A stretch of 64,000 nt of DNA from Shewanella psychropiezotolerans (GTDB lineage Bacteria > Pseudomonadota > Gammaproteobacteria > Enterobacterales > Shewanellaceae): contig NZ_CP041614.1 of NCBI RefSeq assembly GCF_007197555.1, positions 4,766,001-4,830,000 of the forward strand. The letters are read 5' to 3'. Shown in pieces: positions 1 through 64,000 of the stretch (the first letter of the stretch is position 1; every line of letters starts with the position of its first letter). The notes beneath the pieces are model-generated. The model had not been told where the DNA came from. It did not search any database and was given only the letters and a program-made list of their open reading frames with translations. The position numbers and the translations under genes are program-made.

Positions 1-3000
1 CTGACAAAGCGGGCGATAAAAATCTTGTTATCGAGCTCACCAACAGATTTGTCGAAAAAATCCTTGCTGGAGCCATAATTGTTAGCTGTTTTAAAGGTGA
101 AGGCCTGCTGCTTGGCTCCGTCACTGACATGGGCCTTACTTAGCCAATAGAAGAAACGTTTGCCGCCGTTGTACTTATCATATTCATCAGTCAGGGCCAG
201 ATGGTTGGGAAACACACTGGTGTCTATGGTTCTAGAATAACTGCTACCTGAAGTGGCTAAGGTTTCTGTCTGAGTCAGGCCTGGTACCTGCCAATCGCTA
301 TGCCCGCAGTAGTTGGCATCATTGCGCCGCTTCAATAAGCCGCTGGTGCCCATTACGTTCGACTCTGTATTAGTGCCATCATCGAATGGCAAGTTATCTG
401 AGCCCCCAGGCAAACCATCACCCAGCAAGGTCCAGATCCTCGAATAATTAGCAAATCTGCTGTCGAATACACAACGCCAGCCTTGGGCGAAGCTGGTATT
501 ACTCGGCAAATAGTCACCATTAATATCCAGCTTACTGAAATGGGTACCGATCACGGCATCGGCTGCGGGCACGGTATAGCCATCGCTCTTTGCCCGTGTT
601 AAAGCTTGCATCGCCGTCGTTTGCGCCGATGTCACATCTGCGCCCGACTCGAGTGCATTTAAGCGTGCAAGCAAAATATTGAGCTCAGTATTGATGGCAT
701 CACTGAGCCCTCCTGAGTCCAGCGCTTCGGTTAACTGGGTATAGATAGCATCGAAATCTTTTAGGGTCAGCTGCAACTGGTGAATCGCCTGATACAACTC
801 AAGCGCTGCGCCGTGTAGCACCTGACCATTGTCTCCGGCTATCGAGGTTATCTTATTGATCACATCGTCCAGATTTTTTCCCAGAATCAACAGATAATTA
901 AGGGCATGCAGCGCCTTTATCGAAGCCTGAGTTCGGGTCAATACTAAGTTAATGTCTGTCTTTTGCGCCTGCAGTTCGACCAAGCTAGATTGCAGCGAAG
1001 CCAAGTCTACACTCGTCGTAGTCGGGCGATTTTTTATGATCAGATCCACATAGAGTCGATATGCCACATAAGCTTCATCTAGCTCAGTTGCCAGTGCCCT
1101 CGCCTCACCGTTCAAAGCCTGCATATCCAGCTGAATCTTCTCGACATCATTAAGTACCGGGTCAGTTTTAACCATCTCGGCTAGCAGGCTGGTATTCAAG
1201 TCGATTTCCAAGATCTCTAAGGAGTTAACCCCAGTCACCGCATCGTTTTTAATGGCCAATAAACGCGCTACAAGCTCACTGGTCTCTCCCAGTATCCAGT
1301 AGGGATAATACGAATTGCTCCAACTCGGCTGTGCTATGGCACCATTGTTATATAGCACATAATCTGAACCAGACTTTGCCCAAAACGAGCCATAGCCTCG
1401 ACTCATGTTCACAGGTTTATTATTCCCCGAACTGCTTATGGCCGTTGATGCCATCACCAGAGACTCAGGGGGAGCATCCCAGCCGATCAGACCGCAAACA
1501 GAATTTAGGTTCAAAGAAGCCAGCTCGTCGACAAGCTTTGTCTTATCGAAGTAACTGCTTTTTCCGCCCCAATACCTAGGCTCACCTTCTCCATTAGAGT
1601 CAAACTGTGCCCAGCACCCTTGATTGGTATCGAAACGATATTGATTACTGCCATTGGATGACTCGGAGATAGTCATTACCTGGCCCACAGATAACATAGG
1701 GACAAATTCCATAACAATAAATTGTCCACTGGCACCAGTGGCATCCATGATTTTCCCCGGCGCATTCACTTCTGTGGCCTTAGCATTACCACGCACACGG
1801 ATCTGCAGCTTATCTTTGCTATAAACCTGTGAGCCCATATGTTGCGGATTACTGCCTACTGCAGTCCAGCTCAGGCCTGCATCATTGCTATATTCATAAT
1901 GTGAAGCCTCAACAAAACCGGGAACCCAGCTCCACTTGAGGCCATTGGTTATACCGACACTGCTGGCATTGACGATTTCCGGATGAGTAGGGGCATCGGG
2001 TTGCATGCCGCCGATGAAATCAACGGTACTGACAAGGACCTTGCCTGCAGGCATGCCATTGGTCGCATTCGCCTTGACGCGTACCTGAACCATGCCGGCC
2101 GCAAGATTTATTTCACCCAGCTGCAAAGGTTTCTCACTGACTATCAGCCAAGTCGCGCCGCCATCGACAGAAAATTCATAATATCTTGGGTGAGAAAAGT
2201 CAGTGAGTAGATCCCAATCGAAACTGTTGAGATTGTCGTCCTGCTGTGGGTTTATCGGCGCATCAGGCTGAGATGGCTTGACCGTATAAACTTGAGTATT
2301 AACTAAAGGTAAGCTGGGTTCTTGGCCCGTTAAAGCATTTCCCTTCACCCGCACCCGAACTTCACCAGTCTTAAAAATATTATCGACTGGCAGTTGATAG
2401 GGATTGGCATTGACTATTCTCCAGTCCTGAGCCGGTGTCATGAGCTCATAATCTTCGGCCCGCTCAAATCCCGGTGTCCATTGCCAGCCAAAGGTATCGA
2501 GAGCATCATCGACAACTGCCGCGGTCGGAGCCTTAGTTCTGACGGGTTTGACCGTATAGGCCTGAATATTAGCTAAAGGTAAGCTGGGTTCTTGGCCCGT
2601 TATAGCATTTCCCCTGACTCGTACGCGGACTTCACCGACCTGATAAGTATTGTCAATCGGCAGTTGATAGGGGTTGGCGTTAACGGTTCTCCAATCCTGA
2701 TCCGGTGTTATAAGCTCATAATCTTCGGCTTGGCTGAATCCCGGTGTCCATTGCCAACCGAAGGTATCGAGTACATCATCGACAACTGGCACGGTCGGCG
2801 CTGCGGCTGTTAAGGGCTTGACCGTATAACTCTGAGTATTGGGCAAGGAGAAACCAGGCTCCCGGCCCTTTCCTGCATCGGCCTTCACCCGTACCCTGAC
2901 TTCACCGACTTGATAAATATTATCAACCGGCAGTTGATAAGGGTTAGCGTTAATTATTCTCCAGTCTTGATCCGGTGTCATGAGCTCATACTCTTCGACT

Positions 3001-6000
3001 CGCTCGAATCCCGGTGTCCACTGCCAACCGAAGGTATCGAGCACATCATCGACAACAGGCACGGTCGGCGCATCGGCTCTATAGGGCTTGACCGTATAAC
3101 TCTGGATATTAAGCAAGGATAAGCCGGGCTCCCGGCCTGTGACTGTATCCGCCTTCACCCGTACACGGACTTCACCGACTTGATAAATACTATCAATCGG
3201 CAGTTGATAAGGGTTGGCGTTGACTGTTTTCCAATCTTGAGCCGGTGTCATTAGCTCATAATCTTCGGCTCGCTCGAATCCTGGCGTCCACAGCCAACCA
3301 AAAGTATCGAGTACATCATCGACAACTGGCGCGGTCGGAGCCTCCGCTCTGACTGGTTTGACCGTATAGACCTGGATATTGAGCAAGGGTAAGCCAGGCT
3401 CCCGGCCAGTGACTGCATCGGCCTTCACCCGTACCCTGACTTCACCGACTTGATAAGTATTATCAATCGGCAGTTGATAGGGGTTGGCGTTGACTGTTTT
3501 CCAGTCTTGAACCGGTGTCATAAGTTCATAATCTTCGGCTCGCTCGAACCCAGGTGTCCATTGCCAGCCAAAGGTATCGAGAGCATCATCGACAGCAGAG
3601 GCTGTAGGCGCAACAGCTATTGCTGGCTTAACCGTATAGGCCAGGGGATTGAGCAAGGGTAAACTGGGCTCCCGGCCCGAAACTGTATCGGCCTTCACCC
3701 GTACACGGACTTCACCAACTTGATAAGTATTATCAATCGGCAGTTGATAAGGGTTGGCGTTGACTGTTTTCCAGTCTTGAGCCGGTGTCATGAGCTCATA
3801 ATCTTCGGCTCGCTCGAACCCAGGTGTCCATTGCCAGCCAAAAGTATCGAGAGCATCATCGACAGCCGAGGCTGTTGGCGCTGCGGCCGTTGACGGCTTG
3901 ACAGTATAGGCCTGAGTATTGAGCAAGGCTAAGCTAGGCTCCCGACCAGATAAGGCATCCCCCTTGACTCGCACCCTGACTTCACCGGCCTGATAAATAT
4001 TATCCATTGGCAGTTGATAGGGGTTGGCATTAACTGTTTTCCAGTCTTGATCCGGTGTCATGAGTTCGTAACCTGCGGCCCGCTCAAATCCCGGGGCCCA
4101 CTGCCAGCCGAAGGTATCGAGTACATCATCGGTGACCGGCACAGTGGGCGCATCGGGAGCCACAGACTTAAGGGTGAAAGCGGCCTCCGAGCAGAGTATT
4201 CCTCCCGCTACATGGCTTCCCATAGCGTTGGCGATAACACGTACGCACACCTGACCTATGCCAAACTGCCCATCGTCTATCACGGCCGGTTTAGTGTTGG
4301 CGCCGCCCCAGGTTTTCCCAGCATCGGTAGAGATCTCGTAATGTGCCGCAGTCTCAAACCCTGGCACATAGTCCCAATCGAAACTGTCATTGATATCATC
4401 CACGACACTATTGAGCGCCGCAACAGGCTTACCTAAGTCTCGGGTGAACACCTGAGCGATCACGGCAGAGAACCCGGCTGGCATGCCATTGTTAATGTTA
4501 GCTGGCACACGTATTTTTATGCTGTTAGCCGGATAATCCCTATTGCCGATATACTCTGGGTTGCCACTGGCCTGACGCCAAGAGCCGTCCAGATAAATTT
4601 CATAGTTAGCTACCCGAGGAAATGCCGCCAATAGCTCCCAGGTGAAACTGTCATGTTCATCATTGACCGCAAGGATTATCGGCGCCAAGGGACGAGCGGG
4701 TGTCACAGTGAAGGGAGTCGTTGAAGAGATGATGTGACCGGCCGGGATATTGATCTCGGACCGCTCGGTTAACCTGAGCTGCAGAGCACCTGCGGTAATA
4801 GCGAAATCTTCAACAGGCTGAGGCTTGGCCGTTATCGGCTGCCAATTGACTCCAGTATCCAGTGAATATTCATAGGAGGCATAATCAGTATGTTCAGGAA
4901 CAAACTGCCAGTCGAAAACATTGCTCGCATCATTGATTGTCAGGCTAGCAGGCGCCGAAGGCATAAGTACCCGAGTGAATACCTTGTCTGACAGCACAGG
5001 CTGACCCGCCTGACGGCCTCGATTTTTATCGGCTCTGATCCTAACTTGGATCGCGCCAACCCCGTAAGCATCCAGGCCCACATAGAGGGGCATGGCACTC
5101 ACCACCTGCCAGGTTTTACCGCCATCGCGTGAATATTCATAATCACTTATGTCGGTAAAATGACCGACCCAACTCCAGGAGAAAGTGTCAGATTCGTCAT
5201 TAACCAGGCCTGACTTAGGCGCCTTAGGTATGATGACCACCCGATTGTTCAAGATCTCAGCAGGCGACACCAGCACTTCCCCGACATGATCCCTGACAAT
5301 GTCATCCATGGCCTGGGGATTATTGGTCCCCACCAAGTTATCTGTCCGACTTTTCAGCACTGAGAGATCCAGCAAGCCCAACTTGGCTCTGGTGCCCTGA
5401 CGAGCAATGCTCCTGCCGATACCGCTCTCCACCGAGGCCTGCTCACCAGCCTGCATGATCTTGGTCAGGCCCTGAGCCAGCAAATGCAGCTCTTTATCTA
5501 TCCTGTCTTGACCGGCAACATAATCTGACATCAAGTTTTCGGCATCGATAGCCAGCAATTGAGCCAGAATGAGCTTCGCCGTATCGAAATGTGTGCCTCG
5601 CTGTGCGGCTATGGTGGTGATCAGACTAGTAAATGGCGTCACCAGTGCGGCTTGAGTCGCCGGAGCCGACAGCACGAATGCCTTATCGATTTTCTTATCT
5701 GGGTTATCCATGTCTACAGTTTGATTAGGGATAGCCTCGACGATGACAGAGTAACGACTCAGATTTTCACCCGTTACGGCCAAGGTAAATTCACCTGTCG
5801 CTCCGGTCAGTACGCTTTCACCATCATGGCTGTCACAATACAAGTTGTGGTTGAGATCGATACACACTCTGGCACCTTTCAAATAACCGTCCAGTGCCAC
5901 CCCAGTCAACGTATTTTTCGGGATCACTGGCTCGGTCGTTGATGTCAGTTTACTGTCCGGCTCAGCACCTCCGCAGGCGGCTAAGAAAGACGTTAAAACG

Positions 6001-6041
6001 AGTGTTATAACCAAAGATGATGGCTGACTTCTGAACACCAT
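1..6041 (-). CDS. Giant repeat-containing surface lipoprotein with DUF1566/Lcl_C-like C-terminus (3' end outside window)
   Basis: The frame is open from ATG 6041 to the window edge, giving at least 2013 codons. The N-terminus is a lipoprotein signal (SLVITLVLTSFLAACGG, lipobox LAAC), so the protein is probably membrane-anchored and exported. A carboxypeptidase-regulatory-like segment follows (TLTGVALDGYLKGARVCIDL). About 13 beta-sandwich-like repeats of about 90 residues come next, with a core like DTFGWQWTPGFERAEDYEL..W...NP..G.V.VRVKA; seven central copies are almost identical. A helical, coiled-coil-prone stretch lies at about 650-1300. The C-terminal region carries DUF1566/Lcl_C-like features, including CVFDSRFANYSRIWTLLGDG and HSDWQVPGLTQTETLA, and the last visible residues (DNKIFIARFV) suggest the stop lies just past base 1. 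Lcl_C proteins are known as adhesins; adhesion here is an inference. The gene is absent from simple ORF lists because its stop is outside the window. Confidence 0.85.
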   Translation of the reverse strand, partial: MVFRSQPSSLVITLVLTSFLAACGGAEPDSKLTSTTEPVIPKNTLTGVALDGYLKGARVCIDLNHNLYCDSHDGESVLTGATGEFTLAVTGENLSRYSVIVEAIPNQTVDMDNPDKKIDKAFVLSAPATQAALVTPFTSLITTIAAQRGTHFDTAKLILAQLLAIDAENLMSDYVAGQDRIDKELHLLAQGLTKIMQAGEQASVESGIGRSIARQGTRAKLGLLDLSVLKSRTDNLVGTNNPQAMDDIVRDHVGEVLVSPAEILNNRVVIIPKAPKSGLVNDESDTFSWSWVGHFTDISDYEYSRDGGKTWQVVSAMPLYVGLDAYGVGAIQVRIRADKNRGRQAGQPVLSDKVFTRVLMPSAPASLTINDASNVFDWQFVPEHTDYASYEYSLDTGVNWQPITAKPQPVEDFAITAGALQLRLTERSEINIPAGHIISSTTPFTVTPARPLAPIILAVNDEHDSFTWELLAAFPRVANYEIYLDGSWRQASGNPEYIGNRDYPANSIKIRVPANINNGMPAGFSAVIAQVFTRDLGKPVAALNSVVDDINDSFDWDYVPGFETAAHYEISTDAGKTWGGANTKPAVIDDGQFGIGQVCVRVIANAMGSHVAGGILCSEAAFTLKSVAPDAPTVPVTDDVLDTFGWQWAPGFERAAGYELMTPDQDWKTVNANPYQLPMDNIYQAGEVRVRVKGDALSGREPSLALLNTQAYTVKPSTAAAPTASAVDDALDTFGWQWTPGFERAEDYELMTPAQDWKTVNANPYQLPIDNTYQVGEVRVRVKADTVSGREPSLPLLNPLAYTVKPAIAVAPTASAVDDALDTFGWQWTPGFERAEDYELMTPVQDWKTVNANPYQLPIDNTYQVGEVRVRVKADAVTGREPGLPLLNIQVYTVKPVRAEAPTAPVVDDVLDTFGWLWTPGFERAEDYELMTPAQDWKTVNANPYQLPIDSIYQVGEVRVRVKADTVTGREPGLSLLNIQSYTVKPYRADAPTVPVVDDVLDTFGWQWTPGFERVEEYELMTPDQDWRIINANPYQLPVDNIYQVGEVRVRVKADAGKGREPGFSLPNTQSYTVKPLTAAAPTVPVVDDVLDTFGWQWTPGFSQAEDYELITPDQDWRTVNANPYQLPIDNTYQVGEVRVRVRGNAITGQEPSLPLANIQAYTVKPVRTKAPTAAVVDDALDTFGWQWTPGFERAEDYELMTPAQDWRIVNANPYQLPVDNIFKTGEVRVRVKGNALTGQEPSLPLVNTQVYTVKPSQPDAPINPQQDDNLNSFDWDLLTDFSHPRYYEFSVDGGATWLIVSEKPLQLGEINLAAGMVQVRVKANATNGMPAGKVLVSTVDFIGGMQPDAPTHPEIVNASSVGITNGLKWSWVPGFVEASHYEYSNDAGLSWTAVGSNPQHMGSQVYSKDKLQIRVRGNAKATEVNAPGKIMDATGASGQFIVMEFVPMLSVGQVMTISESSNGSNQYRFDTNQGCWAQFDSNGEGEPRYWGGKSSYFDKTKLVDELASLNLNSVCGLIGWDAPPESLVMASTAISSSGNNKPVNMSRGYGSFWAKSGSDYVLYNNGAIAQPSWSNSYYPYWILGETSELVARLLAIKNDAVTGVNSLEILEIDLNTSLLAEMVKTDPVLNDVEKIQLDMQALNGEARALATELDEAYVAYRLYVDLIIKNRPTTTSVDLASLQSSLVELQAQKTDINLVLTRTQASIKALHALNYLLILGKNLDDVINKITSIAGDNGQVLHGAALELYQAIHQLQLTLKDFDAIYTQLTEALDSGGLSDAINTELNILLARLNALESGADVTSAQTTAMQALTRAKSDGYTVPAADAVIGTHFSKLDINGDYLPSNTSFAQGWRCVFDSRFANYSRIWTLLGDGLPGGSDNLPFDDGTNTESNVMGTSGLLKRRNDANYCGHSDWQVPGLTQTETLATSGSSYSRTIDTSVFPNHLALTDEYDKYNGGKRFFYWLSKAHVSDGAKQQAFTFKTANNYGSSKDFFDKSVGELDNKIFIARFV
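2281..4170 (-). repeat. Seven tandem 270-bp (90-residue) repeats inside the giant lipoprotein
   Basis: Repeat boundaries fall exactly every 270 bases (2281, 2551, 2821, 3091, 3361, 3631, 3901, ending at 4170), marked by the recurring plus-strand phrase ACCGTATA. Neighbouring copies are nearly identical by eye over most of the unit and differ mainly in the linker. More diverged versions of the same module flank them (about 1960-2280 and 4171-5240). The exact multiple of three keeps the frame open whatever the copy number. Such identity implies recent duplication or gene conversion, and probable length variation between strains. Confidence 0.95.
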
Positions 6042-6239
6042 TGAAATAGATCCCTAGGAAGATTTTTTTATTAACCAAATAAACATCGGCTTTACATTTT
6101 GGCGGATGATAATGCGGATGAGATCCATTATCAATATCATTTGGTGTTTTATTCTGTTAATTTACGTAACAGCGATTACATCGACTGCCTTTGTGGCGGT
6201 TGGCGATCTTTTATTTCGATAGGTGACGATGTAAATATT

Positions 6240-8282
6240 ATGAGTGAATGTTTAAAAGTATCTAAAATTGCTTTATTGGTTGCCAGTTGTACCTTGATGA
6301 CGGCTTGTGGCGGTGGTGATGACAGCACAAATACCCAGAGTAAGAATCACTATGCCTATGGAGACTACCCTGTCTGTCAGGATATTGATCTTAACGGGGA
6401 ATGCGGTGTTCTTGAACAGAGCATAACCAATCTTGAGAGCCTGACAGCGAGCGCGTCAGGGCCATTTTTAATCGACTCGAATGGCTACTTCCTTACAGCC
6501 AATAGTGGGGCGAAACTCGTCAGCCCATTTACGACTCTGATCCAAAATGAAGTGTTATTTAACCCTATGGTTTCGGGCAACTCAGGTCAGGCAAAAGCCT
6601 ATTTACAGAAGATATTCGGGGACAAATATAATATTAATTTCACCGATCTCGATGTTATTCATGGACCCGAAAATGAAACTGCACAATTAATCGCCTCTTT
6701 CCATCATGCCATCTCGTTATCCGGTGATTCGGCCTATTTAAAAATAGCCGCGGCCGTCGATAAAATGGTGACAAACAGAACATTCGATATAAGGGAATCA
6801 CTCAGTCAGGCGGATCTCGATACCAGTTTCGTGAATTTAAACAATCGCTATCTCTTGTCCGGTTCATACCCACTCAGTCCACTGACATCGCCAAAATCGA
6901 TCACCATGAATGAGAACACAGGTCTCTTGTTGGCGCTAACCTCAGATGACAAACTGCTACAGATTAATACTGGCACAGGTACATATTCATCGTTTCCCGC
7001 CACCTCGGCACTAGCATCTCCCCAGAGATCCGCTCTGCTTAAGGACTCTGATCACGATGATGATGACGACGATGATGATGATGATGATCATTGTGAATAT
7101 GGTATCTGTACTGGCACAGGAGGAATCCAGGTCACCTCCAGCCTCACATTTGCCGCTCAGGGCCTGAGTAATCAGCAGGCCTATTTAATTTATCAGCCAA
7201 CCGCATACGGCGATAATTCAATCAGCAATACCTGTAACGCCTCCGGGGATAACGGCATCTATCTGTCAGAGATAGGCAAGAACGCTAAATCCCCCAGCCC
7301 CTCAGGCGTGAAGAAACAATTTATTATCGACAGCTACAGCGGCGCATCGGGAACCGATCCCATAGTGATAGAGAAACCCGAACTGCCGATGTCTGAAGCC
7401 GAATGCCTCAACAACCATATCAATTGGTTAACCCCTATCTACAGTAAGAAACGTGTGATGGCTGTGTTCACCAATGGTTCGGGACAAACTGCAGAGTTGA
7501 AGTTGTTAAACAGCGAAACCTTAGTGGCAAGCAATCAGGTCTATAATCTGAGCACCTCAGATCCTGGCCTGATACTTAGTAAACAGGGAGCTGAGCTGTT
7601 AGTCACTCAGGGGAGCTATGGTCAAACTATGATCTTGGATACCGAGACTCTGGCCCCCAAGAACCACATAGCTAAGGCGGATATTCTTGATGCCTGCTTC
7701 GTCAATGATGATCGCGAGCTCCTGATCAGCGATGGCACAAATACCGTATCCTGGCTCGATACACGCTCCTCATATCAGCCTATTGCCAGCTTAGAACTCG
7801 ATAGCCGAGTCAAGCGTGTGGTGTCTGATCCCGAAGGCAAATACAGCTCGGTGCTAACGGCTAACCGCGTCTATCTGCTCGATAATACGGCACGAAAAAT
7901 AATCAAATCGATGATCTATGATAAGGCCTATCCGTACGGCATGAGCATGCTCACAGATAAAATCATCATCTCTCGTTATGGGGCAATCGATTACATTCAA
8001 TTTTCAAATCTTGTTGGCTCATCGATAAAGGTCGGCTATCAGATGCTCTCACGGGATCTGGTTACTCTCTGGCTCAGCAGCTCCGAAAAAAGCCTGCACT
8101 CCACAACCTTAGCTCATGTATTAAGAACTAACGGGGAGAGCGAAGCCACTAGTCGTCAGTTCGGGGAGATCGATCTGCAATGGTTACCGACCAATGCCAC
8201 CACGGCTGCGCAGGTACAACAGGTCAAACTAACCGGTTACTATCGCGGCGAACGCATCAGCTTATACAAGGTATTGAAATAA
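6240..8282 (+). CDS. Large secreted lipoprotein, unknown function, with poly-aspartate run
   Basis: The start at 6240 is preferred over the upstream in-frame start at 6099 because it places a lipoprotein signal at the very N-terminus (MSECLKVSKIALLVASCTLMTACGGG, lipobox LMTAC). The product is 680 residues. After the lipid-attachment Cys the order is: an N-terminal module with VSPFTTLIQNEV, similar in kind to the VTPFTSL motif of the divergent giant lipoprotein; a run of eleven Asp residues (about 273-283) flanked by His; then a region with beta-propeller-like character (repeated short strands such as NTVSWLDTRS and GKYSSVLTANRVYLLDN). It is transcribed divergently from the giant lipoprotein with about 200 bases between starts. 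I do not recognise a catalytic domain. An outer-membrane or periplasmic location is inferred. Confidence 0.8.
   Translation: MSECLKVSKIALLVASCTLMTACGGGDDSTNTQSKNHYAYGDYPVCQDIDLNGECGVLEQSITNLESLTASASGPFLIDSNGYFLTANSGAKLVSPFTTLIQNEVLFNPMVSGNSGQAKAYLQKIFGDKYNINFTDLDVIHGPENETAQLIASFHHAISLSGDSAYLKIAAAVDKMVTNRTFDIRESLSQADLDTSFVNLNNRYLLSGSYPLSPLTSPKSITMNENTGLLLALTSDDKLLQINTGTGTYSSFPATSALASPQRSALLKDSDHDDDDDDDDDDDHCEYGICTGTGGIQVTSSLTFAAQGLSNQQAYLIYQPTAYGDNSISNTCNASGDNGIYLSEIGKNAKSPSPSGVKKQFIIDSYSGASGTDPIVIEKPELPMSEAECLNNHINWLTPIYSKKRVMAVFTNGSGQTAELKLLNSETLVASNQVYNLSTSDPGLILSKQGAELLVTQGSYGQTMILDTETLAPKNHIAKADILDACFVNDDRELLISDGTNTVSWLDTRSSYQPIASLELDSRVKRVVSDPEGKYSSVLTANRVYLLDNTARKIIKSMIYDKAYPYGMSMLTDKIIISRYGAIDYIQFSNLVGSSIKVGYQMLSRDLVTLWLSSSEKSLHSTTLAHVLRTNGESEATSRQFGEIDLQWLPTNATTAAQVQQVKLTGYYRGERISLYKVLK
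7056..7088 (+). repeat. GAT/GAC microsatellite encoding 11 Asp
   Basis: Eleven consecutive Asp codons (mostly GAT with two GAC), bracketed by CAC and CAT codons, form a metal-attractive acidic loop in the lipoprotein. Copy-number changes would alter loop length without changing frame. Confidence 0.9.
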
Positions 8283-8304
8283 AGGTCCGGTGTAAACCAT
8301 AAAA

Positions 8305-8346
8305 CCTCAGCCTGACCACGGCAAAAGTGCTGCGGTCAGGCTGAGG
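8305..8346. terminator. Bidirectional hairpin terminator between convergent genes
   Basis: A perfect 13-bp stem (CCTCAGCCTGACC / GGTCAGGCTGAGG) with a 16-base loop. On the minus strand it is followed by TTTTAT, so it terminates the protease gene best. It lies just 3' of the convergent lipoprotein gene too. Confidence 0.85.
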
Positions 8347-8409
8347 TTAAACCAGGGTTTTCAAGCGACTTAAGTTAAATCAATTAGCAAGTCACTTAAC
8401 AAGTAACAC

Positions 8410-10233
8410 CTAAAAAACAACCGTCTGCTCGGCAGTACAAGTAGATGTCCCCTCATCGCAGGCCTTATAACTATATGAACCACCACCTTTAGAACTAATG
8501 CTATCGGTATACGTCGAACTGGCAGATGTCGTGACAATCAAGCTGCCATCACGGTAAACATCTACATTCGTCCCCGCAGCACCATTAAAGGTTAAATCGA
8601 CCTTCTTCACGCCTTTACTCTTGTAGCCATTTGCGCTCAGAGTAAAGTCGCCACCGGGCTCTCCGCCGCCGTCACCGCCGCAGCCATTAGCAGTAAGGTA
8701 TGCATCTGCTGCTGCCGCTTTAACGATACCGTAGCCAAAATAAACATCATTACCAGCAGCGCCACTATCCATGGCCGTCGCCTTTAAGGCTTCACGGATT
8801 TCACTGCCAGTACATTGGTTATGGTTAGACCAAACCAGAGCAGCCAAGCCCGACACTGCTGGGGTTGCCATTGAGGTACCGCTCATAAAACCATAATCTG
8901 AAGTGCCGATGTCGATAGCAATATTCCCCGCCGCTAATAACGCACTGCGATCCTCAAATGCAGCCCCAACAGCCGGAATACTAGTGGCATTGGTATCACC
9001 TAGCGTGCCATATAACATGCCAGGTTCGTTGTTAATGATAACCGCGCCAACGCCACCTGAGTTTTCACAGTTTGCCACCTTATCGTGGAATGAGATATTA
9101 CCGCGATCGATCACACAGACATTACCATTAGCACCGCTATCGGTTGCCTCTGCCGTGCCCATATAGTAAGTGCTGCCAGTGACACTACCTGGATTTTCCA
9201 TGGCTGAACTCGCAAACGCTGCACCATCGGCAGTCATATTCGCTGCCGTAGCCATACTGGCAGGATAAGTCGAAAGTGTATCTACTCCACCAGCTGTGAC
9301 CTCGACACAGATAGTCTCATCTGTTTTCACCTGCTTGCCACGTCCGGTCGTACAACCAGGAAATTGTGAGAAATCGGCAATTTTATTGTCGGCATCATTA
9401 GCACCAATCATCATCACAGATGGGTAACCCGCAGGGTATGAGCGAACATTATTACCATCGTTACCCGCAGCAGCGACCACCAGGCCACCTGCATCGACGA
9501 ATGACTGGAAGGCATTAGACTCGGTAGAGTTAGAGCCTCCGCCACCTAGACTCATGCTAATAATGTTGGCACCTGCCGCGCTACAAAGATCTGCTGCATG
9601 GGCTAAGTCTGATGAGTAGCCCCAACCATCATCGTTAAACACCTTGATGATGTGCATCTCGACACCCGGTGCCATACCAATCACGCCGACATTATTGTCT
9701 GCCGCACCAATCGTGCCAGCTACATGCGTACCGTGTGGCCCGCCGTTCTCATTCCAGTTGCCTGTGCCTGAATCATTGTCGCCACTGATATTATTCCACT
9801 CAAAATCTGTGTTACTGGCATCGAGTCCAGAATCGATAATACACACCTTCATGCCCGCATTGGCATTGAATGCAACTTGATTAGCTTGAGATTGATACAC
9901 GGCATAAGGTGTGACTTGCTCGGTCATGGGATTACCGGCATCATCACTGTAGGCCGACATAAGTTGACGACGCTGATCCGCTTCAATCAACTTAATATGT
10001 GGGTTGTTAAGCAGCCCTTTCACTTGGGCAAGCTCTTTACCGCTAAAAGTGGCGGCGATAAAGCCATTGCCGTCCACATGGATTTGACCACCGAGTTGCT
10101 TAGTCAGTGCCTTAATGACACCTTTATTGCTGCTATCGACTTGAATAATATATCGATCATCATCTGCAATTACACTTGTAGACACACTCACGGTCAGGGC
10201 CATGATTGCGCCTGCAATTTTAGATAACTTCAT
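8410..10233 (-). CDS. Secreted S8 family subtilisin-like serine protease
   Basis: A 607-residue extracellular endopeptidase. In order: Sec signal peptide (MKLSKIAGAIMALTVSVSTSVIA); an inhibitor I9-like propeptide (YIIQVDSSN...KLIEADQRRQL, about 25-95); an S8 catalytic domain with Asp134 (VCIIDSGLD), His167 (HGTHVAGTIG) and Ser in GTSMATP (about residue 455). A PA-type insert lies between His and Ser (CVIDRGNISFHDKVANCENSGGVGAVIINNE). The C-terminal beta domain of about 80 residues (FTLSANGYKSKGVKKVDLTF) may bind substrate or be removed on maturation. All catalytic triad residues are present, so activity is expected. It stands alone with its own terminator and is presumably for scavenging protein. 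Confidence 0.93.
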   Translation of the reverse strand: MKLSKIAGAIMALTVSVSTSVIADDDRYIIQVDSSNKGVIKALTKQLGGQIHVDGNGFIAATFSGKELAQVKGLLNNPHIKLIEADQRRQLMSAYSDDAGNPMTEQVTPYAVYQSQANQVAFNANAGMKVCIIDSGLDASNTDFEWNNISGDNDSGTGNWNENGGPHGTHVAGTIGAADNNVGVIGMAPGVEMHIIKVFNDDGWGYSSDLAHAADLCSAAGANIISMSLGGGGSNSTESNAFQSFVDAGGLVVAAAGNDGNNVRSYPAGYPSVMMIGANDADNKIADFSQFPGCTTGRGKQVKTDETICVEVTAGGVDTLSTYPASMATAANMTADGAAFASSAMENPGSVTGSTYYMGTAEATDSGANGNVCVIDRGNISFHDKVANCENSGGVGAVIINNEPGMLYGTLGDTNATSIPAVGAAFEDRSALLAAGNIAIDIGTSDYGFMSGTSMATPAVSGLAALVWSNHNQCTGSEIREALKATAMDSGAAGNDVYFGYGIVKAAAADAYLTANGCGGDGGGEPGGDFTLSANGYKSKGVKKVDLTFNGAAGTNVDVYRDGSLIVTTSASSTYTDSISSKGGGSYSYKACDEGTSTCTAEQTVVF

Positions 10234-10542
10234 AGATTTGCTCCATTATATTTTTTGTTTAGAGTTACTATTTAGATTCGAACACACCGCAAATTATCGG
10301 CTACGACTATCGCCTTTTACGGTATTTTCGTTTGCTTACGCTCCCGAAGCTAACAGAAGATCACGGTAGCAACAAGTTAACAACGTAATTATAACGAATG
10401 TAAATCTCACGAATATTGATTCAATGGATGACTAACTATTTCATTAAATATCAGTCCATTTGGCGAGAGTTCTGGGCCCAGAGGCAAAGTCTATAATTAC
10501 AGCTGCAATATAGACCTGCAGTAACATTTTATCCGTCCATAA
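10234..10542. other. Intergenic region upstream of the protease gene
   Basis: It contains the protease promoter region on its left side. I see no ORF, no convincing paired -35/-10 boxes and no repeat that I can defend. Confidence 0.4.
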
Positions 10543-10569
10543 AAAAACGCAGCTCATCGCTGCGTTTTT
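10543..10569 (-). terminator. Intrinsic terminator of the MFS transporter gene
   Basis: The stem AAAAACGCAGC / GCTGCGTTTTT with loop TCATC carries T-runs on both sides. It sits 59 bases past the stop of the sugar transporter gene on the minus strand and could also stop plus-strand transcripts. Confidence 0.85.
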
Positions 10570-10627
10570 CTTTAAACAATCCAATCAAGATTACATGTCA
10601 ACTCTCACCTGCTAGCAAGCGCTAACC

Positions 10628-12031
10628 TTAGGTGCTAGCCACCGAAACCTCATCGGTACTTGCTTCATCTACCTCGCTACTCTGGCCTGCCTTATAGCCG
10701 ATGAAGGCAAAGAACAGGATATAGACATAACAGAGTGCACAGAGAATAAAGCTCCACTTATAACCGATAGAGTCTGCCAAAAAACCCTGGAGTGGTGGCA
10801 AAATACCGCCACCAACTATCATGGTGCACAGCAGGCCCGAAGCCTTGGGAGTGAACGCGCCTAAATTTGCGATCGATAAGGGAAAAATCGCCGGCCACAT
10901 GACCGAATGACACAAACCACACAGAATAAGAAACAGGGCAGCAAGCGGCACTTCTATGGCTGCCATATCGCTGAATAACACGGGAATAGCCAGGGTATTT
11001 TCCAGTGCGAAGGGCATAAAACTACCCAAGATAAGTACTAACGCAGCCACTGTGACTATCTGCAATAGATATTGAGTGCGGATCTTCTGACAAACCACGA
11101 AGCCAATCAAGCGACCAAGCATGGTACTGCCCCAGTAGTACGCCAGCAAAGGCACAGCCTGCTCGTGTCCAAGACCGCCCATCTCTGGAGTTGCCAGATA
11201 CAACATGAGAATCGAACCAATAGAGACTTCGACCCCCACGTAACAGAAGATCCCCCCTGCGCCATACATCAAGTGCTTATGGTCGAAAAAGGATCCCTTT
11301 ACCTGACTACCGGCCGAGGATGTACTAACACTGTCGATTTTCGGCAGTCGGGTGAAATAGATAAGTGCCGCGATACCGATAATCGCCACGGCTTGCACCA
11401 AATAAGGAATTTGAACCGCAGCCGCCTTGGCGATGATATATTCGCCATGGGAGGTAAAGTCTATCTCCTGCACGCTGGATAAGATAACGGCGCCGCCGAT
11501 AACCGGGCCAATCGTAGTCGCAAAGGAGTTAAAGCTGCCACCTAAATTCATCCGCGCCGATCCCGTTTGTTCCGGGCCAACTTTGACGATTAAAGGGTTA
11601 AGGGCGACTTGTAAGAATGCGACACCAGTGGCCAGCACGAAGAGTGCAAACAACACTCCCATGTATTCCATATAGTGGGCGGCGGGAATAAACAAGAGAT
11701 AGCCGATACCCATGATGCCCAATGCCAGGACCAAGGAGCGCTTATAACCTATCTTCTCCATCACAAGTCCTGCGGGAATAGCCCAGATGGCGAATGCGAT
11801 GAAAAAAGCCGACTGCACAAACATGGCTTCCATGTTCGACAATTGATGAATTTCTCGCATCACAGGAATAAGAATATCGTTCAATACTGTGGTGAAACCG
11901 ATAATAAAGTAGAGCACGACCAGTAACACCATGGCTCCCTTGTATTGGGAGGCGACAAACACGCTGCCGACTCGAGACTTACTGTCTTGTGACTGAGAGC
12001 CTGAGCTCGTGATTGGGGTTCCGCCAGCCAT
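10628..12031 (-). CDS. Sugar:H+ symporter, MFS FGHS (FucP/GluP-like) family
   Basis: A 467-residue, roughly 12-TM inner-membrane transporter. The hydrophobic pattern and the motif ATGVAFLQVALNPLIVKVGP in TM4-5 match the fucose-galactose-glucose:H+ symporter group, as does GGSFNSFATTIGPVIGGAVIL. The N-terminal 30 residues are hydrophilic and serine-rich; the tail is acidic. The start has a good AAGGA site seven bases upstream. The substrate cannot be read from sequence: in Shewanella, family members carry glucose, galactose, N-acetylglucosamine or other sugars. No sugar kinase or regulator lies alongside, so context does not settle it. Confidence 0.85.
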   Translation of the reverse strand: MAGGTPITSSGSQSQDSKSRVGSVFVASQYKGAMVLLVVLYFIIGFTTVLNDILIPVMREIHQLSNMEAMFVQSAFFIAFAIWAIPAGLVMEKIGYKRSLVLALGIMGIGYLLFIPAAHYMEYMGVLFALFVLATGVAFLQVALNPLIVKVGPEQTGSARMNLGGSFNSFATTIGPVIGGAVILSSVQEIDFTSHGEYIIAKAAAVQIPYLVQAVAIIGIAALIYFTRLPKIDSVSTSSAGSQVKGSFFDHKHLMYGAGGIFCYVGVEVSIGSILMLYLATPEMGGLGHEQAVPLLAYYWGSTMLGRLIGFVVCQKIRTQYLLQIVTVAALVLILGSFMPFALENTLAIPVLFSDMAAIEVPLAALFLILCGLCHSVMWPAIFPLSIANLGAFTPKASGLLCTMIVGGGILPPLQGFLADSIGYKWSFILCALCYVYILFFAFIGYKAGQSSEVDEASTDEVSVAST

Positions 12032-12303
12032 ATTCTCATCCTTAGATTATTATTTTATTTGTCTGACATTCCCCTGTTAAGGCTAAACCGACACAGAGCC
12101 CGTCAAACACAAGAAAACATCTTATTAACAACTGAACATCAATTACACACTAGCGCCTAATGACAGCGCTGTCAATTATCCATATTAGGCTTATTAATCA
12201 GCATCGATCAGACAAAGGTGGCCACATATTCACTTCACTCTCCCAATCCTGTTACTCCTATGTTATTTTTTACTTCATTATCAATCATTAGGGTCTCGTA
12301 CCT

Positions 12304-12975
12304 ATGTTTACTACCAAGAGCTTCTCCTTTCTTTCCCTGCTCAGTACAAATAACGAACGGGAATGGTTCAAGGCTAATCAGGCCCAATATGAAGATGAAG
12401 TTCGCACACCGGCCCTTAAATTTATCGAAGCCATGCAGCCCCATGTGCTGGCGCTATCACCAAGATTAACTGCCACCTCCAAGAAAGTCGGTGGCAGCTT
12501 AATGCGTCCCCAGCGTGATGCCCGCTTCAGTAAAGACAAGACCCCATATAAAACCAATGTCGGCATTCAATTTCGTCACTTTCAGGGCAAAGATGTCCAC
12601 GCTCCAGGCCTATATCTGCATATTGCCAACGATGGCTGCTTTATCGGTGCGGGGATTTGGCATCCCGACTCAAAGGCATTAAACAAACTACGTACCTGTA
12701 TCGATGAAAACCCCAATGCCTATAAGAAGGCATTAGTTCAGTTGCGAGAAGCAGGATTCGAGATGGAGGGCAGCAGCCTGGTACGCCCGCCAAGAGGATA
12801 TGATAAGACCCACCCCATGTTAGATGAGTTAAAGCGTAAAGACTTTATCGCCATCAAATCGATAGGGGCTAAACAGATCACAGATAAAGACTTTGTCTCC
12901 TGGTTTGCCAACGAATTTAAGCACACCCAAAAGCTAATGGGCTACCTATGCTTCGCACTAGATTTGGATTACTAA
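12304..12975 (+). CDS. DUF2461 (TIGR02453) family protein
   Basis: A 223-residue cytoplasmic protein with the family signatures: FSFLSLLSTNNEREWFKANQ near the N-terminus, then RPQRDARFSKDKTPYKTNVGI (about 63-83), and ADGCFIGAG-type core (LHIANDGCFIGAGIWHPDS). The length is normal for the family. The biochemical function of DUF2461 is not established. It is monocistronic, and a GGGCCTTTCA inverted repeat follows 126 bases after the stop. Confidence 0.85.
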   Translation: MFTTKSFSFLSLLSTNNEREWFKANQAQYEDEVRTPALKFIEAMQPHVLALSPRLTATSKKVGGSLMRPQRDARFSKDKTPYKTNVGIQFRHFQGKDVHAPGLYLHIANDGCFIGAGIWHPDSKALNKLRTCIDENPNAYKKALVQLREAGFEMEGSSLVRPPRGYDKTHPMLDELKRKDFIAIKSIGAKQITDKDFVSWFANEFKHTQKLMGYLCFALDLDY

Positions 12976-13101
12976 AGCAAACAATGATGACCTGCCCTAC
13001 CAGTCTTGGCGGACAATGATAAAAGAATATGCATGTTTAATCGCCCTCATCATTTAAAAGCACAGCCACAAGACCATCGCATTAACTATGCTAATAAGAG
13101 T

Positions 13102-13124
13102 GGGCCTTTCAAGTTGAAAGGCCC
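13102..13124. terminator. Hairpin, possible weak terminator
   Basis: GGGCCTTTCA / TGAAAGGCCC inverted repeat with a 3-base loop, downstream of the DUF2461 gene. There is no T-run on either side, so it may be a stability hairpin rather than a true terminator. The rest of 12976-13436 contains only a doubtful small minus-strand ORF and the upstream region of the YjiH-type gene. Confidence 0.5.
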
Positions 13125-13188
13125 AAGACACAACAGCTAGCCAAGAGGGCTATGCTTTCAAAAAACTGAGAATATTTGGCTCTGGTGA

Positions 13189-13392
13189 CTACCGTTTCTC
13201 ACTCACAAGCCCGCATAACTGTGGCGCAATACTTTTGCCTTCTAACGAGTAAAAACAGCCCCCTATCTTAGCTAATCTACCTTTATCGCCATAAAAGATC
13301 ACAGCAAACCTAGATACTCTATAGAAACACTTCAAAATAAAAACTCCAACAATATACTGCTTAAGCCTTTTCTTAAATATGGCTTGTGACAT
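13189..13392 (-). CDS. Doubtful small ORF (67 aa)
   Basis: ATG 13392 follows AAGG by six bases (MSQAIFKKRLKQYIVGVFIL...). The product is basic and cysteine-containing with no recognised domain. It lies in an otherwise gene-free stretch opposite the YjiH-type gene. It may be chance; kept only because it has a plausible ribosome site and no competing gene. Confidence 0.2.
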   Translation of the reverse strand: MSQAIFKKRLKQYIVGVFILKCFYRVSRFAVIFYGDKGRLAKIGGCFYSLEGKSIAPQLCGLVSEKR

Positions 13393-13436
13393 TAAAACCT
13401 TACATAAAAACAATTAAAAATAGGACTCGTAGTCAC

Positions 13437-14843
13437 ATGAATAATGAAATAGGTCATGCCTCAAAAAATTCAGAGTCTGATCCGCTCGAAGCGACAGCAG
13501 TGAAGAACTATTCAACAAAGCGCTTACTACGTTTTGCTTTTCCTTCCTTAGTGGGGGTCCTATTGTTTTTAACACCATTCATAATAGATGGTAAATTTAC
13601 AGTTATAATTGCTTACCTAATCTCCAGCCTTAATGCTTACTTCAAAGCATATATGCTACCGATATCGCTTATGTTGACGATTACATCAGCAGTCTTATCA
13701 GTCATTGTTCCTATGACTCCGCTCTTGGAAAAAAGTAAAAACCGCTTTATTCAATTGTTCAATCCGGGAGCTATCTGGATTTTAATTAGGGTATTAGGTG
13801 CCATCAGCATTATTATGATTTACCTAAATATAGGGCCAGAATGGATTTGGGATCGTAAGACCGGTGGCGTAATGCTGTTAGATGTAGCACCTGTCTTGCT
13901 AATTTTGTACTTCCTAAGTGCTATTTTTTTACCGTTATTGACAAATTATGGCTTAATGGAATTTATTGGAACATTATTAAATAAACGATTTAAACGAATA
14001 TTCAATTTACCCGGTTTTGCAGCAGTAGATGCCCTTGCATCATGGCTATCAGCCTCTAGTGTAGGCATGATACTAACGATTCAACAATACCGAACAGGTC
14101 TCTATACCAAACGAGAAGCTGCAATGATAACGACTAATTTTTCTGTCGTTAGTATTGCTTTTGCGTATGTCATGTTATCGTTTATTAAGCTTGAACACTT
14201 ATTTATTCAATGGTACATCTCTGTTGTAATAACTGGAATTATTTGCGCAATAATAGTGCCGAAACTACCGCCACTTAAAAAAATACCAAATGATGTTTTC
14301 ACTAATGCTCCCGTGACTCCTCGCGATGAAATTAATATAGATGGAAACCCTTTTAAATTCGCACTTCGTAAAGGAATAGAGCGTGCGGATTGTGCTCCCT
14401 CAATCTGGACACAACTTAAAGACGGTATCCACACTGCTTCAGATGTCGCAATCACGGTTTTTCCAACACTGATGCTAATTGGAGTAGGAGGGCTTGCTTT
14501 AATTGAATATACCAACGTCATTCAATTCCTTTCAATACCATTAATTCCCTTACTTAATTTACTCCAACTACCAGAAGCTTCTCTCGCTGCAACCGCAATT
14601 CTTTCTGGAGTAATAGAAATATTAATGCCTTCAATTTTAGGTGCCCACATTGAAAGTGAGCTAACTCGTTTTGTAGTTGCTGGTGTGGCGATAAATGAAA
14701 TCATTTTCTTATCTGAAGTGGCAATAATACTTATCAGGGCAAATATAGGTTTAAATCTATTAAACCTACTCGCAATTTGGTGTCTTCGTCTACTAATAGC
14801 GTTACCGATTTTAACCTTATTAGGGAATATTTTTGTACCTTGA
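13437..14843 (+). CDS. YjiH family multi-TM membrane protein (nucleoside-recognition/GATE-type), probable transporter
   Basis: The start at 13437 (MNNEIGHASKNSES) is preferred over 13386 because the extra residues look non-coding; the product is 468 residues. There are about ten hydrophobic segments from residue 30 onward. YjiH-like core segments include VAPVLLILYFLSAIFLPLLTNYGLMEFIGTL and GFAAVDALASWLSASSVGMILT, plus a gate-like C-terminal half. It is followed after 68 bases by a guanidino-ureohydrolase gene in the same direction, which suggests it imports or exports the hydrolase substrate or product. The pair is visibly more AT-rich than flanking genes, suggesting acquisition. The substrate is an inference only. 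Confidence 0.8.
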   Translation: MNNEIGHASKNSESDPLEATAVKNYSTKRLLRFAFPSLVGVLLFLTPFIIDGKFTVIIAYLISSLNAYFKAYMLPISLMLTITSAVLSVIVPMTPLLEKSKNRFIQLFNPGAIWILIRVLGAISIIMIYLNIGPEWIWDRKTGGVMLLDVAPVLLILYFLSAIFLPLLTNYGLMEFIGTLLNKRFKRIFNLPGFAAVDALASWLSASSVGMILTIQQYRTGLYTKREAAMITTNFSVVSIAFAYVMLSFIKLEHLFIQWYISVVITGIICAIIVPKLPPLKKIPNDVFTNAPVTPRDEINIDGNPFKFALRKGIERADCAPSIWTQLKDGIHTASDVAITVFPTLMLIGVGGLALIEYTNVIQFLSIPLIPLLNLLQLPEASLAATAILSGVIEILMPSILGAHIESELTRFVVAGVAINEIIFLSEVAIILIRANIGLNLLNLLAIWCLRLLIALPILTLLGNIFVP

Positions 14844-14911
14844 TATTCGTTTTAAACTTAACGAGTAAATATTAAAAAGAAAACAATTAACCCTGTTATG
14901 GAGCATTGGCA

Positions 14912-15865
14912 ATGAGTAAAAAAGCGTTAAACCAGCCACTTAGTGGAAATGAAATGCCCCGTTTTGGCGGCCCAGCTACAATGATGAGACTCCCAACTCA
15001 AACGAACACTGTTGGCCTAAATGCTTGTTTTATTGGAATACCACTGGATATTGGAACATCTAATAGGCCAGGAGCTCGTTTAGCCCCTCGCCAAATTCGA
15101 GATGAATCACGAATGTTGAGACCATTCAATGTCTACACTGGAGCAGCCCCTTTTGAAAGCATTCAAGTGGCTGATATAGGTGATGTTGCCATCAATACTT
15201 TCAACCTTCAAAAGAGTATGGACATTATTGAGCATGCATATGATGAGATTATCTCTAATAACTGTAAGCCTTTAACCCTCGGTGGTGATCATACTATTAC
15301 ATTGCCTATCTTGCGTGCTCTAAGTAAAAAATACGGCCCTATGGGGATGATCCATGTTGATGCTCATGCTGATACAAACGAACATATGTTTGGTGAAAAA
15401 ATAGCTCATGGAACTCCATTTAGACGAGCAGTAGAAGAAGGACTAATTGATGGAAACCGAGTAGCACAAATAGGTTTACGTGGTACAGGATATTCATCCA
15501 AAGAGTTTGAGTGGTCAAGAGAGCAAGGATTCAGAGTTGTTCCTGTAGAAGAATGTTGGAATAAATCCCTAGTGCTTTTAATGTCAGAGCTAAGAGAAAA
15601 GCTTGGGAAAGGTCCGGTCTATATTAGTTTTGATATTGATGGTATAGACCCAGCCTACGCTCCTGGTACTGGAACGGCTGAGATAGCAGGATTAACAGTT
15701 CCTCAAGCTCTAGAAATTATTCGAGGTTGCCGTGGATTAGATGTGATAGGTTGCGACTTAGTCGAAGTTTCTCCTCCTTACGATACAAGTGGTAATACAT
15801 CATTACTTGCAGCTAATTTACTTTTTGAAATGTTATGCGTATTGCCAGAAGTTGAATATAAATAG
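14912..15865 (+). CDS. Ureohydrolase family enzyme, probable guanidinobutyrase/guanidinopropionase (annotated broadly as agmatinase)
   Basis: ATG 14912 is chosen because GGAG lies eight bases upstream; TTG 14906 is the alternative. The product is 317 residues. The Mn-binding ureohydrolase motifs are complete: GGDHTITLPIL, MIHVDAHADTNEH and SFDIDGIDPAYAPGTGT. These enzymes split a guanidino compound into urea and an amine. The segments RPGARLAPRQIRDESRMLRP, ADIGDVAINTF and GEKIAHGTPFRRAVEEGL resemble Pseudomonas guanidinobutyrase and guanidinopropionase more than classical SpeB. The exact substrate (4-guanidinobutyrate, 3-guanidinopropionate or other) needs assay. It is paired with the upstream YjiH-type membrane protein. 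Confidence 0.88.
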   Translation: MSKKALNQPLSGNEMPRFGGPATMMRLPTQTNTVGLNACFIGIPLDIGTSNRPGARLAPRQIRDESRMLRPFNVYTGAAPFESIQVADIGDVAINTFNLQKSMDIIEHAYDEIISNNCKPLTLGGDHTITLPILRALSKKYGPMGMIHVDAHADTNEHMFGEKIAHGTPFRRAVEEGLIDGNRVAQIGLRGTGYSSKEFEWSREQGFRVVPVEECWNKSLVLLMSELREKLGKGPVYISFDIDGIDPAYAPGTGTAEIAGLTVPQALEIIRGCRGLDVIGCDLVEVSPPYDTSGNTSLLAANLLFEMLCVLPEVEYK

Positions 15866-15867
15866 AT

Positions 15868-15975
15868 CAGCAGATCAAAACAGGTGAAGAGTTCGGTACC
15901 GATAATTGGTACCAGCGCTTTGTCCGTGAAACTTTCAGGACCTATGTCAAAAGCGAGTTACACAAAATACCCTAG
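15868..15975 (+). pseudogene. Possible 3' fragment of a lost gene (SPFH/Band-7-like?)
   Basis: Immediately after the ureohydrolase stop, one frame reads 35 protein-like residues, including GTDNWYQRFVRETFRTYVK, to TAG at 15973, with no start or body. The pattern resembles part of an SPFH/Band-7 domain, but this is recall-level similarity. If right, the AT-rich pair was inserted into or beside an older gene and left this scar. The remaining gap to 16343 shows only the palindrome at 16297 and the upstream region of the GST gene. Confidence 0.35.
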
Positions 15976-16296
15976 TGCCCAGCTTAAATAAAATTGCTCG
16001 AACATAGCAGATTCAGTAGTCAATAAACTAAAAGGCTACTTTGTTGACCCCAATGGTATCCCCTTGATAAAAGGCACCCGGTAATCATCTGTTTGTCATA
16101 AAATGACGATATAAGTAGATTTACAGGTAAGTAAAGCTGACTTACCTTACCTCTGTTCTAAGAATGAGAGGAATAACTAAATTCCAGGCCCATTATTAGG
16201 TCATCTGAAGAGTTGCTTTGCAGCTTAATTGAAATAAAAATCACCGGACTCAGGTCAATACAGAGAAGGCTGTAATCAGTCTTTAAGTAATGAATT

Positions 16297-16310
16297 ATAC
16301 CGATTGGTAT
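16297..16310. repeat. ATACC-N4-GGTAT palindrome upstream of the GST gene
   Basis: ATACCGATTGGTAT ends 33 bases before the GST start codon. The same ATACC-N4-GGTAT geometry recurs at 22611-22624 before another ORF. It could be an operator or a dispersed intergenic palindrome. Confidence 0.5.
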
Positions 16311-16343
16311 TAGTAAGCTGTTACTCAATCTTCAGGAGTTTTT

Positions 16344-17012
16344 ATGATCGACTTATATACCGCCGCAACCCCCAATGGCCATAAAATATCTATCGCACTA
16401 GAAGAGATGGGATTGGAGTATAGTGTCCATCACTTGGATTTGATGCAAGCCGATCAGAAGCAATCTGAATTTATCGCAATTAACCCCAATGGCCGTATCC
16501 CCGCCATTATCGATAGAGACAATAATGACTTCGCTGTATTCGAGTCCGGTGCCATTCTTATCTATCTAGCCGAAAAATCTGGAAAACTCTTGCCTGCACA
16601 TCCTGACAAGCGCTCACAAACATTGCAATGGCTGATGTTCCAGATGTCCGCTGTAGGTCCTATGATGGGTCAAGCTAATGTCTTCCACCGTTACCTGCCA
16701 GAGAAGATCCCAACGGCCATCGAGCGCTATCAAAACGAGAGCCGTCGATTATTTGAAGTCATGAATCATCAGCTATCCGATAACCGCTACCTGTCAGGGG
16801 ATGACTACACCATAGCCGACATAGCCACCTGGCCCTGGGTACGTATCTTTGAGTGGAGCGGCGTCGATATCTCGGGACTCGGGCACCTGGAACGCTGGTT
16901 GAATGAGATAGCCAAACGACCAGCAGTTCAGATAGGCATAGTGACACCGCCGTCATCGGACTTAAGCGATGAGGAGCTGGCTGAGCAGATTAGAAAGATG
17001 GTGTCTAAATAA
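16344..17012 (+). CDS. Glutathione S-transferase family protein, YfcG/Nu-class-like
   Basis: A 222-residue cytosolic enzyme. The N-terminal thioredoxin-like domain (1-80) has [19 protein letters not shown] at the glutathione site, with Asn instead of the classical Tyr/Ser/Cys, as in YfcG/Ygh[12 protein letters not shown] and [13 protein letters not shown] form the cis-Pro and gamma-Glu binding parts. The C-terminal helical domain includes [12 protein letters not shown]. YfcG-type enzymes have disulfide-bond reductase activity, so reductase rather than conjugation activity is the better guess. CAGGAG lies eight bases before the ATG. It is monocistronic. Confidence 0.88.
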
Positions 17013-17038
17013 CCTCTATTATCCTTGCCTCCGCCTCG

Positions 17039-17377
17039 CTAAACCAACTTGTAGGAGATGACGTAGAGTTGTTCTGTATTTGGATAAACCTTACTGATTA
17101 TCTCCTTTAGCTTTGGTAGCTCAAGGTATTCTTGCTGGGCGTGAAACTCGTTAATCTCGCTGAAGAGTATCGGCTCTACCGACTCAATTTTTATGTCACA
17201 AACCTTAATATTAGTTTCTAAGGTATACACCTCGACCTGGGTCCCTGGCACATAATGACACTCAGACTCATCCCTGATGGTGATGGTCTTTTTCCCTGAT
17301 GCAACAAAGGGGGTGAGCATTTCAAAAAAGCTGATTTTAGTTGGTACATCTTTCATTAATAAATCCAAGTTATCCAT
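17039..17377 (-). CDS. yqfB: N4-acetylcytidine amidohydrolase, ASCH fold (YqfB family)
   Basis: A 112-residue protein. GKKTITIRDESECHYVPG, the EQ-type segment QQEYLELPKLKEIISKVYP and the terminal LYVISYKLV line up along their whole length with E. coli YqfB (103 aa). YqfB is an amidohydrolase that removes acetyl from N4-acetylcytidine nucleosides. The catalytic Lys, Thr (in KKTITIRDE) and Glu (QEYLEL) are present. About nine extra N-terminal residues precede the family core. It is convergent with the GST gene, with only 26 bases between stops. Confidence 0.9.
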   Translation of the reverse strand: MDNLDLLMKDVPTKISFFEMLTPFVASGKKTITIRDESECHYVPGTQVEVYTLETNIKVCDIKIESVEPILFSEINEFHAQQEYLELPKLKEIISKVYPNTEQLYVISYKLV

Positions 17378-17526
17378 CTGGTTATTTAAGCTAGCCTAGC
17401 CTGTAAAATTGCAGCTAGACCAGTTATTTTAAGGAACCAATTCTGTGCTCATTCCTCAGAACGATGCCTAAGCCATCATCTCAAATCAGTTGCCAACACT
17501 AAAGCTGTATTTCCCGCTTCTATGAG

Positions 17527-19623
17527 CTACTTAGTTTTAAATCTATTTAACTCGACTCGAAGATCCCCAGCACTCCCCTCCAGTTCAACGCTTGTGGTAA
17601 CCGCAGAAGTCATGCTATCCATCACATCAATTGCCGTATCATTAATCACCACTACGTTACGATTAATCTCTTCAGCTACGGCGCTTTGCTCCTCTGCCGC
17701 TGAAGCGATTTGATTATTCATGTCATTTATAACTTCAATCGCCTGATTGATCTCTGCAAGTGCTTGCTGAGCAGCTTGCGTTTCCTCTTTCGTTCCTATG
17801 GCCTGCTGTTGACTTTCTTGCATCAAATCAACGATAGACTGGGTTTCAGTTTCCAAACGTGCAAGCATTTTACGGATCTCTTCGGTCGAACTCTGAGTCC
17901 GGGTTGCCAGATTACGAACTTCATCGGCAACGACAGCGAAACCCCGCCCCGCTTCGCCCGCTCTCGCAGCTTCAATAGCTGCATTGAGTGCGAGTAAATT
18001 AGTTTGATCTGCAATCCCGCCTATTTCCGATAAAATCCCCTGAATCGCAGCACTGGACTTTGCTAGATTTCGAGTTTGTCCCTGAGCACTGTTGATCTTT
18101 AATGCTAAATCACTCACTGCCGATACCGTGTTGCTCATCTGTTTCATGCCACTTACACTATTGGATTGCACCTGGCTTGCTGCCGCAGCCGCTTGAACAG
18201 CCGAACTGGCAATCTCCTGCGCCGTTGCGCTCATCTCATTGATAGCTGTGGCCAGAGAGTTAACTTCGTTAACTTGGCCAAGCAGCTTCTGCTTTGAATC
18301 TTCTGCTTGTAACTTACCCTTAGCAGAACTCAGTTCAACCTGTTCAGCCGTCTGCATGACAGTACCTAATGTCTCCTGTAAACGGATTAAGAAGGTATTA
18401 AACCAATGTGCTAGCTGCGCCGTTTCATCCTTACCACTTTTTTCAATCCGATAAGTTAAATCACCGTCTCCCTCGGCGACATCTTTAAAACGTTCAACCA
18501 GATTAGTGAGTATTCTTCCCAGAGAGTTACCTATCATGGTCATGGCGACAATACCGAGTATGACAGCGAAGAGACCTGCTAAAACCCCTTGTTTAATCGC
18601 ACTCTCATTCTGTATATCACTCCAGGTTTCAAACTCTGTTATCCCTTGGATCAGTTTACTTCTGGGAACAGAGACCATCACGATCCAATGAGAGTCAGAG
18701 GTATTGACTGAGGTGATCGCATATTCTTGGGAACCTATGGACATCAATCCACTTTCTGCTTGACGGGCTAATGCTTGAATATCGGACCATTGAGAAGATA
18801 ATTGCCTGGAAACTTTTTTACCGACTTGTGATGGTGCGCCGCTGTTGGCCAGCACCGCTCCTTTCCAGGATGAAATAATAATATTACTCTCACCATCAAA
18901 TAATTTATACGCCAGTTTCTCACTCTGCCCCTGAAGCTCTGACAGGGATAAATCGAAACCCAAGGTACCAATAATGTGGCCGTTCACTTTTATGGGTTGG
19001 CTAATGGTAGTGATCAATTCATCTCTGCCACGAACCGGATAGATATAGGGCTCCATAACGAAGGTACGACCGGTTTCAAACGGCATTAAGTGCCAGTCAT
19101 CAGTCCGTTCACCATTACTATTGAGCGCTGTGTTGTTGAAACTCTCCATCGCAACGGAATCGAAGCTATTATTGGAATTAGGAGAAAAGAAAGGAGCTAG
19201 ATAGCCCTTACTATTGATTGCTTCTGCAACTTGAACTTCCGATTCTGTGGGCCAAGTTTTTTGATCCCATACCATATAGCCTGCAAATACTGCCTTGTCC
19301 TGAACCTCTAACGCGGCGATAAATTGTTTAACTATGGTATCGGCACCGACCGAATTTACACCGCTCAACTCTATGATTGATCGAACTTGATTTAAATTGG
19401 CAAGCACCGGAAACAGTTGAGTCTCTATTATTTTCCCCTGTTCCGATGCAGTGGATTTCAAATGGAAATTAATCGCATCGCTCAACTGAACCTTAACCTT
19501 ATCGGTCACCTGCTGACTCACTGTCGTATACGCGTTAGTAGTCATACCCATAGCAATGAGTAACGTAAACGTCATTGCTATTCCTGCGCTTACAGCAATT
19601 CGAGTTTTGATGGTTTTAAACAC
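17527..19623 (-). CDS. Methyl-accepting chemotaxis protein with periplasmic Cache domain
   Basis: I choose GTG 19623 because AAGGA precedes it by seven bases; the longer in-frame start at 19692 adds an odd hydrophilic leader in front of TM1. The product is 698 residues. Order: TM1 ([19 protein letters not shown]), double-Cache sensor (about 30-330, with [11 protein letters not shown] and [18 protein letters not shown]), TM2 ([20 protein letters not shown]), HAMP, then the methyl-accepting signalling domain. The signalling hairpin tip reads [24 protein letters not shown]. dCache receptors usually sense amino or organic acids. It is a stand-alone gene; it has no C-terminal CheR/CheB-tether pentapeptide. 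Confidence 0.93.
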
Positions 19624-19847
19624 AAAAAATCCTTCTTTATTAGTATTATGACTGGATTGAGAGTCTCCTTGAAAAGATGACCCTAAACCCATAATTATAA
19701 TTTAAGAATATGAATAGAATGCATCAGAATATGAACGAGATGTGAACAGGCGTGTAAACTTTGTAAACCCGCGTAAAGTAAAAAAATGAAGGCAGGCAAT
19801 AAGAGAAATAAAGAGAAGAGAAGAAAAAGAAGAAAGCGGAGCGAGTG

Positions 19848-20336
19848 CTAGTTGACTCTCCGCTCGTATTTAGCTGAGGTAATGTATTGCCCGAATGTTT
19901 CACACCAGACGATAACGGTATTATATTGAGAAGGGTCAATACTGACACTCATAGGCAGGATAAAATTCTCAAACGTCTTCACTTCACCGACTTGCACCAT
20001 AGACGACTTCAATCGATTAAAGTCTGCTTCCGTTTCCACAAACTCAGGAGACAGATAAAGTTTATAATCCGGTCCGGGAGAGAGACTCCCAGAAAAAGAG
20101 ACAGAATCGGGACCAATTGATACTTCCCCTTCCCCCCAATGCAAAGCATCGCTATCTTCTCTATCCCGAGAAAATTCAGCGACAAATAAACGGTTCTCTG
20201 CAGCCAATGCCAATACTTGGCTATCGGGCGCGGCGGGCGCTATCAGTATAGGCAAGTAATATATCCCCAAAACAAACCCACCGAACACAGCCAGAACATG
20301 AGAGAGTGCAAAAGATAAAACCAACCGTTTTTTCAT
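19848..20336 (-). CDS. DM13 domain protein, membrane-anchored or exported
   Basis: A 162-residue protein. One N-terminal hydrophobic segment (LSFALSHVLAVFGGFVLGIYYLPI) acts as anchor or uncleaved signal. The DM13 domain covers about 60-160, with FSGSLSPGPDYKLYLSP, VQVGEVKTFENFILP and the closing NTVIVWCETFGQYITSAKY. DM13 domains are proposed to bind redox cofactors; the conserved Cys in VIVWCETF is present. It is transcribed in the same direction as the small DUF3955 gene 87 bases upstream, perhaps as one operon. Confidence 0.82.
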   Translation of the reverse strand: MKKRLVLSFALSHVLAVFGGFVLGIYYLPILIAPAAPDSQVLALAAENRLFVAEFSRDREDSDALHWGEGEVSIGPDSVSFSGSLSPGPDYKLYLSPEFVETEADFNRLKSSMVQVGEVKTFENFILPMSVSIDPSQYNTVIVWCETFGQYITSAKYERRVN

Positions 20337-20423
20337 GTTATTTCCTAACTCATCTATGCTGGTGAATCCTAAAGATACCTGACCAGTATGTAGTGATCAT
20401 AACTCCATGTTGAAATTACCATA

Positions 20424-20642
20424 CTATTTCTTAGTAAAGAATCGACTAATAAAGACCAGCAGCATGATGATTAACCCCAGGCATACACTGAAAAAGCCCA
20501 AGGGCATAAACAAGCTTTCATGCAGGAATCCTTGTTCATCAACATATTGGTAGAAAGTATTTTCCAATAAGAGAAAAATACCACCCAAAACTAATAATAG
20601 GACAGAAACAATAATCGACTTTATTCCAAGTTTATGACTCAC
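20424..20642 (-). CDS. Small two-TM membrane protein, DUF3955-like
   Basis: A 72-residue protein with two hydrophobic helices (IIVSVLLLVLGGIFLLLEN and FMPLGFFSVCLGLIIMLLVFI). They are separated by a short loop (TFYQYVDEQGFLHES) whose ENTFY..D..G.LHE..F.PLG pattern matches DUF3955 as I recall it. Function is unknown. It sits directly upstream of the DM13 gene. Confidence 0.7.
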   Translation of the reverse strand: MSHKLGIKSIIVSVLLLVLGGIFLLLENTFYQYVDEQGFLHESLFMPLGFFSVCLGLIIMLLVFISRFFTKK

Positions 20643-20912
20643 TTCGCCTCACCATATGAATGTATATTTGCCAGTAATTCTAAGGCTGAGAAAACCATGG
20701 AGCAAGCGCCTCCTAGATTAAAGTTAATTAATACCATAGTTTATTGGTTATCAATTACCTGCTGTGGACTTTAACGCAAAACTTCAGTGAATCACCGCAA
20801 GCACATCTCCAAATACAACATAACCCCAGATAATGCCTCCAGGCTTCATTCTAAGGCTGTCCCACATCTGTTATAATTCGCCCCAGATAAATACCACCCT
20901 AGATAACTACCC

Positions 20913-22400
20913 ATGGGCGACGCCTTGAACACAAGCCACACTGATTCAACTCTTGACTCGACTCTCCACTCGAGAATAGGCTCAACAGCTAATGATCACC
21001 TCTCAATCGTGACATTTTTAAACGAGATCAAAGCGACCTCTTTTGAAGCCTTGAACGCAGATACTCCTGCGCAAAAGCGGGCTCTTAGCTACGCCAATAC
21101 CATACTTCACCTATTTACTCAGGTGATGGAAAAGAAGCTGCCGGCCGATCGCGTTGTGGGTGAGTACTTTAGAGTCAATAAGAAGCATGGTTCTAAAGAC
21201 AGGCGTGTGATCCGTGAGAGTTTGTTTGCACTTTTTCGTTGGTGGGGATGGTTAAACAAGTTCAACACTAATATCGGTACTAGTACTGGCACTAGCACAG
21301 TAAATACAGGCACCCAAGCTTGGTTCACTATGTTGATGCTTAATGCCCGCCTGGAGTCCCATTCATGGGAACCGTTTATTGCAGCCTGGACAGGCTTTTC
21401 CAGTCAAGAGAAAGAACTCACTCTCGATGCAGACGCACCTTTAGAGACAGTATCGGCAAAATGTGACTGGCTGGCTAGCCAGTTTCCAGCTATCTCTTTT
21501 ACCACCGATGACTTGGTACCAGAGTGGTTCTGGCAGACTTGCCCCATCCAAGATGCCGAGCAGCGCTTGGCTATAGTCCAGGCCCTCTCTTCTCGCCCGC
21601 CTATCTGGGCCAGAGTGCAAAACATCGAAACCAATGAGGCCATAGAGAAGCTAGCCCAATTAGATATCACTGCCACGGCGAGTGAGTATTTTAGCGATAG
21701 CATCAGTCTTGGCCATAAGAGTATCAACCTTAACGGCATGTCACTATATCGTGAAGGCGAGCTTGAGATACAAGACTTAGGCTCACAAGTTGTCGGGCAA
21801 ATATGTGCTCCGAGCCCAAATGATAACTGGTGGGATACCTGCAGCGGTGCAGGCGGTAAGAGCCTGCAATTAAAATCTTTGATGTTAGCCCAAGACAAAC
21901 AAGCTAAGGGGACTATTGTCGCCTCAGATGTGCGCCGTAAACCGTTAGAAGAACTGGCCAAGCGCGCTAAACGTGCTGGCTTTAAAGGCATCACAACCTC
22001 CCCTTGGAAACCCGATGATCTGCCTGTGCCTCATAATCACTTCGATGGCGTACTTGTCGATGCCCCCTGTAGTTGCACAGGTACCTGGCGACGCAACCCG
22101 GATATGCGCTGGATAGACATTATTGAAGCCGTTCAGGACATGCCAAGCCTACAGCTGGATATTCTCAGCCGCTCCAGTCAGGCAGTTAAAATCGGTGGCA
22201 CCTTGGTATATGCCACCTGTTCACTTTCCCCTTTGGAGAATGAATATGTGGTCAATGCCTTCTTGGCCAAGCACGCCGATTTTACGCTGGAAGTCACTAG
22301 ACATCCGTTTACTGGCGTAGAGGCCAGTATGCATCTAGTCTTGCCATATCAAGCCGATACCGATGGCATGTTCGTCGCTCGAATGAAAAGAAAGTGCTGA
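20913..22400 (+). CDS. RsmB/NOP family SAM-dependent RNA (cytosine-C5) methyltransferase
   Basis: A 495-residue cytoplasmic enzyme. The N-terminal helical region (about 40-250) has the RsmB-family phrase ADRVVGEYFRVNKKHGSKDRR. The SAM-binding domain starts at DTCSGAGGKSLQLKSL. Motif IV is VDAPCSCTGTWRRNPDMRW and motif VI is YATCSLSPLENE. Both cysteines used in m5C chemistry (PCSC and TCS) are present. The target RNA is not readable: orthologous 16S methylation by RsmB is possible, but the N-terminus is not a clear NusB-type domain, so I leave out the symbol. It is followed by a good terminator and is monocistronic. Confidence 0.88.
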   Translation: MGDALNTSHTDSTLDSTLHSRIGSTANDHLSIVTFLNEIKATSFEALNADTPAQKRALSYANTILHLFTQVMEKKLPADRVVGEYFRVNKKHGSKDRRVIRESLFALFRWWGWLNKFNTNIGTSTGTSTVNTGTQAWFTMLMLNARLESHSWEPFIAAWTGFSSQEKELTLDADAPLETVSAKCDWLASQFPAISFTTDDLVPEWFWQTCPIQDAEQRLAIVQALSSRPPIWARVQNIETNEAIEKLAQLDITATASEYFSDSISLGHKSINLNGMSLYREGELEIQDLGSQVVGQICAPSPNDNWWDTCSGAGGKSLQLKSLMLAQDKQAKGTIVASDVRRKPLEELAKRAKRAGFKGITTSPWKPDDLPVPHNHFDGVLVDAPCSCTGTWRRNPDMRWIDIIEAVQDMPSLQLDILSRSSQAVKIGGTLVYATCSLSPLENEYVVNAFLAKHADFTLEVTRHPFTGVEASMHLVLPYQADTDGMFVARMKRKC

Positions 22401-22432
22401 GACCCAAACAGCGCTAGCGAATCCAGCATATA

Positions 22433-22458
22433 GAGACGACCTTGATGGTCGTCTTTTT
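22433..22458 (+). terminator. Intrinsic terminator of the RNA methyltransferase gene
   Basis: Stem AGACGACC / GGTCGTCT with a short loop followed by TTTTATT, about 35 bases after the stop. Confidence 0.85.
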
Positions 22459-22610
22459 ATTGCCCTAGGTTTATCGACTGCAGTATTTCAACATAAGTAA
22501 CTATTTCAATATTTATAGCGACGAGTCGAAACCTTGTCATCTTCCTGTCACCTGGCTTTCCTAGAATCTGCTTTATAGTCCTGCTCATCCATTGGTATTA
22601 AGCACTAGTT

Positions 22611-22624
22611 ATACCAAGCGGTAT
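22611..22624. repeat. Second ATACC-N4-GGTAT palindrome
   Basis: ATACCAAGCGGTAT ends 20 bases before the small ORF at 22645. An overlapping TTGGTAT..ATACCAA inverted repeat (22592-22617) adds a further hairpin. Confidence 0.5.
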
Positions 22625-22644
22625 GAAGCACAAATAATTCGGAT

Positions 22645-22821
22645 ATGAAGATGTCAAATTTCTACGATAGTGATGATCTACTTTGGGATAGCCAAATCGG
22701 CACAGATAGTGACAATGAAGAACGTCAAGGTAAGCACAAGAGTAAGCGCAATAAACACAGGCGCAGACAGTTATTGGATCAAAAACGTCAACAGGGCGAT
22801 TCACAATCCGAGCAGTACTAA
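22645..22821 (+). CDS. Small charged protein, unknown (58 aa)
   Basis: Too short for usual ORF cut-offs. MKMSNFYDSDDLLWDSQIG begins an acidic, Trp-containing N-half, then a strongly basic stretch (KHKSKRNKHRRRQLLDQKRQQ) and a polar tail. This bipolar pattern is protein-like rather than random, and the basic half could bind nucleic acid. The ribosome site is weak, and ATG 22651 is an alternative start. No family is recognised. Confidence 0.45.
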   Translation: MKMSNFYDSDDLLWDSQIGTDSDNEERQGKHKSKRNKHRRRQLLDQKRQQGDSQSEQY

Positions 22822-23073
22822 GCTCAGATAGGCTAACAAGATTAAAGTTTATAGGTTCCAGGACCTAGTTCCCAGAACCTTTCCTTCATCCTTCAAGCTG
22901 ATCATTTCAATCCTTAGCTAATTTTTTTATACAAAAATTGGATAAATCCCCAAATCCTTCATAGGCTTACCTGTAGCTTCGCGCAAACATCTACTATCAA
23001 CTAATAGTTAAACAAAAAATAGTCTCTATCACAGATGCGCTTCACGACTTCTATGCCAAAAAGGAAATAGGCC

Positions 23074-26000
23074 ATGGAACAACTTCGACCTGACTTCATC
23101 TATCCCCCAGGATCCATGTTGATGCACTCACCACTCGTGCTCAACAGGGCCGACATGTATGGTTTCTTCATGAAAGGGAAGGAGAAAAACTTACAAAAAT
23201 CCATCGATACTAGTCTCAATCAGGTAGCAGGTAGCAAGATGTACTTTAAGGTGCTTTCGCCTTATATATTAACCAGTTTTACCCGAGTCGATAAGGCTTA
23301 TTCAGAATATCCCGAGGACAGGGAAAAAGGTTGGATCCAGGAAACCGATATTATCACTTGGGTCATGATAGGCAGGCAAGAAAGTGCCGACAGCAACGAC
23401 ATCAGCCAGGTGTATTTTCATCCCTTGTTCACCTTCGTCAATGATGCCATGGCCCTCATAAATGGCCGTGAGCTATTCGGTTATCCCAAATACATGTGTG
23501 AATATGAGATGCCCCAGCCCGGTGAGCCCCTCACTAAACTCAGCCTGTCGGTCAAGAGCTTCAAGACCTTCTCTCCCGAGACTAAGCTGGCGTTTCACCC
23601 CTGTTAACGGTCGATTGTGAAGCTCAAGAGGAAGATCAGCTCAGCACATTAGAGGCCATCACCAAAACCTGGCAACTGTTTAAAGGCCAGACCGACTTCA
23701 TTCCCGAACTCGACAGACTAGGTGAGAACCAGCTATTTAGCTTGCTGTTCAAACCCGCTATCGATCAGATTTTTCTCAAGCAGCTACCAGACTCGGCCGG
23801 AAAGAAGGCTGTCTATCAGGCGATTACCGCCTCACCCGCTAAGGTGAATCGAGTCCATTCCTTGTCACTACTGAAAAATGACCTGTTAGCCACAGTGTTC
23901 GACAATGCCAGCTTCCCCTTGAAAGAGTCATTGGGCGTCGAGTTAGGCGAGCAACACGTGCTGCTACCCTATCATGTTAATTTTGACTTCGAGGTACCTG
24001 AGGGAGAGGTCTTAGTCGATAACTCAGTGCTCAAGAAGGAAAAGATAGCCATACTCGGCGGTGGCGTCGCCGCAATGTCGGCGGCCATGTGTTTAACCGA
24101 GCAGCCTGGCTGGCAAAACAAATATGAGATTGATGTGTATCAACTGGGTTGGCGCATCGGCGGCAAAGGCGCCAGTGGTCGAAATGCTGAGCAAGGCCAG
24201 CGAATCGAAGAGCACGGCCTACATATCTGGTTTGGTTTTTATCAAAATGCCTTCAGCCTGATGCGCAAAGCTTATGAAGAGCTAGAACGACCGGAAGGTG
24301 CACCACTGGCAACTTTCTTAGATGCCTTCAAGCCCCACAGCTATATCGTACTGCAGGAGGACGTTGGCGGTGAGTCTGACAGTTGGCCCATAGAGTTCCC
24401 ACTCAGAGAAGGGCTCCCGGGAGACAGTACGGAGATCTTAACCCTATGGAAAGTGGTCAAGGCCGCCTTTAGTTGGATAAGAGACTGGCTCAAGGAGATG
24501 GATGACCTGCTCGATGAAGCCGAAAAAGAAACCGCTAAGCCAGTCCATTGGTTTAGTGAGGACTGGTTTGAACGCCTCAAAGACAGAATAGAAGACTCGA
24601 TTGAAGACACCATAGATGATACTAAGGAGAACCTTGCTTCTCTTGGCGACTCTATAGAATGTCATCTTAATCAACTCGTCGGTCGTGAGTGTGATGAACA
24701 CGCCCACAGCCCAGATGAAGATGATGAAGGCTTTATCGAGTCAGCCGTCGACAGTTTCCGTGCGCGCTTAGAGGAGAGCTTCGCCGAGAAGTTAGAGACT
24801 AACGATGAGCTTCGCAGGCTGTATATCGCCTCAGATCTTGGCCTGACCATACTCAAGGGGATGTTCGCCGATGGCGTGTTTAAGCATGGCTTCGATGCCA
24901 TCAACGATTACGATTACCGTGAGTGGCTGATTAAACACGGTGCGAATCAGACCTTTACGGTAGACTCTGCGCCAGTCAGGAGCTTCTACGATCTGGTATT
25001 CGCCTATGAGAAAGGCAATTTCGATAAACCCAATCTGGAGGCGGGTACCATCATTCGCTCCATGTTGCGTATCGCCCTGTGCTATCAAGGTGGCGTGATG
25101 TGGAAGATGCAAGCGGGCATGGGCGATGTGGTTTTTACCCCTTACTACCAAGTCCTTAAGCGCCGCGGGGTAAACTTTCACTACTTCAACCAAGTGGACA
25201 ATCTTGTCTGCAATAACGGCACCATTGAAGCCATTGAGATCACCGAGCAGGTTAAACTTAAAGAGGGTTTAGAAAGCTACGATCCCTTAGTCGATGTTAA
25301 AGGTCTAGATTGCTGGCCGAGCGCACCACTCTATGATCAGCTTGATAGTGAGCAGGCTCAGCTACTAAAAGACAATAACATCAATTTGGAACACTTCTGG
25401 AGTGATTGGCAGTCTGTTTATCAAGATAGGTTTGGTGAGCCATTGCCGACAAAAAGACTCGTGAAAGGAGAGGATTTTGACCGGGTTATTTTCGGTCTAT
25501 CCATAGGTTCGGTGCCCCATGTCGCCGCCGAGGTCATGGCCCAGAGCGAGCCTTTAACTAAGACTGTCGACAAGGTTAAGACTGTAGCCACTCAAGCCTA
25601 TCAAGTCTGGCTCAATGAAGATCTGCATGGCATGGGTTGGCAATATATGCCAGAGAGTGGCGAGCAGCCGGTACTCTCAGGCTTCACCGAACCCTTTGAT
25701 ACCTGGGCCTCGATGGATCAGTTAATAGATAAGGAGGACTGGCAAGGGGGACAGCCCAAAAATGCCAGCTACTTCTGCTCGGCGCTGCCAGTAGAGCATT
25801 ACCCTCCCCGCTCGGATATTGAATTTCCACAGCTTAAGGCGCAGCAGGCCAAAGAAGGCGCCATAGGTCAACTCAACAGTCAGATCCACAAGCTATGGAG
25901 CAATGTTGGAGACGAGTTCCCCTGGCAGTGGTTACACCTAGGAGATGAAGCGAGTGAAGCCGTGCAGGGGCAAGCCAGATTCGATAGTCAATACTGGCGC

Positions 26001-26225
26001 GTCAATATCGATCCCTCGGAGCGCTATGTGATGTCGGTTAAAGGTAGCAGCAAATTCCGTATCGATACCGACGGTACAGGCATAGACAACCTCTATGTCA
26101 CTGGCGATTGGATTAATACAGGCATCAACGCCAGCTGCGTCGAAGCGGCGACAATGGCAGGCATGCACACCTCAAAAGCTATCTGTGGCTACCCTAAGGT
26201 AATTAAAGGAGAAAAGGACTTTTAG
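23074..26225 (+). pseudogene. Frameshifted fusion: acetoacetate decarboxylase-like domain + FAD-dependent amine oxidase/phytoene desaturase-like domain
   Basis: Two reading frames (23074-23607 and on to 26225) join into one 1050-residue protein if one C is restored to the CCCC run at 23598-23601. The joined text then reads LAFHPLLTVDCEAQEED without a break. Residues 1-260 resemble the acetoacetate decarboxylase superfamily (GRELFGYPKYMCEYEMP). From about residue 327 comes a dinucleotide-binding oxidoreductase: IAILGGGVAAMSAAMCL, then GWRIGGKGASGR and EEHGLHIWFGFYQNAFSLM, the pattern of carotene desaturases and related flavin amine oxidases. The C-terminus has a typical FAD segment (NLYVTGDWINTGINASCVEAA). 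The Lys of true decarboxylases is not evident. The reaction is unknown; a pigment, sterol or lipid substrate is conceivable. The break is probably a base-call loss. Confidence 0.8.
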
Positions 26226-26254
26226 TCAGTTTACCTAAAGGTATAACACATAGA

Positions 26255-26286
26255 AAAAGCTGACAGTGCGAACTGTCAGCTTTCTT
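26255..26286. terminator. Terminator between convergent genes
   Basis: AAGCTGACAG / CTGTCAGCTT stem with a 6-base loop, T-rich on the plus side and A-rich before it, serving both the oxidase fusion and the diguanylate cyclase gene. Confidence 0.8.
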
Positions 26287-26300
26287 ATAGTTGCAGTAAA

Positions 26301-27965
26301 TTAGATAAAATCTAAACTCTTGGAATCATTAATGACCTGACTCAACTTAGCCTGCTTAACACGACGTTTTTCAGTCTTATGGCGATACATATTCTTATCT
26401 GCGGTTCTCAACCAGTCACTGGCATCTTTAGCATCTCTGTTCAGAGCGAAACCATAGCTTATACCTGTCTCTCGATAGCCTTCCTTCTCAAATGCATTAG
26501 AGACTTGCTCGAGTTTAACCAGAACAGATTGAGTCTGTTCTATAGAGAGTAAAATGACAAAATTATCTCCCCCGATCCTAAATAACCTCAGCCTTTCATG
26601 GGCTTCACAGATAGACTTAAGCTGTTTAGCGGCAAATTGAAGTAAACAGTCTCCCTCATGATGGCCTAAGGTATGATTCACCAGAGTGATACCATCAATA
26701 TCCAGCAAGATCAGGTCTTCATCCCGCTTAACATTTATACCAAACAGCTGAGTTTGCATGAATTCATCGAATGCATGTCGATTTTGTAGCTGTGTCAGTT
26801 CATCCTTACGGGCTTTCTCCCAGGCGATGCCCAACGTCTTGATGTAGGTTTGCCTCTCCTCGGACAATAACTTGATCTTATTTGCCAGTGCCAGGGACAG
26901 CATGAGGGCATCGGCGGTTCCGCCTATGAGTGTGGCAAGTTCTGCATATTCGATAAAGTCCGGAGTTAGCCCTAAATTACCCGGAAGAATTATCACGGCT
27001 GGCAACAATAAACAGGTGAAGGCAAAGATGAAATAACGAGCCGGAGAAAAACCTTTGAGCAAGCAGACGTTACCACAAGTAATCGCCAGGCCAATCCACA
27101 ACATGATTAATACAGAGGCAATAATCGCGGTATAGGAGACCAAATAGATACTCGTCGGCAGTGCCAAGATACACAGCCACATCAAGTACTTGCTTAAACG
27201 CCACAGCTTTGGAGAATATTCAGGAAGCTGAAGAAAATGTTTGTAGAACAAGATATTAAATATAGGGAGACTAATAAAAAACAGATGGTGTAACTCTAAA
27301 TTATGATAAGCCCATAGGTGAGCAGGAATGTGAAATGTCAGCGCCCAACCGAAGAAGTATGCCAATACATAGAGACCGTAATAGAGAAAAGCCCGGTCCT
27401 TGATAGAGAAAAAAATCAGTAAGTTATAGCAAGCAATAAAGATGAGTCCACCTAGACATAACATCACAGCCATGGCTTCAATATCTGCACTCTTCTTGTG
27501 CTCTAGCAGATGCTTTAACTCCACCTTAGGCACCGAAGAGAAATAGCGACTCTCCAGTTTCACGATAACCCAATATTCCACTCCATAGTTAAGCTCTACT
27601 TCCCGGCCATAATCAAACAAAAACTCATAAGGGGCATAGTAACCACTGTGAGAATCTTGCTTGCTGCCATCGTCACCTATCACCCAATAATCGAGAGATT
27701 CAACGATGGAGTTTCTGACACTGATTGCCCATTTAGTCTCTCTGTCGTACATAAATGTAGGCATTACCACCCAGTAGCTGCCCCCCGTTAAACTGATGCT
27801 GTCAGCTTTCTCCAGTGTCGCCATCCAAGGCGTCACATCGGCATGTTGAGAAGGAGGTGCTTGTTCGGCTTTAGCATGAAATAGGAAGGACTGATCGAAA
27901 GAGATTGCAGCTACTGCTGTATGGCTAAAAAAGATGAGTAATAACAAGAGTGTTCTTTGGATCAT
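26301..27965 (-). CDS. 7TM-DISM membrane protein with GGDEF domain (variant GGDNF site)
   Basis: A 554-residue protein. In order: signal peptide (LLLLLIFFSHTAVA), a periplasmic 7TMR-DISM extracellular domain (about 25-175), seven hydrophobic helices (about 180-370), a short coiled linker (KIKLLSEERQTYIKTLGIAWEKA) and a GGDEF domain. GGDEF proteins make cyclic di-GMP from GTP. Here the signature is RIGGDNF, with Asn in place of the second acidic residue, and the usual F-K-x-x-N-D segment reads GITLVNHTLGHHEGD. The first metal-binding Asp in LILLDIDG is kept. Catalysis is therefore doubtful; it could be a GTP-binding sensor or weak cyclase. No EAL domain is present. Confidence 0.85.
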   Translation of the reverse strand: MIQRTLLLLLIFFSHTAVAAISFDQSFLFHAKAEQAPPSQHADVTPWMATLEKADSISLTGGSYWVVMPTFMYDRETKWAISVRNSIVESLDYWVIGDDGSKQDSHSGYYAPYEFLFDYGREVELNYGVEYWVIVKLESRYFSSVPKVELKHLLEHKKSADIEAMAVMLCLGGLIFIACYNLLIFFSIKDRAFLYYGLYVLAYFFGWALTFHIPAHLWAYHNLELHHLFFISLPIFNILFYKHFLQLPEYSPKLWRLSKYLMWLCILALPTSIYLVSYTAIIASVLIMLWIGLAITCGNVCLLKGFSPARYFIFAFTCLLLPAVIILPGNLGLTPDFIEYAELATLIGGTADALMLSLALANKIKLLSEERQTYIKTLGIAWEKARKDELTQLQNRHAFDEFMQTQLFGINVKRDEDLILLDIDGITLVNHTLGHHEGDCLLQFAAKQLKSICEAHERLRLFRIGGDNFVILLSIEQTQSVLVKLEQVSNAFEKEGYRETGISYGFALNRDAKDASDWLRTADKNMYRHKTEKRRVKQAKLSQVINDSKSLDFI

Positions 27966-28020
27966 ATCATTCGCCTTTTATCTAATTATTCGTTGACCTT
28001 AGGTCAACTACAAGCAGCTA

Positions 28021-28062
28021 GGCTCTATGATTTCCTCCTGATCCTTGAAGGAAATCATAGCC
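28021..28062. other. Hairpin upstream of the GGDEF gene; rest of 27966-28431 without a clear gene
   Basis: ATGATTTCCT / AGGAAATCAT, extended by GGCT/AGCC at the ends, gives a strong inverted repeat 56 bases upstream of the GGDEF gene start. It could be an operator or a leader hairpin. A plus-strand ORF at 28168-28371 in the same gap has no recognisable product and I do not call it. Confidence 0.5.
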
Positions 28063-28377
28063 GCACATGCCATCAGCAGCTTGCAATATCGTTTACACAT
28101 TGAGCATTATTCAATATAAGTCACAAAAAGATGAAGAGTGTGCTTTCCCCTTGAATAAACGCTAAAGATGTCTTTTTCAGCAGGACGCTGTGATATAGCA
28201 ATATCTAATCGAAGAAACAGGCTGAGCCGTAGAAAATGGAGGGAGTTGCCTTCCGATGGCTTTAGTGTTCCAGTACGAGTTCAAGCGTCACTAACGATTA
28301 GTTTAGACTATTTTGACTGTAACGGAATGATATATCGGAGCAAATTTAATGGGGGTATGACAAGGTATTAAACAAAA

Positions 28378-28409
28378 CATCAGTCGCTATAGCACCTGAG
28401 CGACTGATG
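28378..28409 (-). terminator. Intrinsic terminator of the YfaZ-family gene
   Basis: CATCAGTCGCT / AGCGACTGATG perfect 11-bp stem with a 10-base loop. On the minus strand it is followed by TTTTGTTT, 23 bases after the stop. Confidence 0.85.
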
Positions 28410-28431
28410 TTATTGCGCATAGCAGGGAGAG

Positions 28432-28971
28432 TTAGAAACTGGCTTTGCCACCTATATAGAAACCAGAGTCGAAAGTAGAGTTATTGGTGTTGTCATACTG
28501 CAGACGAATATTTCTGTAGCCAGTATAAAGTGCAAGACTTGGATTTAACTGGAATTGAATTTTACTGTCTAACTCGTACATACCATCGACGCTACCAAAA
28601 GAGAGTACCGAAGGTGCATAATAACCAGACGCATGGAAAGAGAGGTTAGACCCCAGCGCCATAGTGTAACGACCACCCACCCCAATGGCACTGCCGTTAG
28701 CACTGTTTTCCGCCCAGGCATAGGAATACTTTGCTCCGATCTCAAAATGATGAATACCCGCATCATGGGCTACATGTATGGCACTCGATATGAGTTGTCC
28801 CCCATCATTTGAATAGATATATCCGAGTACGGCATTGGCATTATTTTTAAGATCTAGATTAATTTCTGTAGAAATAACGTCATCGTTAAGACCAATGCCA
28901 AAATCGTTGGCATTAGCTGCAACAGAAATACTCGATAGCAGGAGTAGGCTACTCCAAATTTTAACGCTCAT
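28432..28971 (-). CDS. YfaZ family outer-membrane beta-barrel protein
   Basis: A 179-residue protein with a Sec signal peptide (MSVKIWSSLLLLSSISVAANA). The mature part is about 158 residues of alternating beta strands (AIHVAHDAGIHHFEIGAKYSYAW, FHASGYYAPSVLSFGSVDGMYEL, LALYTGYRNIRL) ending in Phe, the outer-membrane assembly signature. The pattern matches YfaZ-family barrels. Its role is unknown; it could be a small channel or structural barrel. GAGG precedes the ATG. That ribosome site and start codon are complementary to part of the third small RNA unit near 30469-30485, so this gene is a candidate target of envelope-stress control. Confidence 0.82.
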   Translation of the reverse strand: MSVKIWSSLLLLSSISVAANANDFGIGLNDDVISTEINLDLKNNANAVLGYIYSNDGGQLISSAIHVAHDAGIHHFEIGAKYSYAWAENSANGSAIGVGGRYTMALGSNLSFHASGYYAPSVLSFGSVDGMYELDSKIQFQLNPSLALYTGYRNIRLQYDNTNNSTFDSGFYIGGKASF

Positions 28972-29195
28972 ATTGGCCTCTGAGAATTGGTTTTGCGGAT
29001 AATAGCAAAAACGTCACAGACAACCACTATTCAATTGTTTTTAAAGAGTAATATAGTTTTATCGCACACACTTAAGCAACCAGAAAACCACAAAGAGTAA
29101 AAATAAGAATCATCTCCCCACTAAATGAAAAAAAAGAAACAATTCGTATCGTTCGAGCTCCAGTTCAAGCCTCATGTAAGTTGTGCGCAATTAGT

Positions 29196-29224
29196 TTGCT
29201 CAAAACTATACTTACTGCTAGATT
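29196..29224 (+). promoter_or_regulatory. Predicted sigma-70 promoter of glutathione peroxidase
   Basis: TTGCTC, 17-base spacer, TAGATT, ending 27 bases before the ATG. TTGTGCGCAATT immediately upstream (29181-29192) is partly palindromic and could be a MarR/OhrR-type site. The promoter is reasonably supported; the operator is a guess. Confidence 0.5.
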
Positions 29225-29251
29225 AGCTGAAACCTTCAGGAGAGATTCAAC

Positions 29252-29734
29252 ATGACATCCATCTATGACTTTTCGGTAAATAATATCCAAGGAAAATCGG
29301 TATCCTTATCTGAGTATAAAGATAAGGTGATATTGATAGTCAATACGGCAAGCGCATGTGGCTTCACCCCTCAATATAAAGGGCTACAGGCTCTGTATGA
29401 AAAATACGGCCCTGATAATTTTGTCATCCTAGGGTTTCCCTGTAACCAGTTCGGAGCCCAGGAGAGTGGCAGTGAGAGTGAAATATCTTCATTTTGTGAA
29501 CTGAATTTCGGCGTGAACTTCCCCCTCTTTGAGAAAATAGAGGTCAATGGCCCTGAGGCACATCCCCTCTATGAGTACCTCAAATCCGAGGCTAAGGGGA
29601 TTCTAGGCAGCCAGGGGATCAAATGGAATTTCACCAAATTCTTAATTGATAGCCAAGGAAAGGTGTTAACGCGATTTGCTTCTACCACTAAGCCTGAAGC
29701 GATAGAAAAAGAGATAAATAGTTTGCTAGGCTAA
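29252..29734 (+). CDS. Glutathione peroxidase family (thiol peroxidase, BtuE-like)
   Basis: A 160-residue cytosolic peroxidase that reduces hydrogen and lipid peroxides, probably with thioredoxin or glutathione. Peroxidatic Cys36 is in NTASACGFTPQY. The second motif is LGFPCNQFGAQE, carrying the catalytic Gln and a Cys typical of the two-cysteine, non-selenium type. The third motif IKWNFTKFLID holds the catalytic Trp and Asn. The length is normal. GGAG lies upstream of the ATG. The region after its stop begins the small RNA cluster. Confidence 0.95.
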   Translation: MTSIYDFSVNNIQGKSVSLSEYKDKVILIVNTASACGFTPQYKGLQALYEKYGPDNFVILGFPCNQFGAQESGSESEISSFCELNFGVNFPLFEKIEVNGPEAHPLYEYLKSEAKGILGSQGIKWNFTKFLIDSQGKVLTRFASTTKPEAIEKEINSLLG

Positions 29735-29787
29735 TCAACAAGATAGTTTTTTCTTTACTTAAACACAAAAAATATCGTCTATTTTTT

Positions 29788-29814
29788 GAACTTATTCATT
29801 TTCAGGGCATCAAA
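29788..29814 (+). promoter_or_regulatory. Sigma-E-type promoter of sRNA unit 1
   Basis: GAACTT at 29788-29793, exactly 16 bases, then TCAAA at 29810-29814. This matches the known RpoE form (GGAACTT, about 16 bases, TCNNA). The same spacing recurs before units 2 and 3. Confidence 0.6.
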
Positions 29815-29820
29815 GAATAT

Positions 29821-29940
29821 GAACGCGAAGAAGGTTTTCATGTTCATCATTCTCCCTGGGACTTCTAGCGCGGTCCCCTTGATCTTAAATGATCATCAGG
29901 CAGCCCAATCTTGATAAAAGACTGGTGTTGCCCTTTTTTT
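29821..29940 (+). ncRNA. Candidate sRNA unit 1 (about 120 nt)
   Basis: The start is inferred about seven bases past the -10 element; the end is the T-run of the terminator at 29899-29940. It contains GTTCATCATTCTCCCT (29842-29857), an anti-Shine-Dalgarno-like sequence shared with units 2 and 3, then CTAGCGC and a local GGGAC..GTCCC hairpin. It is the most diverged of the three units. No matching covariance family is known to me. It could instead be only the 3' end of the glutathione peroxidase transcript, but the internal promoter argues for its own start. Confidence 0.5.
29899..29940 (+). terminator. Intrinsic terminator, sRNA unit 1
   Basis: GGCAGC..CCAATCTT pairs with AAGACTGG..GTTGCC (one bulge, one mismatch) and is followed by seven T. 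Confidence 0.75.
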
Positions 29941-30014
29941 GCTTCATTTTCATCAGTTTTCCAAGAGGTAATGATTGGTCGAAAAATAAAAATAACTTTA
30001 TCTGCTTCCAAAAT

Positions 30015-30041
30015 GAACTTTCGCTAAATTAATGACTCATA
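30015..30041 (+). promoter_or_regulatory. Sigma-E-type promoter of sRNA unit 2
   Basis: GAACTT at 30015-30020, 16 bases, TCATA at 30037-30041. The block ATGAACT-N12-ATGACTC is shared exactly with unit 3. Confidence 0.6.
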
Positions 30042-30047
30042 CATAGT

Positions 30048-30260
30048 GAACCGAATTTCTGGCTTCGACTTTTCATACTCAAATGAGTCATTCACAGTCC
30101 CAGCCGTTTCACTGTTCATCATCATCTCCCTTTAGATACGCATTGTATCTACTGGAAACATGTTATCGACTGCTAGCGCTAATCGACATTATTGTTTCCA
30201 ACTACAGATTCTGAATAAGAATTCTTATGGCTCCCCTTTTTAAGGCGGGGCCATTTTTTT
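30048..30260 (+). ncRNA. Candidate sRNA unit 2 (about 210 nt)
   Basis: Start inferred from the promoter, end from the terminator. It carries GTTCATCATCATCTCCCTTT (30112-30131), a GATAC-GCATT-GTATC hairpin, TGCTAGCGCTA, then ACAGATTCT..AAGAATTCTT leading into the terminator. The last 60 bases are nearly identical to unit 3. No sensible plus-strand ORF is present. The CU-rich core could pair with AAGGGAG-type ribosome sites next to ATGATG. Family unknown; the RNA interpretation rests on promoter, repeated architecture and terminator together. Confidence 0.6.
30228..30260 (+). terminator. Intrinsic terminator, sRNA unit 2
   Basis: TGGCTCC / GGGGCCA stem (with a U-G pair that is U-A in unit 3), a short A/T loop and seven T. 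Confidence 0.9.
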
Positions 30261-30387
30261 ATCTTCTTATCACTTTAAAATTCATAACAAGAAGTACCAA
30301 TCGACATAAAACACAATAACAACAACAACTTGACTCAAGACGGATAATGATGAATTCTAATTAATCTAAGTTTTTATCCATAACGAT

Positions 30388-30414
30388 GAACTAATTCAGA
30401 TCCCATGACTCTTA
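30388..30414 (+). promoter_or_regulatory. Sigma-E-type promoter of sRNA unit 3
   Basis: GAACTA at 30388-30393, 16 bases, TCTTA at 30410-30414, with the same geometry as units 1 and 2. Confidence 0.55.
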
Positions 30415-30420
30415 CTATAT

Positions 30421-30597
30421 GTAGCGAGTGCTACATGTTTTCATCATGGTTCATCACCTCCCTTTAGGACGCTCATTTGAGCCTCCAAATGAAGAGTTAA
30501 GTTTGTTTGCTAGCGCTATGCAGCTTAATCATTCATATACAGATTCTTTATAAGAATTCTTGTGGCTCCCCTTAATTTAAGGCGGAGCCATTTTTTT
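30421..30597 (+). ncRNA. Candidate sRNA unit 3 (about 175 nt), possible YfaZ mRNA repressor
   Basis: Start and end are inferred as for unit 2. It holds GTTCATCACCTCCCTTTAG (30449-30467), an anti-Shine-Dalgarno stretch, then ACGCTCAT-TTGA-GCCTC (30469-30485), then TTGCTAGCGCTA and the shared terminator block. The ACGCTCAT and GCCTC segments are complementary to the start codon region and ribosome site of the YfaZ-family mRNA (28964-28980). Units 2 and 3 clearly arose by duplication. Confidence 0.6.
30563..30597 (+). terminator. Intrinsic terminator, sRNA unit 3
   Basis: TGGCTCC..CCTT / AAGG..GGAGCCA stem and seven T, nearly identical to the unit 2 terminator. Confidence 0.9.
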
Positions 30598-30711
30598 ATC
30601 TTCTATTCAAAGACTATCCTGCTTTTACACATAAAAAACGGGCCTTAGTTGCCTAAGACCCGCTTGTTTTATGAGCAAACGATATAAATAGCTTTTACTA
30701 GCGACTCAATG

Positions 30712-33700
30712 CTATTTAAGGGTGACCTTTAGCGTCACATCTTCGCTACTAGGCATACTTTGCACCGAGACATAATACCAACCACTCTTTGGCTGATTCA
30801 CAGTCACACTCTCTATGGTACCTGGGTTCGCTGATGCACCTGTGTTGCTGCTCGCATCGGGCCAGCTCTCGCCTACATATAACTCCAGCTCTCCGACGCC
30901 GTGTCCGGTTTCAGCCGTTAAGCTCTGAGTACCGGATGGCACATTGATATAGAAAGATGAGCGACCATTTTTGACACAGATAGGAACACCGTCACTGATA
31001 CTGCCATAATCTTGCACAGTTTCAGTCGCGCACGTATCGGCTAATCCACTAGGTTGCTCTGGCTCAACTGGCGGCTCGACCGGTGTTGTACCCGAGTCAG
31101 TTAAACTCACCTTCACAGTGACACCTGAGTAGCTAGTGCCAGTGTCGATGGCAATATAACGCCAGCCACGATTAGCCACCACATGCAGACTCTCGCTGTT
31201 ACCACTTAGCTCAGACTTAGATTGCGCGTTAGTCGATGACGCCCAAGTATCTGCATTAAAGTAAATGTTGGCATCTCCCTCACCACCTTGTGTAGTGATG
31301 TACAGATCTGTGTTATCCGCATCCACATAGACATAGAAACTGCCTTTGCCACCACTGATACACTCTTCATTTTCAAGGCTCAACTGGCCAGAGGTGATCG
31401 TCGCGACGCCACAGCTCTGCACTACACCATTGTTAGGATCGTTTGGATAGGCATCGGCATTATCACCTACACCGTCACCGTCACTGTCCAAGGTTTCCGT
31501 TGCATCGTTAGGGAAGGCATCTAAGTTATCACCTACACCATCACCGTCACTGTCCAGCGTTTCCGTTGCGTCATGAGGGAAGGCATCTGAGTTATTACCT
31601 ACACCATCACCGTCGCTGTCCAGCGTTTCCGTCGCATCGTTAGGGAAGGCATCGGCATTATCACCCACACCATCGCCATCCGTATCGACAGATTCAGTTG
31701 GATCATTGGGGAAGGCATCTTGTGAATCTATGACGCCGTCCCCATCTGTGTCCACAGGAGTCGTTCCACCACCGACGAGTTCTTCAGTGATTAGGTAATC
31801 ATTACTGACACCTTCTTCCGTCATCACAGCAACGCCTAAACACTGGCCGCCAGTATTGGTAATTGCCGCACGGCGGTTACCAAACCACTTCCAGGTGGTA
31901 GCACTGTCATAGGTTTCTCCGCTTGCCAAGGTCGTGAAACCAAAGCTCTCGCTAAGCTCACCGGTTTCATTGTCTACGCGGTAAACACGCACAGATGTGC
32001 TGCTGTTATTGGTAAAGGAGAAATCAGCCTCAAACGGACCCGTTAGATGCTTATTCATCAGATCACAACTGCCTATTGTATTGGCAGCTGGAATTAGCTC
32101 AGGCGCCGCCACATTAGCAATGGTAGCCGCGTCGATAATGAAATCGGCAGTTGCATTGTTTAGCACACCCACACTTAAACAATTCAAGCGGGCATCGGCT
32201 AGCATGATACGACGATCGCCATACCAGATATCGGATGTGTAGCTCTCCCCCTTATTGAGCGTACCGTAACCAAAATCAAACCCAGTTGCCGCACTGGCAT
32301 ACTTAGGTTTGCCTGTCAGGTTATCGACTCTGAACAGACGAACCGGATAGTCTGTGGTGTTAGTGATGGTAAAGGCATGGGACTCATCCTTGATAAGGTG
32401 AGGTCTCACTAACTCACAGCTGCCCAGCATATCTTGTTCGGGAATCGCCTCAGGCACCACATCTTTGACTAAATCTGCATCGATAGAGAAGCTGTTCTGA
32501 ACCGGCTCCATCACAGCAACCCCTAAACAGTTCATGGCATTATCGGTCAGCATCAAGCGATCGCCTTCACTCCAGCTTGCAGCTGTGTAGCTTTCACCAA
32601 GATTTAACGTTTTATAGTTCTTGGCGAAGTTAGCCGTGCCCTTGTTGTTATCTATCCAAAACAGAGACACAGGCGTATCTGTGGTATTAGTGACCGTATA
32701 TTCGGTCTTATTCGCGTCCACCTTACGCACATATTGCTGAGCCAAGGCGCAACTGCCTATGCTATCCGCTGCCGGAATCAATGCCGTGGCTGGTGACACA
32801 GTTTCAGAATTTGCTAACACGAAGGCTTCGAAACCAGCCTCTGTGCGCTCCGCTACACCTTTTAGTACTTCGATATAGGCGGCATTATCACCGGCCTGCA
32901 GCGCAGCTGTGATAGAGGCGACTTCATCCGGATGCTGCTCACCCAGATAGCGCATGGCAAAATAGCCCCATTGATACAAATCATCATACTCATAGGACAT
33001 AAATAGCAAGTTATACAGAGGTGGAATCGTTTCGCCCTTTAAGGCATTAAGTGTACGGGTATGCTCGGCACCATTGGCCATATACTCGGCCATGCCCTCT
33101 GACCAGGAAACGTTATAATCGAATGAGCCATATGATCCCGCCTTGATATAGCGACCATCTAGATAGTGTACAAACTCATGTCTCAAGTTATAAATCTGGT
33201 CGATATACTGACAAGATGTTCCCACCCAAGAATCCGGACACTGCATGGCAATAAAGCGCGCCTGATTACCGACATTCTCCGGCGTACCTTCGAGGTACAT
33301 ACCACCGTTATTGGTGCTAATGCCGAAAAACTCAGGGGCGTACTTTTCATAATCTTCGGGGCTGGCGAACGCCACCACTTCTATGACATCGTTTTGATCA
33401 CCAGTAACAGGCACGCCGCCGGTATTGAAGAAATTGTGGAACTCAGTCTCTTGCAACGCAATATCGGTGCAAGACTGGGTTAAGGTTGCCTGGCTAATAC
33501 TTGATTGGGCGCGAATAACCACCTTATCGGTACACTGATGACGTACGGTTAAAATGTCTTCCTCTTTCGGTGGCACCACACAGCTACCAAACAAGGGGTC
33601 GCTCGCCTCACACTGACGACCCGCTGACTTTAAGTAATTCTTAGTCACTATGGTCTCAGTGGTTTCGACCGAGATCACCTGAGTCACCTTGCCATGTACC

Positions 33701-34929
33701 TCTAAGATGCTGCTATCGAAACGCGCCTTGGCCTCGTCGGTTGCTATACTCGATATCTTGCCCATAGCGATAAAGGTATGGGGTAAGATCCATTTTCTAT
33801 CGGCTTCGGTGGACCATTTCATATCCAGTGACGTTTCCCCCAAGAAGGCAAAGGAGCGCATCACAGAAAGCACATCCAGCATATTGCTGTTGTAGGCAGA
33901 TTTGACCGAACCATCACCATAGTAGGCAGCAGAACCAATGGCTCCTAGTAGCGCCATGGCCGCATCACCGGCATTGGTGGCGCCAAACGGGTTTGTCTGA
34001 GTAGAGTAGTATTGAATAGTCGCTAACAGGTGAGGCAGTTGGTCCTTAAAGTAGCTCGCACCAGCGCCGCGCTCAAAGTTATTTAGCGCCTTAGCATAAC
34101 CTTCCTGGATAACGCCGCCATCAGTGCTCAAGAAGCCAGTCATACTCGCGACGGCTTGAAGTGCAATGCTCAGCTTAACGGCCTCTGCATCTGACATAGC
34201 AGGCGCGTAATACTTATATGAGCCCAAGAAATACAGCAGTTGATTGAGATCTGGGTCGGTCAGATCGTCAGCGCTCGCAAGATAGTGAACCGCATCGCTC
34301 ACATCATCAATAGGGTCATTTACACCACTGGCAATACCTTCAAAATCGCTGTAAGTCGCGGCTAAGATGGTAGCAATCGCGTTGCCGTATTGTGCTTTCG
34401 ATGAAATAGATGGCGTAGGAAGGTCGACAACAATATTCGTGTCGAAAACAATATAGTCACCCATAGGAGGTGGAATATCGCCACCAGTCACAGTCACTTG
34501 CAGTGTCGTTTCTTGTATGTTGCCGTTAATCTTGAAATAACGTGCTCCGGCGCGGGACACGAAAGAGATTGACTCATTATTAGTACCGACTGTGGCACTG
34601 GTCAGTTCCGCATTGCCACTCCAGTCATCACCATCATAGAGGACGATATCGGCATCACTGCCACTGAATGTTCCACCGGATGTAGTAATGGTGACATCAC
34701 TGTTCTCATAGGGCACATTCACATAGAAATAATGACCATAATCGGTAATACAATAAGCTTGATTAGCGGGGACTTCCCCCTGGCGCTCTAAGGTTTTAGT
34801 GCCACACATCTCGGCCGCTTGCACTGAGGGAGCGTATAGCACACCTAGGTTAAGGGTAAGTAAGATAGCGCTAGCTAGAATAGACTTTTTGGAAGATATA
34901 CTATTTATTGGTTTTATAATGTTTCTCAT
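30712..34929 (-). CDS. Microbial collagenase, peptidase M9 family, secreted
   Basis: ATG 34929 is chosen: GAGGT lies upstream and it begins a proper signal peptide (SILASAILLTLNLGVLYAPSVQAAE); the open frame extends upstream to 35043 without a better start. The product is 1405 residues. In order: an N-terminal PPC-like beta domain, the M9N activator region, the catalytic domain with zinc motif HEFVHYLDGRY and downstream SWSEGMAEYMANG (third ligand Glu). Three similar beta modules of about 105 residues follow (each with LIPAADSIGSC / VIP.QDMLGSC and a Cys near LGVAVM). Next come five thrombospondin type-3-like calcium repeats (DTDGDGV.D..DAFPND) and two C-terminal PPC domains. It degrades collagen-like proteins outside the cell. 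Confidence 0.93.
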   Translation of the reverse strand: MRNIIKPINSISSKKSILASAILLTLNLGVLYAPSVQAAEMCGTKTLERQGEVPANQAYCITDYGHYFYVNVPYENSDVTITTSGGTFSGSDADIVLYDGDDWSGNAELTSATVGTNNESISFVSRAGARYFKINGNIQETTLQVTVTGGDIPPPMGDYIVFDTNIVVDLPTPSISSKAQYGNAIATILAATYSDFEGIASGVNDPIDDVSDAVHYLASADDLTDPDLNQLLYFLGSYKYYAPAMSDAEAVKLSIALQAVASMTGFLSTDGGVIQEGYAKALNNFERGAGASYFKDQLPHLLATIQYYSTQTNPFGATNAGDAAMALLGAIGSAAYYGDGSVKSAYNSNMLDVLSVMRSFAFLGETSLDMKWSTEADRKWILPHTFIAMGKISSIATDEAKARFDSSILEVHGKVTQVISVETTETIVTKNYLKSAGRQCEASDPLFGSCVVPPKEEDILTVRHQCTDKVVIRAQSSISQATLTQSCTDIALQETEFHNFFNTGGVPVTGDQNDVIEVVAFASPEDYEKYAPEFFGISTNNGGMYLEGTPENVGNQARFIAMQCPDSWVGTSCQYIDQIYNLRHEFVHYLDGRYIKAGSYGSFDYNVSWSEGMAEYMANGAEHTRTLNALKGETIPPLYNLLFMSYEYDDLYQWGYFAMRYLGEQHPDEVASITAALQAGDNAAYIEVLKGVAERTEAGFEAFVLANSETVSPATALIPAADSIGSCALAQQYVRKVDANKTEYTVTNTTDTPVSLFWIDNNKGTANFAKNYKTLNLGESYTAASWSEGDRLMLTDNAMNCLGVAVMEPVQNSFSIDADLVKDVVPEAIPEQDMLGSCELVRPHLIKDESHAFTITNTTDYPVRLFRVDNLTGKPKYASAATGFDFGYGTLNKGESYTSDIWYGDRRIMLADARLNCLSVGVLNNATADFIIDAATIANVAAPELIPAANTIGSCDLMNKHLTGPFEADFSFTNNSSTSVRVYRVDNETGELSESFGFTTLASGETYDSATTWKWFGNRRAAITNTGGQCLGVAVMTEEGVSNDYLITEELVGGGTTPVDTDGDGVIDSQDAFPNDPTESVDTDGDGVGDNADAFPNDATETLDSDGDGVGNNSDAFPHDATETLDSDGDGVGDNLDAFPNDATETLDSDGDGVGDNADAYPNDPNNGVVQSCGVATITSGQLSLENEECISGGKGSFYVYVDADNTDLYITTQGGEGDANIYFNADTWASSTNAQSKSELSGNSESLHVVANRGWRYIAIDTGTSYSGVTVKVSLTDSGTTPVEPPVEPEQPSGLADTCATETVQDYGSISDGVPICVKNGRSSFYINVPSGTQSLTAETGHGVGELELYVGESWPDASSNTGASANPGTIESVTVNQPKSGWYYVSVQSMPSSEDVTLKVTLK

Positions 34930-35413
34930 AGGGTTTACCTCATGCAACGGCGCCAGCTTATCGCTGGACATACTATTCATATAAGTAAAAAGACACTTTA
35001 GTTCTACGATGCGACCCGTAGATATTCCTTTGACTGCACACATGCAAGGTGGGCAGGTGTCTTTAATTATCCATCTCTATTTATTGATTTTTTCTTGGTG
35101 CTTTCACTAGACAGTACTTTTGTTAATAAAATGTTTCTTTTATTTCTACTGTATATTGCATGCAATAATCAAGGGTAGATGAATATTAATCATGTTAAAG
35201 CTTGAGGGATATTTGAATAAGAATTGAATAAAAAATAAAATAAGGATTATAAATCAGATAAATACGTCATGTAGTAACCTATCTTACGAAGGTTAATTAT
35301 ATGACTCAATGTTCAGTACATATTATTGAGCGATTTGAGTTCGTTCGAACCTAACTTTAAGCCTCTGGACTATAATTACTACTAACGCCATATTGGCTTC
35401 GAGAGGTAACACC
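34930..35413. other. Intergenic region between divergent collagenase and YbaK-family genes
   Basis: AT-rich, with divergent promoters expected. Apart from the alternative upstream extension of the collagenase frame to 35043, I see no gene, strong hairpin or repeat in it. Confidence 0.4.
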
Positions 35414-35892
35414 ATGGCTATTTCTACCCGGTTAAATGAGTATCTGCAGGATAATGAAGTGAACTATGAGCTTGTCTCTCATCCCCATAGCTTTAATTCC
35501 CTGAGCTCGGCCATAGCGGCGCAGGTCTCACCATCCCAGCTGGCAAAAGCGGTGATCTTAGAAGATCATGAAGGACGTAAGATGATGGCAGTGTTACCCG
35601 CTAACCATAAAATCAGCTTGGGGGCACTGGGGACAAACTCAATCGAGACCTACACCTGATGAAGGAGCAGGCTGTCTATCAGATGTTTAATGACTGTGAG
35701 AATGGGGCTATTCCCCCCTTTGGAGGCGCCTACAATTTAGAAGCGGTTTATGACGATCTGTTAGTGGATGCCAAAGAAGTCTATTTTGAGGCTGGAGACC
35801 ATAGCAGCTTAGTGCACATAAGCCGAAAAGATTTCGTCAAACTGATCAAAGATGCCAAACACTTAAGATTCAGCCATCAAAATATACATTAG
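35414..35892 (+). pseudogene. YbaK/EbsC family aminoacyl-tRNA deacylase, interrupted by a one-base loss
   Basis: ATG 35414 follows AGAGGT. The frame stops early at 35657-35659, but a second frame continues to 35892. Adding one G to the run at 35629-35632 gives a 159-residue protein reading ISLGALGDKLNRDLHLMKEQ through the joint, a normal YbaK-domain length. Family features include a conserved Lys in SQLAKAVILEDHEG and the closing GAIPPFGGAYNLEAVYDD. These domains hydrolyse mischarged tRNAs such as Cys-tRNA(Pro). Context gives no further hint. The break matches the pattern of homopolymer losses elsewhere in this window. Confidence 0.8.
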
Positions 35893-35896
35893 GTTT

Positions 35897-35984
35897 GAGC
35901 ATCATCGAGTCATTAGCAGATGCCTGATGACTTCGATGCTGATGTCGGTAGCTGATTTAGCCATTTAGTTCAATGCTAAATCAG
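35897..35984. terminator. Two hairpins between convergent YbaK and glgA genes
   Basis: An imperfect stem (AGCATC..CGAGTCAT / ATGACTTCGATGCT, 35897-35941) and a clean one (CTGATTTAGC / GCTAAATCAG, 35952-35984). There are no strong T-runs; probable transcription stops for the convergent pair. Confidence 0.5.
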
Positions 35985-36001
35985 ATACCTAAGACGATGA
36001 T

Positions 36002-37818
36002 TTAAAACTCATAGAGATCTTGCCTATACTTTAGCGCTGAGCTTGCCCAATCGAATCTCTGTTGACTGGCTAAGCGTTCCATACTCTGCCACTTTTCACT
36101 GTTATATTCCCCGAGGGCATCGGAAAAACGCCCCAACAGACTCTCAGCTTGCCCCGCTAGGCTATCACCAAAAAACAGATAGCCGGTTTCATTATCGGCC
36201 ACAGTATCGCGCAGGCCACCCACTCCGTGAACCAAACAAATTTGTCCCGCCTTCATCGCGAGCATCTGACTTATCCCACAAGGCTCGAAAGAGCTTGGCA
36301 TCATAAAGAGATCGCCGTTTCGATACAGGGCATCCGAAACGGCCTCATCATAGCCATTAAGGAATATGAAGTTAGCATATCCGGCTGCAATGGCACTGAA
36401 TTCTCGGGCGATTTTAGCGTCGCCGCTGCCCAGCAGTATGAATACCCCCTCGGGATGAGTCTGAGCCAAAGCCTGTAATATAGACTCGAGCACTGAGACT
36501 CGCTGGCCATTAGCGAGCACGACTCTCTGACGCAAGATAAGCACCTTCTGATCCGTCAGTCGACCGACCGAAGTCACTAGCATATTTGGGCCTATGTGCT
36601 TATTCATCGACGGCTTGTCTGCCGATTGCAGCTTAGATAATTGTGTATCTTTAGATAGCCAGACACGTCGCCACAATCCTGCAATTCGCGTCAGGGCTAT
36701 CTGATCACAACAGGCAACCCACTGTTTATCACCCTGCCAGCACAACAGCGCCGACTCCATCAGTTCCAACAGCCCGAGCCAGGTATCATCTTGTTCGACT
36801 ATACCCTGCACAGCCCTGGGGTGATCCGGTTTATTGCCTAACTCCTGAGTGTTCGCTCTATTCTTAGCAGCCGTACCCCTGACGCCCTTGTCTCTGAGCT
36901 TATCCCTGACACTGGCTTTGGCACTCCCAAGACTCTCCTTAACACTCGCTTCATCGGCAAGCTCATCGTAGACACAGGCATTTAATATCCCCACCAGCGC
37001 ACCCGAGTCTTGTTTACGCTGCAGATCTGCCTCCAGTCCTTCGCCACCAAAAAAACCAGCGCCATGATCTGAGGGTTTCAGCACTTCATCGGCGTAAGTC
37101 GGTGAAACCAGGTGAACCTTAGCGCACAGATTAATTCCGACTCTCATGGGGTTGATACAATGGGGATAGCGGGGGTCTATCACAGCTCTAAGCTGCTCAG
37201 GAGATAACTTTTCCAGTAGGTTCGGAAACCAGGCACTCAAGGAAGAGCTGTCACCTCTGAGTGGGCGTATCCCCTGTATGGCCAGATTGTGTATGGTATA
37301 GACACAGGGAATAGCCGAAAGCTTTTGGAAATCTTCATCGTATTGGCTCAAGAGGGAAAACATGGCGCTGTGCCAGTCATGGAGATGTATCAGCTTCGGC
37401 CAGGGTAACAAGTGCTCGTTGATCGCCGTCGCCACACAGAGGCAAAACAGGGCAAACTTATTGGCATCCTCGGCGAAGGGCCGCTCGTCACTACCTTGGC
37501 TATAGATCTCCTGAGCTTTCCCGCTAAACACGCCATCTTGAGCGTCGATGAAATAGATCACCGCGCCCTCAACTTCCGGATGAGGAGTACTTAACAGAGC
37601 GACACTCTGCCTGGCACCGCCAAAAGTCACACTAAATTCAGCAAGCTTAGTGGCGTTAACTGAGCCAGCGAGAAAGCCATAACTTGGCATAATCACATCG
37701 GTCATCACACCTTGCTCCGCCAAAGCGGCCGGGAGATCGCGGATAACATCCGCCATTCCCCCACTTTAGCCCTTGGTATCGAGCCGTTCTCGGCGGCTAA
37801 CATCAATACTCTTTTCAA
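36002..37818 (-). pseudogene. glgA: Glycogen synthase GlgA, interrupted near the N-terminus by a one-base loss
   Basis: The long frame (stop 36002) opens at MADVIRDLPAALAEQG, which in GlgA is preceded by the ADP-glucose-binding loop. Upstream, TTG 37818 with AAGGAAAG before it encodes LKRVLMLAAENGSIPRAKVG. Restoring one G to the run at 37758-37762 joins them as PRAKVGGMADVIRDL, with the K-x-G-G motif intact (605 residues). GT5/GT-B features follow: LIHLHDWHSAMFSL, TIHNLAIQG and, at the C-terminus, FMMPSSFEPCGISQMLAM. An unusual insertion of about 150 residues, rich in charged residues, lies between LVGILNACVYDEL and LVTSVGRLTDQK. Last gene of the glycogen operon; elongates alpha-1,4-glucan from ADP-glucose. 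Confidence 0.88.
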
Positions 37819-37881
37819 TGTTCTTTCCTTATCCACTACGAAATAAAGCGCAAAATAAAGTGCAGAATCAAGTACAGAGAT

Positions 37882-39150
37882 TCACTCATAGCCTAATGGC
37901 AGTCCCAACATGTCTCTTGTCACTAACACCACGCCCTTCTCCGAGACCCTAAAGCCTCTTTTTCTGTCATGAACATGGTCATAACCAATCACAGTGCCTT
38001 CGGGAATGATGCAACCACGATCGAGAATGGCATTCTTAATTTTACAATGTCGCTGCACCACTACATCGGGCAGAATCACCGCGCCTTCGACTTGTGAATA
38101 AGAGCAGATTCTCACCTCATTAAATAACACACTCCTGCGCACCGTTGCCCCAGAGATGATGCAACCTCCGGATACGATAGAATCTAAGGTCATGCCTCGC
38201 CTGTCATCATCATCGAAGACAAACTTTGCCGGCGGAAGTTGCTCCTGATAGGTCCAGATAGGCCACTTTGCATCGTATAGGTTTAACGGCGGTGTTGGGG
38301 ATAACAGTTCCATATTGGCCTGCCAAAATGAATCCAGAGTCCCCACATCACGCCAATAGGCTTTTTGGTCGTTAAAATCGCTGCAAAATGGATAGGCGAA
38401 TACATTATGATCTTGGATAATGGAAGGGATGATATCTTTACCAAAATCTCGCTCAGAGTTTTCATTCAGAGCATCTTTTTTGAGCTGCTCAAACAGAAAC
38501 TCTGTGTTAAAGACATAATTTCCCATGGAGGCTAGACAAGATTCCGGATTATCCGGCAGGTGTTTAGGCACTTCTGGCTTCTCTTCGAAGCCTAAGATGC
38601 GCTGGGTTTCATCGACCTGTACCACACCGAAGGCTCCAGCGGCCTCGGCTACCGGCACCTCTAAACAGGAAACGGTCATGTCCGCCCCGGACTCTGCATG
38701 GGCGGCGAGTATTCCCGCATAATCCATACGATAGACATGATCGCCCGATAAAATCATCACGTATTTAGGCATCTCGTGACGAATAATATCCATATTTTGA
38801 AACACTGCATCGGCCGTGCCTTGATACCAGTTTTCCGAGAAGCGCTGAGATGCAGGTAAGATCTCCACCGACTCGCCAAGCTCTTTCTTAAAATGGCCCC
38901 AACCTCGCATGACATGACGAATGAGCGAATGAGATTTATATTGAGTCACCACGCCCACACGGCGGATCCCTGAGTTGATACAGTTCGATAGTGGGAAATC
39001 GATGATCCTAAACTTCCCCCCAAAATAGAGCGAAGGTTTCGCGCGCCACTCAGTTAACTCATGCAAACGGGAACCTCGGCCTCCGGCCAAGATAATGGCA
39101 TAGGTATCACGGGTTATATTACTGATATAACGTGGACTCGGATTAGGCAT
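37882..39150 (-). CDS. glgC: Glucose-1-phosphate adenylyltransferase (ADP-glucose pyrophosphorylase)
   Basis: A 422-residue, complete enzyme that makes ADP-glucose from glucose-1-phosphate and ATP, the committed step of glycogen synthesis. The nucleotidyltransferase loop is [35 protein letters not shown] holds the allosteric and substrate lysine region. GDHVYRMDY carries the catalytic Asp, and [11 protein letters not shown] the sugar-phosphate Lys. The C-terminal left-handed beta helix is visible ([37 protein letters not shown]). It lies between glgP and glgA in the same direction. Confidence 0.95.
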
Positions 39151-39252
39151 CTATACTCGCTCCTTGAGATTCATTGCTTAGGGTTAATTGGCTTTCACCG
39201 TTCAACGTTTGCTGTATTGGGTTAATGATTGCGACTTTAGGGTATTGCATGA

Positions 39253-41757
39253 TTAAGCTTTCCATATTTCATCTCTGTAAGCAGAAATGGTGACATCACT
39301 CGAAAAACGCCCACTGCATGCTGTGTTGCGTATGCTCATCTTTGTCCAACTATCTGGGTCTCGATAGGCACTCGCAGCCCGCTGCTGAGCCTGTCGATAT
39401 GATTCAAAATCCGCCGCCGTCATCCAGGGATCTGTTGGCGACTTGATACTCTCTATGATGGTGTCGAAAATACCGGATTCGAGTAGATTAAAATGGCCAC
39501 TCTCCAGCAGCTCCATGACTTGCTTCAGCGCTGGGGACTCATTAATAAAATGCTCTGGCTGGTAATCTTCTTGCAGTGAACTGACTTGGCTGGCATTTAA
39601 ACCAAACAGAAAGAAGTTCTCCTCTCCCACCTCTTCTAGCATCTCAATATTGGCGCCGTCTAAGGTGCCGATAGTCAGCGCGCCATTCATCATAAATTTC
39701 ATGTTGCCTGTACCCGACGCTTCTTTACCTGCGGTGGAGATTTGTTGGGACAAGTCCGTTGCCGGACAGATCTTCTCCATGGCACTGACGTTGTAATTTG
39801 GCAAGAAGGCAAACCTGAGGTAGGGCGTGATTTGAGGATCGGAATTGACCATGTGGGCGACATTATTGGCAAGTTTGATCAACAACTTAGCCATGGCATA
39901 TCCAGGCGCGGCCTTGCCACCGATCAAGACACACCTGGGCACTAATGCGTCTGTGTTACCTTGCAGGATCTCATGATACAAGTGAATGACATGCAGTATG
40001 TTGAGCAGCTGACGCTTATATTCATGAATGCGCTTAACCTGCACATCGAACATCATTTCAGGCTCAAATTCGACGCCACACTCTTTGGCTATCATCAAAC
40101 TGAGTTCACGCTTATTGGCCTGCTTAACCTCACGCCACTCATTAATCAGTGCCTTATCCTCGGTGAAAGCGCTCAGGGCATGTAAGTGCTGCAGATCTCC
40201 GACCCATTGCCTCCCCAAGCGTTTTGTCAGTAAAGCGGCCAGCCTAGGATTACAGTGTGCCAACCAACGTCTCGGCGTCACACCATTGGTCTTGTTATTA
40301 AACTTTTCCGGCCAAAGCTCATAAAAATGTCTAAATAAACCCGATGTCAGTAGCTGAGTATGCAAGCCAGCGACCCCATTGACCGAGAAGCTGGCAACGA
40401 TGGCAAGATAGGCCATACGCACATGAGGCTCACTGCCTTCTTCGATGATCGACATCTTGGCCAGCATGTCACCATCTCCGGGCCAGTGGTGAGCCACATC
40501 ATCCAAATATCGCGCATTGATCTCATAGATGATCTCTAAAATTCTGGGGAGCATCTGCTCGAACATACGCACGGGCCAACGCTCTAACGCCTCGGGTAAC
40601 AAGGTGTGATTGGTATAAGCCATGAAGTTGGTGGTAATTTCCCAGGCCTGATCCCATTCCAACGCATAATGGTCCACCAGCAAGCGCATCAACTCAGGGA
40701 CGGCCACACTAGGATGCGTGTCATTGAGCTGCATCACATTGGCCTTAGCAAAGTCACTGAAGTCACTGCCATTGTGTTTCATCCAGTTATTGAGCAAGTC
40801 TTGCAGACTCGCCGAGGATAAAAAATACTGCTGCCTAAGCCTAAGCTCCTTGCCGTTCTCGCTGGCATCGTTGGGATAGAGCACCATAGTGATCTGTTCT
40901 GCCAAGTTTTTTCTGGCAACCGCTTCGGTATAATCTCCCTGATTAAACTCGGATAAATCAAAATCATCTGTGGCTTCAGATTTCCACAACCTCAAGGTGT
41001 TAATGCGGCCATTGCGATAACCAGGTATCGGCATATCATAGGCTACCGCCTGCACATCTTGAGTATCCACCCAAGTGACATGCCGCCTGCCCAATTTATC
41101 GATATAACTTTCTGTGTGCCCAAAGAAGGGCACTGTGACATTATGATTGGGCACCCTGACTTCCCAAGGGTTACCATCTTTAAGCCAACGGTCGGGACCC
41201 TCTATCTGATAGCCATCGACAATTCTCTGGGCAAACATGCCGTATTCGTAACGGATCCCGTAGCCGGTAACCGCTAAGTCTAAGCTGGCACAACTATCGA
41301 GAAAACAGGCAGCGAGTCGCCCTAAACCTCCATTCCCAAGACCGGCATCATGCTCTAAACTCTCCAGAGACTCCAAGTCGACAGCATACTGACTCAGGGC
41401 CTCACGGCTCTCATCGGTCAATTCCAGATTCAATAAGGCATTGCCTAATGCGCGTCCCATTAAGAATTCCAAAGACAGATAGGCGACTTGTTTAGTCTGA
41501 TATTGACTGTCTTTGGCTCGGGTCTGTCGCCAGTTATCCAGCATCAGCTCTTTCACGCTACTTGCTAAGGCATGAAACAGATCGTGCTGAGCATACTCTT
41601 CCTGACCCAATCCATTATTCATATAACGACTCAAAGAAGCCGATAAGGAATTACATGGCTCGCAATCTTGCTGGAGTTCTTTAACTTCATCCTTAAGTGG
41701 CTTATCCGATGGCTTAGCTTTGGACACGCCTTGACGTTTAGGGGTACTAACACTCAT
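39253..41757 (-). CDS. glgP: Glycogen/starch/alpha-glucan phosphorylase
   Basis: ATG 41757 is preferred because AAGGAG sits seven bases upstream; the alternative at 41781 lacks a site. The product is 834 residues, cytoplasmic, and uses pyridoxal phosphate to release glucose-1-phosphate from glycogen. Signatures: YLSLEFLMGRALGNALLN, GNGGLGRLAACFLDSCASL, LNDTHPSVAVPELMRLL and the PLP-lysine block KEASGTGNMKFMMNGALTIG. The N-terminal 30 residues are a charged extension. The start overlaps the glgX stop by 11 bases, suggesting translational coupling. Confidence 0.95.
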   Translation of the reverse strand: MSVSTPKRQGVSKAKPSDKPLKDEVKELQQDCEPCNSLSASLSRYMNNGLGQEEYAQHDLFHALASSVKELMLDNWRQTRAKDSQYQTKQVAYLSLEFLMGRALGNALLNLELTDESREALSQYAVDLESLESLEHDAGLGNGGLGRLAACFLDSCASLDLAVTGYGIRYEYGMFAQRIVDGYQIEGPDRWLKDGNPWEVRVPNHNVTVPFFGHTESYIDKLGRRHVTWVDTQDVQAVAYDMPIPGYRNGRINTLRLWKSEATDDFDLSEFNQGDYTEAVARKNLAEQITMVLYPNDASENGKELRLRQQYFLSSASLQDLLNNWMKHNGSDFSDFAKANVMQLNDTHPSVAVPELMRLLVDHYALEWDQAWEITTNFMAYTNHTLLPEALERWPVRMFEQMLPRILEIIYEINARYLDDVAHHWPGDGDMLAKMSIIEEGSEPHVRMAYLAIVASFSVNGVAGLHTQLLTSGLFRHFYELWPEKFNNKTNGVTPRRWLAHCNPRLAALLTKRLGRQWVGDLQHLHALSAFTEDKALINEWREVKQANKRELSLMIAKECGVEFEPEMMFDVQVKRIHEYKRQLLNILHVIHLYHEILQGNTDALVPRCVLIGGKAAPGYAMAKLLIKLANNVAHMVNSDPQITPYLRFAFLPNYNVSAMEKICPATDLSQQISTAGKEASGTGNMKFMMNGALTIGTLDGANIEMLEEVGEENFFLFGLNASQVSSLQEDYQPEHFINESPALKQVMELLESGHFNLLESGIFDTIIESIKSPTDPWMTAADFESYRQAQQRAASAYRDPDSWTKMSIRNTACSGRFSSDVTISAYRDEIWKA

Positions 41758-43885
41758 GAACAGGCTCCTTAAATTCGGCATAAAACAGCATCAAGCTTCG
41801 ATCTTGTAGGCGATATAACGAATGTAAATTCGTAGCAAGTGAGACAGACTCAGGATTTAATTCACTGTCTTGAGTGTGTAACAGACAGCGCCAGGGAGAC
41901 AGGTTCTCAAGCTCAGGCAAACAAAAATCCAAGCTTTTCTCGTCTGTGTTAAGCATCAAGAGGAGTGCCTGGCGACAGCCCTTTTGCGCCTCAAGCTCAC
42001 CACTTATCACCAGACTCAGACTACGAGTCTGGGTCTCACTCCACAAGGCTTTGGTCATCACGACCCCTTGACGACAAAACCAATCGAGTCCGGGTGCATC
42101 CACATTGGCACCCTCGTGTATGTATTGGCGATGGCAAAGCAAAGGGAAACGTTTTCTGAGATGAATTAACTTGCGGGTAAACTGCAGCAGTGCATTACTG
42201 CTGATGTCTTGTTGCCATTCCCGCCAGCTCAGGGGATTGTCCTGACAATAGGCATTATTGTTGCCAGATTGGGAGTGACCGACTTCATCTCCGGCGAGCA
42301 ACATGGGCACGCCTTGAGACAAAAACAGAGTCGTGAGTATATTGCGGCACTGTCTTGCTCTTAGGCCATTAATATCAGGGTCATCCGTGACACCTTCAAC
42401 ACCATAGTTATGACTGAAATTTTCCTGGTGTCCGTCGCGATTGTCTTCGCCATTGGCCTCGTTATGTCTCAGGCTGTAACTAACCAGATCCATCAAAGAA
42501 AAGCCATCGTGGCTGGTAACGAAGTTAATACTGGCGGCAGGCGCCCTGCCAGAATGTTCAAATAGATCACTGGAGCCGTGAAAACGTCTGGCAAATTCGG
42601 GCAAGATCCCAGCATCCCCACGCCAGAAACGACGAATGGTATCGCGATACCTGTCGTTCCATTCGCTCCAGCCGATGGGGAATTGTCCCAACTGATAGCC
42701 ACCCGGACCTATGTCCCAAGGCTCAGCAATCAAGCGGATCTGGCTCAGCACAGGATCTTGAGCTAAGGCGTCGAAGAAGCCGGACCCGGTATCGAAGCCA
42801 TGGGTTTCACGGCCCATACAAGTCGCTAAATCGAAACGAAAACCATCGACGCCCATCACTTCCACCCAATAACGCAGCGAGTCCATCACCAATCGCAGTA
42901 CATTAGGGTGAGCAATATTGAGTGTGTTACCGCAGCCGGTATCATTGATGTAATACCTAGGTTCACTGGGACTCAAACGGTAATAGCTTAGGTTATCTAT
43001 GCCCCTGAAACTGTAGGTCGGACCGAGACGATTGCCCTCGGCGGTGTGGTTATAGACCACATCTAAGATCACTTCGATGCCCGCCTTATGAAATTCAGTC
43101 ACCATATGACGAAATTCAAACACATCATCACCACTCAAATAGCTCTGGTGCGGGGCAAAAAAACCTATGCTGTTATAGCCCCAATAGTTACTCAATTTCT
43201 TCTGTTGCAGGAAAGGCTCATCGAAGAAACTCTGCACTGGCATAAGCTCGACACAGGTGATGCCTAAGTTGGTGAGGTAGCTTATCGATTCAGGACTGGC
43301 GAGTCCGGCGAAGGTCCCCCTGTGATGTTTGACAATACCCGGATGCAACTGAGTGAAGCCTTTAACGTGCAGTTCATAGATGATGCTGCGCCTCAGAGAC
43401 AGTGATACCTCCTCCTGGCTATAACTTTTTTGCACCGGGATCACGGGTCCAAGCTGGCGATAATCTACCACCCGACACTTTGGCATACTGGCAGCATTGT
43501 CTGTCGTGTCGAAGGAGAGATCTTGTTCACTATCTTCGAGTATGTAACTGTAATGGCGTGGGTTATCACTGCACTCGCCCACCAATTGCTTTGCATAGGG
43601 GTCGAGCAGGAGTTTATTGGCATTAAACCTGTGCCCGGATAGCGGTTGAAACAAACCGTCGACGCGATATCCATATAGCAGACCTTCCCTCGCCCCTTCA
43701 AGATACCCATGCCAGATATGTTGCGACTTTCTCGGCAAGATAAAACGCCCGATCTCATCATGACCATGTTCGTCGAATATACACAGAGTGACCTGAGTCC
43801 CATGGGCCGAAAACAGGGCAAAGTTGACCCCGCAATCATCGACACTCGCCCCTAATGGATAAGGCTTACCGTTAGTTAGCTTCAT
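41747..43885 (-). CDS. glgX: Glycogen debranching enzyme GlgX
   Basis: ATG 43885 ([19 protein letters not shown]) with GGTGAG just upstream is preferred over GTG 43894. The product is 712 residues of GH13: an N-terminal CBM48 domain, then [29 protein letters not shown] (nucleophile Asp), [19 protein letters not shown] (acid Glu) and [16 protein letters not shown] (transition-state Asp). It hydrolyses alpha-1,6 branches left after phosphorylase action. It overlaps the end of glgB and the start of glgP, so it lies inside a tightly packed operon. Confidence 0.94.
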
Positions 43886-46252
43886 CAGGCTCACCAGTCT
43901 GCTCTAACCCTATGGTTAAGTTAGTGGTTAAGCTAGTGGTTAAGTTAGTAGCTGAATCAATGACTGAGTGACTGGTTAAATGAGATGGCGATAAGACTAA
44001 ACATCCCAGAGGCGGTACAGTGATCAGACTGCTGTGAGGCATGTTCTGATAAGGCATATTCTCGGCTAATATCACCCCAGTATTACCCACCCCACTGCCA
44101 CCATAATACTCACTATCGCTATTGAGCAGCTCTCGATACTCGGTGCCCAATGGCAAGCCGATGCGAAAGCCATGGTGAACTTGAGGCGTCATATTGATGA
44201 CAAATATCAAGTGCTCGTCTGCGGACTCGCCATAGCGGATAAAGCTAAACACGCTAGCCTGGTGATTATCGCAATCGAGCCATTGAAATTTATCTGCCAG
44301 GGTGTCTTGGCTGTAAAGTGAGGGCTGACTGAGGTACAGGTGATTAAGGTCTTTCACCCAGGCCTGCAGCCCTTGATGCGGGGCATACTGCAGCAGATGC
44401 CAATCTAAACTTCGCTCATGACTCCACTCGTCTCTTTGGCCAAACTCATTGCCCATAAATAGGAGCTTCTTACCCGGGTGCCCCCACATGAAGCCGAAAT
44501 ATGCCCGTAGGCTGGCAAACTTCTGCCAGTCATCACCTGGCACCTTATGTAGCAATGATCCCTTGCCATGAACCACCTCATCGTGGCTCAAGGACAAGAT
44601 AAATTGCTCACTGAAACAGTACATCAAGCTAAAGGTCAGCTCGTTATGATGATGACTCCTGTGGATTGGATCCCGGCCCAGATAGCGCAGGCTATCGTTC
44701 ATCCAGCCCATGTTCCACTTGAAGCCAAAACCTAAGCCAGACTCATCGACCCGTTTCGTCACTCCAGGCCAAGCGGTAGACTCTTCGGCGATCATGACGA
44801 TCCCCGGAAATGCCTGGTATAGACGCTGGTTAAGGCTCTGCAGAAAGCTAATGGCCTCTAGGTTTTCCCGCCCTCCCTCAGCATTGGGGAGCCACTGCCC
44901 CGGCTCACGGCTGTAATCGAGATATAACATGGAGGAAACGGCATCGATACGCAGGCCATCGAAATGAAACTCATCGAGCCAATAGCAAGCATTGCTCAGC
45001 AGGTAGCTTTGCACTTCGCCGCGGCCGTAATTATAGATCAAGGTATCCCAGTCAGGATGCTCCCCCGCCTGGGATCTTGATGCTCATACAGGCTAGTGCC
45101 ATCAAACTGGATTAGACCATGGGGGTCTTTGGGAAAGTGTGCGGCCACCCAGTCGAGTACCACGGCCAAGCCCGCCTTATGGCAGGCATCGACAAATGTT
45201 TTCAATCCTGAAGTATCGCCGAATCTATGGCTAGGCGCGTACAAGCCCACAGGCTGATAGCCCCAAGAGCCATCGAAGGGATATTCACTGATAGGCATCA
45301 GCTGCAGATGGGTAAACCCCATCTCTTTAACATAAGGAATGAGCTGCTCGATGAGATCTTGGTAATTCAGAAAAAGCTCACCCTCATCTCCCTTACGTCG
45401 CCATGAGGCGAGATGAACCTCATAGGTGGAAATTGGCTGGTGGTGCCATTGCTGAGCTTTACGGTACTCTAGCCACTCTTTATCTTGCCAGTTAAAATCT
45501 TGCTTAAGGGGTATCAAGGAGGCATTCCCCGGCGCAGCTTGCATGGCTTTAGCGTAGGGATCCGATTTCTCTATGCACTCGCCATACTCAGATATCAGCT
45601 CAAACTTATAATGTGCTTTCTCATTAACATCGGGAATGAATATCTCCCATAGGCCATTGGCCAAGTGCTGACGCATCACATGCCGAGTCCCGTCCCAATG
45701 GTTAAAATCTCCCACCACAGACACGCGCCTGGCATTGGGGGCCCACACACAGAAATTCACCCCATCGACTCCCTGGCTCTGCCGCCAATTAGCCCCCAAC
45801 AGGTGATAAGCCTGCTCTAAGCGTCCCTCAGCAAACAGATAAATGTCGTCTCGATTTAACAAGCTTGGAAACTGATAGGGGTCGATGATCTCTTCGACGC
45901 TCAAGGGATATTCGACCCGTAATTTATAGAGGAAAGGTTTCACCCTTCGCCCTATCACCCCGGCAAACAGACCGGTTTCATTGACCCGTTCTAAGCTGGC
46001 AAGCTTACGTCCGTCCTTAAGGCTAAGCACCTCGACACTGAGGGCACCAGGTAATAAGCAGCGCACCACCAACCGCTTTTTAACCTGAACGGCTTTAGCT
46101 TCGGCTTGCTTGCCTTTGGTGTTTTTTGTCGGCGTACCGCTCGGGTTTTCCAGTAGATGCATGCCTAACAGAGAAAACACATCGCAATATTCACCATTAA
46201 GCAGCGCAATATCCGCGCCGTGATGAAAGTGAGGGGCATTTTGAGTCATCAT
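43872..46252 (-). pseudogene. glgB: 1,4-alpha-glucan branching enzyme GlgB, interrupted by a one-base loss
   Basis: Two frames (46252-45038 and 45041-43872) join as [20 protein letters not shown] when one G is restored to the run at 45062-45066, giving 793 residues. Order: an N-terminal CBM48-like pair (with [23 protein letters not shown]), then GH13 with [36 protein letters not shown] carries the nucleophile, [13 protein letters not shown] the acid/base, and [18 protein letters not shown] the third acid. Residues 35-55 carry a lysine/alanine-rich insertion ([20 protein letters not shown]). Introduces alpha-1,6 branches. Its 3' end overlaps glgX, and it follows malQ by 113 bases. Confidence 0.88.
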
Positions 46253-46365
46253 TTATCTTCCATTAACGTTAAAATTTATCAGGCTAATCACCTGTTATGC
46301 CGATACACTGCTGTAAATACATTCCAGCTGGGCTTTGCGCATTCAGGCACCAATAGTTAAACTCC

Positions 46366-48560
46366 CTAGCCTTCTGAGTTTCTCGCCGCCCTTATCTGCT
46401 CTAGCAGGAGCTTCACTCGTGGAGATTCCTTTATAGCCGAGAGGCTAATAGGCAAGCGTCGCTGCCAATTGGGATACTCATGCCAGGTTCCAGGGATATT
46501 CACGCTGTGTATGTCGCCAATGAGATCGCTAAGCTGCACGCTAAATAAGGCCGAACGGCTCATGGCTGAGGCACTGATCCAGGCCTCAAGTAGCGCCTCA
46601 AACTCCAGACTGTCGACGGCGGTTTTATCGATACAACCAAGACTCATCAGCAAGCTAAGCAACTGCTGTTTCTCAAGCTCGCGGCCGTTCAGCGCATCGC
46701 CCAAGGCGTCATCATTATCGATAAGCTCAAGTTGACGTCTTAGATGCAGATCGCTGGTAGACCACCACGCGGCTAAGTTAGGCACATCGTGATTGGCCAG
46801 CATCATTAAACTGTCTTGTTTATGTTTACTGGGACTCATGAAACCATTGCTGTGCTTACAAAAATAGAACAGCTGATTGGAATAGATTCCCGAGGTTCGC
46901 AGGCGCTGATCCATCTCGGGGGAACCAGACCGAGATCTTCTCCTATGATGCAGCACCTGGCTCGCCAGCTTTCCAGACATAGAATGGCAAAAAGACTGTC
47001 GACTGGGTAATACACATAGGCTCCCTGCCCGTTATTCTCATCCAATGGGCACCACCACATTCTCAGCAAAGACATCACGTGATCGATTCTCAATGCACCA
47101 CAGTGACGCATGTTGGCTCGAAGTATGGAAATAACATATTGAAAATTATCTTTTTTCATTGATCGTGGTTTTAAGGGAGACAGGCCCCAGTTTTGTCCCT
47201 GAGGCGCAAATGGATCCGCTGGTGCTCCGATACTGGCACTGAGGCAAAATTGCGACGGGTTTTGCCTGACTTCAATCCCTTCTGGGTTAGCGCCCACGGC
47301 GAGATCCCGTATCAAGCCTAATGACATCCCAGCTTGCTTGGCACTCGCCTGGCAGGCACAGACTTGCTCTTCGGCAACAAACTGTAAGAAACGATAGAAG
47401 TTGAGATTCTTGGGTAAGTCATCGGCAGCTCTCGCCGACTCAAGCTCGACAAATTGAGTCAGTGCTTGCCCTTCTCTATGCACAAAATCATCGAATGCTT
47501 GCCTCCTGACCAATGTTTTTTTAGATTTTGACTGACTAAAGGATTGATACAAATGGATAAAGGCGCGATATTTAAGCTGGGTCAACTGGGGATAATCCAG
47601 CCAATTGTCAATATTGATTGCGCGCCTTAGACTCTCAAACTCATCTGACTGCAACTTAGATTTTACTTGGGCATACTCAGGAACACCTTGAATATGAATA
47701 TAGAGGGGATTAATTCTGCGTCTGTCACTGGGACTATACGGGCTCACCTGTTCTGGCTCAGCGATATCTAAGGCATGCAGCGGGTTCAACTGAATAAAAT
47801 CTCCCCCATGCGCGGCCACCAACTCGATAATTTCAGTTAAATTGCCAAAATCTCCAATACCCCACTGACAGTCACTGCGTAGCGAGTAGAGCTGAATACT
47901 GAGCCCCCAAGGACGAGGTTGAGCCTTCGAGACCTTGTCTTTATCTGGATTTATGTCTGAATCTATATCTGAGAGTCTAAATGCTTGTCTTGGGGCCATC
48001 ATGACGATACCCGAATACCTGTGTATCCCCGCGATTAACTCGGCGCAGTGATAGCCTAAACCCAACCTCATCTCAGGAGAATCAGCTTGCGACCCGACAC
48101 AGGGCTCTGTATTCACCTTGGCATCTTCTGAACTGACAGGTGTTAGCTTCAGCAAGGATAAGCGATAGTGTAAGTATTGAGTCTTGCCGATGTGATAATC
48201 ACCGACTATCTGCATATCGGACGGCAGCACGCTAAGACTGAATAAGCAGCCCGACTCACTTAAGATCCTCAGCGTCAATTCATCTTGATAACCATAGGGC
48301 AGATACAAGCTAACCTCAGGCTCATCCAGATAGGTATGCTGAAAACCATGAAGCCCTAAGGTCCATGGTTTAGCATCGAGTTCATGAATACGCCGCTCCA
48401 GATACCCTGCATCGATTTCACCTCGAGTATCAACTAATTTATCCAGCATGCACCTCAATACTCCCTCCCTGTCCTGAGCAGGGATACGGATATTCTGACC
48501 ACTGAAATTGATAAACTCGGCACCGACGCCCTGCAGATACAGTAACTTTTCCAGCCCCAT
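46366..48560 (-). pseudogene. malQ: 4-alpha-glucanotransferase MalQ, interrupted by a one-base loss
   Basis: Start at ATG 48560 (MGLEKLLYLQGVG; AAGGACG upstream). The first frame runs out at 46836, but joining at the five-G run 46918-46922 with one extra base reads IIGEDLGLVPPEMDQRLRTSGIY, a typical MalQ sequence, to the stop at 46366 (731 residues). GH77 features: LSIQLYSLRSDCQWGIGDFG, GGDFIQLNPLHALD, CGALRIDHVMSLLRMWW (nucleophile Asp) and EDLG (acid Glu). It rearranges maltodextrins released by GlgX and GlgP. First gene of the operon. Confidence 0.88.
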
Positions 48561-48593
48561 ACTCGTCGTCCTTATACGAAATAAACATACCAA

Positions 48594-49369
48594 TACTCAT
48601 TGACATTCACGGCAACAGAAAATACCAAGATGAGGTACATTCATGTCAAACAGATGACAGAGAGATTTTATTTAAAATAAATGAACTTAAACATAAGTAG
48701 ACTACTTATAATATGTAAATAGTAGACAACTACTATTTACATATTATAAAAAGCACTCTAAAAACAAATCACCCGGCAATAAATAGAAAAACAAATTCAG
48801 AATCAAAGTACACATAAAGAGCATTGACCAATAAATAAAATTCATAGGCTATTTTTATTATCATTATTAAACCAAGTCAATGTATTTCTGTAATAAAATT
48901 ACGAAAACACATTTTAAATTTAGAAGGGACAAGATTAAACAGCGAAGAAATACTTGAGAAACACAATTAAAATCAAAATCTTACAAGGTAAAGCATCAAG
49001 AAAAATCGAAGGTGGAAATTAATTTCAGTGCTAATACTGAATAAGGATTAAGTTAGTCTTATATTTACTTAAGCTATAAGCTTATAATTAAATATATATG
49101 AACTCACACCTAAATAAGATGAGAAAACTCTTTTCATTACAAAAAACAATACCACTTACAACACAGAACCAATAAAAATAAGGCTTATAATTAAAAGAGG
49201 GATGGGAGTATAACCATTTTATATGAAGTAGCGCCCCCTTAATAGATAACGCTATATATTAATACTAGCCATTAGTCGAACAATCTAGATATAAACTTAA
49301 TAATACTTTAGCCATAAAACCGCTTACTTTTAATATAGCGAGTAGATAATGATTTATTTTAAGCAGACG
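48594..49369. other. Long AT-rich gene-free region upstream of the glycogen operon
   Basis: About 780 bases of very AT-rich sequence with no ORF on either strand. It must contain the glycogen operon promoter on its left side and the downstream region of the porin gene on its right. Apart from the large inverted repeat at 48706-48749, I see no conserved site I can name. Confidence 0.5.
48706..48749. repeat. Perfect 20-bp inverted repeat with 4-base loop
   Basis: The arms 48706-48725 and 48730-48749 are exactly complementary (TTATAATATG..AATAGTAG, loop ACAA). It lies about 150 bases upstream of malQ. It has no flanking T-run of terminator type; options include a leader hairpin, a cruciform operator or the end of a mobile relic. 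Confidence 0.85.
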
Positions 49370-50536
49370 TTAAAACTGCCAGTCTTTAGAAAAATCATAT
49401 CTAAAACCTATACTCCATGAGTCAAAGTCATTTAGGTAATCATAATCTTTGGCTAGATACTCAAGGTGAAAACGTAAGCTATCATCTGGTTGCCACTCCA
49501 GAGTGGTGTTATAACCATCATACCTTTGACTCAACAGTGCTCCTCGACCATCGTCAAAATCAAAATAGCCTAGCTTCACTCTGAACTGCTCGCTAATTCG
49601 ATAAGCCGTGGAGACATCGAGAGTGTGACCACTACGGTCTTTAGAAATGGCATCCCTTTGGTAACTTTTATCTTGATAGGCAGCGGCTAAATATAATCCA
49701 TTATTAAAATCTTGAGCTAAAGATACCGCCCAGACTTCATCTTCCCCCGTTGTGAAATTACCCTCGATACTATCTTGCATTAGATAGGTCACAGCACCAT
49801 GAAAGCCACTTTGGTCGTAACCTAAACCTAGGTTAACCAGATCGGCACCATTACTGCCGCTTTCACCATCAAATTGAGATGCAGCGAGCCAGCTAAATCC
49901 ACCGGTTTGAAGTCGATATGTGACCATATTGTTGACAAAGAAAATACCTTCTGCATCATAAGAGAAAGGACTATTTGCATGATTGAAAATATCCACATAC
50001 TCGGCGATTAACAGGTATTGTGGCGGTCTCTGTTTTCCCACAGCGACTCGGCCATAAGGACCACCGACTGCGACATAGGCTTTCCTGGCTGTGCCAAAGT
50101 CGCCATTATTGGAGATATCAATCCCCCACTCACCATGTAACTCTGCAGTCCAACCCGGCATAAACTCATTGGTTGCTTTTATCCCTGCACGGGAAAGTGC
50201 ATCCCGAACATCCCAGAAGGTTTCAGCATCTTCATCAAAATAGCCGAGAGTGGGTCGCATGGTGGCATAGACACTTAATGTATTATTGAGTGGCTTCTCA
50301 GGCATGGTGGAAGGCTCGGCCTCTTCAACTTTTGTTACTTGCTTCATACTAGCTTGCTTGGCTTTTTCAGCCTCTTGGGCTTGCTGGGCCTTCTCAAGCG
50401 CTAACACTTGTTGCTGAAGTTGCTCTATTTGCTGCTTCAACATCTCTAAGCTACTGTCTGAATCTGCAGCTACCGCATTAGAGGTGATCACAGAGAAAAA
50501 CGTTAAGATAAGGATAATCAGAAATATACTTCGCAT
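49370..50536 (-). CDS. Outer-membrane porin with N-terminal coiled coil
   Basis: A 388-residue protein: signal peptide (LIILILTFFSVITSNAVA), a short coiled coil (SLEMLKQQIEQLQQQVLALEKAQQAQEAEK, about 29-58), then a general-porin-type beta barrel. Barrel phrases include GWTAELHGEWGIDI, RVAVGKQRPPQY and repeated strands such as RVKLGYFDFDDG; it ends in KDWQF, the terminal Phe used for barrel assembly. The coiled-coil front resembles trimeric porins that anchor to peptidoglycan. Substrate is unknown; its place upstream of the glycogen operon might suggest sugars, but that is weak evidence. Confidence 0.85.
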   Translation of the reverse strand: MRSIFLIILILTFFSVITSNAVAADSDSSLEMLKQQIEQLQQQVLALEKAQQAQEAEKAKQASMKQVTKVEEAEPSTMPEKPLNNTLSVYATMRPTLGYFDEDAETFWDVRDALSRAGIKATNEFMPGWTAELHGEWGIDISNNGDFGTARKAYVAVGGPYGRVAVGKQRPPQYLLIAEYVDIFNHANSPFSYDAEGIFFVNNMVTYRLQTGGFSWLAASQFDGESGSNGADLVNLGLGYDQSGFHGAVTYLMQDSIEGNFTTGEDEVWAVSLAQDFNNGLYLAAAYQDKSYQRDAISKDRSGHTLDVSTAYRISEQFRVKLGYFDFDDGRGALLSQRYDGYNTTLEWQPDDSLRFHLEYLAKDYDYLNDFDSWSIGFRYDFSKDWQF

Positions 50537-50660
50537 AAAACCTAACCACGTAAGCAGGCGATAGAAAAAGTATAGACTATACTTTTGAACATAAAACCTA
50601 GAGGTTATCAGCTTATTTATATTCGTTTACGCCCACCCTGCTCAACTAGGAATCGATACA

Positions 50661-50928
50661 ATGAAAATCAGAACAACATTTTCTGTTGCCTCTGGCGTCG
50701 TCATCTTGATCCTAGTTTCCTTACTTTCAATATCTACCGATATCGCCGTTAAGAACACCTTAGAGGAAAAACCCAAGCCTCTATCGAAGATAATGCTTCT
50801 TTACTCGCGGCAGGGATAAGCAACTGGCTTAGCGGGAAAAGTTCTCAGAGAACCAGATAGAGTCTAATATTCAACTTATCGAAGAAGTAAAACAGCGGCA
50901 GTTGCTGCTCAATAAGTTCACCGTGTAA
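50661..50928 (+). pseudogene. Remnant of a methyl-accepting chemotaxis protein N-terminus
   Basis: ATG 50661 opens MKIRTTFSVASGVVILILVSLLS, a chemoreceptor-like first TM helix. The frame breaks at the A-run 50767-50771 and again near 50837-50840. Shifting across both gives TQASIEDNASLLAAGISNWLSGK and then FSENQIESNIQLIEEVKQ to a stop at 50928. Even when repaired it is only about 89 residues, with no sensor, HAMP or signalling domain, so it is a true fragment. Confidence 0.6.
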
Positions 50929-51142
50929 GCCTTTCTCCTTTATCGATGTAATCACAGACAGACTAATTCACCACCTTTGTCATAAATTTACAGATTTAGT
51001 TGCCCAGATCTAAGTTTGTAACACTCCTTCCCCTGTCTAATCCACTTTTTAGAGTCAGATCACACCTTTCCCTGTTTAAGATTGGTAATTTGGTAACCAG
51101 AAATGATAACAACTTTTAACATTCGAGCATAAAGGTGATTTT

Positions 51143-52291
51143 ATGGCTGCTAAATTTTATATCCCATCTGTCAATGTGTTAGGCAAAGATGCCGTCGACG
51201 ATGCCATAGGTGATATCAAGACCTTAGGTTTTCAACGCGCACTCATTGTTACCGATAAACCCTTAGTAGAGATTGGCTTAGTCGGTCAGGTCGCAGAGAA
51301 GTTAGGCGCCGCCGGTATCGTGACAACCATCTTCGATGGCGTACAACCAAACCCAACTTGCGGCAATGTCGAAGCGGGTCTTGAGCTACTCAGAAGTAAT
51401 GACTGTGACTTTGTCGTCTCTCTCGGTGGTGGCTCTCCACATGATTGTGCCAAAGGTATCGCCCTCGTTGCGACTAATGGTGGCAGCATCAAGGACTACG
51501 AAGGTCTGGATATGTCCGCCAAGCCACAACTTCCACTGGTTGCCATCAATACCACAGCTGGCACGGCGAGTGAGATGACACGTTTCTGTATCATCACAGA
51601 TGAGGCCCGTCATATTAAGATGGCAATCGTGGATAAACACACGACTCCTATCTTATCTGTCAATGACCCAGAGTTGATGCTGGCGAAACCTGCTGGACTC
51701 ACTGCGGCAACCGGTATGGATGCACTTACTCACGCCATCGAAGCCTATGTGTCTATTGCCGCAAACCCAATCACAGATGCCTGCGCCATCAAGGCAATAG
51801 AACTGATAAAGGCTAACCTGATCGAGGCGGTCGATAATGGTCAAAATATCGATGCCCGTGACCAGATGGCTTATGCCCAGTTCCTGGCTGGAATGGCATT
51901 CAATAACGCCAGTTTAGGTTATGTGCATGCCATGGCTCACCAGCTAGGCGGCTTCTACGATCTACCACACGGGGTTTGTAATGCCCTCTTGCTACCCCAT
52001 GTTCAACAGTACAATGCACAAGTTGCCGCGCCGCGCCTAAAAGACGTAGCTAAGGCAATGGGCGTAGATGTATCAGCCATGAGTGATGAGCAAGGTGCGA
52101 CAGCAGCAATTGAAGCCATTAAAACACTGGCTACAGCGGTTAAAATCCCAGAGAATTTGACTAAACTGGGTGTCAAAGCCAAAGATATCCCAACATTGGC
52201 TGATAACGCTCTGAAGGATGCATGTGGCTTTACCAACCCTAAGCAAGCAACACACGCAGAAATCTGCCAGATCTTCACCAATGCGCTCTAA
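51143..52291 (+). CDS. Iron-containing alcohol dehydrogenase (YiaY/AdhB type)
   Basis: A 382-residue cytosolic NAD-dependent enzyme that interconverts alcohols and aldehydes. [16 protein letters not shown] is the NAD-binding loop. The metal ligands are in [14 protein letters not shown] (Asp, His), [11 protein letters not shown] (His) and [15 protein letters not shown] (His). The whole protein closely follows the pattern of Zymomonas AdhB and E. coli YiaY. AAAGGTG lies upstream of the ATG. It is followed by a terminator and is monocistronic. Confidence 0.92.
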
Positions 52292-52328
52292 TGCGAGAGT
52301 GATTGGCTCGTAAGCAGTCAGTCATTTA

Positions 52329-52358
52329 TAAGCCTATCTCCGGATGGGCTTTTTATTA
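52329..52358 (+). terminator. Intrinsic terminator of the alcohol dehydrogenase gene
   Basis: AAGCCTATC / GATGGGCTT stem (one G-T pair) and TTTTATT, about 40 bases past the stop. Confidence 0.85.
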
Positions 52359-52530
52359 CGAAAAACGGTCAGATACAAGATGACACGTATGATAAACATT
52401 CAGTGCCATTGTAAATAGGTGAGATTGATTATTCGAGATGGTAAATTTGTGACTTATCTCTAGCAAAGGCTTATACACTTGTTATAGAGTGGTGAAAGTT
52501 AGCTTTTTCCCTGCAAAGAATCAGCAAACT

Positions 52531-52567
52531 GCAAGGCCCGCTCACTTTTTAAGTGAGCGGGCCTTGC
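52531..52567. terminator. Strong hairpin before the antiporter 3' end
   Basis: A perfect 17-bp stem (GCAAGGCCCGCTCACTT and its complement) with a TTT loop; TTATTTTT follows on the plus side. It sits 36 bases past the antiporter stop on the minus strand and likely serves both directions. Confidence 0.8.
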
Positions 52568-52603
52568 TTATTTTTACGGGCTAATACACTGAAATAATAA
52601 GGT

Positions 52604-54654
52604 TCAGACTAGCTGATTCAGTTTCTTGCTCTCATGCATCTTGAGCTCTACCTCTTCGATAAGCTTCTCGGCATCGACTTCCGAGATCATGCCTTCATGG
52701 GTCAACTCCTGGATCTTTTTACGTTCTGTATTGAGCAATATCCTTAAGGCCAGATAGGACTCTACCCGCTCAACCAGATGGGGCGAGTCCTTACGAAAAT
52801 CATTTAAGGTTTTATCGGCAAATTGATTAACCAGGCTGACTTGCTGCAATACTTTTTCCAGCTGAACAGCCTCTAAAGACAAGCTAGGAGCGAGTTCAAG
52901 AATATAAGCACTCGCCTCATACAAGCCTCTGGCACTCTCGAAGGTAATGACATGCTGCTTGTAACTCGCGGCCCGTGCATAGCCTCCTATTATCGGCATT
53001 TTTGCACACTGATTCGCCCATTTAGGAATATGCCAATGTTTGGTAATGGACGGTCTGGGCCAAATCTGCGGCGTCCCATCTAGCGCCTTCTCTATTGCGC
53101 CGATTAAGATGTGGGTTGCATCTTGGCTAAGGAGACCCTTAGCAAATTGATTCCAATAAAATTGTCGCTCAGATTCCAGTAGTTTTCTTTGATACTCCAC
53201 CTGAGTATCTATGCTTTCTTCCTCCTTATAGGGCGTCGCTACGGTGATAATATTGCGATCGACCATCGACCAATTAACCGCCTTCAGATGTTCATCTTGT
53301 TTAAGGCTCTCCCTTACCTTGGCTATTTCATCGGAGATCTTATGCTGCACCTTAGCAAAGGTCTTCTGCTTGGCCTTCGGCAGCTTGTCCAGCCCAAGTT
53401 TTGCCATCACAAAACGCATACTCGAGCCGTTGACCACTATGGTGAGGACCACTATACCCGCGGTGAGAAACAGCACCTGATCCCGTAGCTGAATGTCTAA
53501 AGATTCATTCGTCGCCACGATTAAGGCTAATGCTAATGAAACAGCCCCCCGCAAGCCCCCCCATATCAAGACGATTGATTTCTCCTTGGTCAAACCTATG
53601 CCTATTCTGGCTAAGATCGGCATAAAACCGACGATCACCATGGTCCTGATGACCAGTATTCCGGCAAAGATCACCGCTAAGTATTGCCAATTAGCGAGAT
53701 CGGCGAGTCCGAGTCGAGTCGATATAACCAGACCCACTAAGATAAATATCAAGGTGTTAAATAGATAAGATAAGGTATGCCAGAAGTGATGCAGGTGCTC
53801 CATCACTTCGGGGAGAAACGCGTTCGACCAGGGCCTGCGTATATGAGTGCCAGTGTGACCACACTCACCACACCCGATGCGTGAAATACATGCTCAGACA
53901 GATAAAATACCAGATAGGGCAAGACCAGCGTCAGTGCGATCTCTATTAGGCTGTCATTAAATAAGGAGCCGATAAACATCAGGCTGATTGCCGCGACAAC
54001 GGCACCGATAAGCACACCTATACTAACGACCCGAGTAAATTCACCTATCACGTGCATGAAACTCAACTCGGCCTGTGCCTGAGTCGCTAGCCCCAAAAAT
54101 AAGGTAAACAAGACGATGGCGGTACCATCATTGAGTAATGACTCCCCTTCGATCAGCGTTTGCAGCCGGGCTCTTGAGCACATCTCTTTTAGCAAGGACA
54201 CCACAGCAACCGGATCCGTAGCGCTGACAATCGCACCAAACATCAAGGCTGTTCCCACCGACCAGTGCCAAGGTAGAACGCTGAGACTTAACAAGGCTGT
54301 GATCCCAGTGCAGAGCACCATTCCCGGGATCGCCAACAGGGCGATCTGGGAAAACATACGCTTAAACAGATGAACTTCTAACGAGAAAGCCGACTCGAAT
54401 ACCAGAGCCGGTAAAAAAATAAACATGATAAGGTTAGCGTCTAACTGACTAGCAAGCAGAAAGGATGATTTAAGTTCGTGCAGGAAGGGGCTATGAACTT
54501 CATAATCCAACACAGAGCCAATCAACATTCCTAAGACTAATAGGGCCACAGAGTATGGAATTGCCGTATTTTTCAATAGCCTGCGTAACAAGATCCCTAA
54601 TATTATCGCTACCACAAAAAATACTAACAGCTGTAAGGTCATTTGCATGTGCAT
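52604..54654 (-). pseudogene. CPA1 family Na+/H+ antiporter with cytoplasmic tail, interrupted by a one-base loss
   Basis: Frames 54663-53803 and 53806-52604 join as GRTRFSPEVMEHLHHFWHTL when one G is restored to the run at 53810-53813, giving 683 residues from ATG 54654 (AGGTG six bases upstream; ATG 54660 and 54648 are alternatives). The membrane part has about 12 helices. VSATDPVAVVSLLKE carries the ion-binding Asp, IEGESLLNDGTAIVLF is typical of NhaP/NHE members, and IWGGLRGAVSLALAL follows. The last 250 residues form a hydrophilic helical tail (DEIAKVRESLKQDEHL, EVDAEKLIEEVELK), as in other bacterial NHE-like proteins. Exchanges Na+ or K+ for protons. Confidence 0.87.
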
Positions 54655-54738
54655 ACGCATCACCTAGGCATTAGTACCGTCTATTAAAAGTAGCTCTAAA
54701 TCATCAATTAATCACCCTAACCGCATATGCGGGCCCAC

Positions 54739-54770
54739 AAAAAAAGGCTCAGGATTTGAGTCCCGAGCCT
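54739..54770 (-). terminator. Intrinsic terminator of the RND operon
   Basis: AGGCTCGGGA / TCCTGAGCCT stem (one mismatch) on the minus strand followed by seven T, 38 bases after the permease stop. Confidence 0.85.
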
Positions 54771-54808
54771 GTTGGCTTATCTTGTTGCCGTTTAAACTTA
54801 GACTTAGC

Positions 54809-57800
54809 CTATTCGGCCTTAGCCTTAGCTTTAAACTTCTCCCGCATCGTTTGCATCATCACATAAAAGACAGGAACTAATAGGGTTCCTACGATAGTGG
54901 CCGCTAACATACCGCCAAATACCGAATAACCCAAGGCGCGTCGACTTCCCGCACCAGCACCTGTGGCGATAATCAGAGGTAAGACCCCGAGCAAGAAGGA
55001 GAAAGCGGTCATCAATACCGCACGGAATCTCAATTTTGCAGCCGTCTCACCTGCCTCGAGAATACTCTTGCCCTCTTCACGCAGCTGCTTAGCAAACTCC
55101 ACGATCAAGATGGCATTCTTACACGCCAGCCCAATCAAGAGCACCAGACCTATCTGTGCATAAAGGTTCAAGTCTGAGCCCATCAACCAGATATTGAGGA
55201 AGGCCCCCAATATCGCAATTGGCACGGCCAGAATAACCGCGAAAGGTATAGTCCAGCTCTCATACTGAGCCACTAAGAACAGATAGGTAAACACCAACGC
55301 CAGGGCAAAAATCAAGGGCGCTAAGTTACCCGCCTTGATCTCTTGGTAAGTCTGACCTGTCCATTCGAAGGTATAACCCGTAGGCAGAGTCTCATTAGCC
55401 GCACGCTCCATGGCGGTAATGGCGTCACCCGAGCTGAAACCTGCTGCGGGGAAACCATTGATGGTGGTCGAGCTAAACATGTTATATGAGGTCATCACAT
55501 CAGGACCCAATATCGGAGTCACTGTCACCAGTGTACTCAGAGGGATCATCTCCCCGGTGTTAGAGCGGACATAGAAACGCGAGATATCTTGATCAGAATT
55601 ACGAAATTCTCCTTCGGCCTGCAAGATCACCCTAAATACCTTGCCGTAACGGTTGAAATCGTTGACGTACATGGAACCCAGCATGGTCTGCATGGTTGAG
55701 AAAATTTCGTTAAGGGAGATACCTAACGCCTTGGCCTTGTCTCTGTCTACATCCACATACATCTGCGGCACATCGGCACGGAAATTACTGAATGACATGG
55801 CGATTTCAGGCTGTTCATTGGCTTTCATGATCAAGGCTCGCATCACAGAAGCTAGCTCCTGAGGCGTTCGTCCCTGAGTATCCTGCAACACAAATTCGAA
55901 ACCACCGACACTACCCACACCAGGAATTGGTGGCAATGAGAATGCCATGGCTTTCACCGAAGGATTAGCCGCATACTTGGCCTGCAACTTGGTCACTATC
56001 GCCGCTTCCACCATGTCGGGAGTATCTCGCTCCTCCCAGCTGGAAAGTGTCACGATCATCAAACCACCATTGGAGGCAACCGAACCGGATAGGATACTAA
56101 AACCACTGGCATGGATCACATTCTCGACCCCAGGCTCGGCTAATGTTAATTCAACAAGGTCTCTCATCACCTCTTCGGTACGGTTAAGTGACGCACCATC
56201 CGGTAGCTGAATATCCACCATGAAGGCCTTCTTATCTTCCATTGGCACGAAACCTGAAGGCAAGATATTAGCTACGCCTCCCGTTACGGCGAGCAGGCCT
56301 ACATACACAACTAAGACTAAGGAAAGCTTACGAGTCAGGGATGAAACCAACTTCATGTACTTGCCAGTCACACGCTCAAAATGTTTATTGAAGGTGGCAT
56401 GAAAGCCTTTAGTATGCTTCTTTGGCCGTCTAAGAAGGGAAGCACACAGAGCCGGGCTTAATGTCAGGGCATTGATCGATGAAATAAGTACCGAGATACA
56501 TATAGTCACAGAGAACTGGGCGTACATCTGACCCGTGATCCCAGGCATCACAGCCGTAGGGGCAAACACCGCCAGTAATACTAAGGTGGTCGCAATAATA
56601 GGCCCTGTGACCTCTTTCATCGCTTTAGATGTCGCTTCTTTCGGTGACAATCCCTCATCTTCCATCAAGCGAGTGACGTTCTCCACCACCACAATCGCAT
56701 CATCGACCACAATACCGATAGCCAAGATCAGGGCGAACAGAGATACCGTATTGATGCTCATGCCAAAAACCAGCAAGAAGGCAAATGTGCCGATAAGAGA
56801 CACTGGGATCGCGATAGCAGGTACCAGAGTCGAGCGTACATCCTGCAGAAAGATAAACACCACTAAGACCACGAGTGCAATGGAGATAAACAGCGTTTGC
56901 ACTACCTCCTTGATCGAAGTTTCGACAAACTCTGTGGTGTCATAGAGAACTTCATATTCCAGGTCTCTAGGAAACTGCTTCGACAATTTGTCCATCTCGG
57001 CCTTAATTGCCGCACCAACCTCTAATGCATTCGCATCGGGTGATTGATAGACGGCAATGATGGCAGAAGGTTTATTGTTCAGTCGGCCTTGGGCATCATA
57101 AGTCTGAGAACCAAGCTCAACACGAGCTACATCACCGACGATAACTTTAGATCCATCATTGTTGGCGCGGATCATCACCTCACGAAATTCTTGGGGATCC
57201 TTCAAACGTCCCTTGGTTTGCAATGTGTATTGGAACTGCTGCTCCGGATCCACTGGGGCGGCGCCGATACGACCCGCCGCTACCTGAATGTTTTGCTCCT
57301 GTAGTGAGGCTATGACGTCCGATGCCGTTACCCCAAGACTGGCCATCTTATCCGGGTTCAGCCAGATACGAATGGCGTAGTCCAGCGCTCCGATCACCTG
57401 AACTTTAGACACACCATTTTGACGCGCTAAAGAGTCGGTAATATTGAGTCCGGCATAGTTGGTGATAAACAGAGAATCGAACGTCTCATTGGGGGACACC
57501 AGATTCACCACCATCAAGATATTCGGGCTCTGTTTCTCAACCTTTACGCCCTGGCGCTGAACCTCAGCAGGTAGCCTAGGCATGGCCTGCTGCACTCGGT
57601 TCTGTACTTTCACCTGAGCCATGTCGGCATCGGTACCCACATCGAATGTCACACTCAAGGAGTAGCTACCATCGTTGGCGCTCTTAGACTCCATATAGAG
57701 CATGTCTTCGACGCCGTTCACTTCCGCTTCCAATGGCTGAGCTATGGTGTCTCTGACGATATTGGCGCTAGCACCGGAATAACTGGTCGACACATTAATC

Positions 57801-57928
57801 TGAGGTGGTGCTATCTCAGGAAATTCTGACACAGACAAGATCGGAATAGAGATCAGGCCAACAAGTGTCAGTACCGTCGAAATGACGAAGGCAAACTTTG
57901 GTCTGTTGATAAAAAATTCACTAATCAT
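54809..57928 (-). CDS. RND multidrug efflux permease, HAE-1 family
   Basis: A 1039-residue inner-membrane pump of the AcrB/MexB/VexB type that expels hydrophobic compounds using protons. The N-terminus [18 protein letters not shown] starts TM1; two large periplasmic loops hold the porter domains ([22 protein letters not shown]). TM4 carries the proton-relay pair in [16 protein letters not shown]. The second half repeats the layout, with [22 protein letters not shown] near TM10. It is co-transcribed with the adaptor gene upstream; no outer-membrane channel gene lies nearby, so it probably uses a TolC encoded elsewhere. Its 5' end has been copied twice upstream. Confidence 0.95.
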
Positions 57929-58094
57929 GACATCCCCCTGCCATCTTCAAGGCAAACATTTGATGTGGGCAAAGGCAAACTTAGGGCCAAGCCAATAAAA
58001 AATTCACTAATCATGACATTTCCCTGTTAGCCAGTGACAAAGGCAAACTTAGGCTAATTTTAGAGCCACCAATAAAAAATTCACTCATATACAT
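57887..58094 (-). repeat. Three tandem copies of the RND permease start region, two forming short leader ORFs
   Basis: The permease start block (RBS, ATGATTAGTGAATTTTTTAT, then AAGTTTGCCTT) occurs at ATG 57928 (real gene), ATG 58014 and ATG 58088. The upstream copies open 29-codon (58014-57925) and 25-codon (58088-58011) ORFs, MISEFFIGLALSLPLPTSNV.. and MSEFFIGGSKISLSLPLS... Each ends in ATGTCATGA, so its stop overlaps the next start codon. Each has its own purine-rich site (AGGGAA, AGGGGGA, AGGACTAA). Confidence 0.85.
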
Positions 58095-58105
58095 TTAGTC
58101 CTACT

Positions 58106-59284
58106 TTACTTAGCATCGCTGGCAGTGGGTGTAGCTTGAGTATCTTGAAATGGCACGATTTCTTGTTCGACAGCATTCACCTTGATACCCGGACGGATCT
58201 TCTGTAAGCCATCGACTACGATACGCTCGCCATCTTCAAGACCGCTAAGCACACGCCAGTCGATACCGAAACGCTCACCAAGCTCGACGATGCGCTTTTC
58301 TACTTCATCTTGATCATTGAGCACCATGACGAAACGTCCCTGCTGATCTTCCTGTACTGCGGCTTGAGGAATGAGTAAGGCTTTCTCTTTGATGGGGGAT
58401 TCGATTATCAGAGTCACAAACAGGCCTGGCAGCATTAACTTAACATCGTTCTTGAAAGTTGCTCTGATGGGTAAGGTTCCCGTCGCTGCATCGACTTTAT
58501 TACTGATGAAATCGATATAACCCGTCTCGTTAAACATGCTGCCATTAGGCAGACGCAGGCTTATCACGATATCTGAGATCTTCACCTCATGTTTTGCCGC
58601 CTGTGAGAAATTCTGCCGTGCAGAGATAAGCGTCTTCTCTGCAACCTGAAAGTTAACCCACATAGGTTGCAGCTGAACCAGGTTCGCCATCTCTGAATTT
58701 GGCGTAATTATGTCTCCGGTACTGACCTTAGCATTACTGATACGACCGGAAATAGGTGCGTAGACCTTGGTGTAACTAAGTTGTAACTCGGCCCCTTGCA
58801 CGGCGGCTTCGGCTTGTACCACACCTGCTGCAGTGGTGAGCTTACGTGAAGTTAACTCATCCATATCTTGAGCACTGATCATTCCATCGGGAAGCAGTCT
58901 TCTGCCACGTTCCCAATTCATTACCGCCACATCTCTCGATGCTAGTGCCTGCTTAAGCACCGCTTTTTGCTGAGCTAACTCGGAAATATAATTGGCAGGG
59001 TCGATCTCAAATAACAGATCGCCGGCACTAACGTCATCCCCCTCAATAAACGCACGCTTGAGTAATTGACCCTGGATTTGAGACTTGATGGTGACATCTT
59101 CAGATGCCCTGGTACGTCCTACTATCTCAGACTTTGACTGAATTTCTTTGGTATTAGCCGTATTGACTATCACACTGGGAAGCATTGGGGCTTGAGGCGC
59201 CGGAGCCTCTCCACAAGCCGTGAGTTGCACTGTGGCGATGAAAAGAGCGCACCACTTAAAAATTGAAACGGTTCTGGCCAGCAT
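58106..59284 (-). CDS. RND efflux periplasmic adaptor (membrane fusion protein), lipoprotein
   Basis: A 392-residue protein with a lipoprotein signal (CALFIATVQLTACGEAP, lipobox LTAC). It has the hairpin and lipoyl halves (TIKSQIQGQLLKRAFIEGDDVSAGDLLFEIDP and VYAPISGRISNAKVSTGDIITPN), a beta-barrel domain and the membrane-proximal tail with VLSGLEDGERIVVDGLQKIRPG. It links the permease to an outer-membrane channel across the periplasm. First gene of the two-gene pump operon; the space before the permease is filled by the leader ORFs. Confidence 0.94.
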   Translation of the reverse strand: MLARTVSIFKWCALFIATVQLTACGEAPAPQAPMLPSVIVNTANTKEIQSKSEIVGRTRASEDVTIKSQIQGQLLKRAFIEGDDVSAGDLLFEIDPANYISELAQQKAVLKQALASRDVAVMNWERGRRLLPDGMISAQDMDELTSRKLTTAAGVVQAEAAVQGAELQLSYTKVYAPISGRISNAKVSTGDIITPNSEMANLVQLQPMWVNFQVAEKTLISARQNFSQAAKHEVKISDIVISLRLPNGSMFNETGYIDFISNKVDAATGTLPIRATFKNDVKLMLPGLFVTLIIESPIKEKALLIPQAAVQEDQQGRFVMVLNDQDEVEKRIVELGERFGIDWRVLSGLEDGERIVVDGLQKIRPGIKVNAVEQEIVPFQDTQATPTASDAK

Positions 59285-59449
59285 TTAAGCCTCCGGTAAA
59301 GTATAGAAATTTAATTTTTATCGAGAAATTATAAGCAGATAAATGCGGCATTAATAGCTATTTACAATTTTATTTCATTTGCATCACATTTCATTCATCA
59401 CTAAGTGTTCACTCACTGCCTCCTTTGCAAATTGAACAACATATAGCAA

Positions 59450-59476
59450 TACATATGTATCCAAAGATTTTGGATA
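59450..59476. promoter_or_regulatory. Overlapping palindromes upstream of the RND operon, possible repressor operator
   Basis: ATACATATGTAT (59450-59461) runs into TATCCAAA-GAT-TTTGGATA (59458-59476), about 170 bases upstream of the adaptor start. TetR/MarR-type regulators of such pumps bind palindromes of this size. No regulator gene adjoins, so this is only a candidate. The rest of 59285-59845 shows no gene. Confidence 0.45.
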
Positions 59477-59783
59477 TATAGTCTGTGAATCAAGCAAATG
59501 ATTTACTGATTATCATCTTTAAACATGAGATACAGAAGTTAGTTAGTATCACCTTTACTGATAGGTATTCATTCTTGGAGTAAAGGACCCGACAACACAC
59601 AGCCCAATAGTCAATTAGCTGTTGCTTTATTAACCGAAGACGAAACAAGAGTGATAAATAGTTAAAAAGTGAGATCTAGCACAAGGTTATCTGGGTTTGA
59701 GTCATGCTAAAAAAGAGTTATAGCAAGTTCACTATTCTCGTTAGGAAGAGACAGTAAACTTATATGAATAAAGACGAATAAAG

Positions 59784-59813
59784 TTGACCGATCAGAAAAG
59801 CAATGTCTATGAT
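59784..59813 (+). promoter_or_regulatory. Predicted sigma-70 promoter of the 120-aa protein gene
   Basis: TTGACC, 18-base spacer, TATGAT, ending 32 bases before the ATG. Confidence 0.6.
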
Positions 59814-59845
59814 GGCATTAGTACTCGCAAACAAGTAGGTAATAT

Positions 59846-60208
59846 ATGACAGCAATCTCACATGTATACAACTATACCGTTCGATGCCCACACGTTAAAG
59901 ATCCTGCACACCCAACAACATGGCAAAATCATGTTGAATTTAATCAATCTTGCGAAATTGGATTAAGCCGAATCACAAAATGGCACGACCGCTCAGGTAA
60001 CCGTATCTTCGAACTGGATGGATTCGTCGTTAGAGAGGCTGAGGCCGAGAGTGCTTATTTCTCGATGCAAAACAAACGAATTAAAGACGATGGTCATGTG
60101 CTGGTGACCTTTAAGATCTTCATGGATGAGTCGACTAAAGATACATCGGTACAAGAGATCATGCAGCACTTGATAGCAGATCTTGATGAAAAACTAGCTA
60201 AGCTCTAG
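59846..60208 (+). CDS. Conserved-looking protein of unknown function (120 aa)
   Basis: MTAISHVYNYTVRCPHVKDP opens a soluble protein without signal or TM segment. It mixes beta-rich segments (NRIFELDGFVVREAEAES, DGHVLVTFKIFMDES) with an amphipathic C-terminal helix (VQEIMQHLIADLDEKLAKL). The His/Cys cluster near the N-terminus (RCPHVKDPAHPTTWQNH) could bind metal. A good promoter lies in front. I do not recognise the family. Confidence 0.75.
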   Translation: MTAISHVYNYTVRCPHVKDPAHPTTWQNHVEFNQSCEIGLSRITKWHDRSGNRIFELDGFVVREAEAESAYFSMQNKRIKDDGHVLVTFKIFMDESTKDTSVQEIMQHLIADLDEKLAKL

Positions 60209-60430
60209 TCTGCCAATTGGTATAGAAGCTGTGGGCTAAAACTCCAAATGCTTAATTTAAACTGCCTCTTTTATGAGGCAGTGCACATTTTAAGACTTAA
60301 TAACCAAGCATTTTCCAAACTCCCGATAAAATACCTGCGCCCCCTAGTCCATAACAAGAAGCTTGTTTCTCTTTCGGCCACGGCCTTAAACCGCTAAAAT
60401 AGCCCGGACATCTAACCTTGAGTATTCAAA

Positions 60431-60649
60431 ATGAAATTATCCCTGATGGTTCTAGTGCTTTTTATCGGACTGACTGGCTGCGCTGACCTACAAGATGCAG
60501 GACGCACTATCGGCCAAACCACCAAGGAAGTCACTACTGAGATAGGTCATGCAACGAGAGATGCAACTAAGGCCATAGGCCACGCCTCTCGTGATGCGGT
60601 CAAATCGGTTAAAGCAGACTTAAGCGATGAAGATGAGAAAAAGAACTAA
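60431..60649 (+). CDS. Small lipoprotein with 11-residue helical repeats
   Basis: A 72-residue protein. The lipoprotein signal MKLSLMVLVLFIGLTGCADL (lipobox LTGC) leaves about 56 residues. The body repeats an amphipathic unit: TIGQTTKEVTT, EIGHATRDATK, AIGHASRDAVK, ending in an acidic-basic tail (DLSDEDEKKN). The 11-residue period resembles LEA-like or Lpp/entericidin-type envelope helices. Stress or envelope stabilisation is possible; no family is assigned. Confidence 0.72.
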   Translation: MKLSLMVLVLFIGLTGCADLQDAGRTIGQTTKEVTTEIGHATRDATKAIGHASRDAVKSVKADLSDEDEKKN

Positions 60650-60717
60650 GTATATCGAATCGAGGCCTAACCCCTCTGTTTACATACCCAGACTAAAACC
60701 GCAGCCAAAATAGAAAA

Positions 60718-61524
60718 ATGAACACATTGAAACTCACCTCCTGCATGGCCCCTAATGCCGATGATTTTGTAAAATCTTTGGCCGAATACCTGACTAATAG
60801 ATTAAATATCCACATAGAAGCTTGTCTGGATATCCCCTGGCAAGAGCGGGAGCTCGGCTTCGATGCCGGCGATATCGAAATATGTTGGATCTGCGGCCTT
60901 CCCTATATCTGGAAGGTAGACAAACCTGCTCCCCAAGTTGAATTGCTGGCGACACCAGTATTAAAGGGCAGGCGTTACCGCAATAGGGCCGTCTACTATT
61001 CTGATGTGGTGGTGCACAAAGACAGTCCAATACGCAAGTTTGCCGATCTCGAAGGCATGCGTTGGTCCTATAATGAACCACAGTCCCACTCTGGCACTTA
61101 TGTCGTGCGTGACCATCTGGCTAAGATGGGTAAGGATTGTCGATATTTTGGCAAGATTGTCGAATCAGGTGCCCACCAGAACTCGATACAGATGATCTTA
61201 GACAATCGGATCGACGCTTCGGCTATCGATAGCTGGGTACTGGAATTAGAGATGATAAAACGCCCAGAACTCGCTTCAAAGCTGCGCGTAATAGACACCC
61301 TTGGCCCCAGCAGTTTCCCGCCCTGGATGATATCTAGGCTTGTCCCGGTTGAATTACGTCGACGCATTAAACATCTCTTAGTGGAGATGCACCAAGATCC
61401 TATCGGCCGAAGTATATTGGACAAGGTTGAGATCTCACATTTCTCCGCGACCGAGGACAGAGACTATGATCCTATTCGGAAAATGGCTCAGAGCGCCGAA
61501 AAAATAGAGTGGGCCGAAATTTAA
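60718..61524 (+). CDS. PhnD-like phosphate/phosphonate-binding domain protein without signal peptide
   Basis: A 268-residue, periplasmic-binding-protein fold (type 2) of the PhnD superfamily. MNTLKLTSCMAPNADDFVKSLAEYL begins the first lobe directly. Then DAGDIEICWICGLPYIWKV, YYSDVVVHKDSPIRKFADLEGMRW and the ligand-loop phrase NEPQSHSGTYVVRDHLAKMG follow, plus ASAIDSWVLELE in the second lobe. PhnD proteins normally have a signal peptide and adjacent ABC permease and ATPase genes. Both are missing here, so it may be a cytoplasmic ligand sensor. GST..H/SGT contacts are kept. Confidence 0.8.
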   Translation: MNTLKLTSCMAPNADDFVKSLAEYLTNRLNIHIEACLDIPWQERELGFDAGDIEICWICGLPYIWKVDKPAPQVELLATPVLKGRRYRNRAVYYSDVVVHKDSPIRKFADLEGMRWSYNEPQSHSGTYVVRDHLAKMGKDCRYFGKIVESGAHQNSIQMILDNRIDASAIDSWVLELEMIKRPELASKLRVIDTLGPSSFPPWMISRLVPVELRRRIKHLLVEMHQDPIGRSILDKVEISHFSATEDRDYDPIRKMAQSAEKIEWAEI

Positions 61525-61529
61525 GCCAA

Positions 61530-61773
61530 GACACAAAATATCGTTCCGATTCAACTCATTACGTTATACTTACATCTATGACTTATGTTTTATCAGTTCT
61601 TTCACCATGATGCCTGCCTGAGCGAGTAAAATTAGCGAAAAGGGGAATCTGGACACAAAATATCATTCCAATTCAATTAATTCCGTTCTACTTACATCTA
61701 TGACTTATGTTTTATCAGTTCTTTCACCATGATGCCTGCCTGAGCGAGTAAAATTAGCGTAAAGGGGAGCGCA
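61530..61773. repeat. 122-bp tandem duplication covering the 3' end of the BCCT gene
   Basis: Copies 61530-61651 and 61652-61773 begin with GACACAAAATATC and match over nearly the full length. The right copy holds the last 25 or so codons of the BCCT transporter; the left copy is an untranslated duplicate between it and the PhnD-like gene. Confidence 0.9.
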
Positions 61774-63170
61774 CCAAAAATCGCGATCTGCTTATTCAGG
61801 TCGATATTATTTTTCAATACCAGAGCCGCCGTGATCGCAACTAATACCAGACTCCACATCAACTTAGATTTCACCGCCTGACTCCCCGTCATCATGCTAG
61901 TGACATAGATAGCCGAATCGGCACTGGTAATCACAAAGGTTATCAAAAGCAAGATGGCGCTGTAGGTCAGGATTTTTCCAAAAGCCAGGTTATCGAAGAA
62001 AGTGAACAGGCCTAAGGTAAAATCTGTATTGGTCGCCTGTACTACATCAGGCAAGATACTCATCTCGAATACACTGCCGCCGAAGGTACTGAACCAGACA
62101 ATGGAGGTCATAGTGGGTATGAGTATGGTGCACAGCAGATATTGACGTATGGTACGACCACGACTGATTCGAGCGATAAAGGGACCGACAAAAGGTGCCC
62201 AGGCAATCCACCAGACAAAATAGATGATGCTCCAACCTTCACTCCATTGTCGAGAATCCATATCAATAGAGAAAGAGACAGACGGTAAGAGTTGCAGATA
62301 AGTCAGAGTTGAAGTCACCACAGTACTGGCGATAGATAGAGGGTCGACCAAGGCTAACACCGCCACCAGCATGACGACGACCAACAGCAGATTAAACAGA
62401 CTCATCCGCTTGATGCCCTTATCCAGCCCCATGGTAGATGAAAGGGTAAAGGCTAAGGTGATGGCCATTAGCAGACCGAGTCGAAAACTCAGTCCACCAA
62501 TATCTGAGCCTATGCTCTGCTCCACGCCACTTTCCACTAAGGCTATGGTATTGGCCAAGGTTCCAGCCACGCCGAAGATCACCGCCACCACAGCCAGAAG
62601 ATCGAATACTTGATACCGGCTTGACTCTGGTTTATCGGTGAAGCTTGCCGAGATGGTCATAGGTCTGGACTTATTGAAGGCAAACCATGCCATCACCAAA
62701 CCTGAAATAGCATAGAGGCTCCAGGCATGTAGCCCCCAATGAAAATAGGTCAAGGCTAGGGCACTATCTTTACCTATGTTATCGACAGACACAAATGCGG
62801 GGGGGTGCGCATAATGGGCGATAGGCTCGGCCACGCCCCAGAAAATAAGTCCCGACCCCATACCTGCGGCAAATAACATGGCGGTCCAGCTGACAAAGCC
62901 AAATTCGGGTTTAGCACCTTTACCTAACTTAATTTTACCCCAAGGACTCAAGGCGATGGCCAGAGATAAAATCACAAATAGGGAGGGAATGATGATAAAA
63001 GCCAGGCCAAATTCGTGGATAGCATAACCCGTTACCCCGGCCACCAAAGATATTGCCGTCTCGGGGAAGATGAGGAAGGCGGCCGCCGCAATACAACAGC
63101 AGATAAGGCCTATGGACTCCCGACTCAATTGACTCATCAGGTTTCGAATGGAATGCGTTAATGTGTTCAT
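61698..63170 (-). CDS. BCCT family transporter (betaine/choline/carnitine type)
   Basis: A 490-residue inner-membrane protein with 12 helices that takes up quaternary-ammonium compounds for osmoprotection or as nutrients. The glycine-rich TM3 motif is GMGSGLIFWGVAEPIAHYAH. The TM8 signature region reads WSEGWSIIYFVWWIAWAPFVGPFIARISRGRTIRQYLLC. Shorter cytoplasmic ends than in ProU-like osmosensing members suggest a simple transporter. Substrate (choline, betaine, carnitine or related) is not decided. Its 3' end has been tandemly duplicated. Confidence 0.93.
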   Translation of the reverse strand: MNTLTHSIRNLMSQLSRESIGLICCCIAAAAFLIFPETAISLVAGVTGYAIHEFGLAFIIIPSLFVILSLAIALSPWGKIKLGKGAKPEFGFVSWTAMLFAAGMGSGLIFWGVAEPIAHYAHPPAFVSVDNIGKDSALALTYFHWGLHAWSLYAISGLVMAWFAFNKSRPMTISASFTDKPESSRYQVFDLLAVVAVIFGVAGTLANTIALVESGVEQSIGSDIGGLSFRLGLLMAITLAFTLSSTMGLDKGIKRMSLFNLLLVVVMLVAVLALVDPLSIASTVVTSTLTYLQLLPSVSFSIDMDSRQWSEGWSIIYFVWWIAWAPFVGPFIARISRGRTIRQYLLCTILIPTMTSIVWFSTFGGSVFEMSILPDVVQATNTDFTLGLFTFFDNLAFGKILTYSAILLLITFVITSADSAIYVTSMMTGSQAVKSKLMWSLVLVAITAALVLKNNIDLNKQIAIFGALPFTLILLAQAGIMVKELIKHKS

Positions 63171-63257
63171 AGGGCTGACAGGATTTTATTGTCCGGCATA
63201 GTAGCAAGGCACAGACCGGAAGGCATGAATTGGCCGCTAGCCTAACACACTGACAAT

Positions 63258-63288
63258 AAAAAGGACTAAGCCTATGCCTAGTCCTTTA
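63258..63288. terminator. Intrinsic terminator of the thioesterase gene
   Basis: AAAGGACTA / TAGTCCTTT stem with a 10-base loop, A-rich and T-rich flanks, 18 bases past the thioesterase stop. Confidence 0.8.
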
Positions 63289-63305
63289 ATTCTTCAGGCC
63301 TCGAG

Positions 63306-63674
63306 TCAGGCTGCGTTTGCACGAATTCCATGTGGAATTGGCAAGCCCTGCTCATTAACATTCACGAACACCATCTTATCTATGTAGACCACAGGTAGAC
63401 GGGTCACCTTGTTTCTCACCTCACAGCGCACGGTTATCGAGCTAGAACCAGCGCTGACCATCTCTAGTCCAAACTCGATAACATCTCCCTGCCTGACAGG
63501 AGTTCTGAAGTTAATCTCCGAAATAATCTTAGTCACTATGCTCTGGCTGTGCATCTGGCACCCGGCAAAAATGGCCGCCTCCTCATCTATCCAACTTAAC
63601 AGCTGGCCACCAAACAGTGCATTAGCAGGATTTAGGTGCTCAGGTTTGATAAATCTACGGCTGTAATATTTCAT
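63306..63674 (-). CDS. Acyl-CoA thioesterase, hotdog fold (YciA/cytosolic type)
   Basis: A 122-residue protein. RFIKPEHLNPANALFGGQLLSWIDEEAAIFA carries the hotdog helix with the catalytic-type Asp/Glu, followed by INFRTPVRQGDVIEFGLEM and SSSITVRCEVRNK. It hydrolyses acyl-CoA to free acid and CoA, as in the YciA/ACOT group. The length is near the family minimum. GGGAG lies upstream of the ATG. It stands alone with its own terminator. Confidence 0.9.
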   Translation of the reverse strand: MKYYSRRFIKPEHLNPANALFGGQLLSWIDEEAAIFAGCQMHSQSIVTKIISEINFRTPVRQGDVIEFGLEMVSAGSSSITVRCEVRNKVTRLPVVYIDKMVFVNVNEQGLPIPHGIRANAA

Positions 63675-64000
63675 TTATATCTCCCTTCTTAAAACTTAAC
63701 AGTCAAAAGTTAATCAGTTTCAATGTCTGACTACAAAGATTCAGAGCCAGTAACAGGCCTTCATTTCGAATGACACTAAATACCTATTAATAGGTAGCAA
63801 GTTGAGGGCCAACTTTTAATTAGCTAATAAACAACAGCTTAATAAGATATTAAATGGAACTACCTCACCAATATCGAGCAAGTCTCGGTAGTTTGCACCG
63901 TAAGCAAACAGATTGAGCTCAGCAAGAAAAGAGTAAAGCCTCGTCGCCCCACAACAAAGTCACAAAACCTACACATACCCAACCCATTTCTGTCATGAAA
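63675..64000. other. Window edge, no gene recognised
   Basis: It contains the upstream region of the thioesterase gene. I see no ORF, clear promoter or repeat up to the edge. Confidence 0.4.

Follow-up and report, generated by a model that had tools for sequence, protein, structure and literature searches.

MicA is an enterobacterial sigma-E small RNA that silences outer-membrane protein (OMP) mRNAs such as ompA, and RybB, VrrA and MicV, which have sigma-E promoters, likewise act on OMP targets; in RybB-type RNAs the seed sits at the 5′ end. A multicopy family is found in Listeria where, according to the available text of PMC4132741, the five homologous RNAs LhrC1-5 have a UCCC-type Shine-Dalgarno-binding motif and all copies are induced by cell-envelope stress; they belong to a Gram-positive host, are controlled by the LisRK two-component system, are near-identical and carry three CU-rich sites each (PMC4132741). 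For Shewanella, the available text of PMC4336711 gives the RpoE motif as GAACTT, 16 or 17 bases and TCCAAA, and places GAACTT-N16-TCTAC upstream of rpoE itself.

The locus compared here lies in the window, that is, the whole analysed stretch of 64,000 nucleotides (4766001–4830000) of the 6.45-Mb genome of Shewanella psychropiezotolerans. It holds three tandem units which, judged from sequence, are probably multicopy sigma-E-driven small RNAs that silence OMP mRNAs through an unpaired seed, as MicA does. No Rfam family matches the window at the gathering score, and at a lax threshold the unit region gives 16 weak rows, GcvB among them. GcvB (RF00022) was rejected as an identity: units 3 and 2 score 22.8 and 12.5 bits against a gathering score of 42, and the promoter type and genomic place of GcvB differ from those of the units. 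The MicA model (RF00078, threshold 41 bits) has no match in the window or in 12 unit-carrying Shewanellaceae loci. Against RybB, VrrA and MicV, as far as Rfam covers the three, the units give no match at the gathering score, and the 5′-terminal seed of the RybB type is not seen in the units. With LhrC1-5, as far as the available text of that paper goes, the units share the several homologous copies and the CUCCC motif, and a tie to envelope stress is suggested for them by their promoter; this is a likeness in layout and motif, with no sequence relation shown.

The earlier note on this DNA knew of no described Shewanella RNA with such a layout, which fits Rfam and the open-access literature as covered by titles and the beginnings of abstracts among the matches listed. 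The main texts of two S. oneidensis sigma-E papers, one of them the MR-1 RpoE paper, contain neither "sRNA" nor "small RNA", and the main text of the WP3 in-silico small-RNA paper (PMC5471319) contains none of "tandem", "rpoE" and "glutathione peroxidase". Apparently, what is new here is the expandable tandem array together with a genus-specific loop, while stress-sigma-driven anti-start small RNAs are a known kind.

Anatomy of the Units

The features of the locus are as follows (window coordinates).

29252–29734, + strand: btuE-type glutathione peroxidase gene (PF00255), the usual neighbour upstream of the array
29788–29814, + strand: sigma-E-type promoter of unit 1, GAACTT-N16-TCAAA, read from the sequence, N16 kept in relatives
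29820–29940, + strand: predicted small RNA of unit 1 (U1), start placed about 6 nt past the −10 box; 53 distinct related sequences in alignment A1
29843–29857, + strand: seed of unit 1, TTCATCATTCTCCCT, predicted unpaired; TTCATCA at 29843
29858–29877, + strand: hairpin SL1 of unit 1, GGGAC(TTCTAGCGCG)GTCCC, CTAGCGC loop at 29865–29871, with A-U/G-C compensatory changes
29881–29894, + strand: hairpin SL2 of unit 1, GATC..GATC, from consensus fold and covariation analysis
29899–29940, + strand: intrinsic terminator of unit 1 with U7 (T7 at 29934–29940)
30015–30041, + strand: sigma-E-type promoter of unit 2, GAACTT-N16-TCATA
30047–30260, + strand: predicted small RNA of unit 2, seed 30115–30133 (TTCATCA at 30115), CTAGCGC box 30173–30179
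30228–30260, + strand: terminator of unit 2 with U7 (T7 at 30254–30260)
30388–30414, + strand: sigma-E-type promoter of unit 3, GAACTA-N16-TCTTA
30420–30597, + strand: predicted small RNA of unit 3, seed 30450–30465 (TTCATCA at 30450), CTAGCGC box 30510–30516
30563–30597, + strand: terminator of unit 3 with U7 (T7 at 30591–30597)
30712–35043, − strand: M9 collagenase gene, 1443 aa (PF01752), convergent downstream neighbour in the window's clade; context outside the RNA family

From 5′ to 3′, a unit consists of a promoter, an open TTCATCA...CTCCC stretch, a hairpin exposing CTAGCGC, a terminator stem and seven T. All three −35/−10 pairs, read from the sequence at 29788/29810, 30015/30037 and 30388/30410, are spaced by N16, and three of the four matches of GAACT[TA]-N16-TC[ATG][TGA]A on both strands of the 64-kb window are these units. 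The fourth match, GAACTA-N16-TCGAA, is at 8492 on the + strand. The three terminators are missing from the output of the terminator scanner and are shown by folding.

The promoters of the three units at the positions that the earlier note had given, and the seed-side, CTAGCGC and seven-T motifs that it placed after each, were all found again in the sequence. The CTCCCT that it placed after each seed is exact in the window and takes the forms TCCC, ATCCC and CCCC across the family, and units 2 and 3, whose ends it described as nearly identical over about 60 bases, agree at 81% along their last 92 bases; the U-G to U-A change that preserves the terminator stem is among the differences (read by eye).

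Promoter Spacing and the Sigma Factor

The promoter, the 3′ arms, SL2 and the terminator played no part in selecting units. The promoter boxes are conserved in relatives: the strict boxes stand at N16 in 164 of 181 units, at N17 in five and at N14 in one, and at none of the other spacings from 12 to 20. This set leaves out L172–L187 and the units without full flanks, and, as in the sets of 141 and 180 units, those identical over the key window are counted once. By way of control, 53 of 1304 random 210-nt stretches match the strict promoter at N16, a figure lowered somewhat by skipping stretches that hold TTCATCA and matching stretches at most 400 bases from the same unit. In the first unit set, 136 of the 141 distinct units bear a promoter, 131 of them with N16, and among the five misses two are apparently chance hits.

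The unit promoters resemble the motif mapped upstream of Shewanella rpoE, as given in the available text of PMC4336711, and this resemblance suggests that the units depend on RpoE. RpoE2 was considered as the sigma factor and is not favoured, its published promoter in the same text being TGATCC/CGTATT (PMC4336711).

Seed, Stems and the CUAGCGC Loop

Units were collected by patterns requiring TTCATCA, a CC-containing stretch and CTAGCG, and the 53 distinct unit-1 sequences of alignment A1 were additionally required to contain CTAGCGC and GGG[AG]C. Since the selection patterns contained these motifs, the invariance of TTCATCA and CTAGCGC in A1, and the presence of CTAGCGC in 175 of 180 units, are partly by construction; the 180 units are the promoter-bearing subset of 248 rows, the others including alignment rows and chance hits. 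The selection was relaxed in counts over 25 stretches, themselves chosen by pattern: all 98 units defined by an N16 promoter and CTAGCGC have TTCATCA between the two, and CTAGCGC is found no more than 150 bases away at 93 of the 109 seed-like sites that have an N16 promoter. The 16 sites lacking it include near variants (TTTAGCGC, CTAGCGT, CTGGCGC), units of genome G056 and a few false seeds; L155 and L156, being chance hits, are excluded from the listing of seed variants.

Folding alignment A1 to a consensus gives three stems, in which 97.2% of the cells are paired, and pairing falls to 35–54% when a stem partner is shifted by 1–3 columns. Double-change cells number 49 against a shuffled mean of 13.3, which none of 500 shuffles reaches, a count to be read with the fold being derived from the same alignment and with kinship of the sequences inflating covariation. 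Two of the five covariation measures lie within the shuffles (double-change pairs 160/500, further pair types 64/500).

The predicted mean unpaired probability over 164 units is 0.75 in the seed, 0.66 in the box and 0.36 elsewhere, and predicted openness exceeds that of the rest of the RNA for the seed in 163 and for the box in 155 of the 164. The arms flanking the box pair over at least 6 bases in 161 of 180 units, as against about 26% of random positions. Predicted RNA lengths range from 87 to 259 nt (median 168.5), and the predicted combination of an intrinsic terminator with U tail and an unpaired seed is that of Hfq-dependent trans-acting small RNAs.

The CUAGCGC loop might offer a second site for pairing, or one for a protein. 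Palindromic kissing via GCUAGC was considered and is not favoured: U1 reads UCUAGC at this place, and the core common to the units, CUAGCGC, is no palindrome. It is a puzzle that a hairpin loop of 7 bases should persist across most of the genus while the units read in a related genus lack it.

Occurrence and Arrays in Shewanella

Two patterns were used, with seed plus box in a short-spacer or a long-spacer version. Pattern 1 matches 113 of 117 Shewanella genomes (reversed control 2/117), individual matches having been seen among the matches listed; pattern 2 matches 52 of 117 (reversed control 7/117), and some of its rows look like chance. R1, a covariance model of unit 1 built without the four pattern-negative genomes, finds unit 1 in all four of them (E 6e-13, 9e-17, 6e-13 and 2e-12). 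The family is thus present in all 117 Shewanella genomes searched, by the pattern among the matches listed and by the covariance model. In three of the four genomes reached by the model only (G017, G056 and G065), unit 1 keeps TTCATCATTCTCCC and the promoter, not the box. Later units of G056 do have CTAGCG. In the same genome, L365:100-1950 (−) holds more units, with seed TTCATCATTTATCATCTCCC, 305–582 bases apart and with CTAGCGT or CTAGCGC downstream, which the standard pattern had missed.

The array layout was read in 23 stretches (the window, L094, L015 and 20 others), in which a btuE match is a neighbour in 19 and an M1 peptidase in 13. In Shewanella sp. ANA-3 (NC_008577.1), the genome of L015, −35 boxes stand at about 3438208, 3438452 and 3440781. 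As a rule btuE is followed by unit 1, by zero to seven units of "class B" (our own label for the tandem units after unit 1) head to tail, by a convergent M1 peptidase gene, in many cases by a small M9 collagenase gene, and by a last unit; in the window's clade the units adjoin the 1443-aa M9 collagenase instead. A terminator-like hairpin and T run are present at every unit listed in the stretches read. Head-to-tail arrays reach eight units, and pattern matches reach nine per genome: in G029 eight tandem units share a contig and a first unit lies on a second contig, and other genomes have six or seven. In G090 six copies lie 386 bases apart with identical printed seed-to-box sequence, and such near-identical copies point to recent amplification. 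Genome G110 has three U1-type units in a row (L261), with no btuE match within the 4.5-kb stretch, so the first unit itself can be amplified.

In the genome of the window, a BLAST search started from units 2 and 3 revealed two more units about 120 kb upstream (L094). Both have −10 box TCTGA at N16, seed, box and terminator, and they flank genes for an M1-family peptidase and for an M9 collagenase of 296 aa (L094:4720-5610, +). By pattern, this genome therefore has five units in total. The earlier note was right about duplication and understated its extent, given these five units and the up to nine matches elsewhere. Its central claim, that small RNAs with sigma-E-type promoters form a duplicated family here, finds strong support in the genus-wide occurrence, the N16 spacing, the predicted unpaired seed, the covarying stems and the terminators that the units have of their own.

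Limits of the Family beyond Shewanella

An order-wide sample of 394 genomes was searched, 30 of them Shewanella including the genome of the window. Seed plus box occurs in 30 of 30 Shewanella genomes and in 18 of 364 others, and 15 of 16 non-genus hits examined as loci have no N16 promoter. L176, which lies outside the genus and has GAACTT-N16-TCACA, was rejected as a family member, the promoter-like match being taken as chance. In the three genomes of a related genus of the same family, seed plus box occurs in none. In the covariance-model search, of a kind that the earlier note had suggested over Shewanellaceae, R1 recovers unit 1 in the four pattern-negative Shewanella genomes; outside Shewanella its best E is 0.02 in the three related-genus genomes and 0.13 in nine others of the order.

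A further pattern asks for the promoter and TCATCATCnC and leaves the box aside; in the same sample of 394 genomes it matches 66 (reversed control 17). It is found in all three related-genus genomes and in 17 of the 30 Shewanella genomes, the genome of the window being unmatched, as its seeds and spacings differ; 33 further genomes with a match look like chance. The related-genus units also form arrays: G466 has five units 155–160 bases apart, G482 five units 148–168 bases apart and two more, and G145 four units 151–506 bases apart. Among 16 related-genus units re-read, CTAGCG is within 150 bases of the −35 box in none and a T run is present in all, and the presence of promoter and UUCAUC in these units follows from the search pattern. 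Because the unit-1 model is not significant outside the genus, homology of the arrays of both genera rests on promoter, seed and tandem layout. In view of the box-less first units of G017, G056 and G065 and the box-less units of the related genus, promoter plus seed seems to be the core that is kept more widely, and the hairpin with CUAGCGC seems to be a trait of Shewanella.

The same pattern also retrieved MicA. L367, one of its matches, is MicA by Rfam (85.1 bits), and the 13 promoter-plus-seed rows of family f18, L367 included, are all taken by us to be MicA. The L367 gene is single and adjoins what, read from the sequence, is presumably a luxS-like gene. MicA and the units agree in the N16 promoter (GAACTC-N16-TCTGA in most of the 13 rows), in being short terminator-ended RNAs and in the type of seed, which in MicA is UUAUCAUCAUCCC, about 20–30 nt from the start. 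As to a UCAUCAUC-type seed, the promoter-plus-seed pattern retrieves MicA along with 17 of the 30 Shewanella genomes, that of the window excepted; in many units the seed is far from the 5′ end. They differ in place and in the loop: MicA of L367 is a single gene beside the luxS-like gene and has no CUAGCGC, whereas the units form arrays behind btuE and, in Shewanella, have it. Because the Rfam model fails to match and the genomic place differs, the units are not MicA, though the promoter agrees and the seed is similar. The sequences are most economically read as those of RNAs that would function like MicA, encoded in an array and probably assisted by Hfq.

Candidate Targets

Reversed and complemented, the seed looks like a start region, with a Shine-Dalgarno sequence ahead of (A)UGAUGAA. 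Exact complements of this kind occur at 18 sites in the genome of the window, five of which are the units' own antisense, and the other 13 show no recognisable OMP starts. Exact complements stand at the starts of genes that, by names read from the sequence, are presumably 2-hydroxyacid-dehydrogenase-like and CcmH-like. In the same genome, 38 OMP start regions (porins and TonB receptors) were compared with 132 others for the five seeds; preference for OMPs is not significant (p 0.13–0.47), and at most 2 of 100 shuffled seeds discriminate OMPs as well as the real seeds.

The best predicted target encodes a Porin_O_P-family OMP (25.6 bits against a cut-off of 20.9), and its leader has GAGAATGATGAA, 12 contiguous bases complementary to U1, with a predicted energy of −24.5 kcal/mol; this choice was not blind, because the gene was noticed while controls were being read. 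Orthologues at E 1e-60 occur in 32 of 60 Shewanella genomes. For 20 of 29 orthologous start regions the predicted pairing with the open U1 seed reaches at least −16.0 kcal/mol, and for nine it is weaker. The mean over the 29, in which L297 was scored from a wrong start (the right one gives −19.4), is −17.0 kcal/mol, and 200 shuffled seeds give −10.2 (sd 1.5), none of them as low; the orthologues are related and do not count as separate cases, and something other than this pairing may be what preserves the leader. The average with the same open seed is −9.0 kcal/mol for 82 neighbouring start regions, one of which (L281) is the porin itself. In a swap test over 19 genomes, the genomes' own RNAs pair with their own porin no better than the RNAs of other genomes. 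A joint loss of RNA and target site in G017 and G056 was considered and dropped, because the covariance model showed U1 in both. The anti-Shine-Dalgarno, OMP-silencing reading of the earlier note has indirect support from the predicted pairing with one porin mRNA, in 20 of 29 orthologues; OMP starts, 38 against 132, are not significantly preferred.

As a separate observation, the target porin has ATTGCTAGCGC within the region coding for its signal peptide (L271:1516-1526), in the same letters and sense as the RNA loop, and GCTAGCGC is present in 4 of the 29 orthologues.

Proposed Role and Alternatives

From these features we infer transcription, dependence on RpoE and Hfq, the targets, and purposes for copy number and the CUAGCGC loop, as follows. 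Each unit would be an independently transcribed small-RNA gene read by RpoE/sigma-E. The resulting RNA would carry an unpaired UUCAUCA...CUCCC seed, a hairpin that exposes CUAGCGC in its loop, and a terminator ending in a run of U. When the envelope is under stress, the seed would pair, very likely with Hfq, with the Shine-Dalgarno/AUG(AUG)AA start region of OMP mRNAs and so block their translation, as MicA does in enterobacteria, the best predicted target being the phosphate-selective-porin-like gene. Tandem duplication would set the number of parallel promoters, and hence dose and steepness of the response, and leave the copies free to drift in seed spacing.

The opposing readings concern what the RNA acts on. 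It is rather unlikely, though the likeliest of the alternatives, that these are sigma-E-type small RNAs whose main targets are not OMPs but, for instance, a wide range of mRNAs with a GGGAG Shine-Dalgarno sequence or other RNAs: the insignificant OMP enrichment in the window's genome and the exact complements at presumably 2-hydroxyacid-dehydrogenase-like and CcmH-like starts speak for this, and the predicted U1 pairing with the porin leader in 20 of 29 orthologues, seen against neighbouring and shuffled controls, together with the similarity of seed and promoter to MicA, speaks against it. CUAGCGC differs from the GGA motif of CsrA-binding RNAs. This difference speaks against the idea, which we regard as improbable, that multicopy sigma-E-driven RNAs titrate an RNA-binding protein through the loop in the manner of CsrB and CsrA, the seed being minor. 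CTAGCGC does lie in a hairpin loop, is widely kept in Shewanella (93 of 109 sites, several of the 16 misses being near variants or false seeds), and a high copy number would suit titration; but each RNA has one loop only, unit 1 of three Shewanella genomes keeps TTCATCATTCTCCC and the promoter and not the box, and CTAGCG is found in 0 of 16 related-genus units, where promoter and UUCAUC are present by the search pattern.

Two further readings deny a regulatory RNA altogether or make it coding. That the units are a REP-like repeat or a decaying duplication, with incidental likeness to promoters and terminators, would agree with arrays as uniform as the six copies 386 bases apart; it is nevertheless very improbable in view of N16 in 164 of 181 distinct units, for which the promoter was no selection criterion, of the compensatory stem changes and of the presence of the family in all 117 Shewanella genomes searched. 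Least probable of all is that they are short protein-coding genes. U1 does contain a small open frame, ATG TTC ATC ATT CTC CCT..., and frames of 24 codons in unit 1 and 35 codons in unit 3 can be read by eye, but this reading was rejected because one-base length differences among relatives (TTCATCATTCTCCC vs TTCATCATCTCCC) break the frame; frames also differ between units, and covariation follows the RNA stems. The preferred reading remains that of MicA-like, sigma-E-driven silencing RNAs.

A wider proposal built on this reading is tentative. In Shewanellaceae, the non-coding arm of the sigma-E response may be run from expandable tandem arrays instead of single MicA/RybB-type genes, with a seed shared with MicA by descent or strict convergence; copy number, which varies among species with up to nine matches, might be an evolving gain knob, and Shewanella might have added a second recognition element of its own, the CUAGCGC hairpin loop, for pairing to another RNA or for binding a protein. 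The genus serves as a model of respiration through the outer membrane. If the units are indeed such MicA-like silencing RNAs, the family would be a missing RNA arm of its envelope-stress response, the purpose of multicopy small RNAs, a long-standing question, could be tested via natural copy-number variation, and a second lineage would be available for studying the evolution of the MicA-type seed.

Further Observations on Neighbouring Genes

Near the related-genus arrays there is a gene for a DUF6515-like protein, above the Pfam cut-off in L362 and below it in L361. Away from the main array, two genomes of the related genus also have a single sigma-E-type unit each with TTTTCATCATCATCTCC (L364:1010, +; L362:1558, −), divergent from a DAHP synthase gene whose Pfam match was checked in L362. 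In the genome of the window, both M9 collagenase genes, that of 1443 aa (with a PPC domain) and that of 296 aa, adjoin units of the family. Finally, a YfaZ-family outer-membrane protein gene (PF07437, 177 bits) lies divergent from btuE at 28432–28971 (−) of the window, and a gene of the same family is a neighbour in another Shewanella genome as well (L366:4568-5119).
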